Positions 1 to 64,000 of a stretch of DNA of 64,000 nt are shown in pieces. A program made the position numbers and the translations under genes. The DNA comes from Arenibacter sp. ARW7G5Y1 (GTDB taxonomy: Bacteria; Bacteroidota; Bacteroidia; Flavobacteriales; Flavobacteriaceae): contig NZ_QJJZ01000009.1 in assembly GCF_003201775.1 (NCBI RefSeq), positions 124,001 through 188,000 on the forward strand, written 5' to 3'. Numbering within the stretch: the first letter of the stretch is position 1; every line of letters begins with the position of its first letter. The notes beneath the pieces were generated by a model. The model made no database searches, was not told where the DNA came from, and saw only the letters and a program-made list of their open reading frames with translations.

Positions 1-1422
1 ATAAACAAAGCTTAGTTGTGAATTTAGGCTTAAACTTGGTAGAAGATCAAACGTAGCAAAGTTGGAGATGGTAAAGTTTACGGTCCTATCCTCGTTCAAC
101 TTGCCTTCCAGCTCCCCACTTAAGGACTGTTTTCTTTCGTCCGTAATATAAAATAGGGAAGATTGAAGTCCGGCCGGATCCACCGGTAAGGAAGAGTTAA
201 GGTTAAAACTTCCTTGGTAAGGGTTTCCTTGTCCAGTTTGTAGATCGGTATGGGTAAACCTAGTAATTAATTGGTTGCGAAATTTTTCCCCTGCCTTAAA
301 ATTAAGGTTGGAGGAAAAGGTAACCCTGTCTACCCCGGTACCCTTTATAACACCTTCCTGGTTATCATAACCTAAGGAAACCCTATAGTTGGTTTTTTCA
401 CTACCACCACGGACACTAAAATCGTACTGCTGATCAATACCGGTTTTGTAAAAAAGACCTTGATAATCTACATTATTATTAAAGGCAGGGTTTATACTAT
501 CGGTCAATACCATTGGTGTTTGTCCGGATTGCAATTCGTCCGTATGCCACCATCTTTGGATCATCCCCATTTTGGCTTGGCGTTCAGCACCTCCAACCAA
601 CATTGGTACCAAGTTGGGTTTGGGCTGTAAACCTAAACTGGTGGAAAACGAAAATTCCGGTTTGTCCAGGGCAACCCCTTTTTTAGTTTCAATGATGATA
701 ACCCCATTGGCTCCCCTGGATCCGTAAATGGCAGCAGCAGAAGCATCTTTAAGTACGTCTATACTGGCTATATCGTTGGGGTTAAGTGAGGCCAAAAAGT
801 CAACGTTTGAGACACCGTAACCGGCCAAATCCTCAAGACTGGTCTGAACCCCATCAATTACATATAATGGGCTGCTGTAGGCTAAATCGGCGTCAATATC
901 CCCGCCTATACTTGTATTACCACGGATGATCAACGCACCCCTACCTGCTGGGGCCCCCGTCATATTCACACTCTGGATACCAGTAGCCTGGGTAGCGATC
1001 AATCCTGATACGTCCAATACTGGAATCCCTTCAATATCATCGCTCTTAATACTGGAAACAGCACTGGTAACATCCCTTTTAAATACTTTTTGGTAACCAA
1101 TCAAAACTACATCGTCCAATTGTGTGGCATCCGGAGCCTAGGAAATGCTCAGCTGTGTTTGGTTCCCTACAAGAATCTCCTGTGGCTTAAAGCCCAGATA
1201 GGAAATTGTTAGTATGGATTGTGGACCTTGTACGTCTATATAAAAATTTCCGTCAAAGTCGGATTGAGTTCCGGTAGAGGTTCCTTTAACTACGACAGAA
1301 GCTCCCGGTAATGGAACTCCATTGTCATCGAAAACGGTTCCTTGTACCGTTTTATTCTGAGCCTGGGCAAAATGGCCTACACTCAAAATTAGAATTAGTA
1401 AATAAAAAAATGGTTTTTTCAT
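1..1422 (-). pseudogene. SusC/RagA-type TonB-dependent outer-membrane receptor, N-terminal part, interrupted by an in-frame amber codon
   Basis: The gene runs off the left edge of the window, so only its N-terminal part is visible. Translation from 1422 gives a signal peptide (MKKPFFYLLILILSVGHFAQAQ), a carboxypeptidase-D-like plug extension (VQGTVFDDNGVPLPGASVVVKGT, split here: VQGTVFDDNG then VPLPGASVVV) and then a TAG codon at 1138-1140. After the stop the same frame stays open to base 1 and continues the family: LDDVVLIGYQ (TonB-box region), TGAPAGRGALIIRGNTSIGG, SPLYVIDGVQ, DVLKDASAAAIYGSRGANGV and beta-barrel sequence. SusC proteins import oligosaccharides with a SusD lipoprotein, whose gene would lie beyond the edge. 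A single change such as TTG to TAG explains the lesion. It could be a real inactivation, a sequencing error or a read-through codon. The family call is certain; functional status is not. Confidence 0.9.
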
Positions 1423-1547
1423 TGATCTAGTTTAAATTAATAATCGGTTGATGTTAAAAATTGAAAAATTCTTGTCGAGCTAATTTTTATTGGCTTCTGT
1501 TCATATGCTATTTGGGTTTTAGTTTTTATGTAATGTTGTTACTTTTT

Positions 1548-1577
1548 AAACCCATTCCATTTTCATGAAATGGGTTT
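1548..1577. other. Hairpin between the GH109-type gene and the SusC-like gene
   Basis: The arms AAACCCATT (1548-1556) and AATGGGTTT (1569-1577) pair perfectly. An alternative inner stem, CCATTT/AAATGG, uses 1557-1562 and 1568-1573. There is no T-run after the stem on the minus strand, so a classical terminator is doubtful. It lies in the leader or promoter region of the SusC-like gene and could be an attenuating or regulatory structure. Confidence 0.35.
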
Positions 1578-1627
1578 TGAAAAACAACTAACTCAAACAA
1601 CTCTATAGGTAATGCTATATCTTCAAC

Positions 1628-2992
1628 TTAATATGTATCCTTTATCCAGTTATATGGTTTTCTCTTTATCCAAGTACCTCGGGTGAAATCAGGGAAATCC
1701 TGTGGTTCCCCATTATTTTCTATGGATAGTTCGGAAAGAGGCGTAACTGCACTCCATGCGGCGGCATCATACGCATCCATCGGGGGAGCAATATTTTCTT
1801 TGGCCGATTCAATAAAGGCGTTCATTACATAAAAATCTATGCCTCCATGACCAGCTTCGGTGGCACTGCTTCCGAATCTTTTCCACAGTGGGTGATCATA
1901 TTTTTCGAACCAGGAATCCATATTTTCCCAACCATGTCCTTCAGTGGTGCCTTCAATATGGATTCGTTGGGTGTGGTAGTCAAAGTCTGTAAGACCTTGA
2001 GCCCCTTGTACTTTAAACCCTAGGGAGTAGGGGTGGGGGTTATTAACGTTATGCGTAACTATAATGGTCTCGCCATTGGAAGTTTCTATAGTGGAGGTAA
2101 TGATATCCCCTTGTTTAAATTTTAATTGGGCATTGGGGTGGTTTTTACCAGCGGTATCCACAATATATTTATGCAGACCAACTCCTTTGGTGGCATGTGA
2201 GGTAAGCGATAAAAATCTATTGCCCCTGTTTATATCAGCCATGACAGCTATGGGCCCAAGACCATGCGTTGGATATACATCAGCGTTTCTCAATAGGGAA
2301 TGCTGTGTTCTCCAAGCCGATTCGGAAATTCCCTTGGCACCAAATTCGGCGCCCTTACCATAGGCAGTTTTACCGTCATTGAATTTTACCCCGCGCAGAT
2401 CGTGCTGATATCCACATCTGAAATGCAATAGTTCACCAAAAACATTCTGTTTAACCATATTCAATACGGCAAGCACATCTCGTCTGTAGTTCACATTTTC
2501 CAATATCATGAGATGGGAACCGGTTTCCTCATGGGTATTTACCAAATCCCAACATTCCTCTAGGGTATTGGCAGCCGATACTTCAAGGCCGGTATATTTA
2601 CCTGCTTTCATAGAGTCTACCGCCATCTTGGTATGCCATAACCACGGAGTGGCAATAACCACGGCATCTATGTCTGCCAATGCCAGCAGGTTTTTATAAT
2701 CGTGCTCATTTTTTCCAAAGGCTTTGGCCTTCTTTTGTCCAGCTTTTACAATATGATCCTGTGCAATATCAATACGGTTCTTGTCTATGTCACAAATGGC
2801 CGTGACCAAAACATCCGTTCTCTTTAGAAGGTTATCCAAATGATTGGTGCCCCTTAGTCCAACACCAATGACACCCACTCTTATTTTTTGGGAGTCCTTT
2901 ACAAAACCATTTCCTAAAGTTAGATTGGGCACTAGGGCTATACCAGCTCCCGTAATGGCGGTCTTTTTAATAAAATTTCTTCTTTGGTTCAT
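1628..2992 (-). CDS. Gfo/Idh/MocA-family protein, probable GH109 alpha-N-acetylgalactosaminidase
   Basis: This 454-residue protein starts with a Tat-like leader (RR at 4-5, hydrophobic stretch to about residue 28), so it is probably exported folded with its cofactor. The Rossmann motif GVGLRG is at 43-48. The stretches EVSAANTLEECWDLV (137-151), ENVNYRRD (165-172), GYQHDLR (194-200) and YPTHGLGP (240-247) match what I know of GH109 enzymes, which use bound NAD in a redox-assisted hydrolysis of alpha-GalNAc. Length is normal for GH109 (about 440-460). It lies between the SusC-like receptor and the divergently transcribed hybrid regulator, which fits release of GalNAc in a glycan locus. Actual linkage specificity is not shown, because GH109 members vary. 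A plain sugar dehydrogenase is the alternative but is less likely. Confidence 0.85.
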   Translation of the reverse strand: MNQRRNFIKKTAITGAGIALVPNLTLGNGFVKDSQKIRVGVIGVGLRGTNHLDNLLKRTDVLVTAICDIDKNRIDIAQDHIVKAGQKKAKAFGKNEHDYKNLLALADIDAVVIATPWLWHTKMAVDSMKAGKYTGLEVSAANTLEECWDLVNTHEETGSHLMILENVNYRRDVLAVLNMVKQNVFGELLHFRCGYQHDLRGVKFNDGKTAYGKGAEFGAKGISESAWRTQHSLLRNADVYPTHGLGPIAVMADINRGNRFLSLTSHATKGVGLHKYIVDTAGKNHPNAQLKFKQGDIITSTIETSNGETIIVTHNVNNPHPYSLGFKVQGAQGLTDFDYHTQRIHIEGTTEGHGWENMDSWFEKYDHPLWKRFGSSATEAGHGGIDFYVMNAFIESAKENIAPPMDAYDAAAWSAVTPLSELSIENNGEPQDFPDFTRGTWIKRKPYNWIKDTY

Positions 2993-3151
2993 ATTTTCCT
3001 TAATACAGATACTTATTGTTAATGTTCCGCAAATATTAATATTGTGTTAATTAATTAGGTGTGCTTTTTTTGCGTTCTAGGGGTAATTTTTCGGATAATT
3101 TGGATATTTGAAGTTTTTTTCCACCTTTTTGCAAAAAATACCTCCTTTAGG

Positions 3152-3176
3152 TTGACACCAATTATAGGTACATTTG
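3152..3176 (+). promoter_or_regulatory. Possible Bacteroidota promoter of the hybrid two-component gene
   Basis: TACATTTG at 3169-3176 matches the -7 element TAnnTTTG of Bacteroidota housekeeping promoters. The nearest TTG (3152-3154) is only 14 nt upstream, shorter than the usual 17-23, so the -33 element is weak. It sits about 43 bp before the TTG start codon. Confidence 0.35.
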
Positions 3177-3218
3177 TTCCGGACAGATTAAGGATGGATT
3201 AATTGAAATCGTAGCAAC

Positions 3219-6200
3219 TTGAACAAGAAATTAAATAGGAGTAAAATTTTTGCCCTATCCCTTCTGGGTGTGTTGTGCTGGTCCTATTTGTCTGGACAGC
3301 ATTCATCCAATTTTATCCACCTTCCCAGTAAATTGGATAACCACACTATTAAGGTTACCCACACGGTACAGGATAGCTTAGGCTTTGTTTGGTTGGCACA
3401 TGCAGAAGGAATATCCAAATACGACGGTTATAATTTTGAATTTACTTCCAAAGAATCAATTTTTAAGGAGGAAACTACTTCGGATGAAGTAAAAAAAATA
3501 TTTAGTGATGCCAAAGGGGTAATTTGGGCCTTGTCCATGAACGGACAAATATCCTATTTGGAGAAGAATGGTAGGTTTTTGTCCATTGATAAGGCTGTTG
3601 AGGGGTTCCAGAAGAAATACAAGGTCACTATTGTCAACGAGGATGATGGTGTAATTTGGTTGGCCACGGACAAAGGGTCCATATATTCTTATGACCACGG
3701 CAAGGGCGTTGTAGACAGTATAACCACGATTCCCATTAATTCATCTGGGCTAAATAAAGTGAATTCCCTGGTGGTTAGAAAATCCGACCAACTTATAATT
3801 AGTACCTATAAAGGACCCCTTTATATTTATTATTTGGAAACCAACCGACTTGAGACCTTGGAGGTGCCCTATGATTATACCCTGGCCGACAACAACCTTT
3901 TGCTATTGGACAAAAAAAATAGGCTATGGATAGGTTCTTCCTATGTAGGGCATGGTATAATGGTTTACGACTTTAGTAAAGAATCCTTTGTACAGAACGA
4001 GATTATAAATGATCAGTGGCGCAGCCAGTTAAACGAGTTATTTACTTCCATGTACTGCGATGTAAATGGTTTTATTTGGTTGGGGACTGATGGGAATGGA
4101 CTATACAGACTGGATACGGAATCTGGCGAATTAACAATTTATAAGCATAACCAGCTCAATGAATTTTCCCTTAGTACCAATACGGTAATTGGTATAAACG
4201 AAGACCTAAAGGGCAACTTGTGGGTACTTACCAATTATGGGGACATAAACATACTGCGGAATAAGAATAATCAGATCAATTATCACTCGGGTGCTGTACA
4301 GGGAAGCCCTGCAAGGGTGTTGTCTTCCTATAGGGCAAAGGATGGCACCCTGTGGATAGGGACGGACGGTGATGGAATCACCAAGGTTGATTCAAAAGGT
4401 AGGGAAGAGCAATTTTTTAGCAATTCGGCCCAAAGCAAGGGGTTTTTTATACACTCTATCAATGAGGACAATAGGGGTAATATCTGGATGGGGACCTATA
4501 AAAATGGACTTTGGATATATAATGCGGTTAAGGGAGGGTTCTCAAAGGTGCCTTTGAGCAATTCCAAGAACAATATGGTAATGGACGTCCGATTTATTTT
4601 TAAGGACTCCAAACGAAGATTATGGGTGACTACCGATATGGGCATTTATTTGTTTTCGGAAAGAAACAAAATGTTGACGTGGTTTGAAAATGGCACGGCC
4701 GGATTGGTGGGGACCATTTCCCAATCTATAGTTGAAGATTCCTCAGGAACTGTTTGGTTAGCCAGTAATGGAGGAGGATTATTTAGGTTCAATGAAGATG
4801 GTGACGATATTACTAAATCCAATTTCACCCAATTTCAGCATGTCGACGACACGCTTATTACCAACAAAAATTATGACATCTGGTCCATGGCAGCTAGTAG
4901 CGAAGATGTTATTTGGTTGGTTATGGTAAGTGGAGAATTGATCAAATTCAATATAGGTGATAAACAGGTTGAAAAAATAAAGATAAATGGAACCTATGAC
5001 AACACGATCTTTAGATCTGTATTATTGGAGGACCCAGATAATTTATGGTTGGGCTCAACTAAGGGTATCTGGCATATAAATACAAGGGATTCGATATCAA
5101 GGGTGTTTCAAAAAATAGATGGACTACAGGATGACTCCTTTATGCAGCGAAGTGTCCACAAGGGTTGGGATGGGAATATTTACTTTGGAGGGTTGAACGG
5201 GGTAAGTTACTTTAAACCCAATCAAATTAAAAAAGAGGAAACGGTAGCCAAATTATTTATTGAAGATATTGATATCCTAAACCAACCCGCCATAAACGTA
5301 ATTCCAGAACAAATTGAAGAGGGGGTTGAGAAGTTGGACGTTTTGGAACTAGACCATGACCAATCGTCCTTTTCCTTTCGGTTTTTGGCGATTGACAATG
5401 TATTGTTTTCCAATTACGATTATGCATATAGGCTTAAGGGGTTCAATGATACCTGGATAGATTCCGAAAAGGAACGTCTGGCAACTTATACCAATATACC
5501 TCCCGGAAATTACATTTTTGAAGTGAAGGCCAGTAGTGGTAATGGGGAGTGGGATATAGAAAAAACATCGATTTCCATAAATGTATTACGGCCATTTTGG
5601 AGATCAAATCTGGCCTATTTATTTTATACGATCTTAATAATTGGACTTATTTATGGTATGGTCATTTGGATCAGACTTAGGAACAGGGTAATTGCAGATG
5701 AGCTGGAACATAAACATGAGAGGGAACTTTATGCCTTAAAAATGGATTTCTTTGCCAAGATGTCCCACGAAATACAAACCCCTTTAACTTTAATTTTGAT
5801 TCCCTTGGAAAACATGTTGCAACGCGCTATGAAAAGTGGCAATGTGTTGCTTCAACAACGCCTTAAGTTAATTTCCAATAATGCCAATAGACTATCCCGA
5901 ATTGTATTTGAATTGACATCTTTGCGGGACAAGGAATTGGAGAAATTGGTTTTAAGGGCGGCAGAACACGATATTATTGCCGATTTAACCGAAATAACCA
6001 GCTCCTTTGAAGAGCAAGCCACCTTTAAGGGCATCAATTTTAAATGTAGCTATCCCAGTGATGAGTTAAGAATGTGGTACGATAAAGATAAAATGGAACA
6101 TATTTTCTTTAACCTTCTGTCCAATGCCTTCAAATTTACACCTAAAGGCGGATCTATTGCCCTTGATGTAATTGTGGAGGATTGGGAGAGAAACGTAAAA

Positions 6201-7304
6201 ATATCCGTGACAGATTCGGGTCCGGGTATCCCAAGAGAGGAGCTGGAAAATGTTTTCCAGTTGTTTTACCAGGCCGATACAGGGAAGCAAAAAGTAGGTA
6301 CGGGAATAGGCTTGGCACTGACCAAAGAGCTGGTAGATCTTCATCACGGAAAGATAGATGTAAAATCGGACCCCATTAAAGGTACTTGTTTTAGCGTTAG
6401 TTTTCCTATTGATAAAAATCGGAATGAAAATGTACTGAATAAAAACGGCGCGGAAGAGTCTATTATGGAAGTGGAGGAGGAGGAATACCAATTGAAGGAG
6501 GAAAATATAGGTGTTGGGTCAACCAAATTGGCGAAGACCATATTAGTGGTAGAGGATAATTATGAACTACAAATATCATTAAAAGATATTTTTAACGATT
6601 ACTATAACGTACTCTTGGCTGAAAATGGGGAAGAGGGTTATGCCTTGGCCTTGGAGCATAATCCGGATCTAATAATAAGCGACATAATGATGCCAAAATT
6701 GGATGGTATTGAAATGAGCAAAATGCTTCAGAGAAACGAGCTCACCACCCATATCCCAATTATACTTCTCACAGCCAAAAAGGCAGCAAAAAATAAAATA
6801 CTAGGATTGCGGGCCGGAGCGGTAGAATATATAAATAAGCCCTTCAACATCAATGAACTGGTGCTCAAAGTGAATAATATCATCACCCGAAGTGATCGGT
6901 TGATTATGAAATATAAGAACGATTTAATAACAACGCCCAAAAAAGGAGGAAGTAGGTCCCAAGATGAAGTTTTTCTGGAAAACTTGGTTAGCCTAGTAGA
7001 AAATCAGATTAGCAATCCGGATTTTAAGACAGAAGACCTGGCCCAGGATCTAAACATGAGCTATTCTGCTATCTATAGAAAGTTTCAAGGGTTAACAGGG
7101 AAGAAAATAGTAGATTTTGTAAGGACCATGCGTCTTAAAAAGGCAGCTGTTTTAATTGGCGATTGCAATTACTCCGTATCCGAGGCTGCGTTTTTGGTAG
7201 GTTTTAACGATCCAAAATATTTTTCAAAGTGCTTTAAAAAGGAATTTGGCAAGAGCCCTCGAAAGTTAAAGGGGAAAGCAGATCCAAATCCGAGATTTAA
7301 ATAA
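3219..7304 (+). CDS. Hybrid two-component system protein: periplasmic propeller sensor, histidine kinase, receiver and AraC-type regulator
   Basis: This 1361-residue single-chain regulator is of the kind that controls polysaccharide-use loci. In order: signal peptide (1-26, ending SYLSGQ), two-component propeller repeats with recurring WLGTDGNGLY-type blades (about 30-690), a Y_Y_Y domain (about 709-785), one membrane helix (about 793-820), a histidine kinase core with phospho-acceptor His850 in SHEIQTPLTLI, an ATPase domain (NLLSNAFKF near 960, DSGPGIP, GTGIGLAL near 1026), a receiver with Asp1155 in SDIMMP, and a C-terminal AraC helix-turn-helix (about 1260-1355). The usual HEIRTP is HEIQTP here. 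The start is TTG at 3219, chosen because it begins the signal peptide exactly. It is divergent from the GH109-type gene and upstream of the sulfatase cluster, so those genes are the likely targets. The ligand is probably a periplasmic oligosaccharide from the target glycan. Confidence 0.95.
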   Translation: MNKKLNRSKIFALSLLGVLCWSYLSGQHSSNFIHLPSKLDNHTIKVTHTVQDSLGFVWLAHAEGISKYDGYNFEFTSKESIFKEETTSDEVKKIFSDAKGVIWALSMNGQISYLEKNGRFLSIDKAVEGFQKKYKVTIVNEDDGVIWLATDKGSIYSYDHGKGVVDSITTIPINSSGLNKVNSLVVRKSDQLIISTYKGPLYIYYLETNRLETLEVPYDYTLADNNLLLLDKKNRLWIGSSYVGHGIMVYDFSKESFVQNEIINDQWRSQLNELFTSMYCDVNGFIWLGTDGNGLYRLDTESGELTIYKHNQLNEFSLSTNTVIGINEDLKGNLWVLTNYGDINILRNKNNQINYHSGAVQGSPARVLSSYRAKDGTLWIGTDGDGITKVDSKGREEQFFSNSAQSKGFFIHSINEDNRGNIWMGTYKNGLWIYNAVKGGFSKVPLSNSKNNMVMDVRFIFKDSKRRLWVTTDMGIYLFSERNKMLTWFENGTAGLVGTISQSIVEDSSGTVWLASNGGGLFRFNEDGDDITKSNFTQFQHVDDTLITNKNYDIWSMAASSEDVIWLVMVSGELIKFNIGDKQVEKIKINGTYDNTIFRSVLLEDPDNLWLGSTKGIWHINTRDSISRVFQKIDGLQDDSFMQRSVHKGWDGNIYFGGLNGVSYFKPNQIKKEETVAKLFIEDIDILNQPAINVIPEQIEEGVEKLDVLELDHDQSSFSFRFLAIDNVLFSNYDYAYRLKGFNDTWIDSEKERLATYTNIPPGNYIFEVKASSGNGEWDIEKTSISINVLRPFWRSNLAYLFYTILIIGLIYGMVIWIRLRNRVIADELEHKHERELYALKMDFFAKMSHEIQTPLTLILIPLENMLQRAMKSGNVLLQQRLKLISNNANRLSRIVFELTSLRDKELEKLVLRAAEHDIIADLTEITSSFEEQATFKGINFKCSYPSDELRMWYDKDKMEHIFFNLLSNAFKFTPKGGSIALDVIVEDWERNVKISVTDSGPGIPREELENVFQLFYQADTGKQKVGTGIGLALTKELVDLHHGKIDVKSDPIKGTCFSVSFPIDKNRNENVLNKNGAEESIMEVEEEEYQLKEENIGVGSTKLAKTILVVEDNYELQISLKDIFNDYYNVLLAENGEEGYALALEHNPDLIISDIMMPKLDGIEMSKMLQRNELTTHIPIILLTAKKAAKNKILGLRAGAVEYINKPFNINELVLKVNNIITRSDRLIMKYKNDLITTPKKGGSRSQDEVFLENLVSLVENQISNPDFKTEDLAQDLNMSYSAIYRKFQGLTGKKIVDFVRTMRLKKAAVLIGDCNYSVSEAAFLVGFNDPKYFSKCFKKEFGKSPRKLKGKADPNPRFK

Positions 7305-7418
7305 AACCGAATAGGGATCAATCACAAGAAAATAACTGTAACAATTTCAATAATCAATATGATAACAATAACCAATGTGGGGGCCAGGATTAGAAATAAA
7401 ATGGCACCTAAAATAACA

Positions 7419-8759
7419 ATGTTAAAGGGTACGGGATACAACAGTTTAAAGGTACTAGGTTTATTCTTGGTGGTAGCCTCCTGTACAACTTTGTCCAAGC
7501 AGGAGAATTCAGAAGAAATAACCATGGCCAAATTGAGTTTAACCGAAAGCATAAAGCCAGGAGGGAATAGTTGGGTGGTAAATGATGTTAAGGATAATCA
7601 CAATCTTATCTCGGACAAGGGGATTAGGAATTGGAGTGATTCGAATACGGTTATAAGAACCTATTTTAAAACAGATCAAACAGGTCCGTTAAATGTGGGA
7701 CTAACGATGAAAGTGAATGGTGGTATGTCCAAACTCCGGGTTTCCTTGGACGGAATTACAAAGGAGATCACAGTTTCCAATCAAGATTTTGAAACAGTGG
7801 ATGTAGGAGTCTTTAAGATTGGCACACCAGGCTACCATTTTATAGAATTACAGGGGTTGGAAAAAACGGCAAATATGTACGCAGATGTCAATGAGGTACT
7901 GGTAGGAGGGCAGGCAGCCAATGGGCAACTTACTTACGTAAAGGATGATTTTTATTGGGGTAGAAGGGGGCCATCGGTACATTTAAGCTATACTACTCCC
8001 GAAAACACTGACATACTTTGGTTTTATAATGAAATTACGGTTCCTGAAAACGAGGATGTTATTGGATCCTATTATATGGCCAATGGTTTCGGGGAGGGCT
8101 ATTTTGGTATGCAGGTGAATTCCGAGACCGAGAGGAGGGTCCTGTTTTCTGTCTGGAGTCCGTACGAAACCCAAGACCCCAAAAGTATTCCGGAAGAATA
8201 TAGAATAATTTTGCTGGGCAAGGGGGAAGGGGTAACTACCGGTGAATTTGGCAATGAAGGCTCTGGCGGACAAAGTTATAAAGTGTTCAATTGGAAAGCT
8301 GGCAATACCTATAAATTTTTATTAAAGGGAGAGCCTTCTGTAAATAATTCTACTGATTATACAGCCTATTTCTATGATTCGGAAGCTGAAAAATGGAATT
8401 TAATAGCTAGTTTCAGAAGACCGCATACCAATACCTATTTAAAAAGGCCACATTCTTTTTTGGAAAACTTTAGGACGGAGGTTGGACATATATCCAGAAT
8501 GGGAGAGTACACCAATCAATGGATTTACGATACCAAGGGCAATTGGCACGAACTTACCAAGGCCAAGTTTACGGCAGATGCTACCGCTAGGAAAGGATCT
8601 AGGGTAGATTACGCCGGAGGGGCCGTTGGCAACAATTTTTATATGAAGAATTGTGGATTTTTTAATGAAAAGACCACTATAGATACCTTTCATGAAAGGA
8701 CTGCTAATGGAGTAGCTCCAGTGATAGATTTTTCATCACTTGAGAAACCAATGCAATAA
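7419..8759 (+). CDS. DUF3472 (with N-terminal DUF5077-like region) lipoprotein
   Basis: The ATG at 7419 is preferred (446 residues) because it opens a lipoprotein signal, LGLFLVVASC, about 20 residues in; the frame itself is open back to 7359. The N-terminal half looks like a beta-sandwich (DUF5077-type, GPLNVGLTMKVNGGMSKLRV). The C-terminal half carries the DUF3472 hallmarks GYFGMQVNSETERRVLFSVW, GEFGNEGSGGQSY and FNWKAGNTYKFLL. DUF3472 proteins occur in polysaccharide-use loci, but I know of no established activity. It sits between the hybrid regulator and the sulfatase, so a surface or periplasmic role in binding or processing the target glycan is inferred. Downstream spacing to the sulfatase Met is 122 bp. 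Confidence 0.85.
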   Translation: MLKGTGYNSLKVLGLFLVVASCTTLSKQENSEEITMAKLSLTESIKPGGNSWVVNDVKDNHNLISDKGIRNWSDSNTVIRTYFKTDQTGPLNVGLTMKVNGGMSKLRVSLDGITKEITVSNQDFETVDVGVFKIGTPGYHFIELQGLEKTANMYADVNEVLVGGQAANGQLTYVKDDFYWGRRGPSVHLSYTTPENTDILWFYNEITVPENEDVIGSYYMANGFGEGYFGMQVNSETERRVLFSVWSPYETQDPKSIPEEYRIILLGKGEGVTTGEFGNEGSGGQSYKVFNWKAGNTYKFLLKGEPSVNNSTDYTAYFYDSEAEKWNLIASFRRPHTNTYLKRPHSFLENFRTEVGHISRMGEYTNQWIYDTKGNWHELTKAKFTADATARKGSRVDYAGGAVGNNFYMKNCGFFNEKTTIDTFHERTANGVAPVIDFSSLEKPMQ

Positions 8760-8881
8760 CAATGTATCAATGTGAAAGTGTGTTGGTGTGCAATATTTCA
8801 AAAGTGATCCACTAAAAAGAATCCAAGACGTTGAATGTGCCTAGAAGAATTGATTACACCGAAACCATAAAGAAACTAAGA

Positions 8882-10438
8882 ATGAAAAATATAAGCTATT
8901 TAATCCTAATTCCATTGGCCCTATTATCTTGTAAGGATGAGGGCAAAAAGGATGTTGGTATAACTCCGGCACCTAGACCAAATATCATATATATTTTGGC
9001 AGATGACCTGGGATATGCCGAACTGGGTGCCTATGGACAGGAAAAAATTGAAACCCCCAATATCGATGCCTTGGCCAAAGAAGGTATGTTGTTTACCCAA
9101 CATTATACAAGTGCCCCAGTGTGTGCCCCAGCACGTTATATGTTATTGACGGGGACCCATTCGGGACATGCACATATTCGGGGCAATGAGGAGTGGGGCG
9201 AGCGTGGTGATGTATGGAATTACAAGGCAATGGCCAAAGACTCCGTTTTGGAAGGACAGCGCCCCATGCCGGACAGCACCATTACAATCGCCAAAAAATT
9301 AAAAGAAGTGGGCTACAGTACGGCCATGTTTGGTAAATGGGGATTGGGCGCTCCCCATACCAATTCTATTCCCACAACTATGGGATTCGATTTCTTTTTT
9401 GGATATAACTGTCAGCGACAAGCCCACACCTACTACCCATTGCACCTATACAAAAATGAAAATAGGGTGCATTTGAATAACGATACCATTGCTCCAAATA
9501 CTAAGTTGGCCAAAGGGGCGGATATTAATGATCCGGCTAGTTATGCAGCTTATACATTAAACGATTATGCTCCCGATCTTATGTTTGAGGAGTTACAGGG
9601 GTTTGTAGATAGGAACAAGGAAAATCCTTTTTTTATTTACTGGGCCACGCCCATTCCCCATGCGGCTATCCAAGCTCCTCAAAAATGGGTGGATTATTAT
9701 AGGAATAAGTTTGGGAAAGAGGAACCCTATTTGGGGAAAAGGGGATATTTTCCACATCAAAATCCCCATGCCGGTTACGCTGCAATGATTTCTTATTTGG
9801 ATGAAAATGTAGGGAAATTGGTCGCGAAGTTAAAAGCGGACGGACTATACGATAATACGTTGATCATTTTTACCTCGGATAACGGTCCTACTTTTAATGG
9901 AGGTACGGACTCTCCCTGGTTTGATAGTGCCAAACCGTTTAGAAGCGAACTTGGTCGTGGAAAGGGATTTGTCTATGAAGGTGGAATTAGGGTGCCCATG
10001 ATTGCCACATGGCCCGGTAGTATAAAAGCCGGTACCACAACCGATCATATTTCCGCACACTATGATGTAATGGCCACGTTGGCAGATGTTGCGGGTTACG
10101 AGGCGCCAAAGTATACAGACGGAATCAGCTTTTTACCTACCCTACTTGCCGGGGATCAAGAAAAGAAGCACGACTTTCTATATTGGGAGTTTCCGGAATA
10201 TGGTGGACAGTTGGCGATTAGAATGGGTGATTGGAAAGTGGTGAAATCACATTTGAAAGACAAAAAAAAGGAACCAAAACTGGAACTATTCAATCTTAAA
10301 ACGGATTTAAAAGAAACTACAAACGTGGCAGATCAACATCCAGAGATATTGGAGAAGGCTGCGAAAATATTGCAAAGCCAACATACAGAGCCCACTATCG
10401 AGAAGTTTAGGATCCCGGCACTTAGTGATGGCCTTTAG
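8882..10438 (+). CDS. S1-family sulfatase (arylsulfatase A-like), lipoprotein
   Basis: The Met at 8882 opens a lipoprotein signal (MKNISYLILIPLALLSC, C17), so it is preferred over the in-frame TTG at 8831. The protein is 518 residues, typical for S1 sulfatases. Metal-site sequence ADDLGYAELGAYG follows the leader. The formylglycine motif C-x-P-x-R is CAPAR with Cys81, followed by YMLLTG. GKWGLG, SDNGP (metal ligands) and GGIRVPM further match the family. It hydrolyses sulfate esters, probably on a galactose- or GalNAc-containing glycan given galK-galT and the GH109-type gene nearby; the subfamily cannot be set by eye. The cysteine-type site needs conversion to formylglycine, and a matching enzyme is encoded at 11525. 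Confidence 0.93.
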   Translation: MKNISYLILIPLALLSCKDEGKKDVGITPAPRPNIIYILADDLGYAELGAYGQEKIETPNIDALAKEGMLFTQHYTSAPVCAPARYMLLTGTHSGHAHIRGNEEWGERGDVWNYKAMAKDSVLEGQRPMPDSTITIAKKLKEVGYSTAMFGKWGLGAPHTNSIPTTMGFDFFFGYNCQRQAHTYYPLHLYKNENRVHLNNDTIAPNTKLAKGADINDPASYAAYTLNDYAPDLMFEELQGFVDRNKENPFFIYWATPIPHAAIQAPQKWVDYYRNKFGKEEPYLGKRGYFPHQNPHAGYAAMISYLDENVGKLVAKLKADGLYDNTLIIFTSDNGPTFNGGTDSPWFDSAKPFRSELGRGKGFVYEGGIRVPMIATWPGSIKAGTTTDHISAHYDVMATLADVAGYEAPKYTDGISFLPTLLAGDQEKKHDFLYWEFPEYGGQLAIRMGDWKVVKSHLKDKKKEPKLELFNLKTDLKETTNVADQHPEILEKAAKILQSQHTEPTIEKFRIPALSDGL

Positions 10439-10520
10439 GGATTTATTGGCTAGTTGCCCCTGTTAAATAATTATATATTTTTGCGTTTTTTAAACCACCT
10501 TTGAATCATAATTGTTTTAA

Positions 10521-11480
10521 ATGAGAATTTATTTTACCCTGTTCTGTTTTTATTTTCTTTTTGGGCCCTTACTGGCACAGGAAGATATTACTACTCCTGA
10601 ATTAAAAGGACACATCGCTTATTTAACGGCTGATAAAAGTTCTGGTAGGTATCCCGGAGGAAAAGTCAATAAAAGGATTGTCAGATATATTGCCAAGGAT
10701 TTTAAAAAGTCGGGAATATCTCCTTTTTTGAAATCTTATAAACAGCCATTTATGGCCCATTTAAGGGTAAAGAAAGGGGAGGAACCCAAAAGTGCAGTTG
10801 AGACATGGAACTTAATAGGTTTTATAGAAGGGAACGACCCTTTATTAAAGAATGAATATATTCTCTTGGGCGCCCACTACGATCATTTGGGTATGGGCGG
10901 TGGACCATCGTCAAAGTCCGATAAAATAGGGATACACCATGGTGCGGATGATAACGCAAGTGGTACCTCGGCATTATTGGAAATAGGGGAGATGCTTATG
11001 GCCCACAAGACCGAGTTGAAAAGAAGTATTTTATTGGTAGCTTTTGGCGCCGAAGAACAGGGGCTTTTGGGAAGTAAGCATTTTACTGATCATTCAGTAG
11101 TGCCCTTGTCAAAAATTAAACTCATGATCAACATGGATATGGTTGGCAGGTTAAACGATGCCAAACAGGTTTATATGGGGGGAGCAGGAACCTTTCCAGG
11201 GGGCGTGGAATTGATGAAGGAATTGGGGCCGCCATTGGGCCTGTCACCCGTAGTCCATGCTGGCTCAGTGGGAGGTTCGGATCATGTCTCATTCTATAAA
11301 AAGAATATTTCCGTGCTTGGGATCCATACCGGAGGCCATCCCCAATACCACACCCCTGAAGATACGATGGACCTTATTAATTTTGATGGGCAAAAACAGG
11401 TTTGTCAATATATATTCAATACCATTATGAAAGTAGCCTCAACATCTTATGAAATGAAATTTATTCCGCAAGGGGAATAG
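10521..11480 (+). CDS. M28-family zinc aminopeptidase, secreted
   Basis: This 319-residue protein has a signal peptide (MRIYFTLFCFYFLFGPLLAQ). All five expected zinc ligands of M28 peptidases are present in order: His in LGAHYDHLG, Asp in HHGADDNASGTSA, Glu in FGAEEQGLLGS (a general-base Glu directly precedes it), Asp in NMDMVGR and His in QYHTPEDT. M28 enzymes remove N-terminal amino acids from peptides in the periplasm or outside the cell. Placement between the sulfatase and the formylglycine-generating enzyme suggests that the locus may attack a glycoprotein or proteoglycan, but this is inference. The gap to the sulfatase is 82 bp and to the next gene 44 bp, all on one strand. Confidence 0.93.
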   Translation: MRIYFTLFCFYFLFGPLLAQEDITTPELKGHIAYLTADKSSGRYPGGKVNKRIVRYIAKDFKKSGISPFLKSYKQPFMAHLRVKKGEEPKSAVETWNLIGFIEGNDPLLKNEYILLGAHYDHLGMGGGPSSKSDKIGIHHGADDNASGTSALLEIGEMLMAHKTELKRSILLVAFGAEEQGLLGSKHFTDHSVVPLSKIKLMINMDMVGRLNDAKQVYMGGAGTFPGGVELMKELGPPLGLSPVVHAGSVGGSDHVSFYKKNISVLGIHTGGHPQYHTPEDTMDLINFDGQKQVCQYIFNTIMKVASTSYEMKFIPQGE

Positions 11481-11524
11481 AATCATTTACGTTCTTTACA
11501 TTTGTAAGGATTAAAAATTATAGA

Positions 11525-12661
11525 ATGCAAAAAATAAATGTTTTAAGTGCCTTATTTGTATTGGCTTTAATGGTTCAATGTAAGGAGGAAAAGAAGTTGG
11601 ACGATAAGGTTGGAAATACGGCTCCAATATCGGAGGTTACGGAATCTTCGGCAGTCACAACTCCTATATTAATAGAAAAGCCAGAAAATATAAATACACC
11701 GGATGGTATGGTGTGGATTCCTGGGGGCGAATTTATGCAAGGTGCAGTACCACAGGACAAAATGGCCATGGATCATGAAAAACCTGCGCATAAGGTAAGG
11801 GTAGATGGTTTTTTTATGGATGTTACAGAGGTGACCAATGCCCAATTTGCAAAATTTGTTAAGGAAACGGGTTACATCACTGTAGCAGAGCGGGCAATAG
11901 ATTGGGAGGAAATGAAAACCCAAGTCCCAGAAGGTACTCCCAAACCCCATGATTCCATTTTGCAACCAGGCTCTTTGACCTTCAAAAAAACGAAGAATTC
12001 CGTGCCCAACCTTTACGACTTTTCACAATGGTGGAACTGGACCATTGGAGCCAATTGGAAGCAGCCCAACGGACCTGGAAGTACAATTAAAGGAAAGGAT
12101 AACGAACCTGTAGTACAAGTGGCCTATGAGGATGCCTTAGCCTATTGTGAATGGGCCGGTAGAAGATTGCCTACGGAGGCCGAGTGGGAAAGGGCCGCTA
12201 GGGGCAATAAAACTGAAAGCATATATTTTTGGGGCGATGACGATTCCGTTTTGTCCCAAATGGCAAATACATGGGAAGGGGAGTTCCCCGTGACCAATAT
12301 GAAAACGGATGGTTATGAAAAACGCGCAAAAGTCAAGTCTTACCCTCCCAATGATTTTGGGCTGTACGACATGGCCGGGAATGTCTGGGAATGGACCAGT
12401 GATTGGTACAATACGAATTATTATAACGAATTGGGTGCTTTAAACGCTCCCGTGGTAAATCCGCAAGGAGCATCCACTGCATATAATCCTAATATGCCCT
12501 ATGCCAAGGAGAAGGTAATGAGGGGAGGCTCCTTTCTTTGCAACGCCTCCTACTGCGCCAGCTATAGGATCTCCTCTAGGATGGCCTCTAGTTTGGACTC
12601 TTCCTTGGAGCACTTGGGATTTAGGACGGTAGCTACAGTGGATATGGTAACAGAGGATTAA
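11525..12661 (+). CDS. Formylglycine-generating enzyme (sulfatase activator), lipoprotein
   Basis: This 378-residue SUMF1-family protein has a lipoprotein leader (FVLALMVQC, C19). The family fold is shown by MVWIPGGEFMQGA, EVTNAQFAKFV, RRLPTEAEWERAARG and GNVWEWTSDWY. The C-terminal signature RGGSFLCNASYC holds both cysteines, C339 and C344, that aerobic copper-dependent formylglycine-generating enzymes use. Many bacterial SUMF1-like proteins lack them, so this is probably a true sulfatase activator. Its target is likely the sulfatase two genes upstream. One oddity is the lipoprotein signal: it would place maturation outside the cytoplasm, in the same compartment as the lipoprotein sulfatase. 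A terminator follows at 12687. Confidence 0.93.
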   Translation: MQKINVLSALFVLALMVQCKEEKKLDDKVGNTAPISEVTESSAVTTPILIEKPENINTPDGMVWIPGGEFMQGAVPQDKMAMDHEKPAHKVRVDGFFMDVTEVTNAQFAKFVKETGYITVAERAIDWEEMKTQVPEGTPKPHDSILQPGSLTFKKTKNSVPNLYDFSQWWNWTIGANWKQPNGPGSTIKGKDNEPVVQVAYEDALAYCEWAGRRLPTEAEWERAARGNKTESIYFWGDDDSVLSQMANTWEGEFPVTNMKTDGYEKRAKVKSYPPNDFGLYDMAGNVWEWTSDWYNTNYYNELGALNAPVVNPQGASTAYNPNMPYAKEKVMRGGSFLCNASYCASYRISSRMASSLDSSLEHLGFRTVATVDMVTED

Positions 12662-12686
12662 TAGTATTTTTTAATTATTTTATATA

Positions 12687-12718
12687 TCCCCTTTGGCTTT
12701 CCAAGGGGGATTTTTTTT
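12687..12718 (+). terminator. Rho-independent terminator after the sulfatase-activator gene
   Basis: TCCCCTTTGG (12687-12696), loop CTTT, CCAAGGGGGA (12701-12710), then eight T. There is one wobble in a 10-bp stem. It separates the sulfatase cluster from galK-galT. Confidence 0.85.
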
Positions 12719-12758
12719 GTCCAAGGTTTAGTTGTACGTGGGAAATAAATTTACAGTT

Positions 12759-12787
12759 TCTATAAACGTAAAATATACGTTTATAGA
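12759..12787. promoter_or_regulatory. Perfect 12-bp inverted repeat upstream of galK, probable operator
   Basis: Arms TCTATAAACGTA (12759-12770) and TACGTTTATAGA (12776-12787) are exact complements around AAATA. The dyad ends 12 bp before the TATATTTG -7 box, so it covers the -33 region. That is where a repressor or activator of galK-galT would bind. No T-run follows, so it is not a terminator. The regulator is not identifiable; LacI- or GntR-type proteins bind similar AT-rich dyads. Confidence 0.75.
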
Positions 12788-12799
12788 GGATATTTTTTT

Positions 12800-12807
12800 T
12801 ATATTTG
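12800..12807 (+). promoter_or_regulatory. -7 promoter element of galK-galT
   Basis: TATATTTG matches TAnnTTTG. No TTG is seen at the -33 position, which lies inside the dyad at 12759-12787; this suggests a regulated promoter. The ATG start is 23 bp downstream. Confidence 0.6.
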
Positions 12808-12830
12808 CGGACTAACACACTTTGAAGTAT

Positions 12831-13961
12831 ATGGCGTTTCCGGAAAATTTCACCCCTGAGCTAGTTATTGAATCCCCAGGTAGGATCAATTTGATAGGGG
12901 AGCACACAGATTATAATCTTGGATATGTATTACCTACGGCCATAGAGAAGAAAATAACTTTTAAATTTAAAAAGAACCATACAGACAAAGAATGTAGGCT
13001 GTTTAGTTTGGGGTTTGATACCGGGTTCACCCTTCAATTGGATAAAATTGCACGGAGCGCTGTGGAATGGGAAAATTACGTTTTGGGCGTATTAAATGAA
13101 ATTTTATTGAGAACGGATAGGTTAAAGGGGTTCGACTGTACCATTGAAAGTAAATTACCAATGGGTTCGGGCCTAAGTTCCTCGGCAGCCTTGGAGTGCG
13201 GACTGGCCTTTGGGCTCAATGAATTGTTTCAACTAGGACTTTCCAAAATGGATATAGTTCAACTTTCACAAAAGGCGGAGCATACCTTTGTAGGAACCCA
13301 ATGTGGAATCATGGACCAATTTGCGTCTGTAATGAGTAAAAAAGGGCATGTGCTCTTATTGGATTGCCAGTCTTTGGAACATCAACAAATTCCAATTCAT
13401 ATAGATCCGTATAAGATGATAATGCTGAATACCAAGGTGTCTCACAACTTGGCTTCCAGTGAATACAATACCAGAAAAAGGGAATGCGAGGAAGGTGTCG
13501 GCATTATACAAAGAAGATATCCTGAAGTAACTTCCTTGAGAAAGGCCAATAAGGAAATGCTGGAATATTGTAAAAGCGAAATGAGTGGCACCATATATAA
13601 AAGATGTTCCTTTATCATCAGTGAAAATGATAGGGTTTTGCAAACGGCCAATGCCTTGAAGGAAAATGACCTAAACCTTTTTGGCGCTTTGCTGTACGAG
13701 GCACATGAAGGGATTAGCAAATTGTACGAAGTAAGCTGTCCGGAGTCCGATTTTTTGGTTGATTTTTCCAAACAGTATAAGGCTGTGCTAGGAGCTAGAC
13801 AAACCGGAGGTGGATTTGGAGGCTGTACCTTGAATATTGTACATAAAGATCAGGTGGATAGGTTTGTACAAGAAGCCACCAGTGCCTACAAAAAGGCTTT
13901 CAATATTGAATTGGAGGCGTTTGAGGTTAAGCCAAGTGCAGGAACCTACATTCAAAAATAA
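12831..13961 (+). CDS. galK: Galactokinase
   Basis: It phosphorylates D-galactose at C1 with ATP, the first step of the Leloir pathway. The galactokinase signature GRINLIGEHTDYN is near the N-terminus. The GHMP-kinase ATP loop LPMGSGLSSSAALE lies about a third of the way in, followed by CGIMDQFAS and the C-terminal GHMP motif RQTGGGFGGC. Length is 376 residues from the ATG at 12831; an in-frame TTG three codons upstream (12822) is the alternative start. The family range is about 380-390, so it is complete. galT follows after 5 bp, so the two form an operon. Control is likely by the dyad upstream. In this context it would use galactose freed from the glycan locus. Confidence 0.96.
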   Translation: MAFPENFTPELVIESPGRINLIGEHTDYNLGYVLPTAIEKKITFKFKKNHTDKECRLFSLGFDTGFTLQLDKIARSAVEWENYVLGVLNEILLRTDRLKGFDCTIESKLPMGSGLSSSAALECGLAFGLNELFQLGLSKMDIVQLSQKAEHTFVGTQCGIMDQFASVMSKKGHVLLLDCQSLEHQQIPIHIDPYKMIMLNTKVSHNLASSEYNTRKRECEEGVGIIQRRYPEVTSLRKANKEMLEYCKSEMSGTIYKRCSFIISENDRVLQTANALKENDLNLFGALLYEAHEGISKLYEVSCPESDFLVDFSKQYKAVLGARQTGGGFGGCTLNIVHKDQVDRFVQEATSAYKKAFNIELEAFEVKPSAGTYIQK

Positions 13962-13966
13962 GCGAA

Positions 13967-15019
13967 ATGACAAATAGTTTTAATGACAACCCACATAGAA
14001 GGTTGAACATTCTTACCGGAGAATGGGTTTTGGTTTCACCCCATAGGACCAAAAGGCCATGGCAGGGAAAGACCGAAAAAAGTGCCACAACGGATTTACC
14101 GGAATATGACCCTTCCTGTTATCTTTGTCCCACTAACGAAAGAATGGGAGGAGAGTTCAATCCCAGTTACAAAAAGCCATATTCATTTATCAACGATTTT
14201 TCGGCCCTATTGCCCGATGTTAAGGAAGAAACTTATGATAATGGCCTGTTGCATGCGGAATCAGAATCAGGTATCTGTAAGGTAGTCTGTTTTTCTCCCA
14301 ACCACTCACTAACATTACCTTTGATGTCTGTTCCGGACATTACAGACGTAATATCACTTTGGCAAAAAGAGTATAGGGAATTGGGAGCTAAGGAAGGCAT
14401 AGACCATGTTCAGATTTTTGAAAATAAAGGAGCTATAATGGGGTGTAGCAATCCTCACCCACACGGACAGATTTGGGCACAGAATAAAATTCCGCAAGAG
14501 GTACTTAAGAAAACAGGAAATCTTCAAGCTTATTGGGACAAGCATGGTAGAAGTATTTTGGAGGACTATTTAGTACAGGAATTAAAATTGGACGAGCGTA
14601 TTATAGTAGAAAACGAACATTTTGTAGCGCTTTTACCCTATTGGGCCGTATGGCCATATGAGACTATGATTCTTCCCAAAAGAAAATTGGCACATATCGG
14701 TTTACTTTCTGAATCTGAAAAGTTATCCTATGCAGAAATCCTGAAACAACTAACTATTAAATACGATAATATATTCAACACTTCATTTCCATATTCTGCG
14801 GGTATTCATCAGGCCCCTACAGATGGAAGGGAACATCCGGAATGGCATTTCCATATGTCATTTTACCCGCCCTTATTGCGATCCGCTACTGTGAAAAAGT
14901 TTATGGTAGGCTATGAAATGTTTGCTAACCCCCAACGTGATATTACCGCCGAACAGGCGGCCGAAAACATGAAGTCATTATCAGACGTACACTATAGTCA
15001 GCTAGACGCAACAAAGTAG
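13967..15019 (+). CDS. galT: Galactose-1-phosphate uridylyltransferase
   Basis: This 350-residue enzyme swaps UMP between UDP-glucose and galactose-1-phosphate. The active-site motif HPHGQ is at 164-168, with the nucleophile expected at His166, the same number as in E. coli GalT. CYLC (Cys51, Cys54) and H115 in FSPNHSLT fit the zinc-site region. The C-terminal HQAPTDGREHPEWHFHMSFY block carries the second metal site. It lies 5 bp after galK. No galE or galM is visible in the window, so the epimerase must be elsewhere. Confidence 0.96.
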   Translation: MTNSFNDNPHRRLNILTGEWVLVSPHRTKRPWQGKTEKSATTDLPEYDPSCYLCPTNERMGGEFNPSYKKPYSFINDFSALLPDVKEETYDNGLLHAESESGICKVVCFSPNHSLTLPLMSVPDITDVISLWQKEYRELGAKEGIDHVQIFENKGAIMGCSNPHPHGQIWAQNKIPQEVLKKTGNLQAYWDKHGRSILEDYLVQELKLDERIIVENEHFVALLPYWAVWPYETMILPKRKLAHIGLLSESEKLSYAEILKQLTIKYDNIFNTSFPYSAGIHQAPTDGREHPEWHFHMSFYPPLLRSATVKKFMVGYEMFANPQRDITAEQAAENMKSLSDVHYSQLDATK

Positions 15020-15061
15020 ATTATTATATAAAATCCCCAATGATTTCTGTTTTCGTATAGA

Positions 15062-15277
15062 TTAAAGGGAATGTTGGTTTTGAAGGGAGTAACCTACCCG
15101 GCCCAATTCTTTTTCTACCTTATCCAGTATTAAGGGACTATTGTATACCAGCAAAATGGTCTTATTTATTATATCAATATCCAATATTCTTAAATCCAAT
15201 ATCCTACTAAGATTTCTGGAGATAACATTTTTACTTTCTTCGGAAATAAGCTGTTCAACCTTAAGCAATGTGGTCAT
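15062..15277 (-). CDS. Small HMA-like (ferredoxin-fold) protein without the metal-binding CxxC
   Basis: From the ATG at 15277 the product is 71 residues; the frame is open to a GTG at 15331 (89 residues). It begins MTTLLKVEQLISEES, then NLSRILDLRILDIDIINKTI and ends VEKELGRVGYSLQNQHSL. The pattern of strand, helix, strand, strand, helix, strand and the closing GYSL resembles heavy-metal-associated domains. The CxxC loop that binds metal is absent, with SEESKN in its place. It may be a regulatory or structural relative. It is convergent with galT (43 bp gap). The family assignment is by pattern only. Confidence 0.55.
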   Translation of the reverse strand: MTTLLKVEQLISEESKNVISRNLSRILDLRILDIDIINKTILLVYNSPLILDKVEKELGRVGYSLQNQHSL

Positions 15278-15344
15278 GGAATCATGATTTTTATTAGTGA
15301 AACTCAACTTTGAGAAGTCGGTAAGACGCACTTAAAATTGCAAG

Positions 15345-15384
15345 TTGAACTAATCCCGCCTTTTTCGGCGGGATCTAGGTTCAA
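15345..15384. other. Strong intergenic hairpin
   Basis: ATCCCGCC (15353-15360) pairs with GGCGGGAT (15367-15374) around TTTTTC, and outer arms TTGAAC (15345-15350) and GTTCAA (15379-15384) extend the stem. There is no T-run on either strand. It lies between the HMA-like gene and cbpM, and could be a processed 3' end or a structured RNA element. Confidence 0.5.
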
Positions 15385-15588
15385 TACCTTTTATTTCAAG
15401 ACAAAACTAGGTATAGAGAAGTTTATCCTACATGATATAAATCAGTTTAGGGCAATTGTAAGACAATTTTTTTCCCGAAGGACATAGGAAAATGTATTTA
15501 AAAGGAACAGTTGATAACCAAATATTGATAGAATGCGGTTTTCAATTTTAGTCGCATGCTGAAAAATGACTCCTATTGCCAAATGACC

Positions 15589-15876
15589 CTATATGAATAG
15601 GTCCAATTTATTTTTGAGCTGGGTTATTTCATCCTGCATTTTTTCCATTTGATTAAGAAGTTGTGTAATAACCGCTATGCCTTCCAAGTTGATGTCCAGA
15701 TCGGCATGGAGCCTTAGTATTTTTTCCGCTTTGGGCAATTGTTGGATTGGGATATATTGTACATCCTCTTTTACCACAATATCTACTAGACCGTATTCGT
15801 ATAGTTCCGTTACGAAATGGGTTTCTATATTGTGGCTCATACAAAAGTCCGTAATCAGTATATATTCCTGTTCCAT
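15589..15876 (-). CDS. cbpM: CbpM-type chaperone modulator
   Basis: This 95-residue MerR-like helical protein has the typical opening YILITDFCMSHNIE and an LYEYGLVDI segment, followed by a C-terminal coiled coil (MEKMQDEITQLKNKLDLFI). CbpM binds the J-domain of CbpA and blocks its work with DnaK. The gene lies 67 bp downstream of the CbpA-type gene on the same strand, the usual arrangement. Length fits the family (about 95-105). Confidence 0.85.
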   Translation of the reverse strand: MEQEYILITDFCMSHNIETHFVTELYEYGLVDIVVKEDVQYIPIQQLPKAEKILRLHADLDINLEGIAVITQLLNQMEKMQDEITQLKNKLDLFI

Positions 15877-15943
15877 AAGGATAAAATTTGGTGTTTGTAA
15901 TTTCTGGATTTCCTTCTTGGGATTTCTTTTTCCATAAATTGGG

Positions 15944-16837
15944 TTATTTTCTCAGACTCGCCAATTCCTTAAAAAGTTCTTTTTCTCTGGCCGTTAAATT
16001 GGTAGGGGTCACAATATTGTAGGTAATATATAAATCCCCATAAACGTCTGTTTTTTTATACAAAGGGAAACCCTTGCCTTTTAATTTAATTTTGGTTCCG
16101 TTCTGCGTTTCCGGTTTAACATTCAATTTTACCTGACCGTCAAAAGTATTCACCATTATTTCGCCGCCCAAAAGAGCAGTGTACAAATCCAGGTCTACAG
16201 TGGTATATAGGTTGTTGCCATCCCTTTTGAAAGCCGTATCGTTTATGATACTGAAGGTAATATAAAGGTCGCCTTTAGGGCCCCCTTGATGTCCAGGCCC
16301 ACCGTGACCGCTAATTTTTATGGTTTGACCGTTTTCAACCCCTGCAGGGATAGTTATTCTAATATTTTTGCCGTTTACACTAAGTGTCTGTTTATGCGGC
16401 TTAAATACATCCCTAAGGTGCAATTTTAATTCCGCGTTTAGGTCCTGGCCTCTAAAACGGGCTTTGCTTCTTCCGGAAAAACCAGCGGAACCTCCGAACA
16501 TGGATTCGAAAAAATCGGAGAAATCGTGTTCCCCATAATGTTGGGACCGACTTTGTCCGCCGCTTCCGTAGGCTGATTGTTGGGAAGCCCTAGCTTTTTC
16601 AAACTCTTCGGCATGTTCCCAATCCTTTCCGTATTTGTCGTACTTTTTACGTTTTTCAGGATCACTAAGAACCTCATTGGCTTCATTGATTTCCTTGAAT
16701 TTTTTTTCGGCCTCCTTATTGTTGGGGTTAACATCCGGATGGTGTTTTCTAGCCAATTTCCGATAGGCTTTTTTAATATCGCTTTGGCTGGCGCTTTTGT
16801 CCAACCCCAAGATTTTGTAGTAGTCTATAAATTTCAC
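15944..16837 (-). CDS. cbpA: CbpA-type DnaJ co-chaperone (J-domain plus C-terminal substrate domain)
   Basis: This 297-residue protein starts with a J-domain ([22 protein letters not shown] in [14 protein letters not shown]). A Gly/Ser/Phe-rich linker follows (about 85-125, [14 protein letters not shown]). The C-terminal DnaJ domains end with GKGFPLY and GDLYITYNI. The zinc-finger of true DnaJ is missing, which marks the CbpA class. It stimulates DnaK ATPase and delivers unfolded protein. The cbpM gene downstream encodes its likely inhibitor. Confidence 0.92.
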
Positions 16838-17165
16838 ATGAAAGTTATTTATGCTTTATTCTTATTCTATTTTGGAAACATCATTTAGCAATTACTATAC
16901 TAAAACATTCACCAACCCTACCTAATTTAATATATGTTTCTGGTTTAAAGTAATCCGCTGCAAAATTATTTAATTCAATTGTGGATCCAACTGATTAAAA
17001 TCATGTATCGGTCTGTTTTATTTTACTAAATTTCTGGGTAAACCAATAGGCAATGCCACTGAATATTATTTTGATTAAGTTAATAATTAATTCATTCCGG
17101 CGGTACTTATTGAAATCTGCCTTGTAACTTTTTGGCCTATTATTGGTCAGCAAAAAATTGTTCAT
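16838..17165. other. Intergenic region, divergent promoters
   Basis: This 328-bp AT-rich gap separates cbpA (minus) from a universal stress gene (plus). It must hold both promoters. I find no exact TAnnTTTG box with a good -33 partner and no structured RNA. Confidence 0.5.
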
Positions 17166-18014
17166 ATGAAAAATATTTTGATACCTACGGATTTCTCTGA
17201 TAATGCCTATAAAGCCATCTCCTATGCCTTGCGATTGTTTAAAGATGAGAATTGTGCTTTTCATTTGTTGCATACCTATACTCCCGCTGTTTATCAATCC
17301 GAGTACTTATTGCATAGTCCTGGGCAATTGGGGTTAGGGGACATTTATCGCACAGATTCCGAAAAAAAATTGGAAGATTTGAAACAAAAGGTCATTTCAG
17401 AATCCAGTAACCCAAAGCACCTTTTTAGAACCTATAGTGCATTTAGTATTCTGATGGAGGCTATTGACGAACTAGTAGATAGCAAACAAATAGATATCTT
17501 AATTATGGGGACCCAAGGAGCCACGGGGGCAAAAGAAATATTTTTAGGCAGTAATATGGTGCATGCCATTAAAAGGGCAAGATGTCCCATTTTGGCTATA
17601 CCCTTTGATTTTGATGTTCAAATGCCCACCAAAATTCTATTTCCAACGGACTATGAAATAAAATACAATTTTGAATTGATTGAGCAGGTACTGTTTATTG
17701 CCAAGAAGCATAAATCAATATTGGATATTATGCATGTCCGTTCGGGTTATGAACTCAATGAGGAGCAGAAAAAGAACAAAATCAATTTGAAGCTTTTGCT
17801 TTCGGAAACTAAACACAAATTTCATGAATTGCCAGATCAAGGAATCATGGAAGCCATCAATAATATACAATCCTTGCTGCACCCCCAAATGTTGGTGATG
17901 GTCAAAAACAAACACAGTTTTTTGGAGAATCTATTTTTAAAACCTGTAATAAATCAAATTGGCTTTCATTCGAGCGTCCCTTTTATGGTTTTACCTTATA
18001 ATTTGTTGGAATAG
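17166..18014 (+). CDS. Universal stress protein, tandem UspA domains
   Basis: This 282-residue cytoplasmic protein opens with the UspA strand MKNILIPTDFSDNAYKAISYA and has the ATP-loop-like sequence MGTQGATGAKEIFLGSNMV (about 120-138), then a second, more diverged UspA half starting KILFPTDYE near residue 158. The G-x2-G-x9-G-S/T loop is seen only in the first half. A second two-domain paralogue lies at 57761. Its ligand and trigger are unknown. Confidence 0.88.
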   Translation: MKNILIPTDFSDNAYKAISYALRLFKDENCAFHLLHTYTPAVYQSEYLLHSPGQLGLGDIYRTDSEKKLEDLKQKVISESSNPKHLFRTYSAFSILMEAIDELVDSKQIDILIMGTQGATGAKEIFLGSNMVHAIKRARCPILAIPFDFDVQMPTKILFPTDYEIKYNFELIEQVLFIAKKHKSILDIMHVRSGYELNEEQKKNKINLKLLLSETKHKFHELPDQGIMEAINNIQSLLHPQMLVMVKNKHSFLENLFLKPVINQIGFHSSVPFMVLPYNLLE

Positions 18015-18198
18015 CCTTATTAAGGTCTACCGATAAATGATTATCGGCCGGAGAAGTAGTTAGGTTTCCATCTTAGGTAATCTTGTGTATTTAAATGGTC
18101 ATTGTGAGGTTTTCTAAATTATAATAAAGATTATTTTCTGCTGAATGGTCACCATCCATAGTTTTAACAACTATGTTTATAATAACTTTTTATAACTT

Positions 18199-18233
18199 TT
18201 GATGTAAGATTTTTAATGAAAATCCTACTTTTG
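18199..18233 (+). promoter_or_regulatory. Probable promoter of trxB
   Basis: TTG at 18199-18201 and TACTTTTG at 18226-18233 match the Bacteroidota -33/-7 elements, with 24 nt between them, slightly long. The ATG of trxB follows 29 bp later. Confidence 0.5.
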
Positions 18234-18262
18234 TCTACTAACAAGTATTGAATATTTTGATT

Positions 18263-19231
18263 ATGGCAGAAAAAGTAGAGCGTTTAAAAACGTTGATTAT
18301 TGGTTCGGGACCGGCAGGTTATACTGCGGCCATATATGCATCTAGGGCCGATCTTAAGCCGGTGTTGTATACTGGAATGGAACCAGGTGGACAATTGACT
18401 ACCACTACTGAGGTGGATAACTTTCCCGGTTACCCTGAAGGAATTGACGGGCCAACCATGATGATACAGTTACAGCAACAGGCCGAAAGATTTGGGACCG
18501 AGGTCCGTATTGGTATGGCAACCGCTGTAGATTTTAGTGATGAAGTAGGAGGGATACATAAGGTGACAATAGATGACAATAAGATTATAGAAGCAGAAAC
18601 AGTAATTATTTCCACTGGGGCTACGGCAAAATATTTGGGTATCCCTAGCGAACAAAAGCTACGTGGAGGAGGCGTATCGGCTTGTGCCGTATGTGATGGT
18701 TTCTTTTATAAGGGACAGGAAGTAGCCATTGTTGGGGCAGGAGATACTGCAGCGGAAGAGGCTTCCTATTTGGCCAATATATGTAAAAAGGTAACCATGT
18801 TGGTTCGAAGGGACGAAATGCGTGCGTCAAAGGCGATGCAGCATAGGGTGAATAGCTTGGACAATATAGAAATTCGTTATAACACCGAAGTGGATACGGT
18901 TTTGGGAGATCAGGTTGTAGAAGGGCTAAGAGTGGTGAACAATATTACTGGAGAGAAAGAGGATATTGCCATTACCGGATTGTTCATTGCCATTGGGCAT
19001 AAACCAAATACCGATATTTTTAAGGGACAACTGGAAATGGATGAAACTGGATATTTGATTACCCAGGGTAAAACAACCAAAACTAGTAAGCCTGGCGTTT
19101 TTGCCAGCGGCGATGTCCAGGACAAGGAATATAGACAGGCTGTTACGGCTGCCGGTACTGGGTGTATGGCAGCACTTGATGCAGAGAGATATTTGGCGAC
19201 CATTGAAAGCCATCAGGAAGTCTCATCCTAG
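18263..19231 (+). CDS. trxB: Thioredoxin-disulfide reductase
   Basis: This FAD enzyme reduces thioredoxin with NADPH. From the ATG at 18263 it is 322 residues (the frame also opens at a TTG at 18248). FAD-binding GSGPAGYTAAIYASRA is near the N-terminus, the redox pair CAVC is at Cys141/Cys144, the NADPH loop GAGDTAAEEA follows, and the C-terminal FAD motif is GVFASGDVQD. The length is typical of low-molecular-weight reductases. It is monocistronic with its own terminator at 19283. Confidence 0.96.
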   Translation: MAEKVERLKTLIIGSGPAGYTAAIYASRADLKPVLYTGMEPGGQLTTTTEVDNFPGYPEGIDGPTMMIQLQQQAERFGTEVRIGMATAVDFSDEVGGIHKVTIDDNKIIEAETVIISTGATAKYLGIPSEQKLRGGGVSACAVCDGFFYKGQEVAIVGAGDTAAEEASYLANICKKVTMLVRRDEMRASKAMQHRVNSLDNIEIRYNTEVDTVLGDQVVEGLRVVNNITGEKEDIAITGLFIAIGHKPNTDIFKGQLEMDETGYLITQGKTTKTSKPGVFASGDVQDKEYRQAVTAAGTGCMAALDAERYLATIESHQEVSS

Positions 19232-19282
19232 AGGGTGATATAACAGTCCTAAATTTGAAATTAATTGAATTGAAGGCATTTT

Positions 19283-19331
19283 AAAACGATCTGTTCTTGG
19301 ACCAATGTTCTTAGTACAGATCGTTTTTTTA
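19283..19331 (+). terminator. Terminator of trxB
   Basis: AAAACGATCTGT (19283-19294) and ACAGATCGTTTT (19316-19327) form a perfect 12-bp stem with a 21-nt loop. The right arm runs into a T-run. It sits about 50 bp after the trxB stop. Confidence 0.8.
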
Positions 19332-19383
19332 TAGTGGTATTTATTTTGGCTTTACCTCAGCTGAAGTCCAATTAGACCTAAAC

Positions 19384-19830
19384 CTAGTTTAGACGTTTGT
19401 AATTTTCAGAATTTATTCGGTTCCCATCCGCATCAATAAAGATTTGGCTGTATTTGTCCCCTTCCAACAGAAGTTCCATATGCCATTCCATATTTTCGTT
19501 GGCAACTTTTTTCATGGAAGCCGACATGTATTCCAATTTTTCGGTCAAGGTGCTGTCAGTAGCCTTATAAGAGCCATACCCAAACCATTCAATTGAATCT
19601 GTAGGGACATAGCGGGTCCACATTACCTTTCCATTATAATACATTTTAATTTGACGGTATCCTTCGGTAGGAGGTATGGTCTTTACAACATCGTTACCGT
19701 CGTAATTGTTAAAACTAATTAATTCCCACGTGCCTTCCAGCGTTTTGGGGCTTTGTATTTTAGTAGGTGCAATTTTGGTGGCGGATACCAAAAATAACAT
19801 CAAAAAAGCTATTCCAAATATTTTTTTCAT
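19384..19830 (-). CDS. Secreted lipocalin-like hypothetical protein
   Basis: This 148-residue protein has a signal peptide (MKKIFGIAFLMLFLVSATK). The LEGTWELISFN motif is the first strand of lipocalin-like beta-barrels common in Flavobacteria, followed by alternating strands (KMYYNGKVMWTRYV, WFGYGSYKATDSTLTEKLEY). The C-terminus INSENYKRLN is also typical. The ligand and role are unknown. It is transcribed alone toward the trxB terminator. Confidence 0.7.
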   Translation of the reverse strand: MKKIFGIAFLMLFLVSATKIAPTKIQSPKTLEGTWELISFNNYDGNDVVKTIPPTEGYRQIKMYYNGKVMWTRYVPTDSIEWFGYGSYKATDSTLTEKLEYMSASMKKVANENMEWHMELLLEGDKYSQIFIDADGNRINSENYKRLN

Positions 19831-20021
19831 GACGATTTGCTTTTAAGGGATTAGATACTAATAAGTTACGACTTTTTTGGAATATTAACACCTGAAACGC
19901 GGAATATGTTAAAAGAAACTTATCAAAAGGAATTAAATAATAACTGTATGTAGTCTTGGTTTTGTGATAAAATCTCTGATAAGTGGTCGATTTATTGTAT
20001 AAATCACATTTCGTAGTACAA

Positions 20022-20219
20022 ATGTTTGTTTTAATAATAGTTTTGGAGGTTGTATTCACCGGTCTACAAATAAGATTGGAGGAAGCAAGTGATGATAGCG
20101 AGTTTTTTGGACAGTGGTTCAGAAGGGCCATTTATCCTTCAACCGAGTTGAACAGAAATGAGGCCAATGTTGTGGCAAACCAACAAACCCCGGTTACCCC
20201 AGTATGGTGGGATAATTAG
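20022..20219 (+). CDS. Small hypothetical protein
   Basis: The ATG at 20022 gives 65 residues (the frame opens to a GTG at 19983, 78 residues). A hydrophobic N-terminus MFVLIIVLEVVFTGLQI is followed by a polar tail, EEASDDSEFFGQWFRRA, ending TPVTPVWWDN. I do not recognise a family. In favour of a real gene are an orientation facing a strong terminator 22 bp after the stop and a plausible single-pass membrane layout. No clear promoter was seen. Confidence 0.4.
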   Translation: MFVLIIVLEVVFTGLQIRLEEASDDSEFFGQWFRRAIYPSTELNRNEANVVANQQTPVTPVWWDN

Positions 20220-20240
20220 TTTTTTGTAAGGGAACTGTTA

Positions 20241-20277
20241 AATGAAGCGGCCATCCATTTGGGATGGCCGTTTCATT
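20241..20277. terminator. Bidirectional terminator between convergent genes
   Basis: AATGAAGCGGCCATCC (20241-20256) and GGATGGCCGTTTCATT (20262-20277) form a 16-bp stem with one mismatch and a short loop. Weak T/A tracts lie on both sides. It serves the small plus-strand gene and the minus-strand aminotransferase ending at 20278. Confidence 0.75.
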
Positions 20278-21336
20278 TTATAAATAGGAATTAATAATAT
20301 TACATAATAAAAGAATATCTTCCGTTTTATGATGGGCACTTATTACAATTCTGCTCATAAGTTGGGAATCCTCATCAGGATAACGAAAACTGGTCACCAC
20401 AATATTTTTACTTTCCAGATAGTCTACCAACTTTTCATCTGAAAAGCTGAACGCGGGATGGCCCTCCATGAATTTAAATATATCCAAAGTTTTAACATTG
20501 GATTTGAACAAGTTTATATTGTTCATTAGAATAGTCCTCTTTTCAAGGAAAAGCTTTTTGCCATCCAGGAGACAGGCTACTGCTGCAGGTGTTGCGGGAC
20601 TTGCCCCGCCAAAAAAAGGAGTGTCCATGAATTGTTCAATTCTCCTTTTGGTCCCAAAAACAGATCCTGCCTGAACCCCAAACCCTTTACCTAGTGAACA
20701 ACATACAATAAGTTCTTTTGGATTTAATTTCCTTAGCCTTCTAAAGACACCCCCACCATTGTCATCTACAATACCAATACCATGGGAATCGTCTACCACC
20801 AGAACGATCCTTTCCAAAGGCAGTGTCCTTAATCCTTCAAAATTGGGATAATTGACCCCGGAAAAATCAATGGCATCCAAAAATACCACAGGAGTAATAT
20901 TTTGATTGGATTCCAAATGGGCCCTAACGGCTATGTTCAAGGCCGTGAAAGTGATGTATGGTTTTGACTTTGTTGATGGGGTAGTGGAATAGAGTGCAGA
21001 ATGGGTATTGGGGGCATAGAAGAGCCTATGCTCTTTGGTATCCATGGATTGCCTCACAAGTTGTCCTGCCAAATAACCAGAAGACAAAGTAGCGCTATAT
21101 TCACACCCTACCAATTGGGATAAATATTGTTCTGCTTCTTCAAAAACTGATATTCGTACGTTGGATTTTCTGGAGGCTCCATAATTGGTGCCATATTTCC
21201 GGATATTGGAAATAAAGATTTCCTGAAAAGCTTGGTCGGTCTGTAACCCTAGATAGGAAGTACCTCCAAAATACAAAAATTTCTTGTGGTCCAACTGCAA
21301 TTCCCGTCCCGGGAATCCATCAATATAAATAGCCAT
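20278..21336 (-). CDS. PLP-dependent acyltransferase/aminotransferase of the BioF/Kbl (alpha-oxoamine synthase) type
   Basis: This 352-residue cytoplasmic enzyme has fold-type I features: YFGGTSYLGLQ near the start, VVDDSHGIGIVDDNGGG (PLP-binding Asp and His region) and SLGKGFGVQAGSVFG with the Schiff-base lysine. The best family match is 8-amino-7-oxononanoate synthase/2-amino-3-ketobutyrate CoA ligase-like, slightly short (usual 380-395). Its ATG overlaps the TGA of the upstream dipeptide epimerase by one base (TGATG), so they are translationally coupled. That suggests a shared role in peptidoglycan-peptide or amino-acid recycling, not biotin synthesis. Confidence 0.82.
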   Translation of the reverse strand: MAIYIDGFPGRELQLDHKKFLYFGGTSYLGLQTDQAFQEIFISNIRKYGTNYGASRKSNVRISVFEEAEQYLSQLVGCEYSATLSSGYLAGQLVRQSMDTKEHRLFYAPNTHSALYSTTPSTKSKPYITFTALNIAVRAHLESNQNITPVVFLDAIDFSGVNYPNFEGLRTLPLERIVLVVDDSHGIGIVDDNGGGVFRRLRKLNPKELIVCCSLGKGFGVQAGSVFGTKRRIEQFMDTPFFGGASPATPAAVACLLDGKKLFLEKRTILMNNINLFKSNVKTLDIFKFMEGHPAFSFSDEKLVDYLESKNIVVTSFRYPDEDSQLMSRIVISAHHKTEDILLLCNIINSYL

Positions 21337-22346
21337 CAGCGTAATTGTATTCCGCTTCCACCAATGGTAGGAAAGATTACTTTGCCATTTTCCTGAATAA
21401 TGACCCCATCGGCAATATCTTCTTTCAACAACATAGCACCGTCCATATCAACATAATCCAACTGTGGAATTAGTTGGGCGATGGCCGAAATGCCTACGGT
21501 AGATTCCGTCATACAACCTACCATTACCTTAAGTCCCATTTCCTTGGCCTTCGAAATCATACGGCGTGCGGGGGTTAGTCCACCACATTTGGTTAGTTTT
21601 ATATTGATTCCGTTAAAATGAAGTGCACATTTTTCTACATCGGTTTCCACTATACAACTTTCGTCTGCTATAACTGGGAGGACACTTTGGTGCATCACTG
21701 CTTCCATTCCTGTCCAATCATCGGCTTTGAGCGGTTGTTCTAAAAATTCAACACCCAAATCCTTCAATAAAGGAGCGTTGGCAATTGTTTCCTCCGCTGT
21801 CCAGGCACAGTTGGCATCTACTCTGAAAATGGCATCCGTATGTTTGCGCAACTCCCTTACTATATCAACATCACTATTGGTACCTAATTTAATTTTATAT
21901 ATGGGCCAAGGCATTTCTTTCATCTTGTCCACCATTTTTTCAACGGAGTCCAATCCTATGGTGTAATTGGTTATGGGATAACTACTGTTGTCCGTATTCC
22001 ATAGTTTATACAATGGCTTCCCGAGTATTTTTCCATACAGATCGTTGGTGGCAAGATCCAATGCACAGATAGCAAAATTGCTCAATTCTTTGGAAACCAA
22101 AAACGCATGAAAGGTCTCAGGTTCCTGAAAGTCGAAATTCTCGATTTCCTCCCTGACGTTTTCAATCTCAGCTTGCATGGTTTCAAAGGTTATTTTGTAA
22201 TAGGGATTGGAAGTTGCCTCCCCATAGCCCGTTTTACCGTTCAGTTCCAGTGCAACGATCATGGAATCCTGGAAATCATGGGATTCCCTGGAAATACTGA
22301 AAGTGTGTTTTAGCGGAAGTACGTATTTTTTGATCTTTATTTTCAT
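21336..22346 (-). CDS. L-Ala-D/L-Glu (dipeptide) epimerase, enolase superfamily
   Basis: The start at 22346 (MKIKIKKYVLPLKHTFSISR, 336 residues) fits the family better than the in-frame start at 22415. Enolase-superfamily catalytic features are in order: KIKLG (KxK base), FRVDANCAW (metal Asp), EFLEQPL (metal Glu), VIADES (metal Asp) and NIKLTKCGGLTPA (second catalytic Lys). Dipeptide epimerases invert L-Ala-D-Glu from murein turnover. It is coupled to the downstream aminotransferase by a one-base overlap. Confidence 0.88.
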   Translation of the reverse strand: MKIKIKKYVLPLKHTFSISRESHDFQDSMIVALELNGKTGYGEATSNPYYKITFETMQAEIENVREEIENFDFQEPETFHAFLVSKELSNFAICALDLATNDLYGKILGKPLYKLWNTDNSSYPITNYTIGLDSVEKMVDKMKEMPWPIYKIKLGTNSDVDIVRELRKHTDAIFRVDANCAWTAEETIANAPLLKDLGVEFLEQPLKADDWTGMEAVMHQSVLPVIADESCIVETDVEKCALHFNGINIKLTKCGGLTPARRMISKAKEMGLKVMVGCMTESTVGISAIAQLIPQLDYVDMDGAMLLKEDIADGVIIQENGKVIFPTIGGSGIQLR

Positions 22347-22469
22347 AACAGTATTTATGGAACGAATATAAAGAAAGATGGTGTATTGGAAAATGAATAC
22401 CCATTGAAATCTCAATGGGTATTGTAAATTTTAGGATGGGATGGCCACAACCTAAGGATAATCCAGGTT

Positions 22470-23195
22470 TTAAAGGGCACTGACACTTCCTGAACTCGAT
22501 TTCTTATGTTCTACGGTAGCATCACCGGTATAGTGTATATTTCCACCACTGCTGGCTTTAGCGGTTAAGGACTCGGACACATTTACCGTTATTCCCGCAC
22601 CACTACTGGCATTGGCTTCGCAGATTTTGGTGTTTAAATTTCTTGCTTTTATATCAGAGCCGCTACTTGCATGGCCATAAAGGGATTTTGTGTCACCGGC
22701 CACTTTAATGTCTGCGCCACTACTGGCATCTGCTGTGACCTTTTCGGCCTTTAATTCTATAATTTCCAGACTGGAACCACTGCTGGCATTCAAGTCAATG
22801 TTTCGTCCCTTAATTAAATTTTTGGTAATCAGGTCGGCACCGCTGGATGTTTCCAAGCCTGTAATTTCGGGTAGTGTAACATAAATATTTTTGGTAGCCC
22901 TCCCAATATTTTCAACGGCATGAATTCGTAATCTTCCATTTTTGATATCAGTTCCAATAAGGTCGATTACATTTTCATCGGCTTCAACAACAATTTCAAA
23001 ATCATTGCCTTGGGTAACATAAACGTTCAGGCCTTCAGAGGCTGATATTGAGGTGAAATCCGCGTTTATTGTGCGATGGTCTTCCGTTACAATTCCATTT
23101 CCCCTCTTGCCGTTTCCAATATTAATATCGAAACCACAGGACGAAAACAAAATTGCCAAGATAAGTGCGATGGTAATTCTTGCTAATGTTGTCAT
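22470..23195 (-). CDS. Head-GIN-domain (DUF2807) lipoprotein
   Basis: This 241-residue protein has lipobox FSSC (residue about 20). The motif GNGIVTEDHRTINADFTSIS starts the DUF2807 beta-helix. A run of GADLxxKNL/ASSGxxL-type repeats follows (ASSGSSLEI, ASSGADIKV, ASSGSDIKA, ASSGAGITV, ASSGGNIHY), ending KKSSSGSVSAL. The repeats form a right-handed parallel beta-helix. Its function is unknown, but it is often next to PspC/PadR genes, as here, which points to envelope stress. Confidence 0.88.
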   Translation of the reverse strand: MTTLARITIALILAILFSSCGFDINIGNGKRGNGIVTEDHRTINADFTSISASEGLNVYVTQGNDFEIVVEADENVIDLIGTDIKNGRLRIHAVENIGRATKNIYVTLPEITGLETSSGADLITKNLIKGRNIDLNASSGSSLEIIELKAEKVTADASSGADIKVAGDTKSLYGHASSGSDIKARNLNTKICEANASSGAGITVNVSESLTAKASSGGNIHYTGDATVEHKKSSSGSVSAL

Positions 23196-23355
23196 GATTG
23201 TTGTTTTTTGATTGAAATAAACACTATGGGTTTATTCAAGGATTGATTAATGATATGTTTAATTAAAAATATTGATTAGGTTGCTTTAAGGGCATTTTAA
23301 ATTACTGAGTTGTTACAAGAGTCTACCCAACTGTATTTTTATTGATGGCTATCTT

Positions 23356-25086
23356 TTAATTTTCGTTGGTTTTGAACTGTACACCCTTTTCGTCTATTTT
23401 CAGCTTAAAATTATCCCCATCCCCCTTTATATCTATATCAACACCATCTTCGTTGATGATAATTTTTCCGTTGTCGTCATTATCTTCATGATCTTGCCCA
23501 TCTTCGTCTATTGGACAATCCAAACATTGTAATTCCCCACTGTTATTCATTTTCCAAAGGTATTTGGACATTTCACATCCACTCATGGTGCGGTCCAATG
23601 GAGCACTAATTTTCCAGCAAGGACTACTATCCCTTTCATATGTCAATACCGTGCCTACTGGGATATAGAGTAATATTCTCACTTCTTGGTCCCGGTATTT
23701 ATTGTTTTTGGCGGTAGTTAAAAAATCGTCCAGTAATAAAGTATTTCCTTGCAAATCATAATTGTAGATCACTTTATCAGCGGTCTCTGTGGCACTTTTA
23801 AAAGAATTTCCATTGGCATTTTTGCGTATCTCGATACGGGCAATTGAGTCTCTAGACATTTTAAGGTTTAGACGAACATCTTCGGAAACAAGTACTTCTT
23901 CCCCATTTTCAGTGTAATCCAGAACCACACCGTTTATGCCTATTTTATTGCCATTATTTAGATGGGAACCAGACCTTAAAATGATTTTCATTGGTTGCTC
24001 TGGCTGCTGGAATGCCAGTTCCTTCTCCACTGAAACATTGCCCGTATAGGCATGGGCAGCAGCTTGTCTTATCCCAAAAACAGTGAGCAGGATAATGGCA
24101 ATCAACCAAAGTCCCAAAAGGGTAAATTTTGCAATATTACCTATCGATTTAAGGTTGTTGACCAAAATCTTAAGTCCTAAATACATGAGAAAGAAAAAGG
24201 GTATGCCAATGGCAAAAAAGCCTAATAGCGACACCAACCATACCGGGGTATTGGTAGAGTTCACCATATAGTAAAAATCAATTCCCGGAAGGTGTACAAT
24301 GTCTAAAATACCTACGGTAAAAAGTCCTATAAACAAGGCAACTATTCCGGCAGCACCTATTATGATGAGTATTATCCCAATAAACTTGCCAATGATCTTA
24401 AAAAAAAACATGATGACATCGGCAATGGCATTAAAGAAACTTTTGCTACCATCCTTTACCTTGGTACCCACTTTTTCATAGTCCACACTTTTAACCTTTT
24501 CGGCTACATCATCAAAACCCTCCTTTACTTTTTTTTCAATATTACTAATGTTGACCGCCTCACCCCTCATATCCAATTTCTGAGCCGTGGTAACGGCCTC
24601 TGGAATGAGAATCCATAAAAGGATATAAATAAATACAAAACCTCCCCAACTAAAAATGGTCAGCAGAATCCATAAAAGTCGAACCCAGAGGGCATCAATC
24701 GCAAAATAATGTCCAAGGCCGGCAGATACACCCCCTATATACTTATTTTCTATATCCCTGTATAATTTTCTTACCCTATGTGCTTTTTTTGTGGATTTTG
24801 GCTGGTCCTCAAAAATGTCCTCGTCCACCATGTAATCTTCGGGCTGTCCCATGATGCCTATTACTTCGTCTACTTCCTTTTCTGTAATTACCTGTCTTTC
24901 GTTCTCCATTTTTTCATGGAACAGTTCGGCAATTCTGGACTCTATATCCGCTATGATCTCCTCACTACCACTAGTATTGGCAAAGGAACGTTTTATGGCC
25001 TCCAAATAGCGTTGAAGCTTATTGTAGGCAACTTCATCTATATGAAAGAATAAATTGGCCAGATTAATATTTATTGTCTTGTTCAT
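23356..25086 (-). CDS. PspC-domain membrane protein
   Basis: This 576-residue protein begins with a helical region (1-95, IADIESRIAELFHEKM, VDEVIGIMGQPEDY). A PspC domain follows at about 105-165 (RDIENKYIGGVSAGLGHYFA, WVRLLWILLTIFSWGGFVFI). Four or so further hydrophobic helices lie at about 225-350. A long C-terminal beta-rich extracytoplasmic part ends with an Asp-rich stretch. PspC proteins sense or respond to membrane stress. The PadR gene ends 3 bp upstream, so they are co-transcribed and PadR probably represses both. Confidence 0.9.
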   Translation of the reverse strand: MNKTININLANLFFHIDEVAYNKLQRYLEAIKRSFANTSGSEEIIADIESRIAELFHEKMENERQVITEKEVDEVIGIMGQPEDYMVDEDIFEDQPKSTKKAHRVRKLYRDIENKYIGGVSAGLGHYFAIDALWVRLLWILLTIFSWGGFVFIYILLWILIPEAVTTAQKLDMRGEAVNISNIEKKVKEGFDDVAEKVKSVDYEKVGTKVKDGSKSFFNAIADVIMFFFKIIGKFIGIILIIIGAAGIVALFIGLFTVGILDIVHLPGIDFYYMVNSTNTPVWLVSLLGFFAIGIPFFFLMYLGLKILVNNLKSIGNIAKFTLLGLWLIAIILLTVFGIRQAAAHAYTGNVSVEKELAFQQPEQPMKIILRSGSHLNNGNKIGINGVVLDYTENGEEVLVSEDVRLNLKMSRDSIARIEIRKNANGNSFKSATETADKVIYNYDLQGNTLLLDDFLTTAKNNKYRDQEVRILLYIPVGTVLTYERDSSPCWKISAPLDRTMSGCEMSKYLWKMNNSGELQCLDCPIDEDGQDHEDNDDNGKIIINEDGVDIDIKGDGDNFKLKIDEKGVQFKTNEN

Positions 25087-25089
25087 TTC

Positions 25090-25425
25090 TTAGTTGTTTT
25101 TTGTTTTGGTTACGAGGTTTGTCGCATTTCTTAATTCATCCCAAGTAGTATCCAATTCTTTAAGGAAAAGTTTACCTGTTTCTGTTAGGGTATAATACTT
25201 TCTTGGGGGACCTGAAGTGGATTCCTCCCAACGATAATTGAGAAGCCCCGCATTTTTCAATCTTGTGAGCAATGGATATATGGTGCCCTCAACCACTAGC
25301 ATTTTAGCGTTTTTTAGGGTGTCCAGTATTTCGGAGGTATACTTGTCCTCCCCATTGAGAATGGAAAGTATACAGTACTCCAAGACTCCCTTGCGCATCT
25401 GTGCTTTTGTATTTTCAATATTCAT
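25090..25425 (-). CDS. PadR-family transcriptional regulator
   Basis: This 111-residue winged-helix protein has the PadR hallmarks: KGVLEYCILSILNGEDKYTSEIL, TIYPLLTRLKNAGLL and PPRKYYTLTETGK. It is the first gene of the PadR-PspC-DUF2807 set (3-bp gap to PspC). PadR members are ligand- or stress-responsive repressors that bind their own promoter. The expected operator lies in 25426-25549. Confidence 0.92.
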   Translation of the reverse strand: MNIENTKAQMRKGVLEYCILSILNGEDKYTSEILDTLKNAKMLVVEGTIYPLLTRLKNAGLLNYRWEESTSGPPRKYYTLTETGKLFLKELDTTWDELRNATNLVTKTKNN

Positions 25426-25549
25426 AGTAGCATGATTAAAATAATTTAACTGTTCGTTTTTTTGATGTCCGCATTTTACTGTTTCACTTCTGATTGATTG
25501 GATGAATAAACTCTCTAATTAGTGTGATGAGTACTAATTGTATTTTTCA

Positions 25550-26032
25550 TTATTTAATAAATGGGATGCTTATAGGGTATTTAAAATCCAACCCCTCACT
25601 GGTTCGAATAGTGGCCAAGATGGTGTAAACTATATTTACCAAGAATAGTCCCAGCTGTGCAACCCCGGCTATTCCCAATGGCCAAAGAAATTTGCCCAGA
25701 TGAAATGGCTGAAAGTTGAAATCGAAATTAAGGCCATTGAATTCGTTAAAATTGGCAAAGTTAAAATGGCCCAGATGAAATATTTCCGGTATTATCCCAA
25801 TTAAAAAAGGGATGGTGAAAATTCCAAGGATGATGGAATAGAGTAAAAGACTGATTTGAAAATTCAAAGCCTGTTTGCCATTTTGGTCCACGAAGTTATA
25901 ATCCTTTTTATTTACGGTCCAAAGTACTAGGGGAAGTAGGAAATTTCCAAAGGGGATGAAATACTTGGAAAACGTAGACGCATGTATTATTGCGGCCAAA
26001 TTTTTTTCGTGTTTGCTCAGTGTTTCGGTCAT
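25550..26032 (-). CDS. DUF4870-domain membrane protein
   Basis: This 160-residue protein has HASTFSKYFIPFGNFLLPLVLW and DQNGKQALNFQISLLLYSI, the DUF4870 signature, plus three to four hydrophobic helices (about 20-38, 57-80, 108-140). DUF4870 proteins are small inner-membrane proteins of unknown function. It lies just upstream of the PadR gene on the same strand with its own start region, so it may belong to the same envelope regulon. Confidence 0.85.
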   Translation of the reverse strand: MTETLSKHEKNLAAIIHASTFSKYFIPFGNFLLPLVLWTVNKKDYNFVDQNGKQALNFQISLLLYSIILGIFTIPFLIGIIPEIFHLGHFNFANFNEFNGLNFDFNFQPFHLGKFLWPLGIAGVAQLGLFLVNIVYTILATIRTSEGLDFKYPISIPFIK

Positions 26033-26226
26033 TGCTGTATAGTTTGTGTTCCCAGTTATTACTTTGTGCCCTTTACCGTCGGTCTCGATTAAAACAGTTT
26101 TAGTAGCTTACTAAAGCTATTTCTAAGGGCTTATCTTATTAAGCCTAATAACTTTCTATGCAAATATATATCTAAAAGAAGGTACTATGCAAAACAAAGT
26201 ACTAAAATTTAACAATTTATTAACAA

Positions 26227-26256
26227 TTGTAGGTTCGTGCAAATTATATACTTTTG
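26227..26256 (+). promoter_or_regulatory. Canonical Bacteroidota promoter for the DUF4442 gene
   Basis: TTG (26227-26229), 19 nt, TACTTTTG (26249-26256) is a full match to the TTG-N19-TAnnTTTG consensus. The ATG follows 20 bp later. Confidence 0.75.
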
Positions 26257-26276
26257 ATATAAAATAAACTACAACT

Positions 26277-26732
26277 ATGGCTACCGATGCAAGTAAAATT
26301 AACATGTTCAGTTTTTTTAAGCTCCCGGCCGTATGGTGGACAGGAGTACGATTAAGGTATATAGATGAAAAAAAGGCCATAGTCACCGTTAAGCATAGAT
26401 GGATCAATCAAAACCCGTTTAAATCCTTGTTTTGGGCAGTACAGGGAATGGCGGCCGAACTGACTACAGGAGCTATGGTAATGAGCCAAATTAAGAAAAG
26501 TGGTAGAAATATTTCCATGCTAGTAGCCAATAACAATGCCAATTTTTCAAAAAAAGCTACCGGAAAAATTACCTTTACCTGTGTAGAGGGACATCTTGTT
26601 TCTGATGCCATTAAGAAAACCATTGAGACCGGTGAGGGGCAGACAGTCTGGATGAAATCGGTGGGGGTTAACGACGAAGGTGTTGTAGTGTCTACCTTTA
26701 ATTTTGAATGGACTTTAAAGGTGAAAGGATAA
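26277..26732 (+). CDS. DUF4442 hotdog-fold protein (thioesterase-like)
   Basis: This 151-residue protein fits the DUF4442/PaaI-like hotdog fold: a helix-strand start (KLPAVWWTGVRLRYID), NPFKSLFWAVQGMAAELTTGA (central hotdog helix) and the closing strands FNFEWTLKVKG. Hotdog enzymes hydrolyse acyl-CoA thioesters, but DUF4442 members are uncharacterised and the usual catalytic Asp/Glu is hard to place. It has its own promoter at 26227. Confidence 0.8.
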   Translation: MATDASKINMFSFFKLPAVWWTGVRLRYIDEKKAIVTVKHRWINQNPFKSLFWAVQGMAAELTTGAMVMSQIKKSGRNISMLVANNNANFSKKATGKITFTCVEGHLVSDAIKKTIETGEGQTVWMKSVGVNDEGVVVSTFNFEWTLKVKG

Positions 26733-26752
26733 GGTGATGATATACACTTAAT

Positions 26753-26784
26753 CAATATACCAATATACCGATATACCAATGTGA
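26753..26784 (+). repeat. Short tandem repeat, 8-bp unit
   Basis: CAATATAC, CAATATAC, CGATATAC and a decayed CAATGTGA follow one another after the DUF4442 stop. It is a small microsatellite in the gap before the AIM24-type gene. Confidence 0.7.
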
Positions 26785-26901
26785 CAGTGAGTCAAGGGCC
26801 ATGGTATTAATTTATTAGTGGGTAAATATTCCGATGTAACAAACCGGTAGTTTTTGACACTAATGGTCAACAAATGAAATTCAATTTATTAAACTTATAG
26901 G

Positions 26902-27699
26902 ATGAACGCACACGAAATAGACTATGTAATTTACGGAGAGGAAATGCAATATGTGGAAATAGAATTAGATCCGCAGGAGGCCGTTGTGGCCGAAGCGGGC
27001 AGTTTTATGATGATGGATTCGGACATTAAAATGGATACCATTTTTGGTGATGGTTCCAATCAGGATACTGGGGTCCTCGGAAAATTGTTCTCTGCAGGAA
27101 AAAGATTGCTCACAGGGGAAAGCCTTTTTATGACGGCATTTTTAAATATAGGCCAGGGGAAAAAGCAGGTAAGCTTTGCCTCTCCCTATCCTGGAAAAAT
27201 TATTCCGATAGACCTTAGCGAATTTCAAGGAAGGTTCATTTGTCAAAAGGATGCTTTTTTGTGTGCGGCAAAAGGTGTTTCCGTGGGTATAGAATTTTCA
27301 AAGCGACTGGGGCGGGGGCTTTTCGGCGGAGAAGGTTTCATAATGCAAAAATTGGAGGGAGACGGAATGGCTTTTGTACACGCAGGTGGTACCACCGCAA
27401 AAAAAATTCTAGGTCCGGGGGAAACCTTAAAGGTGGATACGGGCTGTATAATAGGATTTACCAAGGATGTGGATTATAATATAGAATTTATAGGCGGAAT
27501 CAAAAACACCATTTTTGGGGGCGAGGGATTGTTTTACGCCACATTAAGGGGCCCTGGTACCGTTTACATCCAATCTTTGCCCTTTAGCCGTTTGGCCGGA
27601 CGGGTCTTGGCTTCCATTCCAAGAGGTGGCAAAGATAAGGGAGAAGGAAGTATTTTAGGTGGTTTGGGCGACCTATTGGATGGGGATAACCGATTTTAA
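26902..27699 (+). CDS. AIM24/TIGR00266-family protein
   Basis: This 265-residue protein has the TIGR00266 hallmarks: a beta-rich fold with [75 protein letters not shown] and [20 protein letters not shown]. It ends in a Gly-rich tail ([18 protein letters not shown]). The molecular role is unknown in bacteria. It is monocistronic or co-transcribed with the DUF2461 gene 36 bp downstream. Confidence 0.9.
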
Positions 27700-27735
27700 T
27701 GTAATTAAGAATTACCTGATATAATTTGTTTAAAT

Positions 27736-28389
27736 ATGGATTTTACTTCCCTGTTTCAATTCTTGACCGAGCTCAATCAGAATAACTCCAAAGAGTGGAT
27801 GGATAAAAACAGAAAATGGTACAAAGAAGTTAGGGATGGGTATATAAGTTGGTTGAACGATTTGGATCTTGCTTTAGCTGCTGTGGACAATGAATACTTT
27901 AGTACGCCAGGTAAAAAAGGAATTAATCGGATCAATAATAATTTGATGTTCCATCCCAATAAACCTACCTATAAGGACCATTTTGGGGCTGGTTTGGATA
28001 AGGCCCCCAACACGGGTGATTTTTATATTGAGATAGGGCTCGGGCAGTCCATGTTGGCTGGTGGATTTTGGAGGCCAGATCCCAAAACCTTGCGAAGTAT
28101 ACGCGATGCCATAGATTATGACGGGGAAGAACTGAAAAAAATTCTGAACAAAAAATCATTTAAAGATGCCTTCGGGAATTTGGTAGTGGATGAAACCTTA
28201 AAACAGGCACCTAAAGGATTTGCCAATGACCATCCACATATTGATCTCTTGCGCCATAAAACCTTTGCCGTAACACATCCATTGACCCGGAAAGAAATAT
28301 TAGAGTCCAATTTTAAGGAGAAGGTAATCTCAATTTATTTGGAAATGCTACCCTTTAGAAGATACTTGAACAAGGCGGTTACCGTGTGA
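27736..28389 (+). CDS. DUF2461-family protein
   Basis: This 217-residue cytoplasmic protein carries family features LTELNQNNSKEWMDKNRKWY, INRINNNLMFHPNKPTYKDHF, GDFYIEIG, GGFWRPDP and the C-terminal LRHKTFAVTHPLT. DUF2461 proteins (TIGR02453) are conserved across bacteria and fungi with no known activity. The length is usual. Confidence 0.9.
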   Translation: MDFTSLFQFLTELNQNNSKEWMDKNRKWYKEVRDGYISWLNDLDLALAAVDNEYFSTPGKKGINRINNNLMFHPNKPTYKDHFGAGLDKAPNTGDFYIEIGLGQSMLAGGFWRPDPKTLRSIRDAIDYDGEELKKILNKKSFKDAFGNLVVDETLKQAPKGFANDHPHIDLLRHKTFAVTHPLTRKEILESNFKEKVISIYLEMLPFRRYLNKAVTV

Positions 28390-28723
28390 GGGTGGGTGGT
28401 TGTAAAATTGTCTGTCCACGTTGTGCAGGTCGCTCTAATGGGACTAAAGTTAGAACTAACATCTATCAACAAGTGTAGTGTTCAATGCCTTGGTAACCAA
28501 TCCGTTCATTTTGAATAGGCGAAGGAAGTAAACACTGTAGCACAGCAATGGTATATGTTACTTCCCGTTCAGAATCAAGTGCCGCAATAGCCAAGAATTA
28601 GCTTTAGAAAAATATTCCATTAGGTTATAGTAAAGTTTGTCATAGCCCCCAATCTTATTTTTTTTATCGTTCCCATAGGTATAAAAATGACTAGTTTTGT
28701 AAGGATACAAGAACCGCCTACAA
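28390..28723. other. Intergenic region upstream of nudK
   Basis: This 334-bp stretch shows no coding pattern on either strand that I can support, no terminator with a T-run and no recognised repeat. It should hold the nudK promoter. Confidence 0.4.
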
Positions 28724-29335
28724 GTGAAAAACGGAAAAGTAAAAAACATCAATAAAGAGCTATTATCCGATAACTGGTATAGGCTTGAAAAGTTGACTTT
28801 TGAATATCAGAAAGAGGATGGAAGTTGGGAGACCCAATCCCGCGAGGCCTATGATCGCGGAAATGGTGCTGCTATTTTGTTGTACAACAAGAAGAAGAAA
28901 ACGGTAATTCTTACACGACAGTTCCGGATGCCTACCTATATCAACGGCAATGATTCCGGGATGATGATAGAAGTATGTGCAGGGTTATTGGATGGCGATC
29001 ATCCTGAAGACTGTATAAAAAAAGAAACGGAGGAAGAGACCGGCTATAAACTGGACACGGTAGAGAAGGTCTTTGAATCCTATATGTCACCAGGTTCGGT
29101 AACCGAGATCCTTCATTTTTTTATTGGATCATATGATGAAAAAATGAAGATAGGCGAGGGGGGTGGTTCCCAAGTGGAAACTGAAAATATAGAAGTCTTG
29201 GAGTTGGACTTTGGTAAGGCCATGGAAATGATATACACAGGTGAAATTAAAGATGCCAAGACTATTATGCTCTTGCAGTATGCAAAAATTAACGGGTTAT
29301 TCCCCAATGTACAATCATCCCATTATGGAAGCTAA
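28724..29335 (+). CDS. nudK: NUDIX hydrolase, GDP-mannose pyrophosphatase NudK-like
   Basis: This 203-residue protein starts at GTG. The Nudix box is [20 protein letters not shown], followed by TGYKL, with the metal-binding Glu cluster. The N-terminal [15 protein letters not shown] and the C-terminal [12 protein letters not shown] resemble E. coli NudK, which splits GDP-mannose into GMP and mannose-1-phosphate. It overlaps the msrA start by 11 bp, so translation is coupled. Confidence 0.85.
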
Positions 29336-29837
29336 ACATAGAATAGCCTTTGGGGGTGGATGCCATTGGTGTACCGAAGCCGTTTATAAATCACTAAAGG
29401 GTATAATAAGTGTAGAGCAAGGTTTTGTAGCTCCGGAAGGGGAGGAATCTTCCTTCTCTGAAGCGGTAATTGCGCATTATGACCCAAAAGTCATTAGTCT
29501 TGAAGATTTAATTTTGGTGCATTTATATACCCATAAATCTACATCAGACCATGGCATGCGTAAAAAATACCGTTCGGCCATTTATACTTTTGAGACAGTG
29601 GATGTTAAAAGATCTACTGGGGCATTGAAAGAATTTCAGAAGAATTTTAAAGATCCCTTGGTAACCAAAGTCCTACCGTTCAGGAAATTTAAAATTTCCG
29701 ATAAAGCCTTTCAAAACTATTACTTTAAAAATCCATATAAACCATTCTGCCAAACCCATATTGTTCCAAAACTAGACTTGTTGATGTTGAAATTTGCGGA
29801 CAAAGTAGATCATAATAAGGTCGTCTTGGGTCAATAA
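29325..29837 (+). CDS. msrA: Peptide-methionine (S)-S-oxide reductase
   Basis: The ATG at 29325 gives 170 residues and starts four codons before the nudK stop; the frame is open further upstream inside nudK, but this start matches MsrA. The catalytic motif is [10 protein letters not shown] with Cys13 (usual GCFWC; Phe is His here). GVISVEQGF-like and HYDP segments and the C-terminal [13 protein letters not shown] fit the family, although the usual GYxGG repeat is partly changed ([11 protein letters not shown]). It repairs oxidised methionine using thioredoxin, and trxB is nearby. It overlaps the convergent S13 gene by 7 bp. Confidence 0.85.
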
Positions 29838-31156
29838 CGGTCCCTGATCATTTCAAAGATAGATTCCATATGTTGTTTTACCTCATTATTGCTATGGGTA
29901 AAATGGTTGTTCATAAAACTAAATATCAAAGTCTTTCCAGATCGCGTTAGAAGATATCCACTAAGACAATAATTATTTCCCAATGATCCTGTTTTGGCGT
30001 AAATATATGGGCGTTCATCACCATGGAACCCGTTTTTTAAAGTCCCTGTTAGGCCGCCGACAGGGAAAAAGTTGAATAATCGCTCCCTAGGTATTTCTTG
30101 GTACATTTTATTAAGTACATACACCATTGTCCCTGGTGTAAATAAATTGTAGCGTGAAAGCCCGGAACCATCTACCCATCTTGGGGGCTGTTCCAGTTCC
30201 TGTAAATAATTCTCCAAAATATATTTTCTGGCCCTTGCACTGTTCAGTGTATCCGAAAGGGTAGAGGAGCTTAAAATTAATAATTGTTCTGCAAGAAAAT
30301 TATCACTTACCTTCATCATTCGCTTGTATAGGGAATCTGAGGAAACCCCGTACAACACCTGTTTTACCTCCTTCGGCATCTCTTGCACAATATTGACCTT
30401 TTTAAGCAGGACTTCTTCCAATAGATTTTTTATCAGGGTGCTATCAATCATAAAAGGACTTTCCAAGGTATCTTTTCTCTGAGGGTCAAAATAAAAGGTA
30501 TTACTGTACAATTCTCTATTTATTCCGTATTCAATGGGCACTACTTGGTTTTTGAAATGTTCTGGGGTAACCGTTATACCCTCTGTATTCTCAATGGTTA
30601 CAACGTTGCCGTAAATAGGAATTGCACTTCTTTCCGGACTAAAATAGAGGTCATAATCTTCCCAGGCCCAACCCGGACCATACTTGTTTTCCTGAAAATT
30701 ATTTAAATAAAGGGATATGTTCTTATGGTTCTGGGCAAATTTTATTGCGGTACTGTCACCGAAATAGGGATGCAACAAGGTGGGGTCGCCTGTGCCTTCC
30801 ATATAAAGGGTGTCATTTTTAACAACATATTTTAGGGCCGGAATCCTTTCTGGCAAGATTTTAAGGGAGGTATACAGGGTAATAATTTTGGTATTGCTTG
30901 CCGGAGTAAAGTACTTTTGGCTATTGTGGCTATACACAGTATCCTTTTTAATAGGATCGTAAACCAACAGCCCCTGAAAGTAATTATTCGGCGTTTCCGA
31001 GCTTATGCGTTGTTGAATGTTATTTTTTAATTTTTTGTTATTTAGTGTTTTACAGCTAAATAGGTTCATTGAGGTGCCAAACAAAATTAACAGCCCAAGA
31101 ATCCTCTTTTTATCTAAAAAAGGGATTTGAAAGTGTGCATTCATCGACTTTAACAT
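29831..31156 (-). CDS. dacB: PBP4-type D-alanyl-D-alanine carboxypeptidase/endopeptidase (S13), lipoprotein
   Basis: This 441-residue protein has the three penicillin-binding motifs: SNTK (Ser87, Lys90), SDN in KVSDNFLAEQLLI and KTGSLGNN near the C-terminus. The leader ends MNLFSC (C35), so it is probably lipid-anchored. GSGLSRYN also matches S13. It trims or splits peptidoglycan peptides in the periplasm. It is convergent with msrA, 7-bp overlap. Confidence 0.92.
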   Translation of the reverse strand: MLKSMNAHFQIPFLDKKRILGLLILFGTSMNLFSCKTLNNKKLKNNIQQRISSETPNNYFQGLLVYDPIKKDTVYSHNSQKYFTPASNTKIITLYTSLKILPERIPALKYVVKNDTLYMEGTGDPTLLHPYFGDSTAIKFAQNHKNISLYLNNFQENKYGPGWAWEDYDLYFSPERSAIPIYGNVVTIENTEGITVTPEHFKNQVVPIEYGINRELYSNTFYFDPQRKDTLESPFMIDSTLIKNLLEEVLLKKVNIVQEMPKEVKQVLYGVSSDSLYKRMMKVSDNFLAEQLLILSSSTLSDTLNSARARKYILENYLQELEQPPRWVDGSGLSRYNLFTPGTMVYVLNKMYQEIPRERLFNFFPVGGLTGTLKNGFHGDERPYIYAKTGSLGNNYCLSGYLLTRSGKTLIFSFMNNHFTHSNNEVKQHMESIFEMIRDRY

Positions 31157-31245
31157 CTTTTTATCTATTATTTAACGGAAAGACAGCAATAATATATACC
31201 TTTTATTGGTTATCTTAGTCCAAGCAACCTAAAATTATTAAAAAT

Positions 31246-31443
31246 ATGGCAAGAGCTATGTTAGAGTACACTAAAACCGTACTGCAAAAGGTTAGTTTTG
31301 ATACAAAGTTATTTTGCAAAGAACTAGAGAAAGCAGTGACTAGACTATTACCATTTGAAATAGAAGAATTAAAACTCTGGTTGAAGCAGTTCATTAATGA
31401 TAAACCAGAATTACAACAAAGCTTACTTTATTTGAAAGTATAG
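31246..31443 (+). CDS. Small conserved flavobacterial protein
   Basis: This 65-residue, mostly helical protein runs MARAMLEYTKTVLQKVSF, CKELEKAVTRLL, FEIEELKLWLKQFI and ends LQQSLLYLKV. Similar short proteins are common in Flavobacteria from memory, with no known role. The gene stands alone with a strong terminator 4 bp after the stop, which supports an independently expressed gene. Confidence 0.85.
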   Translation: MARAMLEYTKTVLQKVSFDTKLFCKELEKAVTRLLPFEIEELKLWLKQFINDKPELQQSLLYLKV

Positions 31444-31447
31444 ACAT

Positions 31448-31478
31448 AAGCTACCTTAAATTGGTAGCTTTTTTTTTA
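31448..31478 (+). terminator. Terminator of the 65-residue protein gene
   Basis: AAGCTACC (31448-31455), loop TTAAATT, GGTAGCTT (31463-31470), then a run of eight or more T. Confidence 0.9.
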
Positions 31479-31588
31479 AATTATTCTTAGTGTGCAACTT
31501 TGTTTTTCTTAAAACTTCTCACATACTAAGGACAACTATTTTGGTAAGTTGCACCGTATATAATGGCGGACCCCCCAATATTGTATAT

Positions 31589-31984
31589 ATGAAATATTTA
31601 ACCTACGTATTTGTTCTATTCCTTTTTAGCTGTGGGAAGGATGAGGATACCTTGCCCTTAATTGTCAATGATCTTCTAGGAATATGGCAATTGGAAGCCA
31701 CTAAAATTAGCCCGGGCGATATAGTTGAGAATTGGACAACTGTAATGAACGGACCCATATTTGAATTTAAGGCCAATGGTTCCTATACCCATAATGAAAA
31801 GGCTTGTGGCGGTATTGTTAACGGAATTTACAGTACAAGTGAAAGTGTTTTGACCCTGCGATATCATTGCGAAAACAATGCCATTGAAACCATTTTTAAT
31901 ATGGAATTCACCGAAGGAAAACTTATACTATCCAATGTAGGCTGCATTGAGGAATGTTCCTATAAATATAGAAAAATAGAATAG
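31589..31984 (+). CDS. Lipocalin-like lipoprotein
   Basis: The ATG at 31589 is preferred because it opens a lipoprotein signal (MKYLTYVFVLFLFSC); the frame extends to a GTG at 31490. The 131-residue product has the lipocalin-like opening LLGIWQLEATK and later strands FEFKANGSYTHNEKACGG and LTLRYHC. Four mature cysteines (in KACGG, YHCEN, VGCIEECS) may form disulfides. It is tail-to-tail with oxyR with no gap. Confidence 0.75.
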   Translation: MKYLTYVFVLFLFSCGKDEDTLPLIVNDLLGIWQLEATKISPGDIVENWTTVMNGPIFEFKANGSYTHNEKACGGIVNGIYSTSESVLTLRYHCENNAIETIFNMEFTEGKLILSNVGCIEECSYKYRKIE

Positions 31985-32923
31985 TTATTTGTTTAAGGGA
32001 CTAATGATCTTTACATCTTGGAAAGCAATAGCTCCTCTTACCACACTGGCAATAACATCATATAATGCTTCTGTAATTTGAACTTTGAGCTCACTTTTGT
32101 GGTAAATTAAGCTTACTTCCCTAGCAGGAGATGGATTTTTAAAGAATTTAAGGTTCTGCTTCTTTTTATCATCCAGTTCAATAGTATTTAGGAAGGGTAG
32201 GAGGGTCATCCCCAATCCTTCATTGGAAAGGTTGATCAGGGTCTCGAAACTACCGCTTTGTAATTGAAAGTGCTCTTCATCGTAATTTTTGGTGGCATTG
32301 CACAAATTTATGACACCATCCCTAAAACAGTGTCCGTCACGCAATAGCAGCACATCCGAAATTTCCAAATCTTCCGGTACTAATTCCGATAGTTTTCCCA
32401 ATCTATGATTGGGGGGTACATACCCCACAAAAGGTTCATAATATAGGGGGCGCTCCTTAATAAATTCAATTTCCAGCGGTGTAGCTGCAATGGCAGCATC
32501 TATATGGCCATCTTGAAGGTTGCGGATCAAATTTTCGGTGTTTTGCTCCTTGATGATCAGGTTTACTTTGGGGTATTTTTTTATAAAGGTCTTAAGGAAC
32601 ATGGGCAATAAGGTAGGCATAATGGTGGGGATGATACCAAGGGTAAACTCACCGCCTATAAAACCCTTCTCCTGATCTACTATATCCTTTATACGGTTGG
32701 CCTCATTGACAATGTTCTTGGCCTGGGCAACTATTTTGGCACCAACTTCCGTTATGGTAATCGGTTTTTTGCTCCTATCGAAAATTAATATGTCCAATTC
32801 GTCCTCCAGTTTTTGCACCTGCATACTCAAGGTAGGTTGGGTAACAAAGCTCTTTTCGGCTGCCAAGGTGAAGTTTTGATACTCGGCAACGGCTAGTACA
32901 TATTGCAATTGTGTAATGGTCAT
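31985..32923 (-). CDS. oxyR: OxyR, LysR-type hydrogen-peroxide-inducible activator
   Basis: This 312-residue protein has an N-terminal LysR helix-turn-helix (QLQYVLAVAEYQNFTLAAE, TQPTLSMQVQKLE). The redox cysteines are both present in LLRDGHCFRDGVINLC, at Cys199 and Cys208, the same numbers as in E. coli OxyR. Peroxide forms a disulfide between them and switches DNA binding. Likely targets include dps (37507); msrA and trxB are further candidates. Confidence 0.93.
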   Translation of the reverse strand: MTITQLQYVLAVAEYQNFTLAAEKSFVTQPTLSMQVQKLEDELDILIFDRSKKPITITEVGAKIVAQAKNIVNEANRIKDIVDQEKGFIGGEFTLGIIPTIMPTLLPMFLKTFIKKYPKVNLIIKEQNTENLIRNLQDGHIDAAIAATPLEIEFIKERPLYYEPFVGYVPPNHRLGKLSELVPEDLEISDVLLLRDGHCFRDGVINLCNATKNYDEEHFQLQSGSFETLINLSNEGLGMTLLPFLNTIELDDKKKQNLKFFKNPSPAREVSLIYHKSELKVQITEALYDVIASVVRGAIAFQDVKIISPLNK

Positions 32924-33058
32924 GAAGTATTATTTAAAGTGATAAAATTAGGAAAACTAAAAACAAAACCTAAGCAGAAGGACCCTTACTTATAAAATCT
33001 TTTTCCTACCCTGAAATTATATAAGGGGCGTTGGGTTGGTTTCGGCATATCAGTGGTT

Positions 33059-34519
33059 TTAATCAGTAATGATGTTTTCCGCTTCTATCCTTTTGTTATT
33101 GATGAAATCGTATAGCGTCAGCCTTCTCAAAGTGTAGTAATCTGTCCAGAAATTTTCCAAGGAATTCAGGTATTCAAGTTCTGCCTTGTCTTTTTCCTGT
33201 TGCGCCAAATTTAGATCTGTAATGGTAATTTTTCCTAGAATATATCGCTCTTTGGTAATCTGATAGCGTTTAATGGCAATTTCTTTGGCTTTTTCCGAAG
33301 TGGATAGAAAATCCCTTTTACTGGACCAATTTAAAATATGTAGGTAAATCTCCTGTTCAAAAGCCTGCTGTTCTTGTTTTATATTTGTTTCTACCAAACC
33401 TAAATCGGCCTCTCCCATTTTTCTTTCGGATTTGGAGACCCCCCAATCAAAAATAGGAATACCCAATCTCACGGATACTCTTTGTTGTCTATCATAGTCT
33501 TGAAAGAGCGCGTCATAATCCTCGGCTCGCTTATTTAATCCGAAATTGGCATTGACATTAATTTCCAGCCTATTGTTACCTTTTATTTGAGCAAGGTTTC
33601 TTTCGGCCTCCAAACGTCTCCTTCTAAATTCAATAACGGATTTCCTGTTATGGGTAGCTTCATCCAGGGCAGTTTGTACACTTACCTCAAAATCTACCAA
33701 TTTCTCTGGAATGAACAGTTCTATGTCCTCGGTTTTCAGTTCCAGATATCTGGCCAGGTTTTGGGAAGTCCTTTTAAGTAGGATCGTATTTGTGGTAACC
33801 TCATTTTTCGAATTTAGATGTCCCAGTTCCATCTGCAATAACTCATTTTCAGCAATCTTTCCAATTTCGAACCGTCCTTTGGCAATTTGCAATAAGGTAT
33901 CCTGGGTAGCCAAATTTTTCTTGGAATTTTTCAACCTCATTTGGGCGGTCAATAGTCCAAAATAGCGCTGGCAACTGCTTAGGGAAATATCTTCCATACG
34001 CTCAATAAATTCGCGCTTGGATTCTTCAAATTTTAAAGGTTCTATTTGCCTGTCCCACTTATAAGGATTAAAGAACAAGGAATTTTGATAGTAATTTACG
34101 GAAAAAGGGGTGAGGGAGTAATTGCTGTTTTCATCTGCGCCAAAGCGATCTATTCGTTGGATTTGTGAATTAAGGGAAAGGTTTCCCCCGGTAAAAGGAA
34201 TACGCTGGTCTATGGACAAAGTCCCATCTATCCTGGATTGATTTTGATTTACGAAAATATCCTGGCCTTCGTCATTGGTAATCCTTGTAATTGATTTGGA
34301 ATAATCCGGCAAGGTGGCCGATAATCGAAATTGTGGTAAAAATTGGGCTACATAAGTTCTGTATTTCCAATAACTGGCTTGTGATTGGTTTAATACGGCT
34401 TGATATTCTGGGGAGTTTTTTTTTGCCAATTCAATGGCCTCTGTTAGCGTTAGCTTTTTGGTCTGTCCCAGAACAATAAGGTTTGAACACAGGAATAACA
34501 ACACAATACATTTTTTCAT
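33059..34519 (-). CDS. TolC-family outer-membrane efflux protein
   Basis: This 486-residue protein has a signal peptide (MKKCIVLLFLCSNLIVLGQ). Two OEP repeats carry long helices and the family pattern LTLTEAIELAKKNSPEYQA at the start, RRRLEAERNLAQIKGNNRLE midway and LNLAQQEKDKAELEYLNSLE near the end. It forms the outer-membrane channel for the adaptor and permease encoded upstream (64 bp to the permease gene). Confidence 0.9.
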   Translation of the reverse strand: MKKCIVLLFLCSNLIVLGQTKKLTLTEAIELAKKNSPEYQAVLNQSQASYWKYRTYVAQFLPQFRLSATLPDYSKSITRITNDEGQDIFVNQNQSRIDGTLSIDQRIPFTGGNLSLNSQIQRIDRFGADENSNYSLTPFSVNYYQNSLFFNPYKWDRQIEPLKFEESKREFIERMEDISLSSCQRYFGLLTAQMRLKNSKKNLATQDTLLQIAKGRFEIGKIAENELLQMELGHLNSKNEVTTNTILLKRTSQNLARYLELKTEDIELFIPEKLVDFEVSVQTALDEATHNRKSVIEFRRRRLEAERNLAQIKGNNRLEINVNANFGLNKRAEDYDALFQDYDRQQRVSVRLGIPIFDWGVSKSERKMGEADLGLVETNIKQEQQAFEQEIYLHILNWSSKRDFLSTSEKAKEIAIKRYQITKERYILGKITITDLNLAQQEKDKAELEYLNSLENFWTDYYTLRRLTLYDFINNKRIEAENIITD

Positions 34520-34583
34520 TTTGGACTATTTTGATTGATAAAATGGGGGAGGGTATTTATGTTTGATGCTATTGGGGTATCCA

Positions 34584-35954
34584 TTATTCACGTCTTATGG
34601 CTTCTATGGGATTTTTGTTGGCGGCCGATTTGGCAGGTAAAACTCCAAACGCCAGCCCTATGAAGGTGGCTACAAAAAAAGACAAAACAATGGAGTTCAA
34701 TGAAAGAATGGTTTCAATACCCGTTGCCAGTTCCAATCCATAGGATGCTACGATTCCCAATATTATGCCTATTATACCTCCGCCCAAACTGATGAGGACG
34801 GATTCGGATAAAAACTGTAGAATTACATCTTGCTTGGTGGCACCAATGGCCCTCATGATACCTATCTCTTTAGTTCGTTCCAGTACGGAGGCCAACATAA
34901 TATTCATAATGCCTATACCACCAATTAGTAGTGATATCCCAGCAATAACACTGAGAACAATATTGAATATCTGTTTAGTTTTCTGCTGTTGTTTTAGCAA
35001 TTGTATAGGGATGGTAATTTCAAAATCCAACACCTCGTTATGTTTTCTTTTGAGAAGTTTGCTCAATACTTCCGCAGTTGCTTTAAGCTCATTGGAGTTA
35101 TTTACCTGTACCGTTAATTTATCCAATTGGTGGTAATTGCCCCTAGGAATTTTTTTCTTGGGCCCATTATTGGCACCACTAATGATGATCATACCTCCGC
35201 CACTAAAATCCAGGGGTTGGTCCGATATGATCTTTCTATCCTTATATCGAACCAAAAAGGTCTTTACAGGAATATAGATATCCTGGTTAAGGTCTCGAAT
35301 TCCCAAATTCTCCTGTGCCTTTTCAGAAATGAGTTTTTCCTCTATTATGCCAATAACCTTAAGCCAAACGTCCTTTACCTTGATTTGCTTACCAATGGCA
35401 CTTTCACCTGGGAACAACTTCTTTTCTACCTTTTCACCAATGATACAGACTGAAGAAGCATTTATCAAATGTTCTTGGGAGAAGTTGCTTCCTTTTCCTA
35501 AATGAATATTGGAAGTTTCAAAAAAGGAGTTGGTGACCCCTATTAATTTCACCGAATTTTGCCTACCCTTATTAATAACATAGGTTTCTAAAATTATTTC
35601 CGGACTAATGGCTTTTATAGTAGGAATATTATTGGCTATACTAGCTACATCCAAGAGATCCAAACCTTTGGAGAATCGTGTGGTTTCCTGTGCACCTTCC
35701 TCGTCCTCACTACTGCTTTCATCCTCTTCATCAGGTATTGGTGTTACTACAATGTTGTTGACGCCTACCAGTTCCAATTGCGCCAGAATTTCCTTTTCCG
35801 CCCCATTGCCTATGGACAGCATTGTAATTACTGCTGCCACACCAAAAATGATGCCCAATGCTGTTAAAAACGTTCTAACCTTGTTGATCGTCACCACGCG
35901 AATGGCTTCCCTGAAATTGGAGACAACCTGTTCTAGAAGTATCTTGTCTATCAT
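34584..35954 (-). CDS. MacB-type ABC transporter permease
   Basis: This 456-residue protein has an N-terminal membrane helix (TFLTALGIIFGVAAVITMLS), a large periplasmic MacB_PCD domain and three C-terminal helices of the FtsX domain (LSVIAGISLLIGGIGIMNIM, ERTKEIGIMRAIGATKQDVI, closing NPIEAIRRE). The region 130 residues in is rich in Asp/Glu/Ser (DEEDESSSEDEEG). The ATPase domain is missing and no ATPase gene lies in the operon, so a partner must be supplied in trans. It follows the adaptor gene after 4 bp. Confidence 0.92.
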   Translation of the reverse strand: MIDKILLEQVVSNFREAIRVVTINKVRTFLTALGIIFGVAAVITMLSIGNGAEKEILAQLELVGVNNIVVTPIPDEEDESSSEDEEGAQETTRFSKGLDLLDVASIANNIPTIKAISPEIILETYVINKGRQNSVKLIGVTNSFFETSNIHLGKGSNFSQEHLINASSVCIIGEKVEKKLFPGESAIGKQIKVKDVWLKVIGIIEEKLISEKAQENLGIRDLNQDIYIPVKTFLVRYKDRKIISDQPLDFSGGGMIIISGANNGPKKKIPRGNYHQLDKLTVQVNNSNELKATAEVLSKLLKRKHNEVLDFEITIPIQLLKQQQKTKQIFNIVLSVIAGISLLIGGIGIMNIMLASVLERTKEIGIMRAIGATKQDVILQFLSESVLISLGGGIIGIILGIVASYGLELATGIETILSLNSIVLSFFVATFIGLAFGVLPAKSAANKNPIEAIRRE

Positions 35955-35958
35955 GAAT

Positions 35959-37203
35959 CTAATTTAAAGACAGTATGCCCTTTTCTTCCAATCCTTCTGG
36001 TTTGCTCAGATACACAACTTCGTTCTCATTTAAACCCTTTTTTACAATTACCACATCCAAATTGGATTCGCCCATCTCAATTTCTTTTTTATCGATGGAG
36101 AGGCCGGATTTGGCGTACACAAAACTTATGGAATCTTGGGAAAATACGGCTTCCAACGGTATCATTAGAACCTCTTCTTCCTTATGGATCAGGATTCTAT
36201 TGGAGGTAGTCATCCCAGGCCTGACATTTTCATTATTCTCGTCAAAGTTTATCAGTACCTGAAATAACTTAATATCCGACCCTCGTTTTTCTTCCCCAAC
36301 ATTGGCCACGTTGGTAATGGTTCCTTTGACCGTTACATCTGGAAAAGCATCAAAACCGATAATTACAGGAAGGTCTTTTTTTATCTTTCTTATGTCTACC
36401 TCGTTGGCATAGGTCTTTGATTCCATTTTTGTAAGGTCGGGTAAGGTTGCTATTGCGGGGTCCCACATGCTAATGGACGACCCAACCTTTCTTTTGGTCC
36501 CATCCCAGTTTTTAGCGTAGGTTACCATTCCATTGGCATCGGAATGAATGGTGAAGGATTTTTGAAGATTCCTGAGTTCCTCCAACATTTTGCTTATTTT
36601 GGATACTTCAGTTCCCACTTCCACCATCTTGGCCATAGCTTTTTGTTCCTTAATTTTGTAATCCTCGGTTTTCTCCTTTAAATCCCGTTCTAATCGCTCA
36701 ATATTGATCTCCAACTTTTTTATGGTAGCAGGTGGCTCATAAATAGACTGTTTAAGCTCCAACTTATTTTCTTGGATATCAAATAGCAAATCTTTTATGG
36801 CTGTCCGTTCCTGTTTTAAGGTTAGGGTTGTGTCTAACTGCTCTTGAGTGTATTTGGACTGGGCAGTTTCCAAATTTAATTGTGCATCCAAAATTTGTTC
36901 ATTCACCTCCGAGGGATCCAATCGGCCTACATAATCGCCTTCCTTTACCAGGGAACCTTCCGGAATTAGGTCTTGAATTTTAACATCCCGCAGTTTAAAT
37001 TTCCGTATGTCGTCCGGGCCATTAATTTTTTTTAAACTGGTAGATTGGGCCTCACCTGAAATGATAACTTCATTTAAAAATTCGCCTTTGACCACTTTGG
37101 TGGTAATGGCTACATCTTCATCTGCAGTATTCCCGAACAAGGTGTAACCTGCAAGAATAAGAACAATTGGGATACCGAATAGGAGTAGTTTCTTTTTATT
37201 CAT
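35959..37203 (-). CDS. HlyD/RND-type periplasmic adaptor subunit
   Basis: This 414-residue protein is anchored by an N-terminal helix (KLLLFGIPIVLILAGYTLFG). A barrel-sandwich half (VVKGEFLNEVIISGEA), a long coiled coil (about 110-215, LKKLEINIERLERDLKEKTE) and the second half VGTEVSKIS follow. The beta-barrel segment DVTVKGTITNVANVGEE completes the adaptor. It is the first gene of the adaptor-permease-TolC operon and bridges inner and outer membranes. The substrate is unknown. Confidence 0.92.
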   Translation of the reverse strand: MNKKKLLLFGIPIVLILAGYTLFGNTADEDVAITTKVVKGEFLNEVIISGEAQSTSLKKINGPDDIRKFKLRDVKIQDLIPEGSLVKEGDYVGRLDPSEVNEQILDAQLNLETAQSKYTQEQLDTTLTLKQERTAIKDLLFDIQENKLELKQSIYEPPATIKKLEINIERLERDLKEKTEDYKIKEQKAMAKMVEVGTEVSKISKMLEELRNLQKSFTIHSDANGMVTYAKNWDGTKRKVGSSISMWDPAIATLPDLTKMESKTYANEVDIRKIKKDLPVIIGFDAFPDVTVKGTITNVANVGEEKRGSDIKLFQVLINFDENNENVRPGMTTSNRILIHKEEEVLMIPLEAVFSQDSISFVYAKSGLSIDKKEIEMGESNLDVVIVKKGLNENEVVYLSKPEGLEEKGILSLN

Positions 37204-37506
37204 TGTTAGGTGGTTTAGTTAAAGGGTGGGGGACTCAAATTTAATCCAGTACCTCTATATACAAGAGATTATTGTGTTATTATTTTCTTAATTAATCATA
37301 AAAATATTTGCAAAAGGATTTAAAATTTACATTACATTGAAAATTTATGTTAAATTATTAGTATTATCATCAATTATCGTACCAATGATAAACCTTACTT
37401 TTTTCCTATCGTATATTACTATACACTTATAATAACTATCAATAAATTAAAGCTGCATCAGGAGGGGTTTTTTTGTAATTTAGTGGTATAACAAAAAAGA
37501 TATATT
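37204..37506 (+). promoter_or_regulatory. Divergent promoter region of the efflux operon and dps, with a possible OxyR half-site
   Basis: This 303-bp very AT-rich gap contains ATCG-N7-CTAT at 37408-37422, one mismatch from the OxyR half-site ATAG-N7-CTAT known in E. coli. Since dps is a classic OxyR target and oxyR is 4.6 kb away, it is a candidate, but AT-rich DNA makes chance likely. No exact -7 box with a good -33 was found. Confidence 0.3.
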
Positions 37507-37986
37507 ATGCAATTAAACAGTATAGGTTTGGATGTTACCAAATCAAAATCGATAAGTAAGGATTTAAATCAGTTATTGGCCAATTTCCAACGCTATTATC
37601 AGAACCTTAGGGGAATTCATTGGAATATAAAAGGGAAGCGATTTTTTGACCTCCATATCAAATTTGAAGAATTGTATACCGATGCCAACACCAAGGTAGA
37701 TGAAATTGCGGAACGTATACTTACGTTGGGAGGTGTTCCTTTACACACCTTTGAAGATTATATTAGTAGTTCAAAGGTACCTGTTGGTAAAAACATAACG
37801 AAGGATGAGGATGCTATAAGACTTATTGTTGATTCATTGTCCCAGTTACTTGTAATAGAAAGGAATATCTTGGATGCCTCGGACGAAGCTTCGGATGAAG
37901 GTACCAATTCTATGATGAGCGAGTTTATTACCCAGCAAGAAAAAACTGTCTGGATGATGAAAGCTTGGTTGGCCGAGGAAATTTAA
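37507..37986 (+). CDS. dps: Dps-family ferritin-like DNA-protection protein
   Basis: This 159-residue protein has the Dps core QRYYQNLRGIHWNIKGKRFF with the ferroxidase His, followed by the conserved D/E pattern HIKFEELYTDANTKVDEIAERIL and GGVPLHTFEDY. Dodecamers bind DNA and oxidise Fe(II) with peroxide. The last Trp-rich helix is EKTVWMMKAWLAEEI. It stands alone, with weak hairpins after the stop. Confidence 0.93.
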   Translation: MQLNSIGLDVTKSKSISKDLNQLLANFQRYYQNLRGIHWNIKGKRFFDLHIKFEELYTDANTKVDEIAERILTLGGVPLHTFEDYISSSKVPVGKNITKDEDAIRLIVDSLSQLLVIERNILDASDEASDEGTNSMMSEFITQQEKTVWMMKAWLAEEI

Positions 37987-37993
37987 TCCACAG

Positions 37994-38025
37994 GATTATG
38001 GCTCTCTTAATACGGGGCCATAGTC
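37994..38025 (+). terminator. Weak hairpin after dps
   Basis: GATTATGGC (37994-38002) pairs with GCCATAGTC (38017-38025) with one wobble. The T-rich part after it is poor (TATGAATGGATTTTA), so termination is uncertain. Confidence 0.4.
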
Positions 38026-38050
38026 TATGAATGGATTTTAGATTTTACAG

Positions 38051-38114
38051 ATCATCCCCGGTATGGATTCTTTTGACATGTGATGTCCAAAGTACTTTCC
38101 ATCTTGGGGATGAT
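38051..38114. other. Long imperfect hairpin between convergent dps and metallophosphoesterase genes
   Basis: ATCATCCCC (38051-38059) and GGGGATGAT (38106-38114) are perfect complements; inner segments TTTTGACAT and ATGTCCAAAG also nearly pair. It could end transcripts from both sides or be a structured RNA. Confidence 0.5.
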
Positions 38115-38131
38115 TATTGTTTTTAGGAGGT

Positions 38132-39040
38132 TCAATCCAAAAAATGCCTATCGAATGAAAAGGGGTAATCAAGATCGGTATTTACCGTAATTTTTACAGC
38201 CGTATCACGTCCATCTATTTGTAAGCGGGTAATATTTTGTTCCTTCCAAGGCTTATCCTTTATCCAAAAATGGCCATCGCCCTGAACCATTAGAACCGGT
38301 TTGTTAAATGTATCTGCGGCAGATCGAAACAGATCCGTAAAGGTTTTAAACTTATCGGGACCACCTTCCACCATATTTGCATGGCCAAAGACCACCATGG
38401 CAGACACCTTGGATTTTTTTTCTGCCACAAGTTTTTTGATCCATAGACCATTTTGGGTCAGTCGGTTTTTCCATTCCAAGGAATCATGTACTTTGCTTCC
38501 TACCAGGTTAAGACCAACAAACAAAACCTTCCCCGATTCCCAACTAAAATTTTCCTTACGTCCGGACTGATAGGTTACCGTTGGCTCAAAACGCCAATTT
38601 TCATTAAAATGAAGGAAGTACTTATTCCAGTATTTCAATCCTTGTTGTGGATCCGTACAGTCGTTATATTCATTGTCTCCCAAGACGATAAAGGTGGGTG
38701 CCTCAAAGGTCTTTAGTATACTGGAAACTTCCTGATATACATTTTCGTCGCATTCCAGGGCACCTGGTTTTATGTCTCCAACATGAACAACAAATTCGGA
38801 AGGATCCATGTTATTGTGTTTGGAAATAATATCGATCAATCCATCACGCTGTTTTTCATCGTAGGGAACATCGCCAATTGCTGTAAAGGAGATAATAGTG
38901 TTCTCTTTGGTTATGTCATCATTTGTAGATTTGGAAAATTGGCCGTTCTTGCATGAAAAAAGGAACAAGACCATTCCCCAAAAAATCCAATGTTTACAAT
39001 TGGGTTTTTTGAATTTAGGACCTCTGATAGTATTTGGCAT
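38132..39040 (-). CDS. Metallophosphoesterase, probable lipoprotein
   Basis: This 302-residue protein has the calcineurin-like motifs AIGDVPYDE, HVGDIKPGALEC, LGDNEYNDC, GHANM and GDGHFW. The leader ends MVLFLFSC (Cys about 30). YDCTDPQQGL-type features suggest an extracellular or periplasmic phosphatase. The substrate is unknown. It lies 61 bp upstream of nothing on its strand; DoxX is 61 bp behind its start on the same strand. Confidence 0.85.
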   Translation of the reverse strand: MPNTIRGPKFKKPNCKHWIFWGMVLFLFSCKNGQFSKSTNDDITKENTIISFTAIGDVPYDEKQRDGLIDIISKHNNMDPSEFVVHVGDIKPGALECDENVYQEVSSILKTFEAPTFIVLGDNEYNDCTDPQQGLKYWNKYFLHFNENWRFEPTVTYQSGRKENFSWESGKVLFVGLNLVGSKVHDSLEWKNRLTQNGLWIKKLVAEKKSKVSAMVVFGHANMVEGGPDKFKTFTDLFRSAADTFNKPVLMVQGDGHFWIKDKPWKEQNITRLQIDGRDTAVKITVNTDLDYPFSFDRHFLD

Positions 39041-39101
39041 GATAAGGCGGAACCGTAAAAAATTAGATCTTAAATATAATTTAATTACGGGGTAAATTAT
39101 C

Positions 39102-39524
39102 TTATTTCTGCATTTTTAAATAATAATCAGTGGAATGTTTACCAGAACCATAAAACAGAAAGAATACACATACCAACAAAGTAATGGAGGCCAAGACTAG
39201 GTTTCTTGTATTCATTTCCCCTAAAAAATTTACCACTACCGCACCTAAAAGAATCGGTAATTGTGCCAATACCGCCCAACGGGTCAGTAAACCTATTACC
39301 AATAAAAAACCACCTACAAAATGTGCCGGTGCCACATAATGCATAATCAACATACCTCCCGAAATGTCTTGGAAGGGTTTAATTATTTCTGCCATTTGTT
39401 GATGATTGGACATAAAATCCACCCCTTTCAAAAATAGAAAAACACCCAATGCAACCCTTAATAAATCCAAGGGATAATAAGTATGAGCATTGGCCCATTT
39501 GTTTAAAGATTTAATGGTCGCCAT
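39102..39524 (-). CDS. DoxX-family membrane protein
   Basis: This 140-residue protein has about four hydrophobic segments, among them YPLDLLRVALGVFLFLKGVD near the start, HYVAPAHFVGGFLLVIGLLT in the middle and LVLASITLLVCVFFLFYGSG at the end. DoxX proteins are small inner-membrane proteins linked to redox or quinone functions. It may be co-transcribed with the downstream metallophosphoesterase gene (61-bp gap). Confidence 0.85.
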   Translation of the reverse strand: MATIKSLNKWANAHTYYPLDLLRVALGVFLFLKGVDFMSNHQQMAEIIKPFQDISGGMLIMHYVAPAHFVGGFLLVIGLLTRWAVLAQLPILLGAVVVNFLGEMNTRNLVLASITLLVCVFFLFYGSGKHSTDYYLKMQK

Positions 39525-39980
39525 AATTGTAATATTAATGATGCCTATTCTAAGGTACTCATTTTTAGTGAAATATAAAAAAATTGACGGGGCTATTTAA
39601 CAACTAGTGTGCATTACAGGCTTATTTTGTTGGGAACTGACCTGTACCCAAAAATGGATAACCCGAACTTTGGCAGCCCCTAGAATTTTTAAACTCCAAG
39701 TTCTTCCGTTTCTGCTATACTGCCGCTTGGACGTTTCAATAGCATTTTAAGACAAACCTATAAACAACTATTGTTCAATGGATGTGGATATGTTTATTCC
39801 AGGAAGCTTCATGGCACTACATTGGCAATATCTACTTTGTCGTCATTAGGCTTCCAATGCCCAAGTGCAAAAAGCTGAAGAGGAAGTATCAAAGCTTTGA
39901 GCCTGGAATTGTACAAATACATGTGTACAGAAATAAATAGGAGGTACCCCTACTGAATTTTAATAAATTGAAGCAAGGTT
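39525..39980. other. 456-bp intergenic region
   Basis: I see no supportable gene, RNA or mobile element. A minus-strand 18-codon frame near 39688-39744 (MLLKRPSGSIAETEELGV) is too short to defend and could be the decayed end of an older gene. Confidence 0.4.
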
Positions 39981-40790
39981 TTACAACTTGGTTACATCGA
40001 TCTTAAAAAGATCGGCAGCATTCTTCCATAGGATAAGTTCTTTCTTCTCTTCAGGTAGATCCAATTGTTTCATAAAATTGAGATAGGAATTCATATTGGA
40101 TATAGGCCAGTCCGTACCATACAAGAGATACTGTGGATTTCCGGCGTAGGTAATCATTTCCTCCAATTCATTTTTCATAAACCTCTCAAATTTATATGAG
40201 AAATTGCCCAATACCAGCCCAGAAACATCGCTATAGACATTTTTGTTCTTGTAAACCACCTCCATACAATCTTTTATCCAGGGATTGCCCACATGGCAGA
40301 TGACTATTTTAAGGTCCGGAAAATCTACGGCTACATCATCTATGTGTATGGGGTGGGAGTATTTGATTCTTCCCGTTGGTGAGTAAGTGTCCCCGGAATG
40401 AAACATAACCGGGATGTCGTATTCCACTGCCATGTCATAAACTATTTGTAGCCTTTTATCATTAGGGTAGAAAGGTTCATAGCCTGGGTAAAGTTTTAGG
40501 CCTTTTATCAGCCCCTCATCCAGAAATTCACTTATTTCCCTTAAGTCCCTATGGGTGTAGTTCAAATAACTGATGCCCGCAACCACCCCAAGATTATCCC
40601 GTCCACTAATGGCCTCCACAACCTTCTTGGTACTGGGCCTATGTTCGTTTACCTTATAGGAGGATAACACCAAAGAATAATCTACCTTATTTTCCTGCAT
40701 GGTTTCGGTTAGTAGGTTTAGGCATTCTTCCAGCGAGACTACCCTGTCTTCATGGTAGTTGTTGATATGTGTGTGGACGTCTATTATCAT
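39981..40790 (-). CDS. Amidohydrolase-2-family metal-dependent hydrolase
   Basis: This 269-residue TIM-barrel protein has metal ligands in DVHTHIN (strand 1), FHSGDTYS (strand 5), ICHVGNPW (strand 6) and LLYGTDWPISN (strand 8 Asp). It belongs to the ACMSD/dihydroxybenzoate-type group of decarboxylases and hydrolases, but the substrate cannot be told. No related catabolic genes are adjacent, and a 456-bp gap follows. Confidence 0.85.
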   Translation of the reverse strand: MIIDVHTHINNYHEDRVVSLEECLNLLTETMQENKVDYSLVLSSYKVNEHRPSTKKVVEAISGRDNLGVVAGISYLNYTHRDLREISEFLDEGLIKGLKLYPGYEPFYPNDKRLQIVYDMAVEYDIPVMFHSGDTYSPTGRIKYSHPIHIDDVAVDFPDLKIVICHVGNPWIKDCMEVVYKNKNVYSDVSGLVLGNFSYKFERFMKNELEEMITYAGNPQYLLYGTDWPISNMNSYLNFMKQLDLPEEKKELILWKNAADLFKIDVTKL

Positions 40791-40895
40791 AAAATTTCAG
40801 TTATATTTTTAGGGATATTTCCTTTTTTTTTCAAAGGGTTTCATAGGTAACAGTTTGTTTTTTAGTGTTCAGCAGTAGTTATGTATTTGGAATTT

Positions 40896-41105
40896 TTATA
40901 ATTTGTCCGACTTATTATATCCTCTTTTTTCCTGATTCTTTTTGGTTTCGTGAATTGTAATTACCATGGCAATAATCAACAGTATCAATGATATAATCCG
41001 GCCCCAAAAACCAAAGTCCATTTTGTCCCAAGAGCTGATGAAATTCACAAAGATCAGTATGGTACTGGCAACAATTAAAAGCAGGGGATAGTTTATTTTT
41101 CGCAT
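40896..41105 (-). CDS. Small two-helix membrane protein
   Basis: This 69-residue protein has two hydrophobic segments, YPLLLIVASTILIFVNFI and WGRIISLILLIIAMVITI, and a Lys-rich tail (KKNQEKRGYNKSDKL). No family is recognised. It follows the VOC gene after 7 bp on the same strand, which supports a real operon member. Confidence 0.6.
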   Translation of the reverse strand: MRKINYPLLLIVASTILIFVNFISSWDKMDFGFWGRIISLILLIIAMVITIHETKKNQEKRGYNKSDKL

Positions 41106-41112
41106 TGGCCTA

Positions 41113-41808
41113 TCATTTTTTCTGGGTGTTTGGATTATTAAGTCTAACGACCTTTATACATTCATTGTTGAATTCCACATGGTACTGTTTTCCTTTCTCT
41201 TGTAATACTAGTTCAAACTCGGAAGGAAAGGCTTTGTCATTGGTAGGGAACCATCTTCTATGGGCTTTGTCAATACATATAAATAATCCATATTCATCCC
41301 CCATGGCACAAAAATTTCCAAACCCTCCATCATAGATCCCAATTCCCATAGCATCCCTTAAGATACTAAAAACGTTTTCAATATTACTAGTAGGGATTCC
41401 AATTTCCGAAATTCCCAGGAACAGTTCCGGTCCAAAATTCCGTTCCGATCCATTTCTTAAGTTTTTACGCGCTATAAGCTCCACAATATTTTTGTCCGGG
41501 TCGTAAAAGTAGATGGCTCTTGCATTCCAGGCCGTGAAATTGATAATGTCATCTTGGCCGTCTTTCAAAATGGTAAGTCTGGATTTGATCCATAGCAATG
41601 CTTCTTCCTCTTTATTGGCAGGGATATTGATAGCAAAATGATAAGGTGTAGCCGTTTTTTTTAGTTCAAAATGGAGTAGGGTATAGCCAATTTGAAAGGA
41701 AATATTTTTGGAAGATTTTTTCACTACTACCAATCCCAACACTTGAGAGTAAAACTCAGTTTGCCTCCCAATATGGGAAGTGTATAGGGTCAGTTCCTTA
41801 ATCTTCAT
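41113..41808 (-). CDS. VOC (glyoxalase/bleomycin-resistance) family protein, two VOC modules
   Basis: This 231-residue protein has two glyoxalase-like modules, IKELTLYTSHIGRQTEFYSQ with VLGLVVV (first) and EIGIPTSNIENVFSILRDAM (second). YFYDPDKNIVELIARK matches the third strand of the first module. VOC proteins include dioxygenases and lyases; the reaction is not known. A downstream small membrane protein is 7 bp away. Confidence 0.85.
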   Translation of the reverse strand: MKIKELTLYTSHIGRQTEFYSQVLGLVVVKKSSKNISFQIGYTLLHFELKKTATPYHFAINIPANKEEEALLWIKSRLTILKDGQDDIINFTAWNARAIYFYDPDKNIVELIARKNLRNGSERNFGPELFLGISEIGIPTSNIENVFSILRDAMGIGIYDGGFGNFCAMGDEYGLFICIDKAHRRWFPTNDKAFPSEFELVLQEKGKQYHVEFNNECIKVVRLNNPNTQKK

Positions 41809-41832
41809 TCTTAGGTTATCTTAGCCGGCAAT

Positions 41833-41888
41833 GTAAACTACCTCGGGGCAAGCCTCGGGGTACTATACCCTTTGGCGGTGCCAATAAA
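41833..41888 (+). repeat. 56-bp dispersed repeat, copy A
   Basis: It starts GTAAACTACC, contains two CCTCGGGG units separated by CAAG, and ends CGGTGCCAATAAA. It matches the reverse complement of 62332-62387 at 54 of 56 bases. GC content is high for this AT-rich region. It lies 24 bp upstream of the VOC start codon. Confidence 0.9.
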
Positions 41889-41973
41889 TGGATCTTAGAT
41901 CAAACTTCTGCTTCCCCTAAGATAATAAATATTGAACATTCAACCTGTACATAGGTTACGGAAAGTTAGGAGA

Positions 41974-42504
41974 CTATTCGCAAATACTACAGTTGGAGTC
42001 ACCTGTAAGTTTGCCCGCCACATTTATTTCAAATTTACAGCATTCATTAAAGTTATGGATAAGAAGTGATTTTGCACGTCTAATCCTTGCTTTAACGTTG
42101 GCCAAGCTAATTCCCAATTCTTCTGCCGCTGCCCTTTGGGTTTTGCCCTGTAGGTACACCAAATGAATTGCTTCTTTGTAAGCTTGGGGTAAGTTGGTTA
42201 CAAACCGATCAAAACAACAGAATTCCTGATGACCGTCGTTAGTGGATGAAATTTCATACCTAGGGTTATGATGCACAGCTTTGGAGGTAAGATGGTAATG
42301 ATTGGCAATTTCATTTCTAACAATGGTAAATACCCATGCCCTAACTTTTTCCGAGTCCTTTAAGGTGTTTATTTTTTGATGGATTTTAAGGAAGGCGTTC
42401 TGAATTATCTCTCTAGTTGCTTCCTCATCTTTTACTTTTTTCAAAATAAAAAAGTAAATTTCGCTATAGTGTTTTTTCCAAATGTCTGCCGTTTCAATCT
42501 TCAT
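41974..42504 (-). CDS. sigZ: ECF RNA polymerase sigma factor, SigZ-like
   Basis: This 176-residue sigma-70-family protein has region 2 (SEIYFFILKKVKDEEATREI, NAFLKIHQKI, VRAWVFTIVRNEIANHY) and region 4 (LPQAYKEAIHLVYLQGKTQR, AAEELGISLANVKARIRRAK). The C-terminus has a Cys-rich tail CCKFEINVAGKLTGDSNCSI plus CE, typical of the SigZ group. The Cys tail suggests metal or redox sensing by the sigma factor itself. The metallothionein-like gene lies 42 bp upstream on the same strand. No anti-sigma gene is visible. Confidence 0.9.
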   Translation of the reverse strand: MKIETADIWKKHYSEIYFFILKKVKDEEATREIIQNAFLKIHQKINTLKDSEKVRAWVFTIVRNEIANHYHLTSKAVHHNPRYEISSTNDGHQEFCCFDRFVTNLPQAYKEAIHLVYLQGKTQRAAAEELGISLANVKARIRRAKSLLIHNFNECCKFEINVAGKLTGDSNCSICE

Positions 42505-42519
42505 AAGTATAATATACGA

Positions 42520-42548
42520 GGTTGGCCTTGAAAGACCAACCTTTTTTT
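42520..42548 (+). terminator. Hairpin with plus-strand T-run between sigZ and the metallothionein-like gene
   Basis: GGTTGGCC (42520-42527), loop TTGAAA, GACCAACC (42534-42541) and then seven T form a rho-independent terminator on the plus strand. On the minus strand it lies between the metallothionein-like stop and the sigZ start with no T-run, so there it is a hairpin that could lower sigZ expression. Confidence 0.7.
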
Positions 42549-42660
42549 AACAACATTCACATTTGCTACAATCGCATTTACTGCAAGGACAATTTTTTTC
42601 CAAACAGTTCTCACAATTACATTTGGTGCATTCGCATTGGATACATTTACAATTGTTCAT
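42547..42660 (-). CDS. Metallothionein-like Cys-rich small protein
   Basis: This 37-residue protein was found by translating the gap upstream of sigZ. It reads MNNCKCIQCECTKCNCENC (1-19), then LEKNCPCSKCDCSKCECC (20-37). It has 14 cysteines (38%), nearly all in CxC or CxxC spacing, and almost no aromatic residues, the composition of metallothioneins. It would bind Cu(I), Zn(II) or Cd(II) in the cytoplasm. It lies directly before sigZ on the same strand, with a hairpin between them. It does not look like cyanobacterial SmtA, which has His and aromatic residues. A chance ORF with such regular cysteine spacing is very unlikely. Confidence 0.85.
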   Translation of the reverse strand: MNNCKCIQCECTKCNCENCLEKNCPCSKCDCSKCECC

Positions 42661-42875
42661 TTCTAAAAGATTTAAAGTTTATTAAGGAGACCAACTTTGG
42701 CCAAAAAGGATACAAAAAAAATAGGTGATTTTGTGTGATATTTTGGCAGGTTGATAAAAGATAAAGGCTAAACACGCTTCAGGATTATATTCTTACGAGA
42801 ATTACCCCTAAAATTTCCATGTTAGGATGTCCCATATACTTTGTAATCATTACCGTATATAAAAAACACTGAAGC

Positions 42876-43991
42876 TCAAAAAATATTTTGTCTTATCCTT
42901 TTCGGTTGCACGGAGACACTGGTAACCACCTCAAAATCAATGATGCCCAAAACCAATTCCTCCTGGGTAAGTACCTCTACTTTCCACAAGCCTTCCTTTA
43001 TATTGTTCTTGTAGGTATATCCCCTATAACCGCCATCACGCCCTCCAGTAATATCGTAACCAATATCCTCTATAATTTCCCAGTCCTGGGTAGCATCATT
43101 ATACCATTTCCAACGATGAAAAACTGTTTTCTTTAAGCTGGTAGGAGCAAATATGGATGAAAACACATAGACATTTTCATTGGGTTTCTGTATAAATTTT
43201 AGTCTGTGCTTTCTCCAGAACACATACCAATCATCCGTTTCGTAGGTAACAAGGTAGTTGTTGTTGTCTTTTGTAACTTGATGGGCTACTATGCCATTGC
43301 TTAGGGCTAGGGGTACCGGTGGGATAAGCTTGAAAAAATAGAATGTGTTGATCATGATGTATATGAAAAACACAATCCCTATGAGTTTTCCCAGGTGTAT
43401 TTCGGATCTTGTACTTGGACTTGCACGATAAATAATAGCGATAAGAGCCAGCGTACTGAATAAACTTAAGAGACCCGAAAGTATAAAAATATTGGGACTC
43501 ATTTCCTTGATCAGCACAGGCACCATAAAGGTGAAAAAAGTAAAACTGATAAAAAAATATACACTGAATTGTAAGTATTTATTGGATATTCTTTTTTTTA
43601 GAATTTCATTCGCAAATAATAGTACAAGGAGTATGATCAGGAAGAAGACCGTTTTGGACATGGATACGCTACGTGAAAAATAAATAACATAGGCACTGGA
43701 GAGCCCACCAAAGAAAAATTGTATGGCCAATGGATAGTATTCTTTAAACCTATCAAGTATGGTATTGTTCCATTTACCATCATCGGCTAGGTTGTAAAGG
43801 TAGAGGGTAATGGTCAACGAGGTCATGTGCAGGCAGAGTACGCTAAGGTCGTATAACCTATCTATGCGTCCTAAGGTAAGGGTGTCAAATATAAACCCCC
43901 CAATGAAAAATAGGATGGGAGCGTATTTTTCATGCTTTCTGATAAATCCGAGTAACCGGCTATTCCTAAACTGTACCAAGCTTCTTTTCAT
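42876..43991 (-). CDS. DUF2914-domain membrane protein
   Basis: This 371-residue protein has seven or more hydrophobic segments in the first 230 residues (APILFFIGGFIFDTLTLG, YPLAIQFFFGGLSSAYVIYF, LIGIVFFIYIMINTFYFF). The C-terminal DUF2914 domain follows (VFHRWKWYN, GGRDGGYRGYTYK, GLWKVEVLTQEELVLGIIDF). DUF2914 is an extracytoplasmic beta domain of unknown role. The membrane part may be a transporter-like or sensor region. Confidence 0.85.
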   Translation of the reverse strand: MKRSLVQFRNSRLLGFIRKHEKYAPILFFIGGFIFDTLTLGRIDRLYDLSVLCLHMTSLTITLYLYNLADDGKWNNTILDRFKEYYPLAIQFFFGGLSSAYVIYFSRSVSMSKTVFFLIILLVLLFANEILKKRISNKYLQFSVYFFISFTFFTFMVPVLIKEMSPNIFILSGLLSLFSTLALIAIIYRASPSTRSEIHLGKLIGIVFFIYIMINTFYFFKLIPPVPLALSNGIVAHQVTKDNNNYLVTYETDDWYVFWRKHRLKFIQKPNENVYVFSSIFAPTSLKKTVFHRWKWYNDATQDWEIIEDIGYDITGGRDGGYRGYTYKNNIKEGLWKVEVLTQEELVLGIIDFEVVTSVSVQPKRIRQNIF

Positions 43992-44115
43992 CCCATTGTT
44001 GAGTACGTAAATTTATAGCACAAAAGGCAATTTCAATAACCCGTATCAACAAGTTTTTGCTTCTACCACCTTAAGATTTGGCGTAAATTAATTTTATGAT
44101 CTAATTAAGGAAACC

Positions 44116-45228
44116 TTATTTTCCACCGTATAACTTATAAACTTCCGTTCCTGCGCTAAGAAAGGCTCCCGTACCATAAACTTCAGTCTTGTCGGCCCAA
44201 GCCTTGCCAGGTGCGGCACCAATAGGCTGAACATAACCTAGCATGCCTTCAGGGGTAACATGGCTTATTAAGGTGTTCCATCCCTTCTTTACAGAAGGGG
44301 CATAAGTGTTCTTATCCAAAATGCCCTGGTTTATGCCCCAGGCCAGACCGTAAACATTAAATGCGGTTCCACTGGTCTCTGGAGTGGGATAAAATTTCTG
44401 CCCCAATAAACTCATAGCCCAGTGCCCTTCGGGCGTCTGGATTTTCAGGAGTTTGGCAGCCATTTTTTTGTATATATTCAGGAAATATTTGTACTCCTTG
44501 CTTTGAGGATCCAATTCGTTCATTACATTAACGAGTCCGGCAAATACCCAACCGTTGCCCCTGGACCAAAATATCTTAGTGCCGTTGTCCAATTTACCCA
44601 TATAGTTTTCGTCCCTATAGTATAGGCTTTCTTTTTTATCGAAAAGAAAATCGGTGGTGGCTTTGAATTCTGTCAACATGAAATCCAGGTATTTTTTATC
44701 ACCGGTTACATTATACAATTTTGCCCAGACTGGTGGGGACATAAAAAGGGCGTCACACCAATTCCAACGATCCTGGTGAAAAGGGGTATTCCAGTGAAGG
44801 GAACTTTGCGAAGGATGGTACATTATAAAATTAAACTGTTCTTTAGTGGGTTCTATCATAGCCTTGTCCTGATACTTTCTGTAAAGATCAATATACAATT
44901 GCCCAACGGTATGATCATCTGCATGGTATTTTCTACTGTGCAGTTGCCATTCATGCTTTTGCCCAATGTCTTTGAGCCACTCATAATATTTGTCATTATT
45001 GGCCATAGCCGCCCATTTTACCATTCCGACGTACAAGGCCCCGTTGGTCCAATCCAAAGGGTGATGTGGTTTGTCATGTCCACTGTACAACCCCTGGAAA
45101 TTATCTATCTGCCAGTTGGCCACTTTTTCCATGATTTTGGTAACTTCGGACGGATTTATTTCCTGTGCATGTGTATGCGCAGTTAAAACGAGCATTAGAA
45201 AAGCTATTATAGTATTTGATTTGTTCAT
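44116..45228 (-). CDS. GH105/GH88-type unsaturated glycuronyl hydrolase
   Basis: This 370-residue protein has a signal peptide (MNKSNTIIAFLMLVLTAHTHAQ). It shows GH105 features: DWTNGALYVGMVKWAAM (first alpha-barrel turn), HADDHTVGQLYIDLY, WNWCDALFMSPPVWAKL (catalytic Asp region) and FWSRGNGWVFAGLV. The fold is an alpha6/alpha6 barrel. It removes the unsaturated uronic acid left by polysaccharide lyases, such as rhamnogalacturonan or ulvan lyases. No lyase is visible in the window. It stands alone. Confidence 0.9.
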   Translation of the reverse strand: MNKSNTIIAFLMLVLTAHTHAQEINPSEVTKIMEKVANWQIDNFQGLYSGHDKPHHPLDWTNGALYVGMVKWAAMANNDKYYEWLKDIGQKHEWQLHSRKYHADDHTVGQLYIDLYRKYQDKAMIEPTKEQFNFIMYHPSQSSLHWNTPFHQDRWNWCDALFMSPPVWAKLYNVTGDKKYLDFMLTEFKATTDFLFDKKESLYYRDENYMGKLDNGTKIFWSRGNGWVFAGLVNVMNELDPQSKEYKYFLNIYKKMAAKLLKIQTPEGHWAMSLLGQKFYPTPETSGTAFNVYGLAWGINQGILDKNTYAPSVKKGWNTLISHVTPEGMLGYVQPIGAAPGKAWADKTEVYGTGAFLSAGTEVYKLYGGK

Positions 45229-45427
45229 TGGTAAAGTATTTTTTGTGTTGAATATTCTTACGCTATTAGACAGGCAAGATAGTAAAAATAATGTAGCACT
45301 GAATTGTGAAATTAAGGTCGGTACCTCCTTATAAATTTAATGAGGATGATAGGTATCGGGGCAATATATTGTAAAACCCGGAATTGGGATGAATTATGAT
45401 TTTAGAATGTATAGGGCAACAATGGTA

Positions 45428-45826
45428 CTATTTACTTTTTGATAGGGCGGTAAGGACCTGCATTGCTTTTTCCGAATCTTTGGTATCCACAAAAATGTGG
45501 TCGTGGTAATATCCGGCAATGACATTGCAGCTTATGTCATTTTTGGCCAAAGCTGCGGAAAACGCGGCAGTTAAACCAACTGCTTCCAAAGAGGAATGAA
45601 TTTTTAAGGTAATCCAAGAGGCTACGTATTCGTAGGGAAGCTGTAAGTGGTCTGCCTTGATCTTTTCGATTATAATAGTGGTCCCTTCATTTTCCTTGAA
45701 CTCACCTATCGTATCCTTTCGATCCACGGTACTTATATCATCCACTGTACAAAAAACGTACTCGCCCTTATTTAATTGGGGAGACATGTTATTTATTAAC
45801 TTGGACATATTGGTTTCTCCAATCAT
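45428..45826 (-). CDS. ACT-domain protein (DUF3700/ACT-like)
   Basis: This 132-residue protein shows a small-molecule-binding ACT fold: GEYVFCTVDD, EYVASWITLKIHSSLEAVGL, TAAFSAALAKNDISCNVIAG and YYHDHIFV. Such proteins bind amino acids. An alternative start is five codons in at MSKLINN. No partner gene is adjacent. Confidence 0.75.
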   Translation of the reverse strand: MIGETNMSKLINNMSPQLNKGEYVFCTVDDISTVDRKDTIGEFKENEGTTIIIEKIKADHLQLPYEYVASWITLKIHSSLEAVGLTAAFSAALAKNDISCNVIAGYYHDHIFVDTKDSEKAMQVLTALSKSK

Positions 45827-45963
45827 CTATTTTAAATTTTTGAGGTACATAAATAATAGCCTATTCAATTGAAATATTATGTTCACTTTTACTTAATTAC
45901 CATGTTTGGTATCAACTTTCCCAAAAGGAATGGATTTGAATCCCCATTACGCAGTGGAAATAT

Positions 45964-47139
45964 CTATAATCCAACATTTATTTTATGGGCTCGTTGTTGT
46001 CCAATTAAAGCCAATTCAGTGGCTAGGAAACAATGGTCTTGGGTCATAGCGGTTTCCGTTCGTTGCACCACATCGTTTACCAATTGTTCGCCATAGGGCA
46101 TATAGATATTGGAACAATCGTAATATTTTGTTTCTTTCTGGTTCACTAAAAATAGATGATTACCACCTTCTCGGCCTGCAATGTCTATATATTTTCTCAT
46201 TTCTATATAGCCTTCCGTCCCCAAAATAAAGGTACGGCCATCCCCCCAAGTGCCCAGGCCGTCAGGTGTAAACCAGTCGATCCTGATGTAGCCGGTAGCG
46301 TGCGGACTTCTAACGCTCATATCCCCAAAATCCTGGTAGGTAGGATTATGTAAATTCTTAAAATTTCCAATTTGCGAATAATTGACTTCCGCTTGTTGGG
46401 AGTTGGTGTAAAAAAGAAATTGATCGCACTGGTGGGAACCTATATCACATAAAATTCCTCCTGCTTTGTTAGGATCAAAAAACCATTCGGCACGAGTTTC
46501 GGGTCGCATACGATGGGGCCCTAGTCCAATTGTCTGAACAACCTTTCCTATAGCTCCTGCGCTTACTAGTTCTGCAGCTTTTACAGAGGCCGGATTTCCT
46601 AAGCGCTCACTATAGACTATTGAATAGATTCGCTTTGTTTCCTTTTGTACTTTTTTTACTTCTTTCAACTGTTCCAAGGTAAGGATACCTGGTTTGTCCG
46701 CCATAAAATCCTTTCCGGATTGCATTACTCGAATTCCTAGAGGAGCCCTTTCTATAGGAATGGAAGCGCTGGCCACGAGCTGAATTCTGTTGTCCTCAAT
46801 AATTTCATTTTCGCTTTTTGCGATTTTTACTTTAGGGTATCGTTTAATGAATTGCTGCAATAATTCAGGTTCCTTGGCATAAACGGCCACCAAACTTCCA
46901 CCTCCGTTAATTAAGGAGTCTACCATACCGTATATATGGCCATGGTTCAATCCTATAACCGAAAATTTAATGGATTCCTTGATTTTGGACGGTTTATTGG
47001 ATGGTAATTTAATTTCTTCCGGTCTCGAGGTATTATGTAAGTTGTGGCCAAAAAGGTGGGTCGGGATCATGGCTGCTCCAGCTATTCCTGCTACTGAAGC
47101 AAAGGATTGACTTATAAATTTACGTCTATTGAATGACAT
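45964..47139 (-). CDS. Gfo/Idh/MocA-family oxidoreductase with Tat-like leader
   Basis: This 391-residue protein has RRKF at 5-8 and a hydrophobic stretch to about residue 28, a Tat-like signal. The Rossmann part IKFSVIGLNHGHIYGMVDSL follows. The catalytic-side motif is YSERLGNPASVKAAELVSAG with GKVVQTIGLGPHRM, then ILCDIGSHQCDQFLF with the conserved His. It is distinct from the GH109-type protein at 1628 and is more like a dehydrogenase of sugar or inositol type. The substrate is unknown. Confidence 0.85.
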   Translation of the reverse strand: MSFNRRKFISQSFASVAGIAGAAMIPTHLFGHNLHNTSRPEEIKLPSNKPSKIKESIKFSVIGLNHGHIYGMVDSLINGGGSLVAVYAKEPELLQQFIKRYPKVKIAKSENEIIEDNRIQLVASASIPIERAPLGIRVMQSGKDFMADKPGILTLEQLKEVKKVQKETKRIYSIVYSERLGNPASVKAAELVSAGAIGKVVQTIGLGPHRMRPETRAEWFFDPNKAGGILCDIGSHQCDQFLFYTNSQQAEVNYSQIGNFKNLHNPTYQDFGDMSVRSPHATGYIRIDWFTPDGLGTWGDGRTFILGTEGYIEMRKYIDIAGREGGNHLFLVNQKETKYYDCSNIYMPYGEQLVNDVVQRTETAMTQDHCFLATELALIGQQRAHKINVGL

Positions 47140-47339
47140 TTGTTTTGGTTTTAAGTTTTTGAAATATAAGTTTAAACTTTGAATTATCGGTAAAAAGGGA
47201 TATTCATTCTCTATTAGAGGAATCCGCTATATATGTCAACAAGCTATTAAGCTCTGTTCATAGTGGTATGATAATTATCATTTAAAATAAACCGATTAAT
47301 AAATACTTTTAGAATAAAATAATTCAAAAATCAAATATT

Positions 47340-47663
47340 ATGTCCAATATTAACTATGGTACAACTAAAAGAATTTACTGGTTTTTAATAATTCTATCGA
47401 TTATAATCGGTTATGTTTTCTATGGTGCTTTGAAAGACCAATTTGGTCTGCCCTTCCTTATTTTTTTCTCGGGTGTCCCTTTCTTTTTATTCGTTACAGG
47501 GAGTTTTGGTTTGATGTGGCCAAAAATTAAACCCGCAGGGGATGAGGTGTATATTAGTCATGCCTTGTTAATAGGGTTTCTTTTTATTGTTCTATTTTTT
47601 ATTCATGTTTGGATTATTTTACCACGTATTTGTCCGGATTTCGGTGCATGCTTAGGTGTTTAA
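47340..47663 (+). CDS. Small three-helix membrane protein
   Basis: This 107-residue protein has three hydrophobic helices, IYWFLIILSIIIGYVFYGAL, FLIFFSGVPFFLFVTGSFGL and HALLIGFLFIVLFFIHVWII. It ends PRICPDFGACLGV with two cysteines. No family is recognised. A near-match to the -7 box (TACTTTTA) is upstream, and the ATG is clear. Confidence 0.7.
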   Translation: MSNINYGTTKRIYWFLIILSIIIGYVFYGALKDQFGLPFLIFFSGVPFFLFVTGSFGLMWPKIKPAGDEVYISHALLIGFLFIVLFFIHVWIILPRICPDFGACLGV

Positions 47664-47856
47664 TTTCAAAATGAGACAACGAAAGAAAACTATAAATAAT
47701 TGAGACTGATTATCTTTTTTATTTGCCGTTTTTGTTTGGTATGTCTTAGTAAAGGAAAGCAGGGAAAGTGAGGGAATGTTGATCTTCTCCCAGCCCACCG
47801 TCTTTAGTATTAGGATGTAATGTACATAATCTCCTGCCCATACAATTTAGTTTGGG

Positions 47857-48410
47857 TCAAACTCTCAATGAGCCCTGGAATCCTCTAGCGGCATAATAGG
47901 AATCTGCACCATTATGATAAATGAATATATGGACATACCTATAATTGGTAAAATGAGCTCCTCCAATTTGTCTAATATTGGTAGGAGTATGTATCCAGTT
48001 AGAGGTTTTTGTATCAAATTTCCCTAGTTTTTGTAGTTTTCTATAGTCTTTCTCGGTTATCATTTGGACTCCCACAGCCATTTCACAGGTATTTTGTTCG
48101 GGCTTGAATTTTTTTTCTGGATTCTTGTGCCCCTTGATCATAGCAGGCACTTCTTATTCCTACGGGACTTTCAGCTGAGCAATCAATAAACGTAATCACC
48201 ACTTGCTTCATCAAAATCCACAACATCTGGTTCACCACTGGTTTTTTCCATTTTTATAAGTGTCCAACGTTTACCTGGGTTGTCAATGAGTTTATTTTCT
48301 ATGGCCTGTCAATCAAGGCTTTTGTGCCGATGCAGGTTTTGATAAAAACGGTCTTTTAAAACTTCCAGTAATGTGGTCCGTTCTTTTGTAGGTAATATCT
48401 TTTTTATCAT
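47857..48410 (-). pseudogene. DUF4256 gene, inactivated by three lesions
   Basis: Reading from the ATG at 48410 gives IKKILPTKERTTLLEVLKDR and RHKSLD, then TGA at 48309-48311 where DUF4256 proteins have Trp. The same frame goes on WTLIKMEKTSGEPDVV. A frameshift near 48187 moves the frame to IDCSAESPVGIRSACYD. A second shift falls at an eight-base A/T run at 48109-48116. After it the reading is EMAVGVQMITEKDYRKLQKL, TSNWIHTPTNIR and the closing GADSYYAARGFQGSLRV, the DUF4256 end. Three lesions make real decay more likely than error. Confidence 0.8.
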
Positions 48411-48528
48411 GAATGGACAAATTTTTAGGGGCCATTAGCTATAGGCGATGGTGAACTCCTTTCAATTTGAAATAAAAATAACCCATTTTCATCATTTTAG
48501 GGATATCTTGGAAAGCTTGGGAATAAAA

Positions 48529-49542
48529 CTATCTTCCATAATCCCCCTGTGCATACGAGGCAACAATACTGCTATTGGGAGTTTTACAATTGTTGGGAAA
48601 ATCAAAGAAATAAATGCAATTGGGCAAACCATTGTTAAAGTCAATTCTCACCCAACCTTGATTGCTACTGCCAAAACCAGAATAACTATAATTGGCCTTT
48701 AAGGATTTAGGTCTCCCTTGGCTGTCTTTGGACATCACCGATACAGCTGAAATACTTCCGGGAGTATAGCGATTGAACGACCAGGTTTTGGATTGGTTGG
48801 TTACAAGGTCATCGATCAACTTATTGAAATCCTGTGATCCCGTAGGTCCTCCAGATTTTTTCATAGTGGCGTATTTACTATGGGCCTCCATGCGGATCGA
48901 GGGTTTGTTCAAGGCAAACAGTTTTAGGTTCTCTTCAAATCTTCGCACCCCGGGACTATTACAGCTGTTTATCTTAAAGATCTGAAGCATATCATTTTTA
49001 AGCCCTTTGGCTTGATGCATTAAATCAACGGAATTCCCCATTGAATTTGGATCCAAGATCATTTCCATGGTGGTACGAAGGGCATCGGATCTCTGGATAT
49101 TTTCAACCTCGGTTTTGGCGTTATACAGATCTGGACGGGCAAAAAGGCCGGTGCCTACCCATTTATATTCTACACAAACCCTACTAAGTACATCTCCATA
49201 TATATTTTTGGAAACCTCCTCCATGGCACAAACCTGTTCCATAATCTCTACCTTGTCCTCTGGGAGGTAGCTGGGACATTGCCTGCCAAAAGCTCTTAGG
49301 TATTGTTCGAAAATCATAAGGAATGGCATGTCCTCGCGTTTTATATCAATATTTTCAAAATGCCCTCTAAAAATATAGTCGTAGAACTCTGCGTTGTATA
49401 AGCCATCTGTATTAAAAACCAACGATTGTGTCTGTGTGTCCTTACTTTCAGAAAGGACGGGAATTGAATGATTAAAGGAGGAAATAATAATAAATAGAAA
49501 ACCTAGGAATAAAATCCGAAAAAAGTAATTGTTTTTCCACAT
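48529..49542 (-). CDS. Secreted hypothetical protein, no recognised family
   Basis: The ATG at 49542 (337 residues) opens a signal-type hydrophobic stretch, IYFF-like FRILFLGFLFIIISSFNHS; the frame is open back to 49608. The mature part has six or more cysteines (GRQCPSYL, EQVCAMEE, SRVCVEYKW, NSCNSPG, GLPNCIYFF, NNCKT) that could form disulfides in the periplasm or outside. The C-terminus is SYAQGDYGR. I do not recognise it. It stands alone next to the DUF4256 pseudogene. Confidence 0.7.
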   Translation of the reverse strand: MWKNNYFFRILFLGFLFIIISSFNHSIPVLSESKDTQTQSLVFNTDGLYNAEFYDYIFRGHFENIDIKREDMPFLMIFEQYLRAFGRQCPSYLPEDKVEIMEQVCAMEEVSKNIYGDVLSRVCVEYKWVGTGLFARPDLYNAKTEVENIQRSDALRTTMEMILDPNSMGNSVDLMHQAKGLKNDMLQIFKINSCNSPGVRRFEENLKLFALNKPSIRMEAHSKYATMKKSGGPTGSQDFNKLIDDLVTNQSKTWSFNRYTPGSISAVSVMSKDSQGRPKSLKANYSYSGFGSSNQGWVRIDFNNGLPNCIYFFDFPNNCKTPNSSIVASYAQGDYGR

Positions 49543-49765
49543 GTGAAACTTTGGTTGTTTTAGACGAAAAGTCAGGGTTAAATTATTGACAACTTGATAA
49601 ATATACAAATTATCATAAATCTAAAAAATGCAATATGTCCTTGTTTTAGTGGGTAGACCATTTTATGCGATTCCAACTTTATAGATATTTAAGCTTTGTT
49701 TTACGGCTTCAATTTTGAACTTCAGGCCTTAGGGATGATCACAGTGGTATACTGTCTTTAATCAA

Positions 49766-50209
49766 TTACAAATTGGAAATATGGTACTTAAATAAAATAT
49801 ACACCCCTTCCTTTGAGATTCCTTCGGATACGGCTTTCCATCCAGATTTTAAATAGAAATTAACACCTAATTTATTTAGTTTCAAACATTTTAATGTAAC
49901 GTCAAAATTGGCCTTTTCAATGACCTTGTCCAATAGCATGGTGCCAATGCCATTACGTTGATAATGGTTCATAATATAAAGATGGTGTAGGAAATTGTCA
50001 GGAAGCCAAACGGAGGCAAAACCCACAATTTCATTTCCAACTTTCGCTACTAAAATGTATTCTCCTTCGGTGTCCCTATTAAACGACGATTTGTTGATAG
50101 ATTCCTTGGTCAACCAAGTAAAGGTGCTAGACCTAACTTCAAAATAAATTTGTTCCAGCCTTTCCCTATCTGTTTCCTCAAAATCCGTTATATCAACTTT
50201 CAAAACCAA
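49766..50209 (-). CDS. GNAT-family N-acetyltransferase
   Basis: This 147-residue protein has the acetyl-CoA-binding region LYIMNHYQRNGIGTMLLDKV and the final strand LNKLGVNFYLKSGWKAVSEG. The start region VDITDFEETDRERLEQIYFE is usual. Acceptor unknown. Confidence 0.85.
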   Translation of the reverse strand: MVLKVDITDFEETDRERLEQIYFEVRSSTFTWLTKESINKSSFNRDTEGEYILVAKVGNEIVGFASVWLPDNFLHHLYIMNHYQRNGIGTMLLDKVIEKANFDVTLKCLKLNKLGVNFYLKSGWKAVSEGISKEGVYILFKYHISNL

Positions 50210-50342
50210 TTGATTGTTTTGTCAAGGTTATTTTCTAAAATCAATACGCCTTATTGTAATGATAATTTTGGGATTATCTTAAGCCCATTTGTAATTATAC
50301 TTTAAAATTCTCTTTTATCCGGTTGTAGACCTTAGCCCTGTA

Positions 50343-51572
50343 TTATCCAATACTCCTAAGAGTGCTATTTTTATTTTCCTTCTTTAAAGAACGCATGAAC
50401 AGCAAAATAAATACTGCACTGGACAATGCCACTAGGGTAATTATATGCCAGGTATACCTATATCCTAGATTGGCAACTAGATTCATTCCAATGCTGTGTC
50501 CAAAAATGTGGGCTATGGAGAACGAAATGGAGTAATAGGCCATGTATTGTCCTTGGTTTCCTTTTACGGATCTATTAAGGGCCAAGGAATTGGAGAATGG
50601 AAAGACGATCATTTCTCCAAAAGATATAAGAATCATTCCAATAATTAAGGCACCTATCCATCCAATAAAATTGATTACAATGAAGCTCATAGCCGTTAAT
50701 AACACCCCAATGAGGATGAGTTTGGACATACTGTTTTTACTGCTTTCCAACCATTTGATCAATGGCATTTCAAAAATAAAAACAAGAAAGCCATTTAAGC
50801 CCAGAAGCAGGCCGATCTCTGCTTCTGACAAAGAATGTACATCTTTGTAAAAAATGGGTAGAGTGGATAACAATTGAAAGAATGCCAACCCAAACAAGGT
50901 CATTGCGGCCAAGAGAATCATAAAAGCCTTATCCGTGTATGCCTCTGCCGGATTTGCCACCTTTACTTGCTCTATAACCTTGGCTTTTTTGGGGTTGAGA
51001 ATCTTCAATAATAACATACCGGCAATAAAACAGGTAAGGCCATCTATCCAAAACAATCCTCCGTAACCTAGGGCAAATATAATAAGGCCCCCCAAGGCAG
51101 GTCCCGCAGAAAACCCCAAATTTATGGCCAATCTTATCAGCGTTATGGAGCGCGTTCTGTTTTCCGGTTTGCTATATGAACTCAATGCCACAAACATGGC
51201 CGGTCTGAACATATCTGCAATGGCCATTAAAACAAAAACCCCTACACAAAAACCAACATATGATGTAATATACTGAAGTAGGATGAAGGAGATTCCTGAA
51301 GCCAAGAGGCTTATTGCCATAACCTTATAATAGCCTATTCTGTCCGTTAATTCTCCCCCCAACCAGGAACCAACTACAGACCCCATGCCAAAGAGTGCCA
51401 TGATCCAGCCTACCTCCCAAAGGCTAAAATCCAAACTTTGGGTTAGATATAGGGATAGAAAAGGTATAACCATGGTACCTGCCCTGTTAATAAGTGTAAT
51501 AAGTGCCAGCCACCAAACTTCCCTGGATAGTCCATCAAAGGTGTTAAAATAATTAAATAATAGTCTTTTCAT
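50343..51572 (-). CDS. Major facilitator superfamily (DHA-type) transporter
   Basis: This 409-residue protein has 12 predicted helices. The MFS motif between helices 2 and 3 is GGELTDRIGYYKVM. The N-terminus is FDGLSREVWWLALITLINRA. The second half is more hydrophobic and starts near AYTDKAFMILLAAM. It is probably a drug or metabolite exporter. It stands alone. Confidence 0.88.
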   Translation of the reverse strand: MKRLLFNYFNTFDGLSREVWWLALITLINRAGTMVIPFLSLYLTQSLDFSLWEVGWIMALFGMGSVVGSWLGGELTDRIGYYKVMAISLLASGISFILLQYITSYVGFCVGVFVLMAIADMFRPAMFVALSSYSKPENRTRSITLIRLAINLGFSAGPALGGLIIFALGYGGLFWIDGLTCFIAGMLLLKILNPKKAKVIEQVKVANPAEAYTDKAFMILLAAMTLFGLAFFQLLSTLPIFYKDVHSLSEAEIGLLLGLNGFLVFIFEMPLIKWLESSKNSMSKLILIGVLLTAMSFIVINFIGWIGALIIGMILISFGEMIVFPFSNSLALNRSVKGNQGQYMAYYSISFSIAHIFGHSIGMNLVANLGYRYTWHIITLVALSSAVFILLFMRSLKKENKNSTLRSIG

Positions 51573-51879
51573 TTAAACATTTCCTTTTTGATCCCACTTG
51601 GTATAATTGCACCTTCCACTATTGGTGATGGATATGGCATAATTGTTACAGATTCCCGGCCTATTCTATAAATATGATTTCGTGTTCAACGCGAATCCTG
51701 TTTTAGTACCTAGCTAATATTATTTTAAATTCATTGTTGGGAGATTCCGGGTTTTCCATGGATTGGATTACCAAAAAATCGTTCCATAACCTTAACCTTT
51801 TCATTCACCTAGATGAAAATAATAGCTAAAGTTGCGTGAAAGTGGTTAATTAGTATTATCCCAGATAAACTGTACACAT
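51573..51879. other. Intergenic region, 307 bp
   Basis: I see no gene, repeat or RNA that I can support. It holds the MFS gene promoter and the 3' end of the CHMI-like gene. Confidence 0.4.
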
Positions 51880-52227
51880 TTACCCTACCATTGATTTATT
51901 ATAGTAGGTGGCTTTCTCAAAATCCCGGATGTTCATAGAAATAATGGGAACTTCTGGAAGCAATGATTTCAATTCGGAAACTATTTTTTTTGATAAATCA
52001 TTTTTTTCGGGAATGCTTCTTCCTTCCATAATATTGGCGAAAACGTGTATAAAGTCGCCCCTGGTATTACCTATCGTATAATATTCAAAGGGATTGATCC
52101 TTACCTTGATGTCCCCTTCTTCGAAAAGACCGGATGCTTCAGCGGTATTATAAACTATCTGAATGATTTCGTTAGGAGCCTTTTTGTTTAAAATGTTTTG
52201 CGAGCAATCAATTACAAAGTGTGGCAT
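51880..52227 (-). CDS. 5-carboxymethyl-2-hydroxymuconate isomerase-like (tautomerase superfamily)
   Basis: This 115-residue protein begins MPHFVIDCSQNI, with Pro2 (the N-terminal catalytic proline after Met removal) as in CHMI/HpcD. The RINPFEYYTIGN and FIHVFANIMEGR stretches fit the family. It would tautomerise an aromatic-ring-fission product. It is the last gene of the cyclase-nitroreductase cluster, with an 82-bp gap before it. Confidence 0.8.
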   Translation of the reverse strand: MPHFVIDCSQNILNKKAPNEIIQIVYNTAEASGLFEEGDIKVRINPFEYYTIGNTRGDFIHVFANIMEGRSIPEKNDLSKKIVSELKSLLPEVPIISMNIRDFEKATYYNKSMVG

Positions 52228-52309
52228 ATTATAATTTCTTAGTGAGTTTTAAGCAAGTCCAACTTAATAAGGGAGTTGGACTTGCCATTCTTTTTTTAAT
52301 TCTATCCCG

Positions 52310-52939
52310 TTAGGCGATTTGGAATAATTCTTCCTTGGTCTTCCTTACTTTTAACCTATTCTGGGTTTTATCGGAAACAGATCTATACCCTACGGGAGCT
52401 ATCACCACTGCATTAAGTCCCTGTTCATCCAATCCCAATATTTGATTGTAGGCATGGTTGTCAAAACCTTCCATGGGGCAGGCGTCTATTTTCAGCTCTG
52501 CACAGGCAATAAGAAGGTTGTTCATGGCCAGATAGGTTTGCTTTTCCGACCAGCTTTTTCGTTCCTCTGCCGACATCTTGCCGATGCTCGTCTTGATGGA
52601 TTCCCCGTATTGTTTTATCCCATTGGAAGAATTGCCCTGTATAGTGATAATTCGTTCTACATAATCGTCTACATGCCTGTCATAATCTAGGGTGTAATTA
52701 CAAAAAACGAATAGTTGGGAGGCGTCGGTAATTTGCGATTGATCCCAAGAGGCCTTTCTAAGTGCAGCCCTGATTTCATCGTTTTCAATGATCAATACTT
52801 TATAAAGTTGAAGGCCGTAGGAAGATACGGAAAGCCTTATGGCTTCTTTTAGAAATTCCAAGTCTTGCTTGCTTACTTTTTTTTGGGGGTCGAACATTTT
52901 GGTGGCATATCGCCAATTTAGATGATCAATTAAATTCAT
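52310..52939 (-). CDS. Nitroreductase-family NAD(P)H oxidoreductase
   Basis: This 209-residue protein shows the NfsB/YdgI-type fold: LNWRYATKMFDPQKKVSKQD, SVSSYGLQLYKVLIIEN, QTYLAMNNLLIACAELKIDA and PMEGFDN. It would be an FMN enzyme reducing nitro groups or quinones. It follows the GNAT gene after 11 bp on the minus strand. Confidence 0.9.
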   Translation of the reverse strand: MNLIDHLNWRYATKMFDPQKKVSKQDLEFLKEAIRLSVSSYGLQLYKVLIIENDEIRAALRKASWDQSQITDASQLFVFCNYTLDYDRHVDDYVERIITIQGNSSNGIKQYGESIKTSIGKMSAEERKSWSEKQTYLAMNNLLIACAELKIDACPMEGFDNHAYNQILGLDEQGLNAVVIAPVGYRSVSDKTQNRLKVRKTKEELFQIA

Positions 52940-52950
52940 TGTATACTGTT

Positions 52951-53667
52951 TTAATGTTTTACAAAATTCTGAATAAGGAAATCTTCTTGAAATCCTGTTT
53001 TTAGATATAGTCCTTTTGCCATGGAAGACGCTTGTAGGGTGGCATATTTTGCGCCTTGCTGATTCGCCAGGTACAAGACATGGTTCAGTAGATCTGCTGC
53101 ATATCCCTTTCGTCTATGTTTGGGGGCCACCCCTATGGAATGGATACCGGCCGTGTTGGGTGTATCCCTATAAAGAACAGCGGTCCCGATAGCTTGGGAT
53201 CTATGGTTTCCTATGAAGTATTCCACTTGCTCCATGGTGAGTTCTACTGTTTTAGGATCTATAAAATATCCAAAAGCCTTAAGGAAAAGTTGGGACCATA
53301 GGGCAGCGGAGCTAGCGTTGGTCACCTTTTCGAAATTTAGTCCACTGACTTTAAAGGTGGCATCCTTCAGTTGAATGGACATAGCGGACAATTCACTTTT
53401 TATATAGAAATCATGGGAATTAAATAGTTTTTCCTGTGCCATATTTTTCCATATGGGAATGGTGATGCCAGCCATATCATTACTATTTTTTACTTTCTGT
53501 AACATCTTTTTAGTAGGGGGGCTATGAAACCATATCCTATTTGGCCATCCCGATTTCGCCACCGTGCTGATGGCGTAATTTTCATTGCTATAGAACCGGC
53601 CATTGGCCTTACCTGCCAGGCTCCAAAGACTCGTTAGGTTCTTTATATTGTCTTCAGTTAAATCCAT
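52951..53667 (-). CDS. GNAT-family N-acetyltransferase
   Basis: This 238-residue protein has a GNAT C-terminal half: GTAVLYRDTPNTAGIHSIGV, APKHRRKGYAADLLNHVLYL (acetyl-CoA loop), ATLQASSMAKGLYLKTGFQE. The N-terminal half is unusual. It lies 5 bp after the YdcZ gene and 11 bp before the nitroreductase gene, so it belongs to the same operon. Acceptor unknown. Confidence 0.85.
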   Translation of the reverse strand: MDLTEDNIKNLTSLWSLAGKANGRFYSNENYAISTVAKSGWPNRIWFHSPPTKKMLQKVKNSNDMAGITIPIWKNMAQEKLFNSHDFYIKSELSAMSIQLKDATFKVSGLNFEKVTNASSAALWSQLFLKAFGYFIDPKTVELTMEQVEYFIGNHRSQAIGTAVLYRDTPNTAGIHSIGVAPKHRRKGYAADLLNHVLYLANQQGAKYATLQASSMAKGLYLKTGFQEDFLIQNFVKH

Positions 53668-53672
53668 ATTCC

Positions 53673-54119
53673 TTAATATTTTATGAGTATTATGCCCAGG
53701 GTCATCACTATCATTCCCATAATTTTTTTAAGGGTCATGGGTTCAAATGGCATTCCAAACCAGCCAAAATGGCCGGCTATGGCCGCAAAAATTATTTGAC
53801 CACTAAGTCCAAAAATTACCGCTGTAGAAATGCCAATACGGGGAATTATGTAATAAAAGAGTGTTACCGCCAAGAAACTTAAAGCCCCTCCTGTGAACCA
53901 CATATAGGCGGGAATAGATTGTATTTGGGCTGTACTGGGAAGATCCCGAACGGTCATACATACTGCAAATATTGTACAACTCGCACTCATGATCAAAGCT
54001 GCCGAGGTGGCCAATAAAGTATTGTTTAAAAGTATTCCGAGCCTAGCATTGATTCCACCTTGGATTACGACCAAAACACCCACCGAAAACGAAAGGATTA
54101 ATAGTGACAAATTGTTCAT
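53673..54119 (-). CDS. DMT-family YdcZ-type membrane transporter
   Basis: This 148-residue protein has four to five helices typical of the YdcZ (DUF606) family: LSLLILSFSVGVLVVIQGGI, NARLGILLNNTLLATSAALI, WFTGGALSFLAVTLFYYIIP and IGISTAVIFGLSGQIIFAAI. It may act as a dimer. It follows the cyclase-family gene after 3 bp and precedes the GNAT gene by 5 bp. Confidence 0.88.
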   Translation of the reverse strand: MNNLSLLILSFSVGVLVVIQGGINARLGILLNNTLLATSAALIMSASCTIFAVCMTVRDLPSTAQIQSIPAYMWFTGGALSFLAVTLFYYIIPRIGISTAVIFGLSGQIIFAAIAGHFGWFGMPFEPMTLKKIMGMIVMTLGIILIKY

Positions 54120-54122
54120 GGC

Positions 54123-55103
54123 TTACTTCTTTGTATTTATTGGAATGGCTATTGGCCGCATTGGGGATCCACTTGCACCCCTCAATTTTAAAGATGTTGC
54201 AATGAATGCAAATTCATAGACCTGATCTTTGGACAACTCCTCCAGAAATAGTTGTTCAATGAACATTACCCCTTTTTCGGCAAGTAGATAGGTGTGGACA
54301 GGTACCCAATTGTCTTCCCGTTCCGGGGGGAATGCCTCAAAACTAAGGTTGTCGGCACCCAAGAGCATAATTTCTTGCTCTTCTACCAACCACTTAACGG
54401 CCTCCAGGCCAATACCTGGATAGTTGTCTAGGTAGTGCGGGGCATCATCATAAAACTTGGCTTGGCCAGTTCTGATTAAAACTACATCTCCCTTTTTTAG
54501 CTTTATATCCTGTTTTTCCAAGGTGAGCTGTAGGTCTTGGGAGGTGATGTGATGGTTTTTTGGAAGTGGCCCTGTGGCAGCCGCCACATCCAAGAGTACA
54601 CCTCTGGCAATAATTGGTGGAATGGTTTCTGCTCCGGTCTTCTTCCAGCCCTTATTACCAAGGTATTCTTCCGGGGTAAAACCGTTCCATATTTTTCCAT
54701 TAAGACCAAAATGGTTCAAGGCATCTATATGTGTACCCATATGGGTGTACATGGAGATGGCATCCCCGGTATAACTTACTTTTTTGTTCATTTCAGCTCC
54801 TAGGCCATTGGGATTGTCCACTATGGTGCCATGTGGTGTATGGGTTAACCAATACTGGTATCCAGGATCTCCCAAAGAATGAAAACTGGGCATCCCAACA
54901 AAGTAATCTACACTTAGATCGTAGGTTTTTCCAATGTAAATTTTGGATAGTACCTGAAGCTTAGAAGCTTCCGTCATCATATTTAGGGTACCAATTTCAT
55001 CCTGTGGTCCCCAAGGACTTGTACCAACTGTTTCTTGATCTTGCCCTCTTGCCAAAAATTGAAAAAAGAGCAGAATTGCAATAAAAATTTTTGTTCTTTT
55101 CAT
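54123..55103 (-). CDS. Cyclase-family metal-dependent hydrolase (kynurenine formamidase/isatin hydrolase type), secreted
   Basis: This 326-residue protein has a signal peptide (MKRTKIFIAILLFFQFLARG). The metal-binding motif MYTHMGTHIDALNHFG matches H-x-G-T-H-x-D of the cyclase family. DVVLIRTGQAKFYDD and GADNLSFEAFPP also fit. The enzyme would hydrolyse an amide or lactam such as isatin or formylkynurenine, in the periplasm given the leader. It is the first gene of the cluster and lies 70 bp downstream of a Crp/Fnr regulator. Confidence 0.88.
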   Translation of the reverse strand: MKRTKIFIAILLFFQFLARGQDQETVGTSPWGPQDEIGTLNMMTEASKLQVLSKIYIGKTYDLSVDYFVGMPSFHSLGDPGYQYWLTHTPHGTIVDNPNGLGAEMNKKVSYTGDAISMYTHMGTHIDALNHFGLNGKIWNGFTPEEYLGNKGWKKTGAETIPPIIARGVLLDVAAATGPLPKNHHITSQDLQLTLEKQDIKLKKGDVVLIRTGQAKFYDDAPHYLDNYPGIGLEAVKWLVEEQEIMLLGADNLSFEAFPPEREDNWVPVHTYLLAEKGVMFIEQLFLEELSKDQVYEFAFIATSLKLRGASGSPMRPIAIPINTKK

Positions 55104-55173
55104 GGTTTATAATATTTGTTTGTGCAAATATTAAAACCATGTGGAAGTATTCCATTAAGGTATCTTAAGAAGG

Positions 55174-55752
55174 CTAATGACCCCTTATATTTTTCCGGAT
55201 AGAGCTTAGGTGTTCCGGGGTAACCCCCAAGTAGGAGGCCAGCATATATTGTGGAATCTGTTGTTCAATGTCTCGATAACGTACTATAAAATCAAGGTAT
55301 CGTTGTTCAGCGGACTGACTCATATTATTGATCGTTCTTTCCTGTAGGGCTACATAGCCGTTCTGTGTTTTGATACGAAAAAATCTATCCATCATATGGA
55401 TTTTATCAAAGAGTTCATTTAATCTGTCCCTATGTATTTGCAGCACGGTACTCTCAGATATGGCTTGGATAAAGAAAGTGGCAGGTTTTTGGGTGAGATA
55501 GGCATACAAGTCATTGATCCACCATCCACTTATCCCAAATTGTAGAATATGTTCAGCACCCAATTCATCTAGGTTATAAAGTTTTACACATCCGTGGGAA
55601 ATAAACCGCATATGATTGCAGGGTTCCCCACTTTGTAGCAAATATTGTTTTCTGTTGAGAGTTATAGGTTCAAACGATTTCTGGATCAACTTGGATTCAT
55701 CTTCGGTAATGGGGACCAATTCCCTAATATTTCCAATAAGCAGGTCATACAT
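55174..55752 (-). CDS. Crp/Fnr-family transcriptional regulator
   Basis: This 192-residue protein has a cyclic-nucleotide-binding-like beta roll (LNRKQYLLQSGEPCNHMRFI, GCVKLYNLDELGAEHILQFG) and a C-terminal helix-turn-helix (QQIPQYMLASYLGVTPEHLS, SIRKNIRG). No FNR-type Cys cluster. It lies upstream of the cyclase-family gene on the same strand and probably controls that cluster. Its ligand is unknown. Confidence 0.9.
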   Translation of the reverse strand: MYDLLIGNIRELVPITEDESKLIQKSFEPITLNRKQYLLQSGEPCNHMRFISHGCVKLYNLDELGAEHILQFGISGWWINDLYAYLTQKPATFFIQAISESTVLQIHRDRLNELFDKIHMMDRFFRIKTQNGYVALQERTINNMSQSAEQRYLDFIVRYRDIEQQIPQYMLASYLGVTPEHLSSIRKNIRGH

Positions 55753-56191
55753 TATTCGTAGGTTGGATTATTCCGAAATAGTTTTCCGTTTAAAATTCGA
55801 AAAAAAATCCGTTCGACACAAGATATGGCCTATTTTCTTGACCCCTATCAATATATTTAATTGCCACTTGAGTAAAAATAATACAGCTTGTATGGAATTT
55901 AGGAATATTGACTTTTGCTCTTTATTAAATCGTATTTGGATTTTTGGGTATGCAATTCGCACAAATTCCAAAAATTATTGGAACTTTGTTCTAATCGGTT
56001 GGCATGGAATATCTTTATGGTGGTTTGTTAAAATAATTATGAGGCCTATTTTGTGGAAGGAAGAATAAGGGGGGACTGCCCATGGGGATCTCCCATTCGT
56101 CCTTTGGTTTTAGGCAAGTGGACATAAAAAAGAGAAAAGTGATACCAGTGGAAAGTAGATTTTCGGGGAATATATTAAGTAATTTAGGGTA
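55753..56191. other. Intergenic region between the Crp/Fnr and DUF7010-like genes
   Basis: This 439-bp AT-rich stretch has weak open frames on both strands (for example 55768-55971 minus and 55616-56068 plus) with no family signal. I call none of them. Confidence 0.4.
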
Positions 56192-56731
56192 ATGGAGACA
56201 TTGGAACAGCAACGTCGGGAATTTTCAAAAGGCCCCTTTTTGGCAACCCCAATTTCAGGTTTGATAGCTTGGTTGCTGGTGGCCATATCCGGTATTTTTT
56301 TTTCTGATAGGGTAACGGTTTGGGTGCTTTTTATAGCAACAGGTAGCATTGTGTATTTGGCATTGTTTATTTCAAAATTTACGGGTGAGAATTTTATGGA
56401 CAGGAATAAGCCTAAGAATGTTTTTGACGGTTTATTCTTTTTTTCCGTTGCACAGGCCGTTTTGGTCTACGCTATAGCCATTCCTTTTTTCTTGACCGAC
56501 TATACTTCCTTGCCCTTGTCCGTTGGCATATTGACAGGAACCATGTGGTTACCTTTTTCCTGGATCATTCAGCATTGGATAGGCATTGTACACGCCATAG
56601 TAAGAACAGTGAGTATTGTGATTCTGTGGTATGTTTTTCCCGACCTGCGATTTGTGGTCATCCCCTTGGTAATAGTGGTTATATACGTTGCAACCCTTGT
56701 TGTTTTAAATAATAGAAAGAAAATGATCTAA
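56192..56731 (+). CDS. DUF7010-type membrane protein
   Basis: This 179-residue protein has about five to six hydrophobic helices (ISGLIAWLLVAISGIFF, VWVLFIATGSIVYLALFI, VAQAVLVYAIAIPFFL, VIPLVIVVIYVATLVVL). The N-terminus METLEQQRREFSKGPFLATP and W-x-I-Q-H-W-I-G match DUF7010 as I remember it. Function unknown. A membrane protein with confidence; the family name is less sure. Confidence 0.75.
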   Translation: METLEQQRREFSKGPFLATPISGLIAWLLVAISGIFFSDRVTVWVLFIATGSIVYLALFISKFTGENFMDRNKPKNVFDGLFFFSVAQAVLVYAIAIPFFLTDYTSLPLSVGILTGTMWLPFSWIIQHWIGIVHAIVRTVSIVILWYVFPDLRFVVIPLVIVVIYVATLVVLNNRKKMI

Positions 56732-56831
56732 ATTGTTATAGCTCATGGCAGTTCAATTTATTGGGCATGAGTTTTATGGTTTGGGTTATTGCAGTAGGTT
56801 TGCTTATGGTCCGTTAATAGTACAATAATGA

Positions 56832-57515
56832 ATGTTTGTGAAGAAGGAGGAAATTGAAAGTAAATTAAGGAAGAAGCCTTGGCCCACTAAAGCGGCTATG
56901 GAACAGGTTTATGAAAAGAACCTATGGGGTGGTAAGGAATCCGATTTCTATTCTGGAGAAGGATCCCATGATCCGGAAATTGTAAAACCTTATATAGCTG
57001 TTTTAAAATCATTCTTGAGCTCGTTTAAAGAACCCTTGACCGTTTGTGATCTAGGTTGTGGGGATTTTAATATAGGCAAGGACTTGGTAGGGCATACCAA
57101 AAGGTACATAGCTATCGATATCGTATCTGGGCTTATAGCTAGGAATAACGAAAAATTTAAGGTAGAAAACCTGGAATTCCGTTGTTTGGATATCGCCCGT
57201 GATGATTTGCCATCTGGGGATTGTGCCATACTGAGACAAGTGCTTCAACATTTATCCAATGCTGAAGTACAAAGTGTAGTGGGTAAATTGTATAATTTTA
57301 AATATGTTGTTTTAACGGAACATTTACCTGAAGGTGATTTTGTACCCAATAAGGATATTATTTCCGGACAGGGAATTAGATTAAAAAAACAAAGCGGTCT
57401 AAACCTAGCGGCCCCACCATTTAATTTAAGGGTGAAGGAAGAAAAACAATTGGTATCCCACAGGATTCCTAGAGGTAAAGGGGTCATTGTTACTACACTT
57501 TATAGAACTTCTTAG
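56832..57515 (+). CDS. SAM-dependent class I methyltransferase
   Basis: This 227-residue protein has the SAM motif I PLTVCDLGCGDFNIGKDLVG, motif II YIAIDIVSGLIARN and RCLDIARDDLPSGDCAILRQ. The C-terminus GVIVTTLYRTS is usual for small-molecule methyltransferases. Substrate unknown. It stands alone. Confidence 0.88.
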   Translation: MFVKKEEIESKLRKKPWPTKAAMEQVYEKNLWGGKESDFYSGEGSHDPEIVKPYIAVLKSFLSSFKEPLTVCDLGCGDFNIGKDLVGHTKRYIAIDIVSGLIARNNEKFKVENLEFRCLDIARDDLPSGDCAILRQVLQHLSNAEVQSVVGKLYNFKYVVLTEHLPEGDFVPNKDIISGQGIRLKKQSGLNLAAPPFNLRVKEEKQLVSHRIPRGKGVIVTTLYRTS

Positions 57516-57565
57516 GATTTATGTGTAGGCGTGTTTGTGGTTGTATTTTATCACCGAAAAGGAAA

Positions 57566-57581
57566 AAAATCTATAGATTTT
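57566..57581. other. Perfect 16-bp palindrome
   Basis: AAAATCTATAGATTTT lies between the methyltransferase and the universal stress gene. It may be a protein-binding site; in AT-rich DNA it could also be chance. Confidence 0.35.
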
Positions 57582-57760
57582 AAAAGGCTTGGGAAGATGA
57601 TGGTAAATGTTCATTTATTGGATTGTAACATTTCATATTACGTTGCTATGGGTTGAAGAATATCAAGGTCTGGGGTAGATTATTGGTAGGGATGACCAAT
57701 ATCATATTATTTGAGCCCATAGTTGGATAATTTTAAGGTACAAATTTTAAATAACGTTCT

Positions 57761-58585
57761 ATGAGAATTTTAATTCCAACCGATTTTTCCGAATTATCCA
57801 ATGTCGCAATTAAGTATGCCATTGATTTAGGTAAAGATATAGAGGTAAAGTTACACTTACTTCACGTTATAGATACATCTGCACCATCAAGGGCCAGAGT
57901 GGGTTCCCATAAACTTCAGGAGGCTATAAAATCCAGTTCAGAAAGGGACATGAAAGAACTTTTGGCATCTATCAAAAAAGATAATGACCGTAATATTGAA
58001 ATAAGCTATGAGATTACCTCTGGCTCGCCTATAGGGAAATATGTTGAAATAACGGCACAGAAAAATGATGCTGATGTTGTATGTATTGGGACCAAGGGTG
58101 CCAGTGGACTTAAAAAGATTCTCTTTGGAAGTAATGCTGCCGATATCATAGAAAATAGTAGCATCCCTGTCTTAACCATTCCTGAGTTTGCCCGCTATAA
58201 GGGTATTCAAAACATTGTATATTCCAGTGATTTTTATAATCTAGACAAAGAGCTGGATATAATTATCCCATTTGCAAAATTATTGGATTCCTGGATTCAA
58301 ATTCTTCATATTGACAAGGATAATGAAGGCTATGAGGGAGATCTAAAACAAAAGGAAATGAATTTAAGACAAGATTTTTCTTATCAAAAAATAAAATTGA
58401 CCGAATTAAAAATCAACTCCGTGATATTGGGCATCAATAAATTTGTTACCGACGTTGACGCGGACATGGTGATTATGTTCACCCACCATACCAACTTTTT
58501 AGAAAAGGTATTTCAAAAGAGTGTTACCCAAAATACAGCATTTCAAACTAGCATACCACTTTTTACTTTTCAAAAGGATTCATAA
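57761..58585 (+). CDS. Universal stress protein, tandem UspA domains
   Basis: This 274-residue protein starts MRILIPTDFSELSNVAIKYA and has the nucleotide loop GTKGASGLKKILFGSNAADI, then PVLTIPE. The second half starts IQNIVYSSDFYNLDKELDII. It is a paralogue of the protein at 17166 with the same layout. It is cytoplasmic and its trigger is unknown. Confidence 0.88.
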   Translation: MRILIPTDFSELSNVAIKYAIDLGKDIEVKLHLLHVIDTSAPSRARVGSHKLQEAIKSSSERDMKELLASIKKDNDRNIEISYEITSGSPIGKYVEITAQKNDADVVCIGTKGASGLKKILFGSNAADIIENSSIPVLTIPEFARYKGIQNIVYSSDFYNLDKELDIIIPFAKLLDSWIQILHIDKDNEGYEGDLKQKEMNLRQDFSYQKIKLTELKINSVILGINKFVTDVDADMVIMFTHHTNFLEKVFQKSVTQNTAFQTSIPLFTFQKDS

Positions 58586-58703
58586 TCTTGTAGATACTTA
58601 AAAGTGTGTAGGTGAAAGAGATGGCTAAGTCAAAATTTATGGCATTTTGAGTCGTATCCTTTTTGATACTTATTTGCCCCATAGGTTTTTTTCATTTGGT
58701 ACG

Positions 58704-59426
58704 TCATATCCGAAGGATCGATTTTGAAATTGTATCATAGATCAGTAATCCTTCACTTTGGCTGTTGAGTTGTCCAATACGATATCCGTTAGCGTCCCAA
58801 ATTGACGTTTGTCCTGCACTTTGGAAATCATCACAATATCCAATAGAGTTGGCCATTAAAATAGGTGTTGAATATTTACGGGCCACCTTTGGAAAATAGG
58901 CATTCGCCTTTTCGATTCCCAGCTGTGATTTGGCCACACTTGCCAAATAAACGGTCGCTCCCATTGCATACGCATTTGCAGTATGTTGTGGCTGCAATGA
59001 TTCGAAACAAATGGCAAGGGCAATTTTTGCGTCTTTCAGGGTCAAAATAGTTTGTTTATTACCTTCAATGAAATACTTCTTTTCGTCTAAATGCAATATT
59101 TGCTTGGAATAGGTTTGCCGTGGTAGGTGAGGTTGAAAAATAACCATGCTAATTAATATTCCAGCTTCTGAATGTGTGGGCAAACCAACTCCAATCGCAA
59201 TTTTGTTTGTATTGCTCATTTCTTGAAATACATCCAATCTCAAGTCGTTTTGATCGGTTGCCAAAGCCTTTGCCAGTTTGGGTTCATAACCCAACAACGA
59301 TAATTCAGGAAAAACAATTAAGTCGGTTTTTTCTGTCACAGCACGTGTAATCCATCTCAAATGGTTTTCGATATTGACTTTGATATTCCCTATTTCAGAT
59401 TTTGTCTGTGCAACACAAATTTTCAT
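58704..59426 (-). CDS. Carbon-nitrogen hydrolase (nitrilase superfamily)
   Basis: The ATG at 59426 (MKICVAQTKSEIGNIKVNIE, 240 residues) fits nitrilase-fold starts better than the upstream codon at 59501. The catalytic triad is visible: Glu in FPELSLLGYEP, Lys in YSKQILHLDEKKYF and Cys in IALAICFESLQ. It would cleave an amide or nitrile; the substrate is unknown. It lies 87 bp after the SDR gene on the same strand and may be co-transcribed. Confidence 0.88.
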   Translation of the reverse strand: MKICVAQTKSEIGNIKVNIENHLRWITRAVTEKTDLIVFPELSLLGYEPKLAKALATDQNDLRLDVFQEMSNTNKIAIGVGLPTHSEAGILISMVIFQPHLPRQTYSKQILHLDEKKYFIEGNKQTILTLKDAKIALAICFESLQPQHTANAYAMGATVYLASVAKSQLGIEKANAYFPKVARKYSTPILMANSIGYCDDFQSAGQTSIWDANGYRIGQLNSQSEGLLIYDTISKSILRI

Positions 59427-59513
59427 TGTATTCGTTTTTTCAAAATGAATTGGCCAATAGGTAAGCGTTTGTAACGATTGATTGCATTTGGTTGCATACA
59501 ATTTAAATTCGGA

Positions 59514-60284
59514 CTACATATTATAAATGCCGCCATTGATGTCCAAGGTAGCACCGCTAATAAAGCCATCATATTCGGAGGCCAGGAATAGAACCGCCCG
59601 TGCAACGTCATTTGCGTTACCTGCTCGTTGAATTGGAATCCCAGCGGTTGTTGCGGCCGCTGATTCTTTGGTAGTATGTGTGTTATGAAAGGAAGTGCCA
59701 AGGATAAGACCTGGGGCAACGGCATTGACCCTAGTGCCTTGGGGACCCAATTCGGCAGAGAGAGCCCTCGTAAAGGTAAGGATAGCGCCTTTGCTGGTAG
59801 AATAAGCCAGAGATCCAGGGTGTCCCCCTTTGCGCCCTGCGAGTGAAGCCAGGTTAACGATACTGCTATTTTTATTTTTTGCTAGAAAGGGAGATGCGGC
59901 TTTAGTAACGAACATCATGGAAGTAAGGTTTATGTCCATTACCTTGTGCCAGAACCCAGCCTCCATTTCGCTCAGCATTTTACGAGAAACAAGTGAACCT
60001 GCGTTGTTGATTAATATGTCCAGCCCGCCAAACGTTTCCACTGCTTTTTGGACCAATGTATTGGCATCGGCCTCTTGGGTTAGGTCACCACCTATGGCAA
60101 CAGCTTTTAGTCCTTTGCCCATGGCGTATTCCGTTAATTGCTTCGCAGTTTCTGCACTGGAAAAATAGTGGATGGCAACATTGGCTCCACTATCGATAAA
60201 GTGTTTGGTAATTGACTCGCCAATTCCTTGTGCACCAGCCGTGATAAGAATATTTTTTCCTGTTAATTTATGGTTGTTTTTCAT
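59514..60284 (-). CDS. SDR-family NAD(P)-dependent oxidoreductase
   Basis: This 256-residue protein has the cofactor loop ITAGAQGIGESITKHF (TGxxxGIG type), NNAGS, the catalytic Ser in VNLASLAGRKGG and YSTSKGA (Tyr, Lys). The C-terminus FISGATLDINGGIYNM is typical of FabG-like enzymes. It reduces a ketone or oxidises an alcohol; the substrate is unknown. Confidence 0.92.
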   Translation of the reverse strand: MKNNHKLTGKNILITAGAQGIGESITKHFIDSGANVAIHYFSSAETAKQLTEYAMGKGLKAVAIGGDLTQEADANTLVQKAVETFGGLDILINNAGSLVSRKMLSEMEAGFWHKVMDINLTSMMFVTKAASPFLAKNKNSSIVNLASLAGRKGGHPGSLAYSTSKGAILTFTRALSAELGPQGTRVNAVAPGLILGTSFHNTHTTKESAAATTAGIPIQRAGNANDVARAVLFLASEYDGFISGATLDINGGIYNM

Positions 60285-60650
60285 GATATAACTTATTAAA
60301 AAGCATTGATAGTGGTCGTATAATTAATGTTTACTCTTATGGACAGCATACTCTTACAAATATAAGGAAACAAGGTAGGTATTTTTATACTGTAGACATT
60401 GTCGATACAAGAATAGTGTTATGGGAAAGCCATAGGAACCAAGTCATTGGAAGTGGGAGGGGCTTTTACAATTAATCCTGCAGTCTATACGTGCCGGGAT
60501 GGACAGGAAGCAATGAGGTGGTCGGTTCCTTATACAGGTGTTATCTATTATTTAAGTTGTAATAAACCATGGATTTGCAATTTATAAAAACACCATTTAA
60601 ACCTTGCGTATCAATCAAAGTCCATTAAGGTAATGGTCACTATTTAAATT
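60285..60650. other. Intergenic region, 366 bp
   Basis: I see no gene, RNA or repeat that I can support. The SDR gene promoter must lie at its left end. Confidence 0.4.
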
Positions 60651-60827
60651 ATGAACATTCAAATTAATAGCCTTAAACCATTTGTGGTAATTCTGTTAAT
60701 ATCGTCGTTGCTTTCTATTTTTAGTTGTAACAATAATTCGGATGATGGCATAGCCGTAGAAATTATTAACACGCCAACCTGTTTTCTTGATCCACGAGCC
60801 AATATGGCACGATTGTACCCAGGGTGA
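60651..60827 (+). pseudogene. Truncated lipoprotein gene, 58 codons
   Basis: The ATG at 60651 opens a clear lipoprotein signal (FVVILLISSLLSIFSC) with an Asp/Asn-rich linker (NNNSDDG) as in flavobacterial surface lipoproteins. The frame stops after VEIINTPTCFLDPRANMARL and a few more residues. Fifty-eight residues is too short for such a protein. It runs into the convergent GrpB gene. It is probably the 5' remnant of a larger gene cut by a rearrangement. An actual short lipoprotein is the alternative. Confidence 0.5.
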
Positions 60828-60832
60828 TGGGA

Positions 60833-61408
60833 TTACTTTTCTCTTAACAAATTTAGCGTTTCTTTGATGAATTCCCCTTTTCCCAAGACATAGGCCCCTC
60901 TGTCATTTCGATACTTTGAAGCTAAATCCAGTTTTAATTTTTCGTATTCCTTTGCTCTTTTTTTGTCCGCAATCAGATAATCCCGAAATTCAATTTGTTG
61001 CCACATAACATTGTCCTTTGGGCACATATGTATATGAAAAATTTGCTCTTTTTCTCCATTAAGATTGTAACCTTTGCCAAAAGATGAATATTCTTCTATA
61101 TTTTCCCTTGAAGGAACTTTAAAATGTGAGTATCCCAAATGGGCAAATTTTTCAATTAGATTTTCGTCGAATAATAGTTTTTTAGGTATTTCAATTAGCA
61201 TGTCTATATAAGGTTTGGACTTTATTCCGGGAATTGAAGAACTCCCAAAGTGTTCCGCCCTTAAAACTATGTCCTTACCAACTTTTTCAATAATTAGTTC
61301 TTTTTCCTTTTCGTAAATAGCGATCCATTCCGGATTGTGATCTACCAGCTCAATTGGAAAAAGTCTATTCCAATCATCCTTGGTCAAATCGTAAAGTGAC
61401 TTTTGCAT
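60833..61408 (-). CDS. GrpB/nucleotidyltransferase-fold protein
   Basis: This 191-residue protein carries the GrpB features LVDHNPEWIAIYEKEKELI, AEHFGSSSIPGIKSKPYIDM and HIHMCPKDNVMWQQIEFRDY. The GSS and D-x-L pattern marks a nucleotidyltransferase fold. Substrate unknown. It ends 5 bp from the truncated lipoprotein. Confidence 0.88.
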   Translation of the reverse strand: MQKSLYDLTKDDWNRLFPIELVDHNPEWIAIYEKEKELIIEKVGKDIVLRAEHFGSSSIPGIKSKPYIDMLIEIPKKLLFDENLIEKFAHLGYSHFKVPSRENIEEYSSFGKGYNLNGEKEQIFHIHMCPKDNVMWQQIEFRDYLIADKKRAKEYEKLKLDLASKYRNDRGAYVLGKGEFIKETLNLLREK

Positions 61409-61718
61409 TATTGTTTGTGTTTTACAAGTTGCGTATAAAGGTGGTTATAAAGTTAATGCGGGACAACCAATGGCTAAAGAATTAAAACTTGTTACAATTG
61501 TAAATAATGTATATACTATATTTTTACTACTCATGGAATTTGGTTTCAGTTTTGCACATTGGTCCAATACAACGGACAGCTAGGTTTTTTTACCAATTTT
61601 CAAATAAACTAGGACTCAGGCAATTGCGAGAGCCTCCTATGATCCATTATCTCATGGACAGTTGAGTGTTGGGGAAATCAGCTTTTCCGAATGTTTTTGA
61701 GATAATAGCAATTTGTGC
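61409..61718. other. Intergenic region, 310 bp
   Basis: I see no gene, repeat or terminator that I can support in this stretch between the GNAT gene and the GrpB gene. Confidence 0.4.
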
Positions 61719-62207
61719 TTATACATCTTTGGTCTTGTTTTTTTCTTTATTTTGGTAAACATTCGGATTGTATTTTTCCATATAGATCTCTGGTCTGGGC
61801 AGTTTTGTAAAACCGTATTTTTCATAGAGCCATTCCGCTGTGCTTGTCAATAAAATCCAGCGTCTTAAATCTTGTAAATGTTTGTGTTCCATGATCGTTT
61901 CCATAAGCCATTTGCCCAATCCAAGTCCGCGATATTCTTTTAATATAAATATATCACCTAGATATGCAATGGTAGAAAAGTCGGAAATAACCCTGGCATA
62001 TCCAATGAATTTCGAGTCACAATATATTCCGAAATTTAAGGAATTGTCTATTGATTTTTTAACCTTATCCAATGAGATTCCATTACTCCAACCAGATTCG
62101 TTGGTCAAAAAATCATGAATCAATAAAATATCCAATTTCTTAGTGTCCGTGGAAATTAGATATTCATTTCTATATTTCTCTACAATCTCCAATTTAGTTT
62201 TGTTCAT
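61719..62207 (-). CDS. GNAT-family N-acetyltransferase
   Basis: This 162-residue protein has YARVISDFSTIAYLGDIFIL and the acetyl-CoA loop KEYRGLGLGKWLMETIMEHK, then WLYEKYGFTKLPRPEIYMEK. Such GNATs usually acetylate small amines or proteins. The 56-bp repeat lies 125 bp upstream of its start. Confidence 0.88.
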   Translation of the reverse strand: MNKTKLEIVEKYRNEYLISTDTKKLDILLIHDFLTNESGWSNGISLDKVKKSIDNSLNFGIYCDSKFIGYARVISDFSTIAYLGDIFILKEYRGLGLGKWLMETIMEHKHLQDLRRWILLTSTAEWLYEKYGFTKLPRPEIYMEKYNPNVYQNKEKNKTKDV

Positions 62208-62331
62208 TAAATGAATGTACTAGGTCCCGTATTCCAATAATAGCCGATCATGAGTGTCATTTATATGCGGCCACCATCAACTTGGTGTTGTGAGCAACAC
62301 TTTTATTTATCATTACTTCAGTTATATCTGT

Positions 62332-62387
62332 TTTATTGGCACCGCCCAAGGGTATAATACCCCGAGGCTTGCCCCGAGGTAGTTTAC
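62332..62387 (-). repeat. 56-bp dispersed repeat, copy B
   Basis: Reverse-complement copy of 41833-41888, with 54 of 56 bases the same. It lies between the GNAT gene start and the 3' end of the cyclase pseudogene. Confidence 0.9.
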
Positions 62388-62488
62388 TTTGTGGCCAAGT
62401 GTTTCTTTCTGTTTTTTAATTCCAGTTTTGGTCAAGTTTCGACTTTTTCTATAATAAAGCCTATACATATCGGCCAATGTCATTCATA

Positions 62489-63000
62489 TCAATTTGATAC
62501 AAATGTGAACAATTCAATTATTTCCTTCTTCCCTCTAAGTTCTTTTTTTTTCAAGAGATCTGTGCCTATATCAGCTCCGGGAAGCATCATACCCATAAGT
62601 TTGCCAGATATGAGGCAATTAACATTATAGGTGTTGCAAAGCCCCTGAATACGTGCTGTTGAATTTAGTACATCGCCAGTAAAAATAAATATCCTTTTTT
62701 ATAACGCCAATTTCTGTCTAAATGAAACCCCGCTTTGAAAACGGGACCAATACCATATTTTAAAGAATACTTATCGGTTTCATCCAGTAAGGCTTGCAAA
62801 AGTAAGAATTTTCAGGGTTGGTTGGGGCCGTATTTGATTATGGCCATAGTATCTGTTGTACAAGTTAGCCATTTGAGAAGAGTGGATTGCATTTTTACGG
62901 CACTAGAGGAGAACTTAATGCCAGGAAAAAGGCCAATTAGGAAAAATTCTTCAGCCGTTTCCAAATCGGTGAATGGGTGGGTCAGACCAATGTTTCTCGA
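62489..63000 (-). pseudogene. Adenylate/guanylate cyclase (class III), decayed
   Basis: No long frame survives, but pieces in three minus-strand frames join into one cyclase. They are TDTMAIIKYG (near 62850), LLQALLDETDKYSLKYGIGP with VFKAGFHL (62720-62795), EIGVIKKDIYF (62685-62720) and TGDVLNSTARIQGLCNTYNV, NCLISGKLMGMMLPG, ELRGKKEIIELFTFVSN, stop at 62489. The block TGDVLNSTARIQ is the class III signature with the catalytic Asn and Arg. The metal-site segment with QYVGDE between IIKYG and the LLQALL piece is missing, as is part of the strand after FHL. The 5' limit is approximate. Confidence 0.75.
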
Positions 63001-63076
63001 TTTTATATTGCAAAAAATACCTGGTCCAAAATAAATACTTGAGATAGTAGATCGAAATTATTTTGCAGCAACAAGT

Positions 63077-63919
63077 TTATCCCTTAAAGGTCCAGGCCAC
63101 AAACCTGCTCTGTTTATTTCCCTGTTCCATATCCACAACCTTTACCGCTATTGGTAAGGTTTTATTAATGGCCCTTTTTATATTTTTCAAGTTTTCCTTT
63201 TGTGAGACTAGGGAGGTAAACCAATGTACCTGATCCTTGAATTGCACACTCTCCACAACCATTTTTTTAACAAAAGCTTCCTCACCCCCCTTATACCATA
63301 ATTCGTTGGCCTGTCCACCAAAATTTTCCCCTTCCTCCAATTGCAGGTTGCGAACTTTTCGCTGGTTTTGTTGTTGGGCATCTGTTCGGTTCTTAAAAAA
63401 TGGAGGATTGCAGACCACTACGTCAAAATTATCCCCAGGCAGAATTATGTGTTCCAAAATACTGTATTTGAACCGTTGCCGCCTTAGTACTATTTCTTGC
63501 AATACCGTATTTTTATCAATAATTTTCTGGGCATTTTTTAAGGCATCCAGATCCACCTCACTGGCCGTACACTGCCAATTAAAATGAAGCCTGGCCAAAA
63601 TGGGATAGATTAGGTTGGCTCCAGTGCCTATGTCCAACAATCTAAGTGTGGTTTTAGGAATCAGATCAGCTATATGTAAGAGGTAATCTAAACGGCCAGG
63701 AATGGGGGGACAGAGGTTGTACTCAGGTATATCCCAGTGCTCAAGGCCATAATGGGCTTTTAGCAAGGCCTTGTTCAGCGCCTTTATGGCTAGTTTGTCC
63801 CCAAATTTAATAGTTTGGTTTCCATAAGCATTTACAAAGACAAACTTCCTGAGTGCTGGAGAATGAAGAATAAGGTCTTCAAAATCGTAATCTTTGGCAA
63901 AGGGGTTTTTTGGGTGCAC
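63077..63919 (-). CDS. rlmF: 23S rRNA (adenine-1618-N6)-methyltransferase
   Basis: This 280-residue protein starts at GTG with MHPKNPFAKDYDFEDLILHS. The RlmF signs are WDIPEYNLCPPIPGRLDYLL, LLDIGTGANLIYPILA (SAM motif I) and VVCNPPFF (the NPPF N6-adenine motif). It methylates A1618 of 23S rRNA. No ATG is near the start, so GTG or a start a little upstream is used. The window ends 81 bp later. Confidence 0.9.
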   Translation of the reverse strand: MHPKNPFAKDYDFEDLILHSPALRKFVFVNAYGNQTIKFGDKLAIKALNKALLKAHYGLEHWDIPEYNLCPPIPGRLDYLLHIADLIPKTTLRLLDIGTGANLIYPILARLHFNWQCTASEVDLDALKNAQKIIDKNTVLQEIVLRRQRFKYSILEHIILPGDNFDVVVCNPPFFKNRTDAQQQNQRKVRNLQLEEGENFGGQANELWYKGGEEAFVKKMVVESVQFKDQVHWFTSLVSQKENLKNIKRAINKTLPIAVKVVDMEQGNKQSRFVAWTFKG

Positions 63920-64000
63920 CAGATGTGTTTTTAAAAAGTAAAGGTAGCAAAAGCTAAAGCAAAATTAGGTTTGCCGTAAACAGCGCCTAATTTCAATTCC

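Follow-up and report, generated by a model that had tools for sequence, protein, structure and literature searches.

Metallothioneins are a known kind of protein, and so are ECF sigma factors that carry Cys tails. The former are usually small, with about 20–40% Cys in CxC/CxxC packing and no aromatic residues, while for ECF sigma factors a small co-oriented partner gene is where anti-sigmas usually lie. In the accounts given of CorE and CorE2 of Myxococcus xanthus (ECF44, now ECF238), which act in metal homeostasis, a C-terminal Cys domain and a linker CXC are essential and there is no linked anti-sigma (PMC8999054, PMC3107203, PMC9023288); the tails are written there as Cys-x4-Cys-x2-Cys-x-Cys for CorE and CC-x3-C-x2-C-x-C for CorE2 (PMC9023288). 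For OrbS of Burkholderia cenocepacia the same text describes a C-terminal, on-board, Cys-rich metal sensor of an ECF sigma (PMC9023288). On the side of the metal-binding proteins, SmtB and RicR are the named regulators of bacterial metallothioneins in the relevant part of one source (PMC10141476), and the metal cluster of the Pseudomonas metallothionein is given as Cys9His in another (PMC7387436). The open-licence literature yielded no paper joining SigZ with a metallothionein, and no described signal for the SigZ sigma family was found in it.

How does the locus considered here compare? It lies in a stretch of 64,000 nucleotides of Arenibacter sp. ARW7G5Y1 DNA, positions 124001–188000 of contig C9 of the source genome G000, which is referred to as the window, and its features are collected in Table 1. 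An ORF that starts with ATG and has the product MNNCKCIQCECTKCNCENCLEKNCPCSKCDCSKCECC (14 Cys in 37 residues, 38%) is followed after a spacer of 42 bp, on the same strand, by the ORF of a sigma factor; coordinates and ORFs thus agree with a preliminary description of the locus, which had placed a 37-residue, 14-Cys peptide just upstream of the sigma. The Cys-rich tail that it gave to the sigma is also real. The sigma has Sigma70 regions 2 and 4 only and is accordingly an ECF sigma. It resembles CorE and CorE2, so far as those accounts go, in having a Cys tail, a linker Cys and no linked anti-sigma (no neighbour family of at least 70 aa occurs in more than 4 of 46 loci), and CorE2 likewise has a tail that opens with CC. 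However, its tail, CC-x15-CxxC, does not have the spacing reported for either of them, the linker of this sigma type has CC or a single Cys in place of their CXC, and it is paired with a metallothionein-like gene. Since the number and spacing of Cys differ, it is not classed as CorE-like, though we propose, by analogy, that it may work as CorE and CorE2 do. OrbS too has a Cys-rich C terminus on an ECF sigma (here a putative sensor), and differs, in the portion of the source that concerns it, in its inhibition by Fe(II), its ornibactin genes and its Cys spacing.

Table 1. Positions in the window of the peptide gene, the sigma gene and their associated elements
Feature	Position	Strand	Remark
Metallothionein-like protein, 37 aa, 14 Cys	42547..42660	-	Two 7-Cys halves, LEKN between
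SigZ-like ECF sigma factor, 176 aa	41974..42504	-	Sigma70_r2 + Sigma70_r4_2
Linker Cys97 codon, between sigma regions 2 and 4	42214..42216	-	Invariant in 22 aligned sigmas
C-terminal Cys tail CC-x15-CxxC (C155, C156, C172, C175), putative metal sensor	41977..42042	-	Alignment
-35 element GTATCCTTTT of SigZ-type promoter	42704..42713	-	Promoter alignment; best model match in source genome
-10 element GTCTCC	42686..42691	-	20 nt from ATC of -35 to GTCT
Intercistronic hairpin, 22 nt	42520..42541	-	Begins 5 nt past stop codon; covariation

Many canonical members of SigZ (TIGR02959) share with the window sigma a Cys tail and the same promoter motif. The earlier label ‘SigZ-type’ stands, as two SigZ models are the best-scoring NCBIfam sigma families for it; that it is a SigZ equivalog does not, its score against TIGR02959 being 129.6 bits with a cut-off of 168.65. 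It differs further in the adjoining Cys-rich peptide, whereas six annotated loci of canonical type lie with ars genes, and two peptide-linked clades are separate from canonical SigZ in a tree that is weakly supported. As to the peptide, SmtA, the Pseudomonas metallothioneins (Zn, Cd) and MymT (Cu) are likewise small and Cys-rich, and, as with these, a role as metal buffer is proposed. Their regulators in the text cited are SmtB and RicR (PMC10141476), in contrast to the linked sigma factor here. With 14 Cys and no His, the peptide is not of the SmtA/Pseudomonas type, for which a cluster of Cys plus His is described (PMC7387436).

Could so Cys-rich a frame be due to chance? Its Cys fraction, 0.378, exceeds that of every other ORF in the window with an ATG start and 30 aa or more, and is to be set against a peak of 0.176 in 100 dinucleotide shuffles of the window. 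Among 15 same-genus genes (105 pairs) omega is 0.053, with pN 0.103 and pS 0.704, the latter being near saturation, while the two shifted frames of the same genes give pN/pS of 1.98 and 1.34. The value is not near one, and the reading frame is conserved in relatives. All 14 Cys are retained in 58 distinct 37-codon peptide genes, a set chosen with Cys demanded at four of the 14 positions, and TGT and TGC swap at Cys codons. A chance Cys-rich frame is excluded by the shuffles, the Cys retention and the omega relative to that of the shifted frames: it is confirmed that this is a real conserved gene for a Cys-rich protein. Two types of such peptide are distinguished, type A (37 aa, 14 Cys in two 7-Cys halves) and type B (33–34 aa, 11 Cys). 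The window peptide lacks F, W, Y and H, has the whole of the metallothionein make-up given at the outset, and probably binds metal. No family in Pfam or NCBIfam matches it at E up to 1, a PDB sequence search at E up to 1 gave no match, and Pfam at E up to 0.1 gave none for the peptides of four other loci (L053, L022, L012, L045).

The peptide gene and the Cys-tailed sigma gene travel together in many Bacteroidota. The sigma protein was searched for in 149 related genomes, 138 of which gave some ECF match, and at 27 of the 30 fetched loci that were inspected a Cys-rich ORF is immediately upstream; the three without it (L029–L031) have sigma homologues without a Cys tail. A type-A sigma alignment scanned against a named genome collection gave 64 loci, and in 56 of these, with gaps up to 212 nt, the upstream peptide is present, as in Arenibacter, Maribacter, Aequorivita, Salegentibacter, Psychroflexus, Polaribacter, Joostella, Mesonia, Algibacter, Flavivirga, Ulvibacter, Gillisia, Aquimarina, Kaistella, Brumimicrobium, Roseivirga, Echinicola, a Saprospiraceae MAG and others. 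The eight peptide-less ones are L130, L149, L160 (Sinanaerobacter) and L162–L166, remote sigmas. Approached from the other gene, 44 of the 299 genomes of the family contain a match to a profile of the peptide, which leaves the supposed rarity of metallothioneins in Bacteroidota less well supported, and in 43 of those 44 a Cys-tailed sigma is downstream, with gaps up to about 250 nt, so that in this search of relatives the peptide does stay beside the sigma. The exception, G671, has a peptide and no close sigma homologue; this orphan (L072, G671:C70, minus strand, about 1501–1611) is type-A-like with a longer C terminus, and two small genes downstream of it resemble, by eye, an antitoxin and a PIN-type toxin. 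Among 18 same-genus genomes both genes are found in 15 and neither in three (G010, G011, G017), which are without a close sigma and also without a peptide match. These three linkage counts, the co-absence, the common promoter motif and the metal-related genes beside related sigmas sustain the earlier suggestion that a metallothionein-like protein and a Cys-tailed sigma form one unit. The closest named records by sigma gene are from Arenibacter algicola and A. echinorum, 83% identical, with the own genome possibly excluded. One genome, G002, has four SigZ-like matches of near-equal score (contigs C13, C14, C15 and C3); two lie 33 bases from the start of a contig, which would fit a repeated element.

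In a set of 109 distinct sigmas, whose query enriches type A and whose members are phylogenetically non-independent, a Cys-rich peptide is encoded within 1.5 kb on either side for 70 of the 84 with CC..CxxC tails, for 7 of 15 with other tails of at least 3 Cys, and for 1 of 10 with fewer, this one (L148) having a broken frame. Of the 14 CC..CxxC-tailed sigmas with no peptide within that distance, 12 are outside the type A and B clades; the tail-less homologues L029–L031 and L058 have no peptide. Alignment of 22 peptide-linked sigmas shows C97, C155, C156 and C172 to be invariant and C175 nearly so, the linker having CC in type A and a single Cys in type B. The AlphaFold2 model has confident domains, a disordered linker (77–93) and a low-confidence tail (block-mean pLDDT 60–76), and in a fold search almost every one of the best 30 of 560 matches (E up to 0.001) is an ECF sigma or a relative of one, with a low global TM. 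When 61 sigmas are placed in a tree, weakly supported with 21 of 58 inner branches open, those linked to type A form one group (87/92) and those linked to type B another (78/90), and the remaining peptide-linked sigmas nest among canonical SigZ at two places. Nor does any third gene travel with the pair in the 46-locus survey, which omits the window locus, includes three other Arenibacter loci, counts the peptide-less L130 and L149 and has four loci that span only about 3.1 kb; no larger conserved operon was found in these loci. The VOC gene downstream of the sigma (41113–41808) was set aside as a partner, a search of NCBIfam at E up to 1e-5 having given it no match.

What drives the pair? Both genes seem to be expressed from a single promoter of their own. 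Upstream of the peptide genes is the motif G[CT][AG]TC[CT]TT followed, at fixed spacing, by GTCT, in type A as GTATC[CT]TT...GTCT and in type B as GC[AG]TC[CT]TT...GTCT. In its strict form it occurs within 120 nt upstream in 91 of 102 peptide contexts (by crude typing, 61 of 69 type A, 28 of 31 type B and 2 of 2 others), with an average of 0.02 in 50 shuffles, and 11 of the 102 are without it. It starts 52–56 nt before the ATG in 84 of the 91, and because its second base is T in 61/61 type-A matches and C in 28/28 type-B matches, promoter and sigma subtype co-vary. With an expression permitting several spacings, the distance from ATC to GTCT is exactly 20 nt in 83 of 86 distinct promoters. A gap-free alignment of 62 type-A promoters has 12 invariant columns, most of which are already fixed by the expression that selected them. 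Model R1, a sequence-only promoter model built from these 62, has its top match at this operon in all of the 13 genomes on which it was tried, all 13 promoters having been in its training set and 150 first-look candidates being scored per genome. In the source genome (G000) its own site scores 24.2 bits and the next, partial match 16.6, and among the candidates scored there was no sign of a motif common to many promoters of the genome; with a matrix from which rows at least 80% identical had been removed the site scores 29.7, the runner-up having 7.8 when the matrix is complete. In G070 there is a second match, L180, with 18.5 bits as against 22.5 for the operon's own site by R1, and 25.0 by the matrix as against 21.4 for the own site with relatives removed, and G015 holds an extra one, L181 (22.9, compared with 35.9 for its own site). 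As R1 is best at this operon, and these two genomes have one extra match each, the regulon is probably this operon and few other sites. The match in L180 (G070:C2, about 1499–2264) is followed by a gene for a predicted protein of 195 aa that begins like a lipoprotein. A loose version of the promoter pattern has 5 matches in the window with 3.14 expected, no better than chance.

By a simple criterion of folding, 58 of the 69 type-A contexts have between the two genes, a few nt past the stop, a hairpin similar to that of the window; it is absent in 11, e.g. L101, L136, L151 and L157. In an alignment of 32 sequences hand-chosen for the stem, which inflates the percentage paired and the double changes less so, paired cells make up 93.7% and changes on both sides are seen in 8 of 11 pairs; none of 500 shuffles attains this level of double change. 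We infer that it may serve as a partial terminator or stabiliser. Two same-genus genomes (L016/L017) have about 100 nt extra between hairpin and sigma gene, with gene gaps of 142–154 nt.

Taken from comparisons of sequence, the picture that we consider fairly probable is of an autoregulated two-gene cassette, in which the sigma would sense a thiophilic metal(loid), induce the metallothionein and itself, and be reset by the metal binding of the peptide. A thiophilic metal or metalloid, such as arsenite, cadmium, zinc, copper or the like, would bind the sigma at the Cys of its linker and tail, and the metal-bound sigma would become active and transcribe its own operon. The hairpin might end or protect many transcripts past the first gene, leaving peptide in excess of sigma, and the peptide would hold the metal in thiolate clusters, with protection of the cell and return of the sigma to its inactive form.

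The inducers are likely to be thiophilic metals or arsenite, since arsenic and cation-efflux genes are the company in which related sigmas, and the motif, are found. A search of 395 phylum genomes with SigZ models matched 92 (E up to 1e-25), and at 10 of the best 30 loci, which were fetched, there is a Cys-rich peptide, upstream in L045, L053, type-B L055, L056, L057 and L059 and downstream in L046, L047, L048 and L054. Six of ten further SigZ loci were annotated, L032, L036, L042 and L045 being outside the scan. An arsenite methyltransferase gene is near a SigZ-like sigma in L160, L033 and L034, ACR3 in L160 and L044, and ArsI/CadI in L035, L044 and L041; L160 also has an ArsR/SmtB-type regulator and L035 an arsenate reductase-like fragment, below cut-offs. 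A Hymenobacter plasmid has arsC and ACR3 about 2 kb from SigZ. The motif gives 21 matches in 15 of 29 SigZ-relative loci, which overlap partly with those that suggested the expression, whereas 100 shuffles gave 0.2 on average and never more than 2, and the 24 control loci have 1 match. It is upstream of arsM (L033, L034, L160) and arsI/cadI (L044), of Cys-rich peptides (L045 as a variant, L046, L047, L048, L053, L197) and of the sigma itself (L035 as a variant, L046, L047, L048, L052, L054, L060, L197). In L197 (6027–6180), from the plasmid of a Hymenobacter sp., the peptide concerned has 22 aa and three CC pairs, adjoins arsC and ACR3, and is absent from the annotation. Zunongwangia pacifica (L130) and Marixanthotalea marina (L149) have a type-A sigma and no peptide; in the former a type-A motif precedes a Cation_efflux protein (Pfam, 41.2 bits) that ends in CCCD, and in both such motifs precede TonB-dependent receptors, that of L149 having been scanned and that of L130 assigned by clustering with it. 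Some genes that have no known part in metal handling also have the motif in front of them (L036, L052, L060). With the tail-less L029–L031 and L058 there was no match to the first motif expression, and one weak variant, in L030, with another. The SigZ of Priestia is without the CxxC, and the annotation shows no metal gene close to it; a plasmid collection has 155 records with a sigma relative of less than 60% identity, of which three were inspected and two show no annotated metal genes.

The same neighbourhoods bear on whether metal could be incidental, the tail Cys of the sigma sensing oxidants or electrophiles and the peptide being a thiol buffer in a redox or thiol-stress cassette. Cys pairs are able to form disulfides, and in Vibrio cortegadensis plasmid p1 (L199, 3029–3806) a similar motif precedes a glutathione S-transferase-like gene with a Cys-rich C terminus, two genes before the one adjoining sigZ. 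However, several SigZ neighbours and motif targets at annotated loci are arsM, arsI/cadI, acr3 and cation-efflux genes, and aromatic-free CxC/CxxC packing is typical of metallothioneins, which makes the redox proposal improbable. In a similarly unlikely reading the peptide is mainly a regulator rather than a detoxifier, a metal-dependent anti-sigma that binds the tail of the sigma or strips it of metal. Its place as a small co-oriented partner is the usual one for an anti-sigma, and the 46 loci offer no other recurrent neighbour as candidate; yet in four of the SigZ-related loci its gene comes after that of the sigma, L046, L047 and L048 having a motif of their own before each gene and L054 a motif before the sigma and a variant before the peptide, and an orphan peptide exists (L072). 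CorE-type sigmas, moreover, are described, in the sections available, as functioning without a linked anti-sigma (PMC8999054, PMC3107203). A Cys-rich leader peptide, on whose 14 Cys codons ribosome stalling would set the hairpin and so the read-through into sigZ according to cysteine supply, would account for a short Cys-rich ORF with a hairpin 5 nt past its stop and a regulated gene behind, and is very improbable indeed given the 14 Cys and CxC/CxxC spacing kept in 58 genes (4 of the 14 demanded in selection), the four loci in which the peptide is 3′ of the sigma, which does not suit an attenuator, the 11 of 69 type-A contexts that lack the hairpin, the 142–154 nt gaps of L016/L017 and the orphan L072.

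To return to the metal-sensing cassette, a wider version of it is tentative and in our judgement a shade short of an even chance: SigZ would be a family of thiophilic metal(loid) sigmas with one ancient promoter code, repeated capture of micropeptides and, in Flavobacteriia, a near single-promoter regulon with a metallothionein off-switch. The code G[CT][AG]TC[CT]TT...GTCT would then extend over a Bacillota ars locus, Bacteroidota and perhaps a Vibrio plasmid, the captured micropeptides would be those of 37 aa with 14 Cys, 33–34 aa with 11 Cys, 26–30 aa, 43 aa and the CC-type 22 aa, and the Flavobacteriia metallothionein would be both effector and off-switch, taking metal from the tail of the sigma.

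As far as the searches show, these families of peptides and the way they pair with a sigma are new, and so are the motif in the promoters and the finding that SigZ is linked both to arsenic genes and to Cys-rich peptides. If the proposals above are true, metallothionein-like families that Pfam and NCBIfam models miss would be added, and the two-gene circuit could be rebuilt as a biosensor. The pair would be a minimal self-contained feedback circuit, a sensor-activator and a metal buffer travelling as two genes, and the SigZ sigma family would gain a testable signal, metal or arsenite, together with a promoter sequence.
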